Part shown: positions 1-36,388 of the stretch, piece after piece
Layout: the number at the start of each line of letters is the position of its first letter
How positions within the stretch are numbered: the stretch's first letter is position 1
From: Thermoflexales bacterium
GTDB taxonomy: Bacteria; Chloroflexota; Anaerolineae; J036; Brachytrichaceae
Direction of reading: 5' to 3'
NCBI GenBank assembly: GCA_025057935.1
Contig: JANWUW010000076.1
Location: 1 to 36,388 of the forward strand
Length of the DNA stretch: 36,388 bases
Made by a program: the position numbers and the translations under genes
The notes under the pieces: generated by a model
Told to the model about the DNA's origin: nothing
The model's database searches: none
Seen by the model: only the letters and a program-made list of their open reading frames with translations

Positions 1-3000
1 AGTCTAGTGATGCGCTCGCGCATTGCTGGGTCGAGCGCAAAGGTGCGCGCGGCGGCGGCGTAAGTCCAATCATCCACAGCGCCGCTTACCGCGTCCCAAC
101 CAAGCATGTAGGTGAAGCGGTTGCTGATCTCAGCAGCGCCACTATGTCCATGCTGCAACATGCCCTCGTACCAGCGCGGGTTGAGCAGCTTGGTGCGATA
201 CTCGACGCGCAGCACGCGCTCGAGATCGTCAACGCGGGTCTCAGCGGTGAAGCTTTCGATGTAGTTGAGCTTGACGCGAGCACCGCTATGTTTGCGCGCG
301 GCAAGTTGCAGCGCGCCCGAGGACGAGAAGTAATGGTCTATGTCAGTTACGCCAAACTCTACTGAGTCAATCGTATGCGCCACACGGCTCACCGTGCGCA
401 GCAGGTGCTCGAGCACCTGAGGCACGTGCTGCCCATTGCGCCCACCGCCATAGGCATAGCTGTTGCGCCGTACGAACGTCTGCGCCAGCTCATCGTCGCT
501 CTGCCAGGCGGAATCCTCCACCATGTCGTCCACGTAAGTGCCGTATTGCCCCGGCTGCTGCGTGAAGAGGCGCGCCGTCGCCTGCTCGAAGGTCATGCCT
601 GCGCGCATGGCTTCCTCGACATGCTTCTTGATGAAGTTCATCTCTAGCGGCTCGTCTGCGCGCGCCGCGTCTTTGACGAGGCGGTCGAGGTGATCCATCA
701 GCAACTCAAAGGTATCGCGGAAGATCGGGCTGAGCTGCATCAGCACGTCAATGCGCGGGCGGCCTAGCTCCTTGATCGGGATCAGCTTGTAGTGGCTGAT
801 CTTGCCTTGACCGTCGTAGTGCGGCTTAGCGCCGATCAAGTGCAACACCACGGCGATCGCCTCGCCTTTGGTCTTGATCGTGTCCAAGCCCCAGATCACT
901 TGCGCGATGGTCTCCGGGTATTGCCCGTTTTCCTCGAGGTGCTTTGTCAGCAGCGCCTCGGCAATTTGCTTGCCGCGCTTGTACGCCAGCTCGCTCGGAA
1001 TGCGCCATGGATCAACCGCGTGGATGTTGCGCCCGGTGGGCAACACGCTGACGCCATCGCGGATCAAATCACCGCCTGGCGCTGGCGGGATGTAGCGCCC
1101 GCTCAAGCCACGCACCAGCGCTTCGAGCTCGCTGCGGTTATCGCTGAGCAAATACGCCATGCGTCGCCCCATCTGCGCGGCTTCGATGAGCGCTGCTGCG
1201 TCCTCGTTCGTGACCTGCGCGCCGTTGCGCACTACGCGATAGAACGCCTGCGCTGGCGTTTCATCACGGAACACCGCATGCTCAACGAAGACACGGCAAG
1301 CTTCATCAACTTGCTCGCGCAAGCGCAGCGCTTCTGAGTCGCCTTTGCGGGCGAGGGAGAGCAACTCGCCGTAATGCTGAACGGATGCATTTGGCGCAAT
1401 CTGGCGCAGCATCACGCTGCCCAAGCTGTGACCGTTGCCGCGCACCTTCAGCGCCTCGGTCACTGTGATCAACTGCGAGTCCAGCGGCGGCGCCTCGCCG
1501 AACACATGCAGCGACGCTGTGATCAAGCGCTGCTCAAGGTCGCGGATGTAGGCGTAGAGGCGCGCGGCGTAGTCATCGAACGCTTCGCCTTGCAAGCGTG
1601 GACAATCAGCGTCGAGATTTGCCAGCGCCGCCTTCTGCAGGATCGCTTCCTCGAAAGCGGGGTCTGTTTGATCGCGTTGATCGCGCTGCTCCATGCGACG
1701 CTCGCGGTAGTCCTGCAGCATGTCCTTGAGCGCGGCGAGCTCCTTGTAAAGCCCGGCGCGCGCCATGGGCGGCACAGCATGGGAGATCATCACAGCGTAG
1801 CCGCGGCGCTTGGCGATATTTGCCTCGCTAGGGTTGTTCATGGGGTAGAGATAAAACTGCGGCAATTCGCCGAGCAGCGCATCGGGCCAACAACTGCGCG
1901 TCAGGCCGAGCTGCAATCCAGGCATCCACTCCGCCGATCCATGCATCCCCACATGCACCAGCGCGTGCGCGCCAAAGCCACGCGCGATCCAGCGGTAGAA
2001 AGCTAGATACTGATGATGGGGTGTGTTCTCTTTGTCGAAAAGCAAGCGCATTGGGTCGCCAGTCACGCCAAGGCGCGGCTGCACGCCGATGTAGATATTG
2101 CCGAAGCACAAGCCGCCGATGAACACCGCGTCGCGGCTTGCTGGCGCGATGTCGCCGGGCCACGCGCCCCAGCGCTCTTCGATGCGTTCGCGCTCGCGCG
2201 GCGTTGTCCACTGCTTGAACTCTTCCCACGTCACACGCAAGCCGCCGGCATGCAGCGTCGTTGCCGCTTCAAGCTGCGCCATTAGCGCCTCGGGGCTTTC
2301 AGGGAGATCGCCAACAGTGTAGCCTTCCGCCTTCAGCCTGCGCAAGATGTTAAGCAGTGAACGCGGCACGTCGAGCAGTGCAGCCGTAGCTTTCTTGCCC
2401 AGCCCAGGCGGGTAGTCGTAGACAATGAAAGCGACGCGCTTGTCCTTGTTTGGCGTGTGGCGCAAGCGCGCCCAGTTGCGCACGCGCGTGATCAGGCGTT
2501 GAATGCGATCGGGGACGACGTCGAAGTGCCCGTTGTTCACAGCGCCAATCACCACTGGGTTGATCGCGCCATCCATCTCAGGCAGCGCGTACAGCGCGAC
2601 GGATTGCATCGGGCCGACGCCGTGCTTGCTCCATGAGACAAAATCCTGCACGTAGAGCGGCTGCGCGACGAGGTAAGGCACATCGAGGCGCTCCAAGATG
2701 CTAATCGCTGCGTCGCGGTGCACGCCGGGGCTAGTGGAGCCAGCCGGTCCGCCAACCAGCGCAAAGCCAATCGTGCTCACCAGCACGTCAATCGGTTCAT
2801 GCGAGAGCCAATCGCGCACCACCACATGCCCCTCAACGCCCGCGACGAAGATGGGGAGCACGTCTAGATCCGCAGCCTCCATCTCACGAATGAGTCGGTC
2901 AATGTAGCCGCGGTCCTGCATCAGGTGCTTGCGGAAAAACAGCAACGCCACCCGATAGACCTCGCGCGGCGCAGAAGAGGCGCGCTTGCGCGCGCGCTTC

Positions 3001-3674
3001 TTTTGCCAATCGCGATACCCCTTAATGTCCTTAAAGAAGTTGGGCGCCTCGGGGTGATACACGCCCATCATTGGCACTTCGACGACCGGCTTCACCTCGA
3101 CTGTGGGGTCGAAGTACTCGCGCAGGATGAAGCGAAACATGTTGCTGACGTTCACCGCCAGCGGCTGGTTCCAGTAGATGTTCACTTGCATCCAGTTCTT
3201 GAAGTCGCGCGCCTTCGCGGGCATGAAGCGCATCATGGTTTGCATCAGCTTCATCAGCTTGGTGTAGCCGTAGAGCGTGTCCTCGTCGCGCCCTCGCACA
3301 AGCATGCGCGCGATCTTCTTCACAGGCTCGGGCATGCCGCCTTTCTGACCAGGACGCTGCGCCACCGCGTAATCACCAACCCGGTTGAGCGCCATCACCT
3401 CCGGCATGGATTCGAAGGCGAAAACCAGCTTCGCGTTCGACTTCGCCACTTGCTCGCGCAGCCAATCCGCCTGCTCCTTGAAGTTGATCATCGAGATGAA
3501 CAAGCAATCCGCCTGTTGGATCGCCTGCGCCACGGCGGGATCCTTGCGCTCCAGCTCCCACTCTGTGAACTGCTGCAAGTGAGCCACGGGCGAAAGATCT
3601 GCCTTGACTTCGTCCCATACTTTCTTGTTGAAATGCTCCAGTCCGACAATCGCTACAAAACTTGGTTTAGCCAT
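1..3674 (-). CDS. bchH: Magnesium chelatase subunit H (BchH), 3' end cut by window edge
   Basis: BchH is the large porphyrin-binding subunit of Mg-chelatase, which inserts Mg2+ into protoporphyrin IX in an ATP-dependent reaction driven by BchI and BchD. The minus-strand frame is open from the ATG at 3674 to the window edge: 1,224 complete codons with no stop. The translation begins MAKPSFVAIVGLEHFNKK and carries the family hallmark HVGMHGSAEWMPG near residue 570, followed by NNPSEANIAKRRGYA. BchH/ChlH proteins are usually about 1,200-1,350 aa, so only a short C-terminal piece should be missing. The start is supported by a GGAGGG Shine-Dalgarno sequence about 6 nt upstream. It is the last gene visible in pucC-bchF-bchI-bchD-bchH, 26 nt after bchD. 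I see no frameshift. BchH and CobN are distant homologues, but the bchI/bchD/bchF context settles it as BchH. Confidence 0.96.
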   Translation of the reverse strand, partial: MAKPSFVAIVGLEHFNKKVWDEVKADLSPVAHLQQFTEWELERKDPAVAQAIQQADCLFISMINFKEQADWLREQVAKSNAKLVFAFESMPEVMALNRVGDYAVAQRPGQKGGMPEPVKKIARMLVRGRDEDTLYGYTKLMKLMQTMMRFMPAKARDFKNWMQVNIYWNQPLAVNVSNMFRFILREYFDPTVEVKPVVEVPMMGVYHPEAPNFFKDIKGYRDWQKKRARKRASSAPREVYRVALLFFRKHLMQDRGYIDRLIREMEAADLDVLPIFVAGVEGHVVVRDWLSHEPIDVLVSTIGFALVGGPAGSTSPGVHRDAAISILERLDVPYLVAQPLYVQDFVSWSKHGVGPMQSVALYALPEMDGAINPVVIGAVNNGHFDVVPDRIQRLITRVRNWARLRHTPNKDKRVAFIVYDYPPGLGKKATAALLDVPRSLLNILRRLKAEGYTVGDLPESPEALMAQLEAATTLHAGGLRVTWEEFKQWTTPRERERIEERWGAWPGDIAPASRDAVFIGGLCFGNIYIGVQPRLGVTGDPMRLLFDKENTPHHQYLAFYRWIARGFGAHALVHVGMHGSAEWMPGLQLGLTRSCWPDALLGELPQFYLYPMNNPSEANIAKRRGYAVMISHAVPPMARAGLYKELAALKDMLQDYRERRMEQRDQRDQTDPAFEEAILQKAALANLDADCPRLQGEAFDDYAARLYAYIRDLEQRLITASLHVFGEAPPLDSQLITVTEALKVRGNGHSLGSVMLRQIAPNASVQHYGELLSLARKGDSEALRLREQVDEACRVFVEHAVFRDETPAQAFYRVVRNGAQVTNEDAAALIEAAQMGRRMAYLLSDNRSELEALVRGLSGRYIPPAPGGDLIRDGVSVLPTGRNIHAVDPWRIPSELAYKRGKQIAEALLTKHLEENGQYPETIAQVIWGLDTIKTKGEAIAVVLHLIGAKPHYDGQGKISHYKLIPIKELGRPRIDVLMQLSPIFRDTFELLMDHLDRLVKDAARADEPLEMNFIKKHVEEAMRAGMTFEQATARLFTQQPGQYGTYVDDMVEDSAWQSDDELAQTFVRRNSYAYGGGRNGQHVPQVLEHLLRTVSRVAHTIDSVEFGVTDIDHYFSSSGALQLAARKHSGARVKLNYIESFTAETRVDDLERVLRVEYRTKLLNPRWYEGMLQHGHSGAAEISNRFTYMLGWDAVSGAVDDWTYAAAARTFALDPAMRERITR

Positions 3675-3700
3675 ACACACCCTCCAGCGCAGTCTCCGAT

Positions 3701-5491
3701 TTAGGAAGCTCGAGTTAGCGCGTTTGCGATTTGCTCAGCGCGCGCGTTTGGGAGATATACATAGCGCCCACCGAGCCACTGCGCCAGTTGCGGCGCCTCG
3801 TTGCGCGAGAGATAGTTCACCTGCGTGTCAAGCACAACCGCGTTCACCCCATCAGCGCGCAGACGCGCTGCGAGCTGCTGCACCTCCTCGCGCAGACGCT
3901 GTCGGTCGCCTGCTGAGGCATGCAGCCCGACGTTGGCGCGCCCATCGGTCATGAGCACCAGCGTCACTTGCGCGATGCCGCGCTCGCGCGCCTGCCGCGC
4001 AAGGTGCCAAGCTGTGAACAGCGCTGAGGCGAGCGGCGTGCCGCCGCCAGTCGGCAGCACGTCGAGCTCGCGCCGCGCGCGCTCGACGCTCTGCGAGGGC
4101 GGCAGCAGCACTTGCGCGCTTTGACCGCGAAAGGCGATCAGCGCCACTTGGTCACGATGCACATAGGCTTCTTGCAGCAGGCGCATCGCTGCGCCCTTCG
4201 CTTCGCGCATGCGATTGATCGCCATTGAGCCGCTTGCGTCCACAGCGAAGATGTAGAGCGTGCCCGCTTTGTCACGGAAACGCTTCACGCGCAAGTCTTC
4301 GCGACGTATCTGCATGCGCTGCTCGCCAGCAGCTCGGCGCAGCGACTGCCACGGCGCTGCAGCGAGCAGCGTCGGGAGCAGCGCGATGCGCCCAGCGCGT
4401 GGGTCGCCGATCACCGCGCGCACATAGCGCCCGCGTCGCGCGTTCAGCGTTTGACCGCGGCTGCCGCGCCGGCCGCGGCGCTGAGCGGCGAACGGCAAGT
4501 CCAACAAGTTGGGCGGCAGCGCAGCTTGTGCTGCCTCAAGCAACAACTCCTGCAGCGGTCGCTCCTGCTCGCTCGAGGTATCTTCTTCGCCCTCCTTATC
4601 GCTTCCAGCCGAGCGCGGCGCCGTGGGCAGTTGCGGCGCGCTCGCGTTCTCGGTTGGCGCCTGCGTCGCGCGTGGCAGTAGCACTAAGCGCACAGCAAGG
4701 CGTAGGTCTTCCTCATCTACTGTGTCGCGCCCTTCCAACGCGGCAGCAGCGAGCGCCGCGTGCGCAGCAAACACATCAGCGCGGTTCCCCTCCACGCCGA
4801 GCGCCAATGCCGTCTGCACTAATGCGGCGAGATGATCGTCGGCTATGCACACTTTGGGCAACCTCTCGCGCGCCGCCCCGAGCATCGCGCGCAGCATCGT
4901 GATTTCGTCTTCGTCTGCAGTGGGTTGGAGATTGCGCCGCACCACTTCAACGCGCGCACTTGCATCGCCCTGGGCTGCCAGCGGCACAATCAGCCCCATG
5001 CGATCGAGCAGGTTGAGCGGCAACTCGCCCTCATCAGGGTCATAGGTGGCGATCAGCAAGAAACGCGCGGGTTGTGTTGTGCTCACTCCTTCGCGCTCGA
5101 CGCGCACGTAGCCGTTGCTCATTACTTCAGCGAGCACGCCTGCAAGCGCTGGCTCGAGCCGATTGGCATTGTCCACGTAGAGCACGCCGCCGTGGGCGCG
5201 CGCGAGCACGCCTGGCTCGAACACGGGTGACCCCTTGACGAGAGTCGCCTCTAGGTCGAGACCGCCGAGCAAGCGATCCTCTGTGATGTTGAGCGGCAAT
5301 TCGACGAACGGCGTGCCCTCGGGCAGCAGCGCTGCAAACGCTCGCACCAGCGTGGATTTGCCGCTGCCGACCTTTGCCGCGATCGCAGCTCCACCGAGCG
5401 CCGGATTCACCGCGAGCAGCAGCAGCGCCTGTCGCGCCGTCTCCAAGCCGACGATGCTGGTGAAGGCAAGCGACGTCGGTACGCCGCCCAT
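3701..5491 (-). CDS. bchD: Magnesium chelatase subunit D (BchD)
   Basis: BchD is the structural AAA+ partner of BchI in the Mg-chelatase motor and bridges it to BchH. The chosen start (ATG at 5491, GAGG just upstream, 7 nt after the bchI stop) gives 596 aa; the longer open frame overlaps bchI and is not needed. Visible are an N-terminal AAA+ domain (1-275) with Walker A VGSGKST at 41-47 and a degenerate Walker B (LYVDNAN at 104-110, Asn where the catalytic Glu would be). A Pro/Gln/acidic linker (about 275-320) follows, then a basic stretch (335-355). The C-terminal von Willebrand A domain has a MIDAS: DASGS at 418-422, Thr485 in GGGTP, and Asp516 in LMTDG. A weakened ATPase is normal for D subunits. 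It is translated in the operon between bchI and bchH. Confidence 0.95.
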   Translation of the reverse strand: MGGVPTSLAFTSIVGLETARQALLLLAVNPALGGAAIAAKVGSGKSTLVRAFAALLPEGTPFVELPLNITEDRLLGGLDLEATLVKGSPVFEPGVLARAHGGVLYVDNANRLEPALAGVLAEVMSNGYVRVEREGVSTTQPARFLLIATYDPDEGELPLNLLDRMGLIVPLAAQGDASARVEVVRRNLQPTADEDEITMLRAMLGAARERLPKVCIADDHLAALVQTALALGVEGNRADVFAAHAALAAAALEGRDTVDEEDLRLAVRLVLLPRATQAPTENASAPQLPTAPRSAGSDKEGEEDTSSEQERPLQELLLEAAQAALPPNLLDLPFAAQRRGRRGSRGQTLNARRGRYVRAVIGDPRAGRIALLPTLLAAAPWQSLRRAAGEQRMQIRREDLRVKRFRDKAGTLYIFAVDASGSMAINRMREAKGAAMRLLQEAYVHRDQVALIAFRGQSAQVLLPPSQSVERARRELDVLPTGGGTPLASALFTAWHLARQARERGIAQVTLVLMTDGRANVGLHASAGDRQRLREEVQQLAARLRADGVNAVVLDTQVNYLSRNEAPQLAQWLGGRYVYLPNARAEQIANALTRAS

Positions 5492-5498
5492 CGCAACC

Positions 5499-6593
5499 TC
5501 ACGCCGTCTCGAACGCTGCAGCAGGCTTCTCGGGCGCGCGATGGTTACGCCGCGCGAGCAGCTCATTAACTGCTTGCGCCACTTTCTCGCCGCTGTCCAT
5601 TGTCTCCAGCGGGTCACGGCGCAAGCGATGGCGCAGCGCCGGCACGGCAACGCGGCGCACATCATCCAGCGTTGCCTGCGTGCGCCCCTCTAGCGCTGCT
5701 AATGCGCAGGCTGCGCGCGCCAACGTGAGCTCCCCGCGGTGACCATCCACGTTGAGCTTCATGCATAGCTCTGCAGCGAACATCAGCACATCATCGGGGA
5801 TCACTACTTCGGGCAAGCGCTTCTGCGCTGCGATGATGCGTCGCTGCAGAGCGCGCTGCTGCGGCTGCCAGTGGGCATGAAACGCTTCAGGGTCGGCGTC
5901 GTAGGCGCGGCGCCGCCGAACGATCTCCATGCGTTGTTCGAGATCGGTGATGGTGACAATGCGCGCATGCAAGCCAAAGCGATCGAGCAACTGCGGGCGA
6001 AGCTCGCCCTCCTCAGGATTGCCCGATCCGACCAGCACGAAGCGCGCTGGATGGCGCACGCTGATCCCTTCGCGCTCGACCACGTTCCAGCCGCTTGCTG
6101 CCACATCGAGTAGTACATCTACGAGGTGATCCTCCAGCAAATTCACCTCGTCAATGTAGAGAAAGCCGCGGTTTGCCTGCGCGAGCAATCCGGGCTGGAA
6201 GCGCTTCACGCCCTGCGTCAGCGCAGCCTCAATGTCAATCGTACCGCACACGCGATCCTCCGTCGCGCCGAGCGGCAGATCCACCACTGGCACGGGGATC
6301 TTCTCGTGCTTGCGCGGGCGCTCATGAATGCCCACGAGCGCCAGCAGCGGGTCATGCTCGGGCACGTCCTCTGGCGCTCGATTGAACGGATCGCCGGCAA
6401 GGCGCGTGATCATTGGCAGCACGTCAGCAAGCGCGCGCACGGCGGTGCTTTTGCCGGTGCCACGATGCCCCATGATCATCACGCCGCCGATGCGCGGGTC
6501 CACCACGTTGAGCAGGAGGCACAGCTTCATCTCCTCTTGCCCAACGATGGCGGTGAAAGGATACGGGTGGCTTATCGCGCGAACTGTGCTCAT
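5499..6593 (-). CDS. bchI: Magnesium chelatase ATPase subunit I (BchI)
   Basis: BchI is the catalytic AAA+ ATPase of Mg-chelatase. The protein is 364 aa, normal for BchI (about 330-380). Walker A is GHRGTGKST at 42-50; Walker B is GFLYIDEVNLLEDH with Asp148-Glu149. The family segments VVDLPLGATEDRV and GSGNPEEGELRPQLLDRFGL are present, the latter containing sensor 1 and the arginine-finger region. The ATG at 6593 overlaps the bchF stop codon as ATGA and I see no Shine-Dalgarno sequence, so translation is probably coupled to bchF. Intact Walker motifs here contrast with the degenerate Walker B in BchD, matching the known split of roles. Confidence 0.97.
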   Translation of the reverse strand: MSTVRAISHPYPFTAIVGQEEMKLCLLLNVVDPRIGGVMIMGHRGTGKSTAVRALADVLPMITRLAGDPFNRAPEDVPEHDPLLALVGIHERPRKHEKIPVPVVDLPLGATEDRVCGTIDIEAALTQGVKRFQPGLLAQANRGFLYIDEVNLLEDHLVDVLLDVAASGWNVVEREGISVRHPARFVLVGSGNPEEGELRPQLLDRFGLHARIVTITDLEQRMEIVRRRRAYDADPEAFHAHWQPQQRALQRRIIAAQKRLPEVVIPDDVLMFAAELCMKLNVDGHRGELTLARAACALAALEGRTQATLDDVRRVAVPALRHRLRRDPLETMDSGEKVAQAVNELLARRNHRAPEKPAAAFETA

Positions 6594-7060
6594 CGCGCGC
6601 TCGAGAGCCGCGCCTGGGCGAGTCGGCGCTGACGCGCCGCGCGCACGCCGCGGATGGCGAACTGCGTGAAGTTAATCAGGAACGTGACTAACGCCACGCC
6701 CATCGCCATCATCTGCACCGATTTTTCCGCACCGACTATGAGCGTGACCAGGTAGCTGGTGTTGCCCGCCAGCGAGATGATGTTGCCCACGTCTTCCCAG
6801 AGCATGCCCTTGGCGAGAAAGTACTGCCCATACACCTCTTTCTCCCAGAACATGCCGGTCACCGTCATGAAGTACAGCATCAGCACCTTCGCCACACAGA
6901 TCGCGGTGGTGAGTTCGTAGTCTTGACCCGTGGTGACGAAGCGGAGCACCATGAATGTGCTCGCCAAGAAGAGCAAGAAATGAATCCCTGCGCCAATGCC
7001 TTGCACACGCGTCCAGACCGATCGGTTTCGGCGCTCCAGTTGTTCGGGTGTGTAGTCCAT
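6590..7060 (-). CDS. bchF: 3-vinyl bacteriochlorophyllide hydratase (BchF)
   Basis: BchF hydrates the C3 vinyl group of (bacterio)chlorophyllide to the 3-hydroxyethyl form, a step towards bacteriochlorophyll a (BchC then acts on the product). The protein is 156 aa and hydrophobic, with about four membrane segments (near 22-40, 52-73, 92-112 and 115-135). I recognise it from the family signatures SVWTRVQGI near the N-terminus, TGMFWEKEVYGQYF in the middle, LWEDV, and INFTQF near the C-terminus. Length and spacing fit BchF (about 150-180 aa). The start has a GGAGG box 6-7 nt upstream, and it overlaps bchI by 4 nt. Family assignment is from recalled motifs, not from an alignment. Its position between pucC and bchI supports it. 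Confidence 0.87.
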   Translation of the reverse strand: MDYTPEQLERRNRSVWTRVQGIGAGIHFLLFLASTFMVLRFVTTGQDYELTTAICVAKVLMLYFMTVTGMFWEKEVYGQYFLAKGMLWEDVGNIISLAGNTSYLVTLIVGAEKSVQMMAMGVALVTFLINFTQFAIRGVRAARQRRLAQARLSSAR

Positions 7061-7113
7061 CCCATGCCTCCACGAGTGCGCTCAGCTCAATCCCAACAAC
7101 GCGCGGAGGCGCG

Positions 7114-8550
7114 CTACGCCGCCTCCATCGTCGCGACAAGCTGCTCGCGGGTGAGTTTGCGGAACAGCTCGACGTTCACGCGCGCCATCAGGTTGATGGC
7201 GATCAGGCTCATGCCGATAGCGACAACGAAGATCACCGAGTATGCTGCCTCGAAGCTGCCTGTAAGCTGAATGCCGAGGTCACGCAGGGCACCGCCGACA
7301 AATTGCGCGAAGCCATTGGAGAGCGCCTGCGCCATGCCCCACGCTCCCATCAGCGAGCCCGCCTCTCCGGGCACGGTCATGTCCATCATCATCGAGAGCG
7401 CGCCCACGTTGAAGACGCCCATCCCAATGCCCAGTATCGCAATGCCCGCGAACAAGAGCGGCAGCGCGTGCGTCAACGCCGAAAGCGTGAGCAGCGCAAA
7501 CGCAGCCGCGGAGATCATCAAGCCCCAATCGGCAATGGTGCGCTTCGGGATGGGATACTTGCTCGCCACGATGCCCATCACCAGCATAGCGAGGATCGTG
7601 CCCATGCCCATGATCGGCTGGAACTGAGCGGTCTGGCGCGGCGCTAGCTTGAACACATCCGCGCCAAACGGCTCAAGGATGTTGTCCTGCAGGAAGAGCG
7701 CGAAGATTGAGGTGACGATGAAGAAGAAGAACACGCGCGCCTGCGGGTTGGTGAAAATGCGCGCGTAGGCTTCGCGCACATTCAATTGCGGCTTTTGCGC
7801 TGCGCGCGCCAGCTCCGTCTCGCTCACGCGTGCCTCCACCCCCAACACTGGCAAGAATCCGATCAACGCGAGCACCGGCCCCATCAGGAAGAAGTAGGGC
7901 ATCATGCGCACAGCGACAGCGCTGCGGATCGCGGCACACTCAGCCGTGGTGCAGCCAGGTGGCGCGCCCGCTTGGGTGTCCGCGATCTGGAGCACGATGG
8001 AGCTGACAATGCCGCTGATCACGATGAACACAATCTGGAACAGCCACACTGTTGCCACCACAGCAGGGCGATTGCGCTTGCCCTCAGTCTGCTCTGCGAT
8101 CAGCGTGTTGTGTGCGTCGCCGTTCATAGCGAAGCCCAACCCAAACAGCGCCAAACACGCCGCCATTGCAACGATGCCAAGCACGCTGCGCGTCTCGGAG
8201 TAGTACACCGCGACGTGCGGCAGCGGCACCAGTGCGAGCGCCGCCAGCATCACCCCGAGGAACATCATCGGCGTGCGGCGCAAGCCGAGTATCACGCGCC
8301 GATCGGCGTAGCGCCCTGCCCACACCTGAAAGATGTTCATCGAGCGGTAGAGGAAGTACAACCCGCCGATCAACCCTGCCGCAATGGCAAGCTCGTTGAT
8401 CATCACGCGGTTGAACACGCTGAGCAGCAAGGTGAACAGGTACGAGACGCCCAGCTTCGGCATCGTCAATCGCATGATGGTGAGCAACGAGACGCGATCA
8501 GAAACCGTCGCAGCCTTTGAGGGAGCTACTGAAACAGATGCCGTAGACAT
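7114..8550 (-). CDS. pucC: PUCC/BCH family major-facilitator protein (PucC/LhaA-like)
   Basis: PUCC proteins are MFS-fold membrane proteins required for assembly of light-harvesting complexes; transport of (bacterio)chlorophyll is a suspected activity. The chosen ATG at 8550 (GGAGG 9 nt upstream) gives 478 aa with about 12 predicted TM helices, as usual for the family. Typical features include the N-terminal LPKLGVSYLFTLLLSVFNRVM-like helix, LPHVAVYYSETR in the loop, FGLGFAMNGDAHNTLIAEQ, and the C-terminal GALSMMMDMTVPGEAGSLMG segment that marks BCH2/PUCC members. It is the first gene of the bch operon, 53 nt upstream of bchF. The 92 nt between the terminator at 8632-8681 and its start should carry its promoter or leader, where an 8-bp hairpin is seen. 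The exact substrate cannot be read from the sequence. Confidence 0.92.
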   Translation of the reverse strand: MSTASVSVAPSKAATVSDRVSLLTIMRLTMPKLGVSYLFTLLLSVFNRVMINELAIAAGLIGGLYFLYRSMNIFQVWAGRYADRRVILGLRRTPMMFLGVMLAALALVPLPHVAVYYSETRSVLGIVAMAACLALFGLGFAMNGDAHNTLIAEQTEGKRNRPAVVATVWLFQIVFIVISGIVSSIVLQIADTQAGAPPGCTTAECAAIRSAVAVRMMPYFFLMGPVLALIGFLPVLGVEARVSETELARAAQKPQLNVREAYARIFTNPQARVFFFFIVTSIFALFLQDNILEPFGADVFKLAPRQTAQFQPIMGMGTILAMLVMGIVASKYPIPKRTIADWGLMISAAAFALLTLSALTHALPLLFAGIAILGIGMGVFNVGALSMMMDMTVPGEAGSLMGAWGMAQALSNGFAQFVGGALRDLGIQLTGSFEAAYSVIFVVAIGMSLIAINLMARVNVELFRKLTREQLVATMEAA

Positions 8551-8555
8551 GAAAC

Positions 8556-9056
8556 CTAACCTCCACAACGGTTGAATGCGCAGCGTGCGCTGCCGCGCAC
8601 GCAAGCTGCCGGAACCCAAGGCGAAGCCGCGAAAACGAAAAGGTGAGCGTTTGAAGCCCTGGAGTGCTTCAAACGCTCACCCTGCACGAAGGGAAGCACG
8701 AACCACGTCGGCGGGCCGGCCAGACGATTGGCACGCCGCAGGAAGAAGGTCACGCTATGCCACGCCCTCGGGTCTGCGTCAACCCGAACGCAGCACCGAC
8801 ACATATGCTGCTGAACTGGCGCAAGACGCGCACGCCCCCGCCACGTCAGCACCCACGCAACTAACGCCATCAGCGCACTCGCAGCGGCGATCAGGCCGAA
8901 GCTCAACGAAGAGTCGCGCCACACTCCCATCATCGCCACCAAGCCAACCAGCATGATGGCGAAGTGGGCGACAAGCACTCGCTCCGCGTAGCTCTGCGCG
9001 TGGCTGTAGCCCGCAACGGGGGCAAACCCTTGCACAAGCAAGCGCCTTAGACGCAC
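8556..9056 (-). CDS. Doubtful ORF, possible small two-TM membrane protein
   Basis: This is the only reasonable candidate in the 8682-9153 gap between the EamA gene and the terminator. It needs a GTG start (9056) and has no clear Shine-Dalgarno sequence. Residues about 26-75 look like a genuine membrane protein, with two hydrophobic helices (VLVAHFAIMLVGLVAMMGVW and a second from FGLIAAASALMALV) and a WRGRAR basic end. The following part is Cys/Arg-rich and unconvincing, and the last 40 residues run straight through the terminator hairpin. Either the gene is frameshifted or shorter, or the ORF is chance. No family is recognised. Confidence 0.3.
   Translation of the reverse strand: MRLRRLLVQGFAPVAGYSHAQSYAERVLVAHFAIMLVGLVAMMGVWRDSSLSFGLIAAASALMALVAWVLTWRGRARLAPVQQHMCRCCVRVDADPRAWHSVTFFLRRANRLAGPPTWFVLPFVQGERLKHSRASNAHLFVFAASPWVPAACVRGSARCAFNRCGG
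8583..8602. promoter_or_regulatory. Hairpin in the pucC-bch operon leader
   Basis: A perfect 8-bp inverted repeat (GCGTGCGC / GCGCACGC) with a 4-nt loop lies 33 nt upstream of the pucC start codon. It sits between the upstream terminator and the Shine-Dalgarno sequence, so it should lie in the 5' leader or promoter of the pigment operon. It could be an operator or an mRNA structure. The alternating GC context makes chance palindromes common, so this is tentative. Confidence 0.4.
8632..8681 (-). terminator. Intrinsic terminator upstream of the pucC-bch operon
   Basis: A perfect 16-bp stem (arms 8642-8657 and 8666-8681; GGTGAGCGTTTGAAGC on the plus strand) with an 8-nt loop is followed, reading the minus strand, by TTTTCGTTTT (8641-8632). 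This is a good rho-independent terminator for transcription arriving from the EamA side. It separates that unit from the photosynthesis operon. The stem lies inside a weak ORF (8556-9056), which argues against that ORF's C-terminal part being real. Confidence 0.85.
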
Positions 9057-9153
9057 TGTAGAGCAACATTAGGCGAAGATGAGGCAAACGACAATCCGCA
9101 GAAGATCACGAAGAAGAAGTGACAAAGGTCATGTTCACAAAGCTTGAACAAGG

Positions 9154-10107
9154 CTATGACAATGTCTTGCGCTGCGACGGCTCGATCGCTCCTCGCTCAT
9201 CCTGCATGCCTGCTTGCTCCAGCGAAAGCAGGATGATGGCGCTTAGCAACAGCAACGCGCCAATCACCCCTTGTGGCCCGAGCTGCTCATCGAAGAGCAC
9301 AGCCGCTAGCAGCGTGGCTGTCAGCGGCTCAGCGAGCGCGGCGATGCTCGCAACCGTCGCAGGCGTGTGCTTTAAACCTTCAAGGAAAAGCACGTACGCC
9401 AGTGCCGTGGGCACCAAGCCCAGCCACACCAACACGCCCCATGCAGGCAGCGCGTACTCGAGCACCAGATTGCCTGCTATCCCGCCGACCACCAACAGCG
9501 CGCCGGCGCCGACGGCAAATCCAATCGACAGCGGCTGCAAAGGATGGTAGCGCGGTGCCAGCACGCGGCTCACCAGCGTAACCACAGCATAGGCTGCTGC
9601 GGAGCCTAATGCAAGCACAGCGCCAAGCGCGACGTTCGCATCCGCCTCTTCCCCCGGCTGCAACCCGATCAGCAGCGCCGTGCCGACAAGCGCTGCCACC
9701 ATTGCCAAGCCGAGCCGCCACGTGAGCGGCTCGCGCAACCACAGCGCTGACGCCATCGCCACAATCACTGGCGCGACACATAGCGTCACCAACACCGCGA
9801 CGGTGACGCCAGCGTAGCGCACCGCGCTCATGTAGCACAGCTGATACAACGCCATCATGGCGCCGATCAGCGCCATGAGCGGCAGATCGCGGCGTTGAAC
9901 ATGCCAAGCGCGCGCGCGCAGCGCAGCCACGTTAGCAAGCGCCAATGCCGGCACAGAGAGCACCAATCGGAAAAACCCAACCGACAGCGCGTTTGTCTGC
10001 GCCATGCTGTAGAGCAGCTTTGTGCCGATGCCTACTGTGCCCCACAGCGCTGCCGCAACCACGACTTGCATCAAGCCAAGCACTGTTGCCGCGCGCACGC
10101 CTGTCAT
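9154..10107 (-). CDS. EamA-family (DMT superfamily) transporter
   Basis: This is a 317-aa membrane protein of the drug/metabolite transporter superfamily with ten predicted TM helices in two EamA repeats (about 8-145 and 158-295). Landmarks are [17 protein letters not shown] at the start of repeat 1, [19 protein letters not shown], and in repeat 2 [18 protein letters not shown] and [18 protein letters not shown]. EamA proteins usually export metabolites or amino acids; the substrate cannot be told. The start overlaps the carA stop (ATGA) and has a strong AAGGAG Shine-Dalgarno sequence within the carA 3' end. It forms a unit with carA and the thioesterase, and the linkage to carA may be incidental. 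Confidence 0.9.
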
Positions 10108-11291
10108 GAATGCTCTCCTTGCTGCGCCGCCCTATCAGCAGATGCTTCTCGCGCTTGGCGATGCGCGCGCACGGCTTGCACAAACTCATCGAAGAGGTAA
10201 ATCGCATCATGCGGCCCAGGCGAGGCTTCGGGGTGATATTGCACGCTGAACGCTTGCAAACGCGCCGCGCGCAGCCCTTCGACGCACCCATCGTTCAAAT
10301 TGATGTGTGTGATCTCGACTTCCGGCGGCAGGCTTTGCGCCTCCACAGCAAAGCCATGATTGTGGCTGCTCACCTCCACGCGCCCGCGCGCCTTCACAGG
10401 TTGATTGCTGCCGCGGTGCCCAAACTTCATCTTGTAAGTGCGCCCACCCAGCGCCAGACCAAGAATTTGATGACCAAGGCAAATGCCGAAGATCGGCACC
10501 TTGCCCAGCAACTGCTGCGTCGCCTCGATGGCGTATGTGCACGCTGCAGGATCGCCCGGACCGTTTGAAAGAAACACGCCATCGGGCTGCATCGCCAACA
10601 CTTCGGCAGCGGGCGTCGTCGCGGGCACTACCGTGACGCGGCAGCCGCGCGAAGCCAACAAGCGCAGGATGTTGCGCTTGATGCCGAAGTCATATGCCAC
10701 AACGTGCGGCGCCTCGGCTGAAGGCGGGATCGGCAGTGCGCTGCCGGGATACCACTGCGCATCCACGCCCTGCACCCAGTGGTATGACTCAGGACACGTC
10801 ACCTCACGCGCAAGGTCAGCACCACGCATGTCGCGGCTGTTGCGCGCGCGTTGGATCAGCGCCTCTGCATCGCAGGGCATGAGCGCGATCGCGCCGCGCA
10901 TGGCGCCTTTCTCGCGGATATGCTTCACCAGCGCGCGCGTGCTCACGCCGGTCATGCCTACGATGCCATGTGCGGCCAGATACTCGTTGAGCGAACGCAC
11001 TGCGCGATAGTTGCTAACGACCGGGCTGAGCTCGCGCACCACAAATCCAGCAACCCAGGGGCGGCTGCTTTCTTCGTCTTCCGGATTCACCCCCACGTTG
11101 CCGATCTGCGGCGCCGTCATCACCACGATCTGACCGTGATACGAAGGGTCGGTGAGCACTTCTTGGTATCCGGTCATGGCGGTGTTAAACACCACCTCGC
11201 CAGTGGTCTCAACAAGAGCACCGAAGGCGTAGCCCTTCCACAGGGTGCCATCTTCAAGCGCAAGCAGCGCGGGCGGGTAAGAACGGCTCAT
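10104..11291 (-). CDS. carA: Carbamoyl-phosphate synthase small (glutaminase) subunit
   Basis: CarA hydrolyses glutamine and passes ammonia to CarB to make carbamoyl phosphate for pyrimidines and arginine. With the ATG at 11291 the protein is 395 aa (family about 360-390). The N-terminal CPSase_sm_chain domain contains [20 protein letters not shown]. The C-terminal class-I glutamine amidotransferase has the nucleophile Cys271 in [11 protein letters not shown] and the His353/Glu355 dyad in [11 protein letters not shown] longer TTG start at 11324 would overlap the thioesterase stop; I prefer the ATG, although its Shine-Dalgarno sequence is poor. No carB is present in the window, so CarB must be encoded elsewhere. 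It is followed by the EamA gene with a 4-nt overlap. Confidence 0.96.
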
Positions 11292-11320
11292 GGCGGAAAC
11301 ACTCAGGGGGAGTTGGCAAT

Positions 11321-11785
11321 TCAAGAAGTCACCACAGCGCGGTCAGAAGGAGCATCTGCGAGCGGCAACGCATCCGAGGACGCGACCAAACGTTGCAAAA
11401 TGGCGCGCCATTCCTGAGGCAAGCGCGTCGGGCAATTCAGCTCGAAGTTGTAACACACTTGCACTGTCTTTCCAGTGGCGATCAGCGCGCCATCGCTGCG
11501 GCGCGTGATGCGGTAATGCAGCTCGTATGAGGAGTTGCGAATCGCGCCCACTGTCACTGCAATGTCGAGCACATCGCCAAGGTGCGCAGGGGCGCGATAG
11601 TCCACCTCAGCATGTGCGATCACCGTGCTCTGGCGGCGCGTGAACAGGCTGCGCAACCCGATGTGGTTCATCAGCGCAATGCGCGCCTCCTCGAAGTATG
11701 TGAGATACACCGCGTTGTTGACATGGTTGTACACATCGAGATCGCTGAAGCGCGGCGTGAGCGTGTGCACGAATGGTTGCGACAT
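11321..11785 (-). CDS. Acyl-CoA thioesterase, 4HBT/YbgC-like hotdog fold
   Basis: A 154-aa single hotdog-domain protein. The N-terminal signature [17 protein letters not shown] (about residues 12-28) is that of the 4-hydroxybenzoyl-CoA thioesterase/YbgC/FadM group, with Asp17 in the position of the catalytic acid. The core continues with [15 protein letters not shown] and a C-terminal [11 protein letters not shown] strand. It probably hydrolyses acyl-CoA thioesters in the cytoplasm; chain specificity is unknown. I chose the ATG at 11785 rather than a GTG two codons earlier because a TACAAT -10 box sits 10 nt upstream, giving an almost leaderless message. It is the first gene of the thioesterase-carA-EamA unit. 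Confidence 0.88.
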
Positions 11786-11795
11786 GGGCACGCCG

Positions 11796-11801
11796 ATTGT
11801 A
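11796..11801 (-). promoter_or_regulatory. -10 box TACAAT for thioesterase-carA-EamA
   Basis: TACAAT reads on the minus strand with 10 nt between its end and the thioesterase ATG. With the usual 6-8 nt from the -10 box to the transcription start, the leader would be only 2-4 nt. It overlaps the end of the upstream gene region (HerA stop at 11811), so this unit appears to have its own promoter. No good -35 box is seen. Confidence 0.55.
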
Positions 11802-11810
11802 TGCGCTCAC

Positions 11811-13514
11811 TCAAAGCACGCCATCGTGAAGGCCGCGCCGACCAAGCAGCTTGCGACGCGCTTCGGCTTGCTGTTCTGGCGACAATTCGGCGAGCGGATC
11901 AGCAAACTCGCGATACACCGCCTCCCCATACTCAGTCGTGCGCACCGCCACCGGCATGCTCACCGCGTGACCGAGGATCAGCACCTGTTGCTTGCTCTCC
12001 AAGGCCGCCAACACGTTGCGCAGCTCGGCAGCGCCGCTCACGCCCGTCAGCACTGCAGCGATGTCCTTCTCGTCGCTCAAGGCTGCTGTGATGCGCGTGC
12101 CGAGTTGGCTCATCACCTCAGCATCAATTTGGCTAGGGCGCTGGTCCACGATCAGCAGCGTGACGTTGTACTTGCGCAGCTCGCGCGCAATGGTGCCGAA
12201 GATCGTCTGCCGCGCGATCTCCGGGTCAAGGAACTTGTGCGCTTCCTCAATGGCGATCACGAGGGGACGCGGCTCTGGAGCGCTGCCGCCCTCTGCGCGC
12301 TCCTTCATCTCCACGTAACGCTGGTGAATGCGCCGCGTGAGGAAATTGGCAACCAGCAAGTAAGCGAGCAAGTCGTTGCCATATGCGCCGAACTCGATCA
12401 CCACGCTGTCGCCCCGCGCAAGGTGCTTGAGGATGCGCTCAACGTAGTCCTCACTCACGCTCTGTTTGAGGAAGGGGAAGCGGCGCAGCTTCCCGAGCTT
12501 GCGCTGCATTGCCGCGAACGTGCTTTCGCTGAGCTTCCCGGAATCAAGAAGCTGCGTCACGGCTTCAGAAGGCTCGTCGCTCAACAGCTCGGCGAACCAA
12601 CGATCGCGCGCGCAGCGCTGGAGGGCGTCGAGCGCGTTCACCTGCACGTCGGAAAGGCTCAGCTCAGTGCGCAAGATTTCGATGTCTTGCGGCTCGATTT
12701 GGTTGTAGCCAATCTGCAGCGCGAATTCGTAGGGCGCGTTGCGCTTGCGCGACGAGTCCTCATCCAGCGTGACGATGACGATGCGGCTGCTGATCGCAGC
12801 GAGCTGCTTCAAGCCTTTGAACTTGCGGCTGTGGTCGCCCTTTAGCGTGTAGCCATAGTCGTTGTGCATGTCGAAGATCAGCACGCTGGCGAGGCCCTTG
12901 CGAATGACGTGCGCGAGCAGCGGCAGCGTGAGGAAGGTCTTGCCAGTGCCGCTGCGACCAAAGACGCCTGTGCTGCGCTCGATCAGGCGCTCGAGGTTTA
13001 TCCAAATTTCGATCTGGTCATCGTCCAGCGCTGTGCCGATGCGATAGCCTACCCCATCGTCTGCGCTCAGCAGGGCGCGCACCTCATCAGGCGTGGCGCG
13101 GCGCACAGCGGCGTGGTGCAGCGGCAACGAACGCACCGGCTTGGGCACGCCGCGCTCCAAGACCAACATCAGCTTGACGTGAAACAAGCACTGAAACGCT
13201 GTGCCGAGGTAAACCTCGCGCTGGAACTCGCGCCCCAAGCTGAGCCAGCGCGCTTGCGGGTTCATGTAGGCTAACTCAACATCGGTGATCATGCCGAAGA
13301 AAGTGCGATCAGTATCGCCATCCACAGCGACGTAGGCGCCGACGGGAACGCCTTCCGCAAGATGCTTCATGAGCAAAGGTTCATCGGCGCGGACGACCAA
13401 GCCTTTGCTTAGCGAGCCGTCGATCACAACGCCGAGCCGCTCCCCCAACACACGACGTTCAGCGCTAGCCTCTAGCCCGAAGAACTTTTCTGGAAAGTCG
13501 CCAACCTGCGTCAT
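11811..13514 (-). CDS. HerA-type DNA-translocating ATPase with HAS-barrel
   Basis: A 567-aa HerA/FtsK-superfamily ATPase. The N-terminal 150 residues form a HAS-barrel-like region. The motor has Walker A GRSGTGKT at 186-193 and Walker B LVIAIEEAHKF with Glu423/Glu424. It also has HerA-type LLIVDQRPSQID (about 453-464), which covers sensor 1, and SQLGTRI further on. HerA family members are hexameric DNA pumps that work with the NurA nuclease in end resection, or with other nucleases in defence systems. Here the neighbour 18 nt upstream is a 196-aa HAS-barrel-like protein and no NurA-like nuclease is in the window. It is probably co-transcribed with that neighbour from the promoter at 14149-14157. 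Confidence 0.88.
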   Translation of the reverse strand: MTQVGDFPEKFFGLEASAERRVLGERLGVVIDGSLSKGLVVRADEPLLMKHLAEGVPVGAYVAVDGDTDRTFFGMITDVELAYMNPQARWLSLGREFQREVYLGTAFQCLFHVKLMLVLERGVPKPVRSLPLHHAAVRRATPDEVRALLSADDGVGYRIGTALDDDQIEIWINLERLIERSTGVFGRSGTGKTFLTLPLLAHVIRKGLASVLIFDMHNDYGYTLKGDHSRKFKGLKQLAAISSRIVIVTLDEDSSRKRNAPYEFALQIGYNQIEPQDIEILRTELSLSDVQVNALDALQRCARDRWFAELLSDEPSEAVTQLLDSGKLSESTFAAMQRKLGKLRRFPFLKQSVSEDYVERILKHLARGDSVVIEFGAYGNDLLAYLLVANFLTRRIHQRYVEMKERAEGGSAPEPRPLVIAIEEAHKFLDPEIARQTIFGTIARELRKYNVTLLIVDQRPSQIDAEVMSQLGTRITAALSDEKDIAAVLTGVSGAAELRNVLAALESKQQVLILGHAVSMPVAVRTTEYGEAVYREFADPLAELSPEQQAEARRKLLGRRGLHDGVL

Positions 13515-13532
13515 CGCTTGTCCGTGAACGCT

Positions 13533-14123
13533 TCACGCGATGCCGCCAATGCGACGCACGACGGCATCCGCCTTGTCCAACTGAGTGCTCCACGCAAGGA
13601 CGAGCGCGCGACAAAGCTGAACACGCCGTTCGCGATCGTCACCAGCCACGCGCGCGATCATCGCCGAGGCAAGCTCGACCATGCGGTCGCTCAAGAACGT
13701 GGCGATCGTCTCAAAGATCGGTTGTGACTCTTGTGTGAAGCAACGCATTTCGTCTGCGTCGAGCGCGTGCACTTCGCCAAGCACAACTGGCAAGCGCGGC
13801 GGCGGGAGGTGAAACGCGCGCACCTCGCCATCGCAGCGCAGGTAGCCTAAGCTTAGCGCTTCAACGATCACCGGCACCAGCCGGCTGCGGTGATACTCGA
13901 TCTCGGCTGGGTCGAGCAAGCCGGCGTGCACCGACATGGCGCGCGTGATCTCGTTGCCCTGAATTTCGATGCGGTGGATCAACCCCACCAAGGCTAGGCG
14001 TTCATCGAGGCGCGTCTTCACAAGGCTGCCGAGTTGGGGCAAGCTCTCTGGCGGCATGCGCGCGCCGAACGTGAACCCGCGCTCCGTGACGCTGATGACG
14101 TAGTACACGAGCTGCTCGCTCAT
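13533..14123 (-). CDS. HAS-barrel-like partner protein of the HerA ATPase (function unknown)
   Basis: 196 aa, starting MSEQLVYYVISVTERGFTFG. I do not recognise a catalytic domain. The N-terminal 80 residues look like a small beta-barrel of the type fused to HerA (phrases such as LGSLVKTRLDERLALVGLIHRI), followed by a mixed region with FHLPPPRLPVVLGEVHAL and a C-terminal helical part rich in Ala/Arg. The start (14123) was chosen over upstream in-frame codons because the residues before it are low-quality Arg/Cys-rich sequence and because a TGCTAGAAT extended -10 lies 25 nt upstream. It precedes the HerA gene by 18 nt, suggesting an operon and a physical partnership. It could be a loading factor or a degenerate NurA-position protein. 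Confidence 0.7.
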   Translation of the reverse strand: MSEQLVYYVISVTERGFTFGARMPPESLPQLGSLVKTRLDERLALVGLIHRIEIQGNEITRAMSVHAGLLDPAEIEYHRSRLVPVIVEALSLGYLRCDGEVRAFHLPPPRLPVVLGEVHALDADEMRCFTQESQPIFETIATFLSDRMVELASAMIARVAGDDRERRVQLCRALVLAWSTQLDKADAVVRRIGGIA

Positions 14124-14148
14124 TCGAACGTCTGTTCTGCAGCGTCGC

Positions 14149-14157
14149 ATTCTAGCA
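14149..14157 (-). promoter_or_regulatory. Extended -10 (TGCTAGAAT) for the HAS-barrel/HerA pair
   Basis: Reading the minus strand, TGC precedes TAGAAT, an extended -10 element, 25 nt from the ATG at 14123. No convincing Shine-Dalgarno sequence lies in the short leader. The identical 9-mer occurs upstream of the unknown gene that starts at 35039. Confidence 0.5.
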
Positions 14158-14262
14158 TAGCAGCCCTCTGCATGTGCTAGGGGCAACTGCAGTGAGTGCC
14201 TCGCTGCTCCTCCTCGTTGGCTAAAGCCACTACGTCCGTGCTTGCGCAACGAGCAGCGCGAA

Positions 14263-14268
14263 TACAAT
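14263..14268 (+). promoter_or_regulatory. -10 box TACAAT for the argC/lysY-argB/lysZ operon
   Basis: TACAAT is followed by 11 nt and then the ATG at 14280, so the predicted leader is about 4-5 nt. A TTGCGC hexamer at 14242-14247 could be a weak -35 with a short 15-bp spacer. This placement decides the start codon: the open frame continues to 14196, but those residues would lie upstream of the promoter. Confidence 0.55.
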
Positions 14269-14279
14269 CTGCGCTGCTG

Positions 14280-15350
14280 ATGTCCGCCAAGCTACAAGCA
14301 ACTATCATCGGCGCCACAGGGTACACAGGCGGCGAGCTGCTCCGCATCCTTAACCATCACCCTCACGTCGAGGTCGTGCAGATCACCTCGCGCACGCGCA
14401 TGGGCGAGCATGCGCATGTGCCCCACCCCAACCTGCGCAACACGCGCGTGGGCAGCCTCACCTTCATCCGACCAGAGGACGTGCGCAAGAGCGATGTGAT
14501 CTTTCTCTGCCTTCCGCATGGCGAAGCCGTGCGCCAGATCGATCACTGGGCAACGCTGGCTGACGTCATCGTTGACCTCAGCGCCGACTTTCGGCTGCGC
14601 CAACCTGCCGACTACGAGAAATGGTATGGCGCGCCGCACCCTGCCCCCCATTGGCTGGAGCGGTTCGTGTATGGGTTGCCTGAGCTGACGCGCGATCGCC
14701 TGCGCGGCGCGCGCTACGCTAGCGGCGTGGGCTGCAACGCTACGGCAACCAACCTCGCCCTGCTTCCGCTTGCACGTGCGGAGCTGCTTGACTTCGCTCA
14801 GCCGATCATCGCCGACGTGAAAGTGGGGAGCAGCGAAGGCGGCGCTGAAAGCTCGCCTGCTTCGCATCACCCTGAGCGCAGCGGCGCTGTGCGCTCATAC
14901 GCGCCGGCGGGTCATCGTCACCAAGCTGAGGTCGAGCAAATGTTTCGCTTCGTGCTCGGCGACGCTGCGCCATCTCCTCACCTACACATGACTGTCACCG
15001 CCATCGAGATGGTGCGCGGCGTGCTCGCCACAGTGCATGCCTTTCTCAAGCAACCTGCGCAGGAGAAGGAGCTCTGGCGCGTCTTTCGCGCTTGTTACAA
15101 GGACGAACCTTTCGTGCGCATCGTGAAGAGCAACGCCGGCATCTACCGCTTGCCCGAGCCGAAAATCCTCGCGGGCAGCAACTGGGCAGACGTCGGCTTC
15201 GCGCTGAGCGCGGATGGGCGCAAGGTAACGCTGCTATGCGCGATCGACAACTTAATGAAAGGCGCTGCGGGCAGCGCTGTGCAAGCGCTCAACGTGATGA
15301 TGGGATGGGACGAGCGCGCCGGGCTGGAATTCCCCGGGCTTCATCCATGA
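14280..15350 (+). CDS. argC: N-acetyl-gamma-glutamyl-phosphate / LysW-gamma-semialdehyde reductase (ArgC/LysY type)
   Basis: 356 aa. It reduces an acyl phosphate to the semialdehyde with NADPH in arginine or lysine synthesis. The N-terminal Rossmann motif is GATGYTGGELLR (11-22). The catalytic Cys152 is in GVGCNATATN, and the second catalytic segment HHPERSGAVRSYAPAGHRH (about 196-214) is present. Details such as SSEGGAESSPASHHPER and the C-terminus GLEFPGLHP match LysY of Thermus more than classical ArgC as I remember them. With the LysZ-like kinase next door, this suggests substrates carried on the LysW protein rather than free N-acetylglutamate. I cannot tell whether the product is arginine, lysine or both. 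A leaderless start is likely. Confidence 0.9.
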   Translation: MSAKLQATIIGATGYTGGELLRILNHHPHVEVVQITSRTRMGEHAHVPHPNLRNTRVGSLTFIRPEDVRKSDVIFLCLPHGEAVRQIDHWATLADVIVDLSADFRLRQPADYEKWYGAPHPAPHWLERFVYGLPELTRDRLRGARYASGVGCNATATNLALLPLARAELLDFAQPIIADVKVGSSEGGAESSPASHHPERSGAVRSYAPAGHRHQAEVEQMFRFVLGDAAPSPHLHMTVTAIEMVRGVLATVHAFLKQPAQEKELWRVFRACYKDEPFVRIVKSNAGIYRLPEPKILAGSNWADVGFALSADGRKVTLLCAIDNLMKGAAGSAVQALNVMMGWDERAGLEFPGLHP

Positions 15351-15359
15351 GGAGGCAAG

Positions 15360-16175
15360 ATGTCCAAACCGATCGTGGTCAAAGTGGGCGGCAGCGCGGG
15401 AATCAACTACGACTTCGTGTGTGACGACGTCGCGGCGCTGGTGCGCGAAGGGCAGCGCATTGTGCTCGTGCACGGCGGCTCGCATGAGCTCAATCTGCTC
15501 AGCGAGAAGCTGGGCAAGCCGCCGCGATTTCTCACCTCCCCGCAGGGGTTCACCTCGCGCTACACCGACGCGGAGACGCTCGACCTGTTCGCCATGGTGT
15601 ATGCAGGCAAGATGAACACGCGCATCGTGGAGCGCCTTCAAAAGCGGGGCGTGAACGCAGTGGGGCTGAGCGGGCTCGATGGGCGATTGCTCGAAGGACC
15701 GCGCAAAGCAAGCGTGCGCGCTGTGATTGACGGGCGACAAGTGCTCGTGCGCGATGACTACACCGGCAGGGTCGAGAAGGTCAACCGCGACCTGCTGTCG
15801 CTGCTGCTCGAGCACGGCTACACGCCAGTGATCTCGCCGCCGGCGTGCAGCACTGAGGGCGAGGCTATCAACGTGGATGGCGATCGCGCCGCAGCCATGA
15901 TCGCGGCAGCCCTCAGCGCCGACCAGCTCATCATTCTCTCGAACGTGCCGGGGCTGCTGCGCTACTTCCCAGACGAAAGCACGTTGATCCCCGAGCTGCG
16001 CTACGCGAACCTCGAGCAGGCGCTTGGCTTTGCCGAGGGGCGCATGAAGAAGAAGGTGCTCGGCGCCAGCGAAGCCATTGCCGGCGGCGTGCGCCAAGTG
16101 GTCTTCGGCGATGCGCGCATCGAACGCCCGATCCTCAACGCCATGCAGGGGCGCGGCACTGTGATTCGCGCATGA
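15360..16175 (+). CDS. lysZ: LysZ/ArgB-type [LysW]-aminoadipate/glutamate kinase
   Basis: 271 aa, amino-acid kinase family. It phosphorylates the side-chain carboxylate of aminoadipate or glutamate, probably while bound to the carrier LysW. The N-terminal VVKVGGSAGINYDFV and VLVHGGSHELN, the middle NAVGLSGLDGRLLEGPRKA, and EAINVDGDRAAAMIAAAL followed by LSNVPGLLRYFPDE closely resemble Thermus LysZ. LysZ lacks the N-acetylglutamate features of ArgB. The C-terminal GRMKKKVLGASEAIAGGV is also typical. A GAGGAGG Shine-Dalgarno sequence overlaps the end of the preceding gene; the gap is 9 nt. lysW, lysX, lysJ and lysK are not in the window. ArgB is the alternative name if substrates are free. Confidence 0.9.
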   Translation: MSKPIVVKVGGSAGINYDFVCDDVAALVREGQRIVLVHGGSHELNLLSEKLGKPPRFLTSPQGFTSRYTDAETLDLFAMVYAGKMNTRIVERLQKRGVNAVGLSGLDGRLLEGPRKASVRAVIDGRQVLVRDDYTGRVEKVNRDLLSLLLEHGYTPVISPPACSTEGEAINVDGDRAAAMIAAALSADQLIILSNVPGLLRYFPDESTLIPELRYANLEQALGFAEGRMKKKVLGASEAIAGGVRQVVFGDARIERPILNAMQGRGTVIRA

Positions 16176-16191
16176 GCGCTGCGCGCACCCT

Positions 16192-19100
16192 TCACGCCCG
16201 CCAACGGTAGTCTGTCTCTCGAATCGTCGCGCGGATGTCAGCTTGGACGCCGGGCTTGTCCACGATGCTGTAGTGGTCGTCGCGCGACCAGCGGTACAAG
16301 ATCACCGACTGAATCTGCGGCGCGTGAGGCTGATTATTAAAGCGCTCGATCTCAGCGTATGCAGCTTGCACCCAGCCATTCTGCCCCCCTGCCCACGGCG
16401 TTGGGCCGTGCGGATCAGTTTCGGTGATGAAGATCGGCTTGTTGCGATGTCGCGGCGGCAGCGCGTCAAGGAAAGTCGTGTAGCAGCGAAAGTGGTAATA
16501 CTGCCAGCGCAAGGGATCGTCGCGGAAGGTCTCCAGCGAGGTGATGAGATCGGGCGTGTAGCCGTGGGTGTAGGCATGAAGCGCCAGCCCGTCAATGTCC
16601 ACGATGTTCGCCATCATGCGCTCGAAGTACTCCAAGCAGCTCATCCATGGACCTTGGTAGGGATCAATCGCGCCTGGGACGACGACGGCATGTGGCTGGA
16701 CGCTTTTGATCGCCGCGCGCACTTTGTTGAAGCAGAGCGCGTAGCGCTCCGGCGTGATCGCGTCCGCGGGGTTGTTTCCTGGGTTGTGCGGCGACTGGTT
16801 AGGCCACTCGCGCGGGTTGTTCATCTCGTTGCCGATCACCCAGATGAAACAATCACGCGAGTTTTGAACCCAGCGCCGGCACTGATCAGCAAACACGTCG
16901 TAGCGATCGGGCGTGGGGACGGTGCCGCTGCCGCCGTAGTCGTTGTTCAGACGCGCGATCACACCGTAGCCCGCGCGCGCCCATGCGCTGTAATCCATGC
17001 CTTCGCCGCCCACCACGCGATGCGTGATCAGCACCCAGCCGGTCTTGCCGCTGTTGGCGAAGAGATCGCGGTCGAAGGGATCGTGAATCCCGTAAAGCCA
17101 CGCGCACATGCCGAACGGCAGCGTTGCATCAAGCACTTTGCGGCGGAGATCGGGGTAATCGGGCAGGCGCAGAGCCTCGCTGCGCACGAAGCCGCGTTTG
17201 AAGGCGAAGGTCTCGACCTCAATGAAGTGTCCTGGCACTCCCACTTTGGGCCAATCTGCAGCGCTGCGCAGGCGCACAGGGGTGCCTGCTTTGATGCGCC
17301 ATTCCACTGCGCTGCTCGCTGAGGGCGCGCGATGGAGCGAGGTGTTCACTGCTGCAAGTGCCACACCTTGGCTGATGATGACTTGCTCCGACTCCGCAGG
17401 CGTAGCGTGCACAGCCACAAACTCCGCAGCCACGTATCCCATGACCCCATCCAGCGTGCTCACGTGCAGCCACTGATTTGGTTTGCCCACCTTCGGCAAA
17501 CCGACGTTTGCCGGCTCAAGCATCAGGATCAACGTCCCGAAGGGCAGGACGCGCTTCACTGTGGTGCCAGAGGTGCTAGGCGCATCGCGCAAGTTCAGCC
17601 CCAAGCGCGCGATGACGCGAAGGATGGGGCGCACCTCCGTTTCCACGCGTGCAACCGTGGTGTCGCGTCGCACCTGGGGCGCAGCCTGCGAGCGCGTTGA
17701 CTTGCGCATGGGCAGCGGTTCAACCGCCTGCGCAGGCACAAATCCCTGCACGTTGCGGCTCACGCGCACGCGCAGCCAGCCCTCGCCCTTCGCAGTGGCT
17801 TGCTCGACAGCCGTTGGGTCGTCGAGTGCTTCCGCTTTGCGACGCGCGCGCAAGGCACCAATGACCTCACCATTCGGCGCCGCGTGCACGGCCACATCCG
17901 CTGCGCCTTTCGCGCGCACGAAGTAGCGCGGGCGCAGAGGCGGTTGGACGTACGCCTCATCCGCGCCCGCTGCACGCGCTGTGCCGACCTCACGCAGATG
18001 CACAAGCCATGCTGCCACCCAGCCAACTTGCCCATCCTCCGCGCGCACGTTGAGCCATTGGCCGAACACGCCGATCTTCTCGCGCGCTGCGGCGAGCAGC
18101 TCAAGCGGAGCGAGCACGCTCCCCGCAGGGAGGCGGCGAATAACTTGAGTCCCTAACACGCCCGGTCGGTTGCGCAACGCCAATCCGCCAGCCTGATGAA
18201 TCTCGGGCACGTCGTTCACGACGATCACCGCTTGGGGCAAGGGCTGCGGCGAAGGTTGAAAACTCGGATGGCTGTAGAAGACGGCGTAGGTGATGATCTG
18301 GGCTGGCGTCCCTGCAAAGCCATAGCGCTGCCGCAGCAGCGCGCGCTGCTCGGGCGGATAGCTCCACGGATCGTGCATCAGGTAATCGCTGCCCTCGCGC
18401 CCGTAGAGCAAGACCCAATGATTTTGAAAGCCAGGGCTTGGCGACATGTCAAGCTCCACGATGACCGGCAGCCCAGCATCCAGGGCGGCATCGATCTCCG
18501 CCATGGGCGCAGGCTTGTTGCGGCACTCAATCAGCTTGTCCACGCGCAGCCCGGGCAAGACACGCGCCACGCCAAACCACGCAATCAGCGCGCCGAAGAA
18601 GCCTTGGTTCGGACCCAGCGCCTTGAGCTTGTCGTTCAGCGTGGCGGGCGTCTCTTGGAAGCCAAAGCCATTCGCCATCATCGTCACGCAGGTCAGCGTG
18701 CAGCCGTCCGAGCCAATGGTGCGCCCCTCAGTAGTAAACCCGAGCAGGATGTCGCGCCACTGAGGGTCGCGCTGCGAGAGCGGCTGCGTGTTGAAACGGA
18801 TGTTGACCGCTCCCTCAACGAAGCGGAACGCCCCATTCGCCACTGCGAGCACGCGGTCATCGCGGTCCTCACCAGGAGGTTCATCGCCTTCGAAAAGCCC
18901 GAGCGGCTCGAGCAACTGCGGGCGAAAGATGAAATCGAGCAAGCCCCAGTTGCGACGCGGCACGCGCCGCAAGTAGAGGTACTGAAAGATTTCCTTTCCG
19001 CTGTCGTTAGCAATCACAGGGTAGCGCGTCCAACGCAGACCAGTGGTTGGGTCAACCTGAGGCACTCCCGGCAGCACCGTGACCTGGTTAGGCGCAGTAC

Positions 19101-19557
19101 CTATGGTCTTGTGGTACTGCAACGCAGCGAGGTAGGGATCGCCGTTCCACTTCTCCTGCACCTCGCGAGCAGCGCGTGCAGGACCAGCGTTGTACGCTAG
19201 CCCAGCAAGCGCTACGTAGCCGTGGAAGCGGTCTAATTGCTCGCGGATGTAGTATCCGCCAGTGACGATCTGCACTAGCGCATTGCGACTCTCGAACGCC
19301 TGCGCGAAGCGCTGGTTTAGCTCTGCGTCGCTCAACGCAGGCGTAGTCTCCTCAAGGTTAAGTGCAGCGAGCTTGATGGCGCGAGGGATGCGCGGGATCA
19401 GCGCTGCGCGCGTGGACGGCGTGACCTGCAGCACGCCGTCACGATGATTGAGGTTTGCGCCCTCCACCCCCATGAACGCTTTGAGCAGAAGCGGCGGCAT
19501 GTTGAGCAGCTCAGCCGCGCGACGCGCCGCAACCACTAACGTCGTGTTCAACGGCAT
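16192..19557 (-). CDS. Modular cell-wall protein: transglycosylase-like, C39-like peptidase, four SH3-like domains, glycosidase-like TIM barrel
   Basis: 1,121 aa from the ATG at 19557 (a -10 box lies 10 nt upstream; the longer frame is rejected). Domain order by eye: 1-200 lysozyme-like fold resembling SLT, with a candidate catalytic Glu32 and AYNAG at 121-125. Residues 255-430 are a C39-type cysteine peptidase, with TIGSDGCTLTC (Cys286), QNHWVLLYG (His380) and HDPW (Asp396). Four bacterial SH3-like repeats lie at about 455-520, 545-615, 648-718 and 730-800; each has a Gly-Trp/Gly-Tyr or Gly-Phe-Val core, e.g. VGWVAAWLV and MGYVAAEFV. Residues 815-1121 are a glycoside-hydrolase-like barrel, with Glu911 in VIGNEMN and Glu1046 in IFITETD as candidate acid and nucleophile. 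No signal peptide is visible, odd for a wall enzyme. Divergent from an M23 endopeptidase. The substrate is presumably peptidoglycan or an envelope glycan. Confidence 0.8.
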   Translation of the reverse strand: MPLNTTLVVAARRAAELLNMPPLLLKAFMGVEGANLNHRDGVLQVTPSTRAALIPRIPRAIKLAALNLEETTPALSDAELNQRFAQAFESRNALVQIVTGGYYIREQLDRFHGYVALAGLAYNAGPARAAREVQEKWNGDPYLAALQYHKTIGTAPNQVTVLPGVPQVDPTTGLRWTRYPVIANDSGKEIFQYLYLRRVPRRNWGLLDFIFRPQLLEPLGLFEGDEPPGEDRDDRVLAVANGAFRFVEGAVNIRFNTQPLSQRDPQWRDILLGFTTEGRTIGSDGCTLTCVTMMANGFGFQETPATLNDKLKALGPNQGFFGALIAWFGVARVLPGLRVDKLIECRNKPAPMAEIDAALDAGLPVIVELDMSPSPGFQNHWVLLYGREGSDYLMHDPWSYPPEQRALLRQRYGFAGTPAQIITYAVFYSHPSFQPSPQPLPQAVIVVNDVPEIHQAGGLALRNRPGVLGTQVIRRLPAGSVLAPLELLAAAREKIGVFGQWLNVRAEDGQVGWVAAWLVHLREVGTARAAGADEAYVQPPLRPRYFVRAKGAADVAVHAAPNGEVIGALRARRKAEALDDPTAVEQATAKGEGWLRVRVSRNVQGFVPAQAVEPLPMRKSTRSQAAPQVRRDTTVARVETEVRPILRVIARLGLNLRDAPSTSGTTVKRVLPFGTLILMLEPANVGLPKVGKPNQWLHVSTLDGVMGYVAAEFVAVHATPAESEQVIISQGVALAAVNTSLHRAPSASSAVEWRIKAGTPVRLRSAADWPKVGVPGHFIEVETFAFKRGFVRSEALRLPDYPDLRRKVLDATLPFGMCAWLYGIHDPFDRDLFANSGKTGWVLITHRVVGGEGMDYSAWARAGYGVIARLNNDYGGSGTVPTPDRYDVFADQCRRWVQNSRDCFIWVIGNEMNNPREWPNQSPHNPGNNPADAITPERYALCFNKVRAAIKSVQPHAVVVPGAIDPYQGPWMSCLEYFERMMANIVDIDGLALHAYTHGYTPDLITSLETFRDDPLRWQYYHFRCYTTFLDALPPRHRNKPIFITETDPHGPTPWAGGQNGWVQAAYAEIERFNNQPHAPQIQSVILYRWSRDDHYSIVDKPGVQADIRATIRETDYRWRA

Positions 19558-19567
19558 GGCGCAGGAA

Positions 19568-19576
19568 AGACTAGCA
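19568..19576 (-). promoter_or_regulatory. Extended -10 (TGCTAGTCT) for the modular wall protein
   Basis: On the minus strand TGC precedes TAGTCT, then 10 nt, then the ATG at 19557. The implied leader is 2-4 nt. It shares the 83-bp intergenic region with the divergent promoter of the M23 peptidase gene. Confidence 0.45.
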
Positions 19577-19625
19577 CAAGCCCCTCGCCTGCGCAACCGA
19601 GACCACTGCAGCGCCTCCGCATGCC

Positions 19626-19631
19626 TATAAT
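19626..19631 (+). promoter_or_regulatory. -10 box TATAAT for the LysM-M23 gene
   Basis: A consensus TATAAT is followed by 9 nt and the ATG at 19641, giving a leader of about 1-3 nt. No Shine-Dalgarno sequence exists upstream of this ATG, consistent with leaderless translation. No clear -35 element is seen at 17 bp. Confidence 0.6.
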
Positions 19632-19640
19632 CGCAAATCA

Positions 19641-20732
19641 ATGGCTCAGCCGTCGAGAGGGCGCGACGCAGCTGCTGCCTCGCTAGTGTGGATTTTCGTC
19701 TTGCTAGTGATCGCAGGCGGCGGTCTGCTCGTCCTCAGCCGTCTGCTCGAGCGCGTGAACTATCAAGAAGTGCCCACTGCGCCCACGCCGGCGCTTGAGT
19801 CGCGCGACGAAGCAGTGATCACCGCGCCGCCGAGCAAGGCCGACGCAAACGTGATCACCCGCGACTTCGCGCCTGACGCCGCGATGCCTCGCGCCCGCCG
19901 CCGCACGCTGATCACCTACACCGTTGTTGAAGGCGACACAGTGTTCGGCATCGCTTACAAGTTCGGCCTGCGACCCGAGACCATCCTCTGGTCGAACTAT
20001 GACGTGTTGAAGGACAACTTCGACCTGATCCGTGTTGGGCAGCAATTCGTCATCCCCCCAGAGGACGGCTTGATCATCGAGGTCGAGCGCGGCGATACTC
20101 TCGACGGCATCGCGCGGCGCTTCGGCGTCACGCCTGAGCGCATCGTGAACGAGCCAATCAACGGCTTAACCAGCGTGAACCAACCCCTGCAGGTGGGGCA
20201 GCGGCTTTTCGTGCCCGGCGGCGAGCGCGAGACCGTGATCTGGCAAGTGCCAAAGCTGATACCTGTGCGTCAGACCGCTCGAGGCGTGCGCGTGTATCGC
20301 GTCGGCAAATGTGGCGAGGTCGCCATCCCGCCCCTAGGCACTGGCTCGTTCATCTACCCGACCAACCGGCGCTATCTCTCGGGCTACGACTTCACGCGTT
20401 ACCATCCGGGCTTAGACTTCGCTGGGCGGCTTGGCGAGCCGATTTACGCCTCCGACTCGGGCACGGTGATCTACGCTGGCTATTCGCTCAATGCCGCGGG
20501 CGTGCCCGTAGGCTACGGGCAGTACGTAGTGCTTGATCATGGCAACGGCTACCAGACGCTCTACGCGCACGCGAGCCAGCTTTTCGTCTCATGCGGTCAA
20601 CAAGTGGCGAAAGGCACGGTGATCGCCGCCATCGGCTCGGTTGGGCGCTCGACTGGACCGCATTTGCACTTCGAGATTCGCTACCGCGGCGCGCCCGTGA
20701 ATCCTTGGACGCTGCTGCCGCCGCGACGCTGA
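19641..20732 (+). CDS. Membrane-anchored LysM-LysM-M23 peptidoglycan endopeptidase
   Basis: 363 aa. The N-terminal membrane anchor spans about 13-36. Two LysM peptidoglycan-binding modules follow (about 92-140, with YTVVEGDTVFGIAYKFG, and 145-192, with VERGDTLDGIARRFGV). The C-terminal peptidase M23 (LytM) domain has its zinc ligands in place: His255 and Asp259 in HPGLDF, and His343 in the HLH motif at 341-343, with the auxiliary His310 in YAH. It should cleave peptide cross-links outside the membrane, or act as an activator, during wall growth. The gene abuts the following glycosyltransferase (stop TGA immediately followed by ATG). It is divergent from the large modular wall protein, so the two may be co-regulated. 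Confidence 0.93.
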   Translation: MAQPSRGRDAAAASLVWIFVLLVIAGGGLLVLSRLLERVNYQEVPTAPTPALESRDEAVITAPPSKADANVITRDFAPDAAMPRARRRTLITYTVVEGDTVFGIAYKFGLRPETILWSNYDVLKDNFDLIRVGQQFVIPPEDGLIIEVERGDTLDGIARRFGVTPERIVNEPINGLTSVNQPLQVGQRLFVPGGERETVIWQVPKLIPVRQTARGVRVYRVGKCGEVAIPPLGTGSFIYPTNRRYLSGYDFTRYHPGLDFAGRLGEPIYASDSGTVIYAGYSLNAAGVPVGYGQYVVLDHGNGYQTLYAHASQLFVSCGQQVAKGTVIAAIGSVGRSTGPHLHFEIRYRGAPVNPWTLLPPRR

Positions 20733-21896
20733 ATGCTGCACATGCCCGCACCGACACGGATTTACGGCTTTGACGCGCGTGTGATCAGCGATCACTTCCC
20801 GGGCATTGGGCGCTACGCTTGGAACTTGCTCCAACAGCTCATCGCCCACCTCGAGCCAAACGAGCGGCTTGCCGTGCTCTACGACCCAGGCGCGCGAAGC
20901 AGCCGGCATCCCATCAGCGCGCTCAAGCAGCGCGCGCCGCAAAACGTCGAGTGGATCGCAACTTCCACATCCGTGTTCAGCTTGCGCAACGTGCTTCTAA
21001 AGCCCAGCGCTGCGTGGTCAGCAGTGCACTATCCCTACTACATGCGCCCGCTTGTGTCGAACGTGCAGAGCATCACGACGCTGCATGACGCAATTCCCTT
21101 TCTGTATCCTCGCTACTTCCCTTCGCTGCACACGCGCTTGGTCATTTGGCTTTTTCACTACTTCTCTGTGCAGCGCTCTCGACGCGTCATCCTGGTTTCA
21201 TCGCATGCTCTTTCGGAGCTCACGCAGCGCTTCCCACGCTTGCAGCAGCGGGGGGTGGTGATTCACAGCGCTGCTGATCCCATCTTCCGCCCCCTCCCCA
21301 CGATAGAGGCAAGCGCGAAGCTCGAGCCGCGCTTCGGCGTTTTGCCGCCGTTCTGTCTCTACCTTGCCAGCAACAAGCCGCACAAAAATCTGCCCCGTCT
21401 CGTTGAGGCATGGCGGGTCGTGGCGGACGCGCTTGGTGAGCAAACGCCGCTGCTGCTAGTTGCGGGTCATCAAGACCCGCGCTACCCCGAAGCTCAGCGC
21501 CGAGCGCAGGTGTTGGGGCTGGGACGCTGGGTGCGCTTCGTCGGCGCAGTGAGCGATGAAGAGGCTGCTGCGCTGTACTCCTCATGCTTGCTGTTCGTTT
21601 ACCCTTCATTGCACGAAGGGTTTGGTCTGACGCCGCTCGAAGCCATGGCATGCGGCGCGCCCGTCGCGTGCTCCAACACCTCCTCGCTGCCAGAAGTGGT
21701 CGGCGACGCAGCGCTGCTGTTCGACCCAACCTCTGTTGACGACATCGCGCGCGCCTGTCTCACCGCGCTGCGTGATGAAGCCCTACGCGCGCGCTTACGC
21801 ACAGCAAGCCTCCAGCAAGCAGCGCGCTTCAGTTGGGAGCGCGCTGCGCAGCAAACGCTGGCGGTGTATCGTGAGGTGGCAGAAGCGCGCTCATGA
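20733..21896 (+). CDS. Glycosyltransferase family 4
   Basis: 387 aa, GT-B fold. The N-terminal half opens with YGFDARVISDHFPGIGRYAWNLL, a glycine-rich acceptor-side loop, and has a HDAIPFLYP segment. The C-terminal half has LYLASNKPHKNLPRLVEAW, and the EX7E motif in HEGFGLTPLE (Glu at about 294 and 302), followed by ACGAPVACSNTSSLPEV. It transfers a sugar from a nucleotide donor, probably for an envelope polysaccharide or glycolipid; donor and acceptor are unknown. The start abuts the previous stop; a second in-frame ATG three codons on (20742) is possible. It overlaps the next GT4 gene by 4 nt (ATGA), so the pair is probably translationally coupled. Confidence 0.93.
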   Translation: MLHMPAPTRIYGFDARVISDHFPGIGRYAWNLLQQLIAHLEPNERLAVLYDPGARSSRHPISALKQRAPQNVEWIATSTSVFSLRNVLLKPSAAWSAVHYPYYMRPLVSNVQSITTLHDAIPFLYPRYFPSLHTRLVIWLFHYFSVQRSRRVILVSSHALSELTQRFPRLQQRGVVIHSAADPIFRPLPTIEASAKLEPRFGVLPPFCLYLASNKPHKNLPRLVEAWRVVADALGEQTPLLLVAGHQDPRYPEAQRRAQVLGLGRWVRFVGAVSDEEAAALYSSCLLFVYPSLHEGFGLTPLEAMACGAPVACSNTSSLPEVVGDAALLFDPTSVDDIARACLTALRDEALRARLRTASLQQAARFSWERAAQQTLAVYREVAEARS

Positions 21897-23032
21897 CAGC
21901 CCTGCGCATCGTGCACATCTACAAGGACTACGCGCCTGTGCTCGGCGGGATTGAGAATCACATCCGCGTCCTCGCCGAAGCGCAAGCGCGACGGGGTCAT
22001 CACGTGAGCGTGTTGGTGACGCAGCGCGCCGGCTTGCCTTTCAGCGACACCGTTATTAACGGTGTGCGCGTAGTGAAAGTGCCGCGCCAGCTCAACGTGC
22101 AGTCGGCGCCGATCAGTTTTGCTTTCCCGCGCTGGGTGCGCCTCCTCACGCGCAATGCCGACATCGCCCACTTGCATGCGCCCTACCCCATCGGCGAGCT
22201 ATGCAACTTGTGGTTCGGGCGCGCCCGCCACACAGTGATCACATGGCACAGCGACATCGTGCGCCAACGCACGCTGTTGCGCTTCTACACGCCTTGGCTG
22301 CGGCGCGTGATCGCGCACGCCGATCGCATCTTCCCCACCAGCGAAGTCTACGCGCGTACGTCGCCATGGCTGCAGCGCCATCTCGACAAGTGCCGCGTCA
22401 TCCCGCTCGGCGTTGACCCGCAGCGCTTCGCGCCGCCAGCGCACCCTCCTGCACCAAGCGGCGTCCTGCGTCTGCTCAGCGTTGGTCGTCTGCGCTACTA
22501 CAAAGGGCTTGATGACCTCATCCGCGCGCTGTCCACTCTGCACGACGCAGAAGCGTTCATCGTCGGCGACGGACCTATGGCTGCCGCTTGGCAAGCGCTT
22601 GCGCGCCAGCTTGGCGTTGCCGATCGCGTCCACTTTATCGGCGAAGTGGACGATGAGGCGCTGCCGCGCTGGTATCAGAACGCCGACGTGTATGTGATCC
22701 CGGCGAACGCGCGCGCAGAGGCGTTTGGCGTGGCGATCCTCGAAGCCATGGCGAGCGGCTTGCCGGTGATCTCGACCGAAGTAGGCACGGCAACCTCGTG
22801 GATCAACCAGCATGGCGTGACGGGCTTTGTCGTCCCGCCGCGCGATCCACAAGCATTGGCTGCAGCCATTGAGCGCCTGCGCGATCCTCGCTTGCGCCGA
22901 CAGATGGGCGAGGCTGCGCGCGCGCGCGTGCTCGCCGAATTCACCGAGGCGCACATGCTCGCCTGCGTCGAGGCAGCTTACCGAGAGCTCACGGATGCGT
23001 CGGCTGTGCCGCGCGCCGCGCAAAGCGCATGA
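21893..23032 (+). CDS. Glycosyltransferase family 4
   Basis: 379 aa, a second GT-B enzyme in the same unit. The N-terminus has IYKDYAPVLGGIENHIRVLAE, the typical GGIE...H acceptor loop of GT4 enzymes such as PimA/mannosyl- and glucosyltransferases. The donor half has LLSVGRLRYYKGLDDLIRAL and an EX7E motif in AEAFGVAILE, then MASGLPVISTEVGT and GVTGFVVPPRDP. Glycan target unknown; probably the same product as the preceding transferase. Its last 44 nt overlap the 3' end of the convergent membrane glycosyltransferase gene, an unusual arrangement that leaves no room for a terminator between them. Confidence 0.93.
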   Translation: MTALRIVHIYKDYAPVLGGIENHIRVLAEAQARRGHHVSVLVTQRAGLPFSDTVINGVRVVKVPRQLNVQSAPISFAFPRWVRLLTRNADIAHLHAPYPIGELCNLWFGRARHTVITWHSDIVRQRTLLRFYTPWLRRVIAHADRIFPTSEVYARTSPWLQRHLDKCRVIPLGVDPQRFAPPAHPPAPSGVLRLLSVGRLRYYKGLDDLIRALSTLHDAEAFIVGDGPMAAAWQALARQLGVADRVHFIGEVDDEALPRWYQNADVYVIPANARAEAFGVAILEAMASGLPVISTEVGTATSWINQHGVTGFVVPPRDPQALAAAIERLRDPRLRRQMGEAARARVLAEFTEAHMLACVEAAYRELTDASAVPRAAQSA

Positions 23033-24482
23033 GGCTCACGCCGTGGAAGAGCCGCTGCTCGCGCAGCACCCAGCGCGTCTCAAACCAACGGCGCGTGTGA
23101 CCTTGCCTGTCCCACATCTGGGATTCGGACTCGAAGAGCCAAGCGCTCGAGGCGCCGGCAAGTTGTGCCTCTAGCTGCGCGCCGACAGCTTCGAGTGAGG
23201 ACTCGTTTGCGTAGGGCGCTTCGACGAGGCGCACTGGCAGCGGCGAAGCGCCATGCTGTGCCGCGTAGTACGCGAATGCGTGGCGCAGGTAGCCGATCTG
23301 CAGCACCACCGGCTCGCCGGGTTGCGCTTCACGCAGGACGTGCGCCACCGCACCGCGCAGCTCTGGACGAATCGGGTTGACAACTTGAGCGGCTAATCCG
23401 CAGAAGTGCGCCACCGTGCAAAGCGCCAGCAAAGCAACGCGCCACTGCAGATGCGCGCACGCTGCGCCGAGCAACACGTAGAACGGGGTTGAGCTCCACA
23501 GCACGTAGCGCGGCAGGAAAAGCGGCGCGCGCAGCGACGAAATGACGCTGAGCAGCGCAGTCGGCAGCACCGCCCACGCCGCAAGCACAAGCGCAAACCG
23601 TCGGTGCGTCGATCGGCGCAGCACTTGCAAGAACCACACCGCGATCGCGCTCAAGAGGGCGCCCAAAACAAGCGCCTGCGCTATCCTGCGCGCTGCAGGC
23701 GAAGGGACGAAAAAGAGCGGCGCGCCCGCATCCAGCCCCAGCATCCAGTTTCGCAACACAGTGCTCGCGATGGCGTCAAGCGGGAAAGCGGGCAATAGCG
23801 TCCCGCCGCCTGCGAGCAGCGCAGGCGCTTGCCACGCAGCGAGCGGCAGGTAGGGAAGCGTGAGCAGCGCAAGCGCCACAAGCGCGCGGCGCCACTCAAC
23901 GCGCGCTGTTCGCCACAGGGCGACAAACGCCACCAGCGCGACCACCAACACAAGGGGCGACAGCACGTGCACGTAAAAGCTGAGGCTAGTTGCAACCACA
24001 AACGTCGCCCACCAAGCGGCGCGTCGCGCTTGCCAAGGACCAATCGCGCGCAGCAATGCGTACATCGCAAGCGCCAACAGCGCTAGCTGCAGCGCGTACA
24101 TACGCCCCTCGCCGGCATACCACACCAGCAGTGGCGATGATGCCGTAATCCACTGCGCAGCAACGCCAGCAGCCCGCCCAAACAGCCGCCGCCCCAGCGC
24201 ATAGCTGAGCGCCACCAGCGCTACACCTGCGAGCGCTGAAAAGTAACGCAGCGTGAAGTCATTGACGCCCACCAGCGCAAACCAGCCGCGCAATAACAAG
24301 AAGTAGAGCGGCCCGTTGAACCCCATTGCGGTCAAACGGCTCAGCAGCGTCTCGGCGGGCTCTAGCGCGAAGCGCACTGAATCCACTTCGTCGCGCCACA
24401 AGCTCTCGCGCGTGAGCAACATCACACGCGCTGCAAATGCCAAGCATGACACTATCAGCGGCAGAATCACTGCCCGGCGCAT
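22989..24482 (-). CDS. GT39/ArnT-like polytopic membrane glycosyltransferase
   Basis: 497 aa with about 10-12 predicted TM helices. The first periplasmic loop carries RESLWRDEVDSVRF with Asp31-Glu32, the acidic motif that marks GT-C enzymes of the PMT/ArnT/GT39 group, which use polyprenyl-phosphate sugars. The next helix region FNGPLYFLLLRGWFALVG is also typical. The C-terminal 100 residues are soluble. The start at 24482 opens with a hydrophobic signal-anchor helix and lies 18 nt after the alpha/beta hydrolase gene, so the two are co-transcribed. Substrate unknown; probably glycosylates an envelope lipid or protein. The 3' end overlaps the plus-strand GT4 gene by 44 nt. Confidence 0.85.
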   Translation of the reverse strand: MRRAVILPLIVSCLAFAARVMLLTRESLWRDEVDSVRFALEPAETLLSRLTAMGFNGPLYFLLLRGWFALVGVNDFTLRYFSALAGVALVALSYALGRRLFGRAAGVAAQWITASSPLLVWYAGEGRMYALQLALLALAMYALLRAIGPWQARRAAWWATFVVATSLSFYVHVLSPLVLVVALVAFVALWRTARVEWRRALVALALLTLPYLPLAAWQAPALLAGGGTLLPAFPLDAIASTVLRNWMLGLDAGAPLFFVPSPAARRIAQALVLGALLSAIAVWFLQVLRRSTHRRFALVLAAWAVLPTALLSVISSLRAPLFLPRYVLWSSTPFYVLLGAACAHLQWRVALLALCTVAHFCGLAAQVVNPIRPELRGAVAHVLREAQPGEPVVLQIGYLRHAFAYYAAQHGASPLPVRLVEAPYANESSLEAVGAQLEAQLAGASSAWLFESESQMWDRQGHTRRWFETRWVLREQRLFHGVSLMRFARRAAQPTHP

Positions 24483-24500
24483 GTTCAGCGCGCTTTGCTC

Positions 24501-26291
24501 TCAGCCCGATCGCGGCAGCGCGTCCCCATAGTGCCGCAGAAACGCGATCACCAGGCGCGCTACCTCGTCAGGTTGTTCTTCGTGTGGCAGGTGTCCTGTC
24601 TCTGGCAACACGTGAAGTTGTGCGTGCGGCAGAATCTCAGCCAAACGGTAAGCCTGATTGACTGGAAAGATGACATCGTTCGCGCCCCAGATGATCAGCG
24701 TGGGGTGGGCGATCTCCTTGAGGTGGTAAGGCACTGGTTTGACGCCGTCCTTCGGCGAACGCCCTTGCCACAACTGCGCCAACGCCGAGGCGCGCACGTA
24801 GAGCGGCGCAGCGTAGCCGCGCACCACTGCGTTCGTGATCCAAGCGCGCTGCCGGCTGATGAAGTGCAAGACCGGGCGCGTGAAGATCGGCGAGGTCGAG
24901 TAAAACGCCAACACGTAACCTAACACCGGCACGCGCAAGGCATAGGCGATCGGTGGGCGATCGGTGGCAAATGCTTCTGGCGCGATCACCACCAGCGAGC
25001 ACACTCTCGATGGCGCTAACAGCGCCATTTGCATCGCCACGCGCCCACCGAACGAGTGACCCACGCAGTGCGCTGCGCGCACGCCGAGCTGCTCCATCGC
25101 GCCGAGCACCACGCGCGCTTGCATCTCGGTGGTGTAGATCGGCTCTGCGGGTCGCGCCGAAGCGCCGTAGCCAAGCAGCTCGACGATCAGCACGCGGAAC
25201 CCCTGCGCGAGCAGCGCCTCACGCAGCAATCGCCACGTGAACGCCGAAGATGCGAAGCCATGAATAAGCACCACTGCTGGCGCGTGCTTCGGTCCATCGT
25301 CGAGATAGTGCACCGCGTAGCCGTCCACCCAAACGAAGCGATCGTCCTTGGCGAACTCGCGCAAGTTGTAGCGCTCGCGCAGAGGGGTGAGCAAGTAAGC
25401 GCCCCACACTACCGCCCCAAGCACCATCACCGCGACCAAGCCACCGACGCCGAACGCCATCATTGCCTGCGCGATCTCGCCGGGCACTTGTTGCACGCCA
25501 ACCAGCGTGACAGTCGCCGCCGCACTGCACAGCCAAACCACTGGCAAAGCGTGCTCGAACGCGCGCGGATGCATGCGCCGACGCAGCCACACTACCGCGC
25601 CTAACGCCAGCAGCGGAGGCAAGAAGACGATGGGCCAATGCCCCCAGCGCAAAAAGTCGCGCACCTCCCACCAGTTGACAGGATAGCGCACCAATGTCGT
25701 GAGGGCGAGGTCTTCCATCAAGCCGACATCGAGCGCGTAACGCGCCATGCCCACTGGCTCGCCCCACACGGCAACGTAGTAGCGCCCAGTCTGCGGCACT
25801 TTCACGTCTAAGACGGCGCGCGGGAAATAGGGCATTTGTGTGAAGATGTCGAAGAAGACGTAGGTGCTCTCACTTGTCGCCGTGATCGCGCCCATGCCGC
25901 TCGGCAGCTCAAGTGGCAGCGATCCCTGCGGCGGCTCAGGCAAGCCTGGCCCGATCAGGGCAATGGTGGGGTTGAAGTCGCGCAGCTCGTCGTGGGCAGG
26001 AATAAAGATCACCGCTCTGAAGCGATCGCCTGCCCTGTAATCGAAGCGCGCCATATCCACGTCTTCCGCCGAGGAGAGTTCGCCGAGCACAAACCACATG
26101 AACCAAGGCTGCGGAATGTAGGGCACGTTTTCGTCTTCGAACAGTCCGTAGTCGCCGCTTGGCATCGTCGTCTCCAAGATCGGCGTCTCAGCAAAGGCGG
26201 AGCGCGCAGCGACCACAATTCCCATCCAGCACAAGCACACCACACCTGCAACGCGAAACAACCGGCGAAGCACCGAACCGCTTAGTTCCAT
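24501..26291 (-). CDS. Membrane-anchored alpha/beta hydrolase with extracytoplasmic domain
   Basis: 596 aa. The start at 26291 follows an AAGGAG Shine-Dalgarno sequence by 8 nt. A signal or anchor helix lies at about 10-33, then a roughly 180-residue extracytoplasmic beta-type domain (about 35-215). Three TM helices follow (219-236, 249-267, 276-302), which should place the C-terminal hydrolase (about 315-596) in the cytoplasm. The triad is visible: Ser413 in GHSFGG, Asp539 in GANDVIF, His567 in ETGHLPH; the oxyanion region is LIHGFASS. The catalytic reaction is unknown. The combination of an outside sensor-like domain, TM helices and a hydrolase suggests an envelope-lipid or signal-linked role. 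BchO-type Mg-protoporphyrin hydrolases share the fold but lack this N-terminus. Operon with the GT39-like gene. Confidence 0.8.
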   Translation of the reverse strand: MELSGSVLRRLFRVAGVVCLCWMGIVVAARSAFAETPILETTMPSGDYGLFEDENVPYIPQPWFMWFVLGELSSAEDVDMARFDYRAGDRFRAVIFIPAHDELRDFNPTIALIGPGLPEPPQGSLPLELPSGMGAITATSESTYVFFDIFTQMPYFPRAVLDVKVPQTGRYYVAVWGEPVGMARYALDVGLMEDLALTTLVRYPVNWWEVRDFLRWGHWPIVFLPPLLALGAVVWLRRRMHPRAFEHALPVVWLCSAAATVTLVGVQQVPGEIAQAMMAFGVGGLVAVMVLGAVVWGAYLLTPLRERYNLREFAKDDRFVWVDGYAVHYLDDGPKHAPAVVLIHGFASSAFTWRLLREALLAQGFRVLIVELLGYGASARPAEPIYTTEMQARVVLGAMEQLGVRAAHCVGHSFGGRVAMQMALLAPSRVCSLVVIAPEAFATDRPPIAYALRVPVLGYVLAFYSTSPIFTRPVLHFISRQRAWITNAVVRGYAAPLYVRASALAQLWQGRSPKDGVKPVPYHLKEIAHPTLIIWGANDVIFPVNQAYRLAEILPHAQLHVLPETGHLPHEEQPDEVARLVIAFLRHYGDALPRSG

Positions 26292-26363
26292 CAAGACCTG
26301 CTCCTTAGGGCGCAACGACGCTCAAGCGTACTCGGGTTGTAAGCCGCTGTCAAAGCGCATCCT

Positions 26364-28394
26364 CTACTCTGAGGCGCCGCTTTGAATTGGCGCGAGCTTC
26401 TCCGGCGCAACGCCGAGGTTGAAGTAGGCATTGAAGATGCGCTGTGCGACCGGCGCTGCCACTCCCGACCCTTGGCCGCCGTTCCAAAAGTACACGGCAA
26501 GTGCGAGCTGAGGATTGTCCGCAGGCGCGTAAGCCACAAACCAAGCGTGCGTCGGCTGCACGCGCATGCCGATGTAGCAAATGCCTAGCTTCTGCGCCAC
26601 ATCGTCGCAGAACTCAGCCGTGCCAGTCTTGCCAGCGTACGGAAAACCCTCGAGGCGCGCGGCGTAGGCTGTGCCGCCTGGCTCGTTCACCGCGCGATAC
26701 ATGGCATCGCGGATCAACTGGAGGTAGCGCGCATTGAGCGGGATGTTTCGGATCGCACGGGGTTGGAATGCTCGCACGACGTTGCCTCGCTCGTCCAGCA
26801 CCTCGCGGATGATCTGCGGCTCGTATAGCGTGCCGCCGTTGGCGAAGACCGCCACCATGTTCGCCATCTCAAGCGGGGTCGCCACGATGAAGCCTTGACC
26901 GATGGCGACATTGTAGCTATCGCCGCGCGTCCACACCTCGCCGATGCGGCGCAGCTTGTCCACTTCTTTGGGAGCAAAGCCGGGCGCGTAGGGGATGCCA
27001 AGGTTCGGGTAACGCTCGCCAATGCCGAACACGCGCGCCCAATCTGCCAAGCGATCTGCGCCCAAGCCGCGAACGTTCTCCTGTGGGTAGCCCCCAACGG
27101 CTTTGCGAAAGTAGGTGTTGCACGAGTTGCGAATGGCATCGCGAATGGTTTGCGGACCGTGTTGACCGCCGCGCAGACCGATCCAGCAGAAAAACTTTTG
27201 CGGGGGCGCATCTGGATTTATCTCGTTCGGCAGCTCGAACACGCCGGGGTCGTTGATGATGGTTCGTTCGCTCACAATGCCCTCTTGCAGCAGCGCAGCC
27301 GCCACCACCAGCTTAAAAATCGAACCAGGCGGCACAGTGTCTTGAGTGGCGTGATTGAGCAAGGGGCGATGAGGGTCTTCCAACAGCGCCTGATACTCGC
27401 GTTGCGAGATGCCCTGCGCGAAGCGATTGTTGTCGTAGCCGGGCAACGTGACCATGCCGAGGATCTCGCCTGTGTTTGGGTTCAGCGCCACGGCTGCGCC
27501 GCGCGGAATGTTGCGCGCGCGCATTGCCTCGCGCATGGCTTCGTCCATGATCTGCTGAAGGCGCAGGTCTATCGTCAGGCGCACGCTGTTGCCGTTGATC
27601 GGCGGCGTCTCGCTGATCACCTCCAGCTCCTCGAACGAGGCATCCACCAGCACCACGCGCCGCCCTTTGCGACCGCGCAGCTCGACCTCTGCCGCTGATT
27701 CCACGCCCGCAATGCCGACGCGATCGGTCTCGTAGTTGTAAATCTCCGGCGAGAAGAACTGTGGGTCGCGGTCGATCATCTCGCGCAGGATCTTGCCTGT
27801 GTAGCCGAGGATGTTGCCCAGCAGCTCCCTGTAGGGATACTCGCGCGAGCCAACTGTCTGCACCATCACCCCGCGCCACTCGATCGCCTTCTCTTGCACC
27901 GCCAGCGCCACTTCCCGCGGCACGTTGTCGGCTACGACGATGGGCTGATATGGGGCAAAGAAGCGCACGCTGTGCACCTTGGTGTAGATGCTGCCTGCTG
28001 TCACCTCAGGTTGACCGATCAAGCGCGCAAGACCGTCGTACATCGCCATGCGCTCAACACGCTGGCGCACGGGGTCGTCAGGGTAACTCACCTGCCGAAT
28101 GGGGACAATGGCGATCTGATACGCGGGCGTGTTGCGCACCAGAGGCACGCCGTTGCGGTCGAAGATTAAGCCGCGCGTCGCCGGGATTTGACGCTCCACC
28201 ACGCTGCGCTGCGCCACGCGCCTGCTGAATTCGCTTTGGCGGTTGACCTGTATGTCGTACAGCCGAAAGATCAGCACCGCAAAGGTGATCACCACCCCGA
28301 GCGCGAGGAGCAGCAGACGACCGCGACCCTGCTGCGGGTCAGGCGGCGGCACTTGGGAGGTTCGCCGCTGGATGGGATAGCTCTCGATGATCAT
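26364..28394 (-). CDS. mrdA: Penicillin-binding protein 2, elongation transpeptidase
   Basis: 676 aa class B PBP that cross-links peptidoglycan for lateral wall growth with the Rod complex. One TM anchor lies at about 26-45, followed by the PBP dimer/pedestal domain (RQIPATRGLIFDRNG at 68-82, typical). The transpeptidase domain has Ser358-x-x-Lys361 in PPGSIFK, Ser424-Cys-Asn426, and Lys589-Thr-Gly in YAGKTGTAE. The extracytoplasmic part contains scattered Cys (e.g. FCWIGL and GICYIG), some perhaps disulphide-bonded. I chose the ATG at 28394 rather than the TTG at 28400. It follows mreD by 8 nt, matching the mreD-mrdA order of rod operons, but mreB, mreC and rodA are not adjacent here. Confidence 0.95.
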   Translation of the reverse strand: MIIESYPIQRRTSQVPPPDPQQGRGRLLLLALGVVITFAVLIFRLYDIQVNRQSEFSRRVAQRSVVERQIPATRGLIFDRNGVPLVRNTPAYQIAIVPIRQVSYPDDPVRQRVERMAMYDGLARLIGQPEVTAGSIYTKVHSVRFFAPYQPIVVADNVPREVALAVQEKAIEWRGVMVQTVGSREYPYRELLGNILGYTGKILREMIDRDPQFFSPEIYNYETDRVGIAGVESAAEVELRGRKGRRVVLVDASFEELEVISETPPINGNSVRLTIDLRLQQIMDEAMREAMRARNIPRGAAVALNPNTGEILGMVTLPGYDNNRFAQGISQREYQALLEDPHRPLLNHATQDTVPPGSIFKLVVAAALLQEGIVSERTIINDPGVFELPNEINPDAPPQKFFCWIGLRGGQHGPQTIRDAIRNSCNTYFRKAVGGYPQENVRGLGADRLADWARVFGIGERYPNLGIPYAPGFAPKEVDKLRRIGEVWTRGDSYNVAIGQGFIVATPLEMANMVAVFANGGTLYEPQIIREVLDERGNVVRAFQPRAIRNIPLNARYLQLIRDAMYRAVNEPGGTAYAARLEGFPYAGKTGTAEFCDDVAQKLGICYIGMRVQPTHAWFVAYAPADNPQLALAVYFWNGGQGSGVAAPVAQRIFNAYFNLGVAPEKLAPIQSGASE

Positions 28395-28402
28395 CAGCAA
28401 CC

Positions 28403-28912
28403 CTAGCGCAGCGCAAGGAAGGATTCCTGCGTGCGCAGGCGACGCTGCAAGCGCAGCAGCAGCGCGAAAGTCGGCAGCGTCAGCAAGGGATTGATCACCA
28501 GCGCCGGCAGCACCACGTTTTGCACCGCGAATGCGAGGTCAAAAGGGCGCTGCGCAATCGCGAGCACACCAAGCGCGACAGCGTAGAACACTGCAGTCGC
28601 CACGGCTACCCAGTTCGTGGCACGCAACCACGGCATAGGGTTCGGAATTTGATCCACCACGATCGCCACTAAGTTGCCGAGAGGCAAGCCGAGCAGATGC
28701 AATCCAAATGGCGCCCCCGAGGTGAGGTCGAGCCACAAACCGCCAAAGCCCGCCCAGAGGAATCCTTCGTTGCCGCGCAGCACAGCCCATGTCGAGGCGA
28801 CGATCAGCACGAGGTTCGGGCGCGGCAAGTCGCCGAGCATGGCGGGCAGCAAACTGCCCTCGGCCAACGCCAGCACGAATATCACGAGGGCAGCCAAGAC
28901 GTGACGTCGCAC
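28403..28912 (-). CDS. mreD: Rod shape-determining protein MreD
   Basis: 169 aa, mostly hydrophobic with five or six TM helices, as for MreD. The segment LPRPNLVLIVASTWAVLRG and GFGGLWLDLTSGAPFGLHLL (the conserved G-x-W/L-x-D-x-x-S-G-x-P-x-G motif) identify it. MreD is an integral-membrane part of the elongasome. The start is a GTG at 28912 with a CATAAT -10 box 8 nt upstream, so the transcript is probably leaderless and this is the first gene of mreD-mrdA-hydrolase-GT39. The absence of mreC directly upstream is notable; 28913-29072 is non-coding. Confidence 0.9.
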   Translation of the reverse strand: MRRHVLAALVIFVLALAEGSLLPAMLGDLPRPNLVLIVASTWAVLRGNEGFLWAGFGGLWLDLTSGAPFGLHLLGLPLGNLVAIVVDQIPNPMPWLRATNWVAVATAVFYAVALGVLAIAQRPFDLAFAVQNVVLPALVINPLLTLPTFALLLRLQRRLRTQESFLALR

Positions 28913-28920
28913 GACCTGCG

Positions 28921-28926
28921 ATTATG
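28921..28926 (-). promoter_or_regulatory. -10-like CATAAT upstream of mreD
   Basis: CATAAT on the minus strand ends 8 nt before the GTG start codon of mreD, which would make the message leaderless. The hexamer is one mismatch from consensus. No obvious -35 box is present. Confidence 0.4.
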
Positions 28927-28974
28927 CGCCACTTGGGCGCAGCCTTTGCCGTGAGTATGTTGCACGCGAACCTG

Positions 28975-28996
28975 TCACTCCCACGAAAGCGGGAAA
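28975..28996. repeat. REP-like imperfect palindrome (TCCCAC-GAAA-GCGGGA)
   Basis: A short hairpin, 5 of 6 bp paired with a GAAA tetraloop, resembles the TCCCGCGAAAGCGGGA core of the extragenic palindromes found in many high-GC genomes. It lies in the 160-bp gap between mreD and the RCK-domain gene. Only one copy is visible in the window. Confidence 0.4.
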
Positions 28997-29040
28997 CCCC
29001 ACACTGAATCCCTTGACTACGCAGCGATGAGAACAGGATG

Positions 29041-29060
29041 CTCGCCCTTGCGTGGGCGAG
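29041..29060. terminator. Hairpin after the RCK-domain gene (possible terminator)
   Basis: A perfect 7-bp stem (CTCGCCC / GGGCGAG) with a 6-nt loop lies 13 nt beyond the stop codon of the minus-strand RCK-domain gene. No clean U-tract follows on the minus strand, so it may be a weak or factor-assisted terminator, or just an mRNA 3' end stabiliser. Confidence 0.35.
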
Positions 29061-29072
29061 ACAACGGCTTGC

Positions 29073-30152
29073 TCACGAGGTGCATGCCGCCACAAGCGCG
29101 CCCAGCGCGGATTGCTCCGCCATCACTGCCAAAGTGTCATGCGCTTGCACGCGGTAATCGCCAGCAGGATGAAAGTGCAAGGCGCCGTTGCGACGCACCA
29201 GCACCACGCTAACGCCATACTCGCGCTCCACTTCGCCGATCGTTTTGCCCGCTAGCGAGCTACTGGGAAGTATCTCTAGACGCACAAGGCTGAACGTCTG
29301 CCCCTCGATGGTGATCGGACGTGTCACATCTATGCCGACGGCGGCGGCAGCGAACGCGGGCGCGGCGATGCTGGTAGCGCTGAGCGCCTTGAAGGCAAAT
29401 TGCTGCTCAAGCGCTTGCGCGAAGTCATCGTCGAAGATGCGCACTACAACCTTGATGCGCGGGTTCAAGCTGCGTGCCTTAACTGCGATCTGTAGGTTGA
29501 GCGTGTCATCTTGCATGCAAAGCACCAACGCGCGCGCTCGGCGCACGCCTGCCGCCTCGAGCACGGACTCGCGGCGCGCGTCGTCGGCGATGATCGGAAT
29601 GCCGAGGTCTTGGATCGCCTTCGCGGTGTCGCCGTGAGGCGCGATCTCGATCACAACGAGGTCTTGCTCGAGCTGATGCAGGTAGCGCGCGACGCGATAG
29701 CCCAAGTGTCCCAAGCCCACAAGGACCACGTGCTCGCGCAGCGTTGCCGCAATTGCCATCTGCCACTCCTTGCCGCGCGCGCGGCGGTTGAAGAATAGCA
29801 CGCCGAAATCCGCTAACCCCTGTGCGAGAACGCCAATGCCCAGCAGCGGCATGAGGAAGTAAAACACCTGCAGGAACCACACGCGAGGAAAGCGATCCAC
29901 TGCGGACTGCAGGAACACGAGCGAGAGCACGTGGTACACAGCATGCGCCAAGCTCTCCCCGCCCTCCTCGCCCGCGCTGCGTGCGAGCCAGTGATAAAGC
30001 ACGCCGCCGCTCCCCACCAACACGCTGAACGCAAGCAGCGGCAAGCGAAACTCACGCAGCAAGAGCGAGGTGTCGCGAAGGGCAGCGCGCACCCGTCGCG
30101 CATGCCGCCGCGGCTTGCGCCGATTGTAGGGTTTAACCTCTCTGGCGGGCAC
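29073..30152 (-). CDS. Two-TM, RCK (TrkA-N/TrkA-C) domain protein lacking a K+ selectivity filter
   Basis: 359 aa from a GTG start at 30152. A basic N-terminus (1-35) is followed by TM1 (about 37-57) and a re-entrant-loop region (about 64-88). TM2 (about 92-122) follows, then an RCK_N Rossmann domain with GLGHLG at 146-151 and a downstream acidic IEIAPHG. A TrkA_C domain covers the C-terminal 85 residues. The architecture is that of MthK-like channels. However, the position where TVGYGD should stand reads SLVFLQSAVDRFP, so no K+ filter signature exists. It may be a non-selective or different-ion channel, or a nucleotide-gated regulator. Such degenerate members may form a known subfamily; I cannot verify it. 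It lies alone, between the mreD gap and restriction-gene remnants. Confidence 0.85.
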   Translation of the reverse strand: MPAREVKPYNRRKPRRHARRVRAALRDTSLLLREFRLPLLAFSVLVGSGGVLYHWLARSAGEEGGESLAHAVYHVLSLVFLQSAVDRFPRVWFLQVFYFLMPLLGIGVLAQGLADFGVLFFNRRARGKEWQMAIAATLREHVVLVGLGHLGYRVARYLHQLEQDLVVIEIAPHGDTAKAIQDLGIPIIADDARRESVLEAAGVRRARALVLCMQDDTLNLQIAVKARSLNPRIKVVVRIFDDDFAQALEQQFAFKALSATSIAAPAFAAAAVGIDVTRPITIEGQTFSLVRLEILPSSSLAGKTIGEVEREYGVSVVLVRRNGALHFHPAGDYRVQAHDTLAVMAEQSALGALVAACTS

Positions 30153-30182
30153 GGCGCACTGCGATCACGCGCAGCGCTTGCG

Positions 30183-30422
30183 CTAGTCGCGCGCGCAAAC
30201 CTCGGCGAGCCTTTTGCGTAGCTCGGAAGGATGCCTGCACACCACAAACGCCCAGCGCCCAAACTCACCATGATGATTCACCGCGCGCACCCAACGCTTC
30301 GCCGCTGCCTCTTTCTGTCGGTCTTGTTCGGTCTCAAAGCCTTTGACTTCCAAGATCGCCTTGCTCTCACGTCCATCTGGGCGCCGCAAGCGAATGCGGT
30401 AGTCTGGGCGGTACTCGTGCCG
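30183..30422 (-). pseudogene. C-terminal remnant of a type III/DEAD-box restriction endonuclease subunit
   Basis: The minus-strand frame ending at the TAG at 30183 reads [12 protein letters not shown], then [35 protein letters not shown] and AFVVCRHP. This is the nuclease-like C-terminus (D...E-x-K region) of large Res/DEAD-box restriction subunits. It opens after an in-frame stop just upstream of this segment. A neighbouring frame reads LIEVDHAR, so the homology may continue through a frameshift for a few residues. The hundreds of residues of helicase expected upstream are absent; the sequence turns into a methylase fragment on the other strand. Clearly a dead remnant, though a small ORF (M at 30389) remains open. 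Confidence 0.75.
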
Positions 30423-30490
30423 CGCGCATGATCTACTTCAATAAGACGAGCTACAACGGCTTGTATCGCGTCAACGCTCGCGGTGAATAC
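30416..30490 (+). pseudogene. Internal fragment of a D12-class (Dam-like) adenine DNA methylase
   Basis: The plus strand reads [16 protein letters not shown] then YRVNARGEY, the highly conserved FxNKTxFNGLYRVNxxGEF block of D12-class N6-adenine methyltransferases. Real enzymes are about 260-300 aa; here only about 25 residues survive. After position 30490 the family's next residues (N-V-P-x-G) are missing, and the frame stops at 30526. It overlaps the restriction remnant by 7 nt on the opposite strand, so this is a recombination or deletion scar rather than a gene. Confidence 0.75.
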
Positions 30491-30500
30491 ACGGGAGGAA

Positions 30501-30929
30501 CTACGCCCGCATATCTACGCGAATAGGCCGATCATTAACAATGATGTAATCACCATGGCTTTCTCTTATTGTTTTCACGTCTTTGGCTTCTACAAGTTCC
30601 CCTTCTGGAGACACGCGATAAGCCACTAACTTTGCGCGATGCACCTGATAACGCCTAACATCAGATTCCCAGCACACCACCAGTGTGCCAACGGGCAGCT
30701 CGGCACTAACGGTAGCGTGTCTGTCTGGTGCGAGCATGTATGTTGTGCTGCGTGACACACGCGGGAGATAGCCAGTAAGGTTGCGAGCAATGGGGCATTC
30801 ATTCGGCCACCATGCTCTCCCGTCATGCACGATGACTGCGACGCATCGTGTCCCGTTGCCTCGCGCGCTCAACGCATTGTAGCTTAAGGGCACTCTGTGC
30901 CACTGCTGCGCCTTCTCTTTCACATCCAT
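30501..30929 (-). CDS. Hypothetical protein, 142 aa
   Basis: I recognise no family. The ATG at 30929 is preceded by a strong AAGGAGG Shine-Dalgarno sequence 9 nt upstream, and a TACAAT -10 box lies at 30954-30959. This makes it a convincing, classically expressed gene, unlike its leaderless neighbours. The protein is soluble and mixed alpha/beta with no signal peptide. Visible pieces include [20 protein letters not shown] and [22 protein letters not shown], with a C-terminal [17 protein letters not shown], suggestive of a small beta-rich fold. It sits immediately beyond the restriction-gene scar, at the beginning of the lower-GC accessory segment. It could be a small cargo or antitoxin-like gene, but nothing proves that. 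Confidence 0.7.
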
Positions 30930-30953
30930 GGCACGCTTCCTCCTTCTGGAGAT

Positions 30954-30959
30954 ATTGTA
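30954..30959 (-). promoter_or_regulatory. -10 box TACAAT for the 142-aa hypothetical gene
   Basis: TACAAT on the minus strand, 24 nt before the ATG at 30929, leaving room for a leader of about 17 nt that contains the AAGGAGG ribosome-binding site. Confidence 0.5.
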
Positions 30960-31109
30960 CACCAAACTCTGCGATTATGACCGCTGCACCATTTCCTCTT
31001 CGGCGACTGCCTTTGGCGAGCATAGGCTACGATTAACACCAGCATGACCTTGTAGCTTTTCAACAGCATGGGACAAGCGGTCGGGGATGGCAAAGCCGAC
31101 GCCTACGTC

Positions 31110-31129
31110 TGGCAATGAACCTATTGCCA
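31110..31129. promoter_or_regulatory. Inverted repeat TGGCAAT-N6-ATTGCCA, operator-like
   Basis: A perfect 7-bp dyad with a 6-nt spacer in the roughly 500-bp non-coding gap before the 454-aa unknown gene. Its centre-to-centre geometry fits a dimeric regulator. It lies about 300 bp from that gene's promoter, so a role at a nearer, unseen promoter or RNA is also possible. Confidence 0.4.
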
Positions 31130-31131
31130 CC

Positions 31132-31222
31132 CTTAGTAGGAGTCATTCATTGGCAACGATGTGACGAGAATTGACACATCATGCGCAATCTAAGTAGGAG
31201 ATTGTGGGCAACTTGTGCGACC
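31132..31222. repeat. Imperfect tandem direct repeats (AGTAGGAG...GGCAAC...TGTG)
   Basis: Two related units lie in the non-coding region: AGTAGGAG-N9-GGCAAC-N2-TGTG-CGA-like at about 31135-31168 and AGTAGGAG-N6-GGCAAC-TTGTGCGA at about 31193-31220. Start-to-start distance is roughly 58 bp. They follow the TGGCAAT dyad, which shares the GGCAA core. They could be regulator sites or remnants of a duplicated small gene end. The rest of 30960-31424 shows no convincing ORF. Confidence 0.4.
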
Positions 31223-31424
31223 TTATGTAAGAGGATGACGCAGCGGATCGCGCGGCACGAATGAAGACACTTGCAAACGCGAGGGAGGCGCGTCTTGAGA
31301 AAAAGTTGCTTTATGCCCCTGCATGTTGGTGCAGATGGTTGAGCCGCACTTGACCTGATATGCTTCTAGGCGCTCGCAGGGGTAAGGCATACGCTAAGCC
31401 TATAAAGGCGCAGAAGTTGTGATG

Positions 31425-31433
31425 TGCTATAAT
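31425..31433 (+). promoter_or_regulatory. Extended -10 (TGCTATAAT) for the 454-aa unknown gene
   Basis: TGC directly precedes a consensus TATAAT, and 11 nt later comes the ATG at 31445. The expected leader is only about 4 nt and holds no Shine-Dalgarno sequence. No -35 consensus is seen at 17 bp, as is common with extended -10 promoters. Confidence 0.65.
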
Positions 31434-31444
31434 ACCAACAAACC

Positions 31445-32809
31445 ATGATTTATAATCTCGAGACCCTCACTGTAAAGCACCTGTTGACATGGTGGCTGTT
31501 TTATGCTCATGCAATTGGTAGCTTTTTGCCTTTTTCGCTCAGCACGCTGCGCGCTAAAATGCATTTCTTTGAGATGACATGCGGGCGTGCTGGTTGCAAA
31601 CCATGTGGCACGATCTTTGGCGGCGAAACGCTGTCTGCGCCATTGCACACTATGCGTCGCGTGCTAGATGATGGCCGTTGGTTAACGCTTCTGCACACCG
31701 TACATCACCTTGGTCCCTTGCTCCTTGGCGATCTGCCTCAAATGCACCGAACTGATCTTGAGGATCTTCGTGCCCGACTGTCCTGTCCTTTGTCTTATGC
31801 GCAAGCGGTGTTGACGTTATGTGAGACAGACAGCGCTTACGACAAACAGGTTCTAGGAGATGCGCTGCGAGACATCCCAATATCGCAGTGGGCGCATTGT
31901 TTTGCGCCATTTGTGAGCTTGCGCAGATGTCTGCCACGCTGGGTTGGTCAGATGCACGCAGAAGCATGGTGCTCATTAGATAAGGAGACGCAGCGTTGGC
32001 TCGCTGCGCTATGGTGGTTACACTACAGTTATGTACACAACGATGCTTCGCGCCCTACGCCAATCATCGCTCATATGCTCGCCAATGACCCTGTAGGCGA
32101 CTGGTTATCACATCTCGGGATGACGGTTGTAAGCGCAACGCCGCAGAACAAAACGGCGCGGCTCCAGGACGAAAACGTCCCTGAACATCCGCACGTGTGC
32201 AAGTTTGTAGAGGAACTTCTTGCTTCTGCAATTGTCGTGCAAGCGATTGCGCGTTATAGTATGCACCCTGACCATCGCGGTGTCGTCCTGCTGAAGAAAA
32301 CATGGGCAAAAGAAATTCTTGGTTTAGAATGTGCTCAGCCTTGCACTGTATCGCCGCGCGATGTATGGCGGCTAAACGCGCTCGGGGTTGATTCCCCCTT
32401 GCACCACGCGCTGCAGGTCTCGCCATGGCTAGCGGCAGCATGGCTGCGATGGCTTGCCGAAGCCGAGAACGATGTCTTGATGATCGCTCAGAGCGCGCAG
32501 CTTGTAGACCAGATTTGGGGACTCAATTACATATACCTAGAGCCGGAGACCTATGCACAACTCGCGCAGAAGCTCGCGACGGCAAGTGAGCGAGCCGAAG
32601 ATCTGCAGCTGGCACATCGTTTACAAGCGCTCGCCCGACATGCCGATGCTACTGAGGCGCTCATGTGGCGTTTGTATATCGACATCGAAGTGAACGTCGG
32701 CGAACTTGTTGCGCGTTACGGCGAAGATGTCGATCGGCTGGCATGCGCCGCGCGGGATTACCAGCAGACGATCGAGGACCATCCTCCTGTGTGGCAGAGC
32801 ATCGTATAG
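31445..32809 (+). CDS. Unknown protein, 454 aa, Trp/Cys/His-rich, helical
   Basis: No family recognised. The open frame has a good promoter at its start and protein-like composition throughout, so it is a real gene. N-terminal residues 1-35 are hydrophobic and aromatic (LLTWWLFYAHAIGSFLPF), possibly a membrane-associated helix. A CGRAGCKPC cluster (Cys46, Cys51, Cys54) could bind a metal. The rest seems all-helical with several Trp-rich helices (AALWWLHYSYVH, WLAAAWLRWLAEAEND). The C-terminus is acidic and ends PPVWQSIV. Base composition is much lower in GC than the flanking core genes (e.g. 27 of 60 bases at 31501-31560). It converges on an SSB-like gene across a 78-nt gap. A second unknown of nearly the same size (457 aa) lies beyond, ending in a loosely similar PTWINVIR; this may be coincidence. 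Confidence 0.7.
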   Translation: MIYNLETLTVKHLLTWWLFYAHAIGSFLPFSLSTLRAKMHFFEMTCGRAGCKPCGTIFGGETLSAPLHTMRRVLDDGRWLTLLHTVHHLGPLLLGDLPQMHRTDLEDLRARLSCPLSYAQAVLTLCETDSAYDKQVLGDALRDIPISQWAHCFAPFVSLRRCLPRWVGQMHAEAWCSLDKETQRWLAALWWLHYSYVHNDASRPTPIIAHMLANDPVGDWLSHLGMTVVSATPQNKTARLQDENVPEHPHVCKFVEELLASAIVVQAIARYSMHPDHRGVVLLKKTWAKEILGLECAQPCTVSPRDVWRLNALGVDSPLHHALQVSPWLAAAWLRWLAEAENDVLMIAQSAQLVDQIWGLNYIYLEPETYAQLAQKLATASERAEDLQLAHRLQALARHADATEALMWRLYIDIEVNVGELVARYGEDVDRLACAARDYQQTIEDHPPVWQSIV

Positions 32810-32887
32810 GCGCGCAATAAGCGCAGCAAGCCCGCAGAATGGCGCCGTGCGCGTGGTGCGCCTAACATGCCCTCAAGCGCCTCAACG

Positions 32888-33394
32888 CTAAGATTCCGAG
32901 CCGCTGGATGCTAGGTCGGGATTATCCGCTTTGGGCGAAGACGGCGATAAAGGTTGTTCTGTGGAAGCGAATGGCGTGAAGCGTCGGCGATAGGGCAGCG
33001 CGCTCTGTGAGGATTCACGCGGCGCGATCGTGTGAGCAGACTGGAGCTTAGCATCGCTTGCCTTGAACACTTGCAAGTAATGCACAAGCACCTCGAAGCT
33101 GTCTGGCGGCGCGCTGGACGCAGCGCTTCGTGTCTGCCGCAATCGCGGACCGCCCGTGTTGGGATCAGAGATCAGCGCGCCTCGGATCATGACCAATGTA
33201 CCGCGCCGCAGGTGGCGCTTCATGCGGACTGCCATCTGGCGGCGCCCGAAGAGCTTGAAAGTTCGGCGATACAGTTTCCCGTTGCGCTTGGCAACGATGA
33301 TCAATTTGCACAGCGCGCTCAAGTCGCCGCTGGGCATATAGCGGACAACAGGAGCGCTCGCCACACGACCAATGATGATAATTTCGTGATGCAT
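32888..33394 (-). CDS. Divergent single-stranded DNA-binding (SSB-like) OB-fold protein
   Basis: 168 aa from the ATG at 33394. The first 110 residues form an SSB-type OB fold: IIIIGRVASAPVVRYMPSG matches the family start (V-I-L-I-G-x-L-x-x-D-P-x-x-R-Y-x-x-S-G). KRHLRRGTLVMIRGALISDP followed by NTGGPRL matches the K-G-x-x-V-x-V-x-G strand and a DPNTGGPR phrase. The usual aromatic-rich W-x-x-V-x-x-W core is replaced by a basic KLYRRTFKLFGRRQ stretch, so DNA binding may differ. The C-terminal 55 residues are a Ser/Pro-rich tail ending SSGSES; the acidic D-D-x-P-F tip that recruits partners in normal SSB is absent. Upstream in-frame ATGs are rejected because an extended -10 ends 7 nt before this ATG. 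Probably an accessory, plasmid- or phage-type paralogue. Confidence 0.75.
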   Translation of the reverse strand: MHHEIIIIGRVASAPVVRYMPSGDLSALCKLIIVAKRNGKLYRRTFKLFGRRQMAVRMKRHLRRGTLVMIRGALISDPNTGGPRLRQTRSAASSAPPDSFEVLVHYLQVFKASDAKLQSAHTIAPRESSQSALPYRRRFTPFASTEQPLSPSSPKADNPDLASSGSES

Positions 33395-33401
33395 TGGTAT
33401 C

Positions 33402-33410
33402 ATTGTATCA
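33402..33410 (-). promoter_or_regulatory. Extended -10 (TGATACAAT) for the SSB-like gene
   Basis: On the minus strand TGA precedes TACAAT, and exactly 7 nt later the ATG at 33394 begins. Transcription would start at or within a base of the initiation codon, a strict leaderless layout. This fixes the start codon against the in-frame ATGs further upstream. Confidence 0.65.
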
Positions 33411-33665
33411 TATCTCGCGTCTTTATCGGCACCTGCCCTCATGGGTTTAAGCAGCATGACAACGCGCGCACAAGCAGGCGCGCCTTCGCGCGGCATGTCC
33501 ACATCCGACTCCGAAGATCAGGGCAAAGACACGGTGCTTTGTATGTAGCGATACACTGTAGCGCAAGGCGCTTTTGACCCGCGCGCCCGACTACGTCGTC
33601 GCTACACCGCGCCTCTTATTGGTTACATAACATATCCCCTCGATGCGCTATGACCGCTCATGGTG

Positions 33666-35039
33666 CTAACGGATGACGTTGATCCACGTCGGCTCGTCAT
33701 AGAGTAGCATGCGCTGATGCGTAAGCCATGACACAGCAGTTTGTACCCATGTGTCAACATCGGCACGCACTTCATTCAGCGCCGCAACCAAGCCGTTCAT
33801 GATTTGCTTGTGCAAGCGCACTGTCTCTTGTTGATGCTCACAAATGCGCATCACATGCTTTGCCCATTGCTGCGTTTCATCCTCGTGTGCCATTTGGCAC
33901 ACCGATTGCGCGAGATTGGCCAACCAACGATTTTCGTCAGGAGTGTTTTGCGCTAGGTTTTGCAATCCTTCTGTGCCGCTCATGCGCGAGAATGCGTTTA
34001 CAAGCACGCTTGGATCCATTTGCGAGCTCTGCAGCGACCACTCGTGAATGGCTTGCGCAACAAGAAACCAGTAGCAGCCCAGCCCGACACCTCCCTCAAC
34101 GCCGTGATCGCGTAGATGTCCGATGATGTTTTCAGGCATCATGATCGAGTTCTTCACAAGCGTAGAATCAATGACGCCAGCGTCCTTCAATCGTCGCGCG
34201 AGCGCGGCGATCGCCTCAGCCTGTGGCGCAGGCTGAAACGCGAGTATCAATAAGCTTGACAATGCAAACTGTTTGTCATCTGCATCGTTCAACGCCAATC
34301 CTTCCAAATGATCGGCTGTAGCGCGCGGGCTTTGGCTACGAGAGATAAGCAGCACAGTCGCTAGCGTCGCCTCATCGATCAACGGCGCGACCTGCGATGC
34401 ACCGTCGTAGGTATGCACATGGCTCAGCATGTGCAATCGACGTCGCATACGGACGCGTCGATGTTTTTGCGATAGGGCAGTTTTGAGAGCCACAAGGCGC
34501 ATGGCGCGCTTGAGGGGAGGTTGGAGGCTCAAGGCGCGACGATTTGCGACATAAGCTATACTCCACAGTGTGCCTTCGTCCAGTGTTGCCCAAGCATGTT
34601 GCCAGAATTGCGCGACGTGCTCAGCAGGCAAGGTGTTCAGATAGTGCTCGATAAGCTGCATGGCTGAGAAGCTAAGACGTATGTGCGGATTGATGAAGGC
34701 ATGTGAGAAGGCTTGAAACATTGGGGGCATAAGGCTGGAAAGATATGCTTGCAGGTCAGGGGGCGAGAACGAATGTCCTGTAATGGTGCGCTCCTCTCGG
34801 AAGCGCTGTATGCGCATCAAGTAAGGGGCAATATGCGTGCGCGCCTCGGTGCTTAAAGATGCAAGCATTCGCAAGAAATCCTGCACTGTGTAAACATCGC
34901 GCCGAGGCGTATCATCATCCTCGCTGTAGCGCGCCGCCTCAGGATACCACCAATGCCACTGACGCGGTAATAATTGTGCATCGCTAAAGAAACTCACAGC
35001 GCGCGCGACGTTACCGATAGTGAGCATCATATATGTCAT
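33666..35039 (-). CDS. Unknown protein, 457 aa, predominantly helical
   Basis: No family recognised. No signal peptide. Composition suggests a soluble all-alpha protein, perhaps HEAT/TPR-like. Visible pieces are QWHWWYPEAARYSEDDDTPRRD near the N-terminus, a basic patch LSQKHRRVRMRRRLHM (about 190-205) that could contact nucleic acid, and EGGVGLGCYWFLVAQAIHEW in the C-terminal third. It ends in DEPTWINVIR. The start at 35039 is supported by a TGCTAGAAT extended -10 that ends 14 nt upstream; there is no Shine-Dalgarno sequence. Same strand as the SSB-like gene, 271 nt upstream of its start, with separate promoters. Lower GC than the core genes. Size, loosely similar C-terminus and promoter type resemble the 454-aa unknown, so the two may be a functional pair; that is inference. 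Confidence 0.7.
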   Translation of the reverse strand: MTYMMLTIGNVARAVSFFSDAQLLPRQWHWWYPEAARYSEDDDTPRRDVYTVQDFLRMLASLSTEARTHIAPYLMRIQRFREERTITGHSFSPPDLQAYLSSLMPPMFQAFSHAFINPHIRLSFSAMQLIEHYLNTLPAEHVAQFWQHAWATLDEGTLWSIAYVANRRALSLQPPLKRAMRLVALKTALSQKHRRVRMRRRLHMLSHVHTYDGASQVAPLIDEATLATVLLISRSQSPRATADHLEGLALNDADDKQFALSSLLILAFQPAPQAEAIAALARRLKDAGVIDSTLVKNSIMMPENIIGHLRDHGVEGGVGLGCYWFLVAQAIHEWSLQSSQMDPSVLVNAFSRMSGTEGLQNLAQNTPDENRWLANLAQSVCQMAHEDETQQWAKHVMRICEHQQETVRLHKQIMNGLVAALNEVRADVDTWVQTAVSWLTHQRMLLYDEPTWINVIR

Positions 35040-35053
35040 GCGTTCACTAGTCT

Positions 35054-35062
35054 ATTCTAGCA
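35054..35062 (-). promoter_or_regulatory. Extended -10 (TGCTAGAAT) for the 457-aa unknown gene
   Basis: The same 9-mer as at 14149-14157. Fourteen nt separate its end from the ATG at 35039, implying a leader of about 7 nt. It lies between the start codon and the dyad elements at 35108-35208, which are well placed as upstream operators. Confidence 0.6.
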
Positions 35063-35107
35063 TGCTCTTCTTGCGCATGAGAGAGCACACACAATGACCA
35101 GGAATAC

Positions 35108-35138
35108 ACGCAAGATGCCTGCCCTTAAGGGCTTGCGT
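35108..35138. promoter_or_regulatory. Nested dyad: ACGCAAG...GCCCTTAAGGGC...CTTGCGT
   Basis: A perfect 12-bp palindrome GCCCTTAAGGGC (35121-35132) lies within an outer 7-bp inverted repeat ACGCAAG (35108-35114) / CTTGCGT (35132-35138). It sits 46 bp upstream of the 457-aa gene's -10 box. It could be a repressor or activator site, or a hairpin. Confidence 0.45.
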
Positions 35139-35162
35139 TGCTGCGTGCGACGCGCCTCTTTT

Positions 35163-35208
35163 GCATGGGCAGTGTTGCTCACACGGTTTGCTCACAACTC
35201 GCCCATGC
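35163..35208. repeat. Inverted arms GCATGGGC/GCCCATGC enclosing two TTGCTCACA direct repeats
   Basis: Outer 8-bp inverted arms (35163-35170 and 35201-35208) flank two exact 9-bp direct repeats TTGCTCACA (35175-35183 and 35188-35196), spaced 13 bp apart. The combination is iteron- or operator-like and lies about 100 bp upstream of the promoter of the 457-aa gene. Confidence 0.5.
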
Positions 35209-35850
35209 GTGCAACGGCTCGCTCAATGGAATAGAATGTAGGCATCGCGCGCAACACTTGGTCTGGTTCCTGACCTACCATGGAAAGTGGATGCTATAAG
35301 GTACGTAAACGGCTTAAGAGCCAGAGGCGTATGCGTCGAAGTACTCTGTGATACGCCTGTATCGCAACATAAACTAATTCAGCGCTTGGGTTATTTGCGT
35401 TGCCGACACGACGTGCCGCCCAAACACGTAACCCTTGCTAAGAACGCATTGCCGCCGCATGAATCAGTCCTGCGCGATCTACTGCCAGCACCCTTTTGTC
35501 CCCACATACGCTTGTCCTCATCTTTGAGCCAAGCAGCGCTGGAAGACGTGGAGCGACATGCATCGTAACATCTACCCGTGACACGAAGCGGATAGCATTG
35601 AGGCTTGTGTGTGACGAATCGCGTGTGACCACGAGATGCGTTTGCGAGCCGACATCGCTCTGCCCTCCCACACCTCAAATCGTCAGACGTGCTCTTAGAC
35701 GCATTGCCTATGGCACATCATGCGCACGCCTCCTGATGTTCGTGGACATCCGCTTCCTGGTGATGATGATGAAATACGGCCATCTGTCGAATCTTCAAAT
35801 GGCAGATGCGCGTGATCGCGGGCACTATAACATCTTCAATCTTCCATGTC
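35209..35850. other. Unresolved, probably non-coding or decayed stretch
   Basis: About 640 bp without a convincing gene. Short open frames exist on both strands (for example plus 35287-35568 with a GTG start, and minus 35438-35671, whose middle VSRVDVTMHVAPRLPALLGS looks mildly protein-like). None has a Shine-Dalgarno sequence, a promoter or a recognisable domain, and they overlap one another. A TATAAC at 35827-35832 may be a -10 box for the gene that starts at 35863. The stretch may contain a degraded gene. Confidence 0.4.
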
Positions 35851-35862
35851 GGAGAAGCGACG

Positions 35863-36237
35863 ATGCCTGATGACAATCTTCTGCACGCTCTTGTGTCCAT
35901 ATCTCTTGCCACGCATTATCCATTCCTGGTTTGCCCCTTGCTGATCGCGTGTATCCTCGTGCGCGCCGCGCTGCTGCTTGCGCCACGTCCCAAAACGGCG
36001 CAGGCAAGAATCACAAGAGATGTGTATGAAGATTTCGTGATCCCTAATCACATCGCATATGCGCTGCGCGGCGCTTTTGCGCCACATGCTCTGATACATC
36101 GGCTCTCTGAACAGCAGATGCTTGGGACTTTGCTCATCCTCGCGCCACCGAAGCCAGAGAACATCAGCAGCTCCTGCAAGATGCCGTCATGTCATATGCA
36201 AGCAGATTGGCGATGCATTTGTCGAATCTGCTATTGA
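35863..36237 (+). CDS. 5' part of an unknown, apparently frameshifted gene (running to the right edge)
   Basis: The ATG at 35863 has GGAG 8 nt upstream. The frame gives 124 aa to a stop at 36237: an N-terminal hydrophobic helix (about 10-40, HYPFLVCPLLIACILVRAAL), then ITRDVYEDFVIPNHIAYALR and HALIHRLSEQQM. From about residue 85 it turns poor. Coding-like sequence continues in the next frame (DFAHPRATEAREHQQLLQDA and VMSYASR, about 36125-36200) and then in the third (IGDAFVESAIDACTRHMEDV, about 36205 to the edge). Each switch corresponds to loss of one base. Either a pseudogene, two sequencing indels, or less likely programmed shifts. No family recognised. Confidence 0.5.
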   Translation: MPDDNLLHALVSISLATHYPFLVCPLLIACILVRAALLLAPRPKTAQARITRDVYEDFVIPNHIAYALRGAFAPHALIHRLSEQQMLGTLLILAPPKPENISSSCKMPSCHMQADWRCICRICY

Positions 36238-36388
36238 CGCTTGTACACGACACATGGAGGATGTCTATGGCCCAATCATTCGCTCTGTTTATGCCACGGA
36301 AGCGCTGAGTGGCATCTTTGCGCCAGAATTTTTTGTACCGCGACCTGTCCGAACAACACCTTTTGTTTTCTCTGCCTGTGCTCGCGTG
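36205..36388 (+). pseudogene. Downstream frame of the same frameshifted gene, open at the edge
   Basis: The frame reading IGDAFVESAIDACTRHMEDV, YGPIIRSVYATEALSGIFAP, then EFFVPRPVRTTPFVFSA is open to the window end. It has no start codon of its own before the Met at 36254 and no Shine-Dalgarno sequence. It is best read as the continuation of the gene that begins at 35863. Function unknown. Confidence 0.5.

Follow-up and report, generated by a model that had tools for sequence, protein, structure and literature searches.

The window analysed here, 36,388 nt in length, is the entire contig C72 of a 2.27-Mb assembly (108 contigs, 97% complete). Ordinary high-GC genes, including those of a PBP2-like protein, MreD and a TrkA-type protein, are found up to position 30152, and beyond about 30.15 kb, as far as the end of the contig at 36,388, the GC content falls from ~62% to ~54% (0.54 over the segment). 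The GC drop described in the initial annotation was reproduced exactly by a recount (27/60 at 31501–31560 versus 42/60 at 22861–22920), and the stretch at 30–35 kb had the lowest GC content (0.553, with a median of 0.624) among the 110 5-kb windows of a 351-kb genome sample. The segment contains the following features, listed in the order of their coordinates:

30153–30500, minus strand: scar left by a BPTD_3080-family restriction endonuclease gene, covering its C-terminus
30501–30965, minus strand: orphan ORF of 154 aa, or 141 aa when counted from the ATG at 30926, separating the restriction scar from the genes that follow
31425–31433, plus strand: extended -10 element TGCTATAAT, located 11 nt upstream of the start codon (ATG) of the 454-aa gene
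31445–32809, plus strand: intact ORF of an orphan 454-aa Cys/Trp-rich protein (12 Cys, 18 Trp)
32888–33394, minus strand: divergent SSB-like OB protein, 168 aa, pI 11.2 (ORF 32888–33502, promoter-linked start ATG at 33394)
33402–33410, minus strand: extended -10 element TGATACAAT, located 7 nt upstream of the start codon (ATG) of the SSB-like gene
33666–35039, minus strand: intact ORF of an orphan 457-aa protein with the basic patch SQKHRRVRMRRRLH
35054–35062, minus strand: extended -10 element TGCTAGAAT, located 14 nt upstream of the start codon (ATG) of the 457-aa gene
35445–35705, minus strand: eroded IS transposase relic of the DDE_Tnp_1 type, composed of two collinear pieces (35445–35522 and 35638–35705) with an internal deletion
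35863–36388, plus strand: frameshifted gene that runs off the contig, encoding a protein repeat of approximately 80 residues

The profile search clearly indicates the origin of the leftmost feature, which had been read previously as a restriction-gene scar: the match to NF046055 (E 3e-20) covers positions 896–969 of the 970 positions of the profile, and in-frame stops are located upstream. The last ~74 profile positions of the BPTD_3080 family are recognisable at 30153–30500, but, unlike the family members, the window keeps the C-terminal remnant only, which cannot be functional. The adjoining 154-aa ORF has no relatives in Pfam, NCBIfam, PADLOC, PHROGs, 321 genomes of the phylum, viral contigs or plasmids. 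A search of the literature on the BPTD_3080 restriction family, tipless SSBs and ORFans did not reveal a direct precedent.

Both genes for proteins of ~455 aa predicted in the initial annotation are present, encoding 454 and 457 aa. The longest stop-free run in the segment comprises 461 codons, against a mean of 182 and a maximum of 289 in 200 dinucleotide shuffles, so the long ORFs did not arise by chance; their codon-position GC is coding-like (0.64/0.43/0.56 and 0.60/0.42/0.59) and their codon usage differs from that of the host genes. Homologues of the two proteins were found neither in two congeners, 28 genomes of the family and 400 genomes of the phylum, nor in seed-based scans of GTDB contigs and viral contigs, nor in plasmids, PDB sequences, Pfam, NCBIfam, PADLOC and PHROGs; the seed-based scans pick up close relatives only, and the word orphan refers here to the collections searched. 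Four weak matches to the 457-aa protein in other genomes of the phylum were rejected: two lay in stop-containing frames, the third was what we take to be a histidine-kinase-like gene, and the fourth was antisense to a gene that, from its translation, is presumably GvpF/L-like. The 454- and 457-aa proteins show no sequence similarity to each other and no internal duplication; a resemblance between them and the frameshifted protein, seen by eye, was not significant in shuffle tests or in a ranking against a further 263 genes. Searches with Pfam, NCBIfam and PHROGs profiles revealed no recognisable catalytic domain in either protein. Structure prediction, suggested earlier as a check, was carried out with AlphaFold from single sequences and gave helical models at low confidence (pLDDT 45 and 42) that are uninterpretable; both proteins are probably all-helical, judging from these models. 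If functional, the two ORFans would define new protein families.

The SSB-like protein matches the profile PF00436 with an E-value of 7e-5 and 23.3 bits, under the curated cut-off of 26. Its OB-fold region can be aligned with the bacterial SSB family (PF00436 / TIGR00621) over residues 1–117, with both the DPxTGGPR motif and the SFE segment falling inside the aligned part. In pairwise comparisons it is 35–36% identical to the resident SSBs (E 4e-13 and 2e-14), and its closest relatives, with about 30–36% identity, are typical SSBs from the same family and class. The genome encodes two canonical SSBs, on contigs C56 and C51, and the protein in question is a third paralogue. According to these alignments, it is derived from an ordinary bacterial SSB. 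At the same time, it differs from the family in several respects. The stretch TTWFRVNVF of the relatives is replaced with RT--FKLF, with the loss of ssDNA-stacking aromatics; a loop is shortened by deletion; the protein is strongly basic and contains no Trp at all; and the C-terminus reads LASSGSES, with no acidic tip of the DDIPF type. The earlier description of a divergent SSB-like OB protein lacking the acidic tip thus agrees with the homology and with the alignment. In the SSB phylogeny, the branch of this protein is extremely long (about 6–8 changes per site), and its placement in the tree is therefore not resolved. The protein may still bind single-stranded nucleic acid through the OB fold, but, with the stacking aromatics and the acidic tip gone, the binding would be altered and would rely on charge, and the customary partners in replication and repair would not be recruited. 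If functional, it would offer a striking example of an SSB deprived of both the stacking aromatics and the partner-recruiting tip.

SSBs are often carried by phages and plasmids, and the presence of a third SSB beside two canonical ones, together with the low GC content, might point to the decayed remains of a plasmid or prophage that had integrated, with the SSB-like protein as its former replication SSB. Such an origin seems unlikely: the window contains no integrase, no replication or structural gene and no tRNA; the plasmid search gave no match, the matches to phage SSBs are only partial (27–32% identity), no relative was found among viral contigs, and the SSBs closest to the SSB-like protein are cellular and belong to the same family.

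Each of the three intact genes is preceded by its own TGnTAnnnT element, and the distances of 11, 7 and 14 nt to the ATG are in line with the initial annotation, which had promoters fused to the start codons. This is far above the background, which amounts to 10 of the 260 other genes under a looser rule (any start within the first 40 codons) and to about 1% of ATGs in shuffles. A few host genes (L079, L080 and L084, on contigs C9, C10 and C59 of the same assembly, G000) also have the element, 6–13 nt before the start codon. The similar elements before a few genes elsewhere in the genome point to promoters of the host type with leaderless or very short-leader transcripts. The positions of the elements suggest that the three intact genes of the segment are expressed near-leaderless, and those before L079, L080 and L084 suggest that this lineage has a small class of leaderless genes. 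The segment uses both strands, and the opposed orientations and the separate promoters argue against a single operon.

The three genes might act jointly, but nothing other than their adjacency and the similar placement of their promoters supports this. A functional three-gene module could be imagined, where the SSB-like protein would form a coat on single-stranded nucleic acid, with the two helical proteins as sensor or effector partners in defence or element maintenance. The proximity of intact genes whose extended -10 elements match would fit such a module, and the adjoining restriction scar hints at a defence island; however, PADLOC revealed no match to a component of known anti-phage defence systems, the failure to find homologues deprives the module of co-occurrence support, the genes lie outside a single operon and neither large protein has a recognisable catalytic domain, which makes this explanation distinctly unlikely. 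Still more improbable is the proposal that the 454-aa and 457-aa proteins and the tipless, Trp-less SSB constitute a lineage-specific module of a new type, which would act on single-stranded nucleic acid and include two protein families whose fold is unknown. Of the "horizontally acquired module acting on single-stranded nucleic acid" proposed in the initial annotation, the first part is supported, since the low GC content, the scar, the IS relic and the absence of the two large proteins from both congeners and the other family genomes searched indicate accessory and probably acquired DNA; the second part is not supported, as only the SSB-like protein is linked to nucleic acids and the large proteins are related by sequence neither to each other nor to known families.

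The transposase relic at about 35445–35705 is a feature additional to those described before. Its two pieces are 76% and 75% identical at the DNA level to an IS transposase region on contig C1 of the same assembly (contig positions 1688–1767 and 2080–2145). This region (L044, positions 1396–2132) is a better-preserved relative of the relic and encodes a DDE transposase (PF01609, E 3e-10) split over two frames. The resemblance bears on the question of whether the contig is chimeric, with a junction at about 30.2 kb and a segment from another organism of the sample. The abrupt change in composition and the fragmentation of the assembly would be compatible with a chimera, but the relic resembles an IS copy of the same assembly, the nearest relatives of the SSB-like protein include the genome's own SSB, and promoter elements like those of the segment are found at other places in the assembly; a chimeric origin is highly improbable.

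The features taken together make it likely, though by no means certain, that the segment is the edge of a lineage-specific, eroding accessory (genomic) island with intact ORFan cargo, located in the bacterial chromosome and probably acquired horizontally. It combines atypical composition with large proteins absent from close relatives, and it shares with ORFan-bearing genomic islands the low GC content, the genes missing from close relatives, the gene scars and the IS remnants. It differs from them in that no integrase, tRNA or direct-repeat boundary is visible in the window, where tRNA, Rfam and boundary-repeat searches gave nothing convincing, and in that its right end runs off the contig; as the contig stops at 36,388, the island is truncated. 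The synteny comparison with congeners did not show an empty site; one of the two congeners has the TrkA-type gene, but in another neighbourhood. In the island scenario, the restriction gene would have been deleted down to its C-terminus at the island site, the IS would have eroded and the repeat-protein gene become frameshifted, while the three separately promoted genes would have been left intact, the 454- and 457-aa proteins being carried as cargo, presumably as independent, all-helical ORFans. Several observations speak against this reading: the same rare promoter placement in three adjacent genes could reflect common regulation, the integrity of three genes amid decay suggests selection on them, and, with the island truncated, further members or an integrase may be located on another contig. 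The locus represents one truncated island in one genome and is typical of bacterial accessory DNA.

The reading frames and the repeat analysis corroborate the frameshifted gene of the initial annotation at the right end of the contig. No relatives of its product were found in 380 genomes. The protein contains two copies of a ~43-residue segment, located ~80 residues apart, and the internal repeat score of 69 compares with 21 ± 4.4 in shuffles, none of the 2000 shuffles reaching it. The repeat has the motif ALRGAFAPxxLxxRLSEQQxL.
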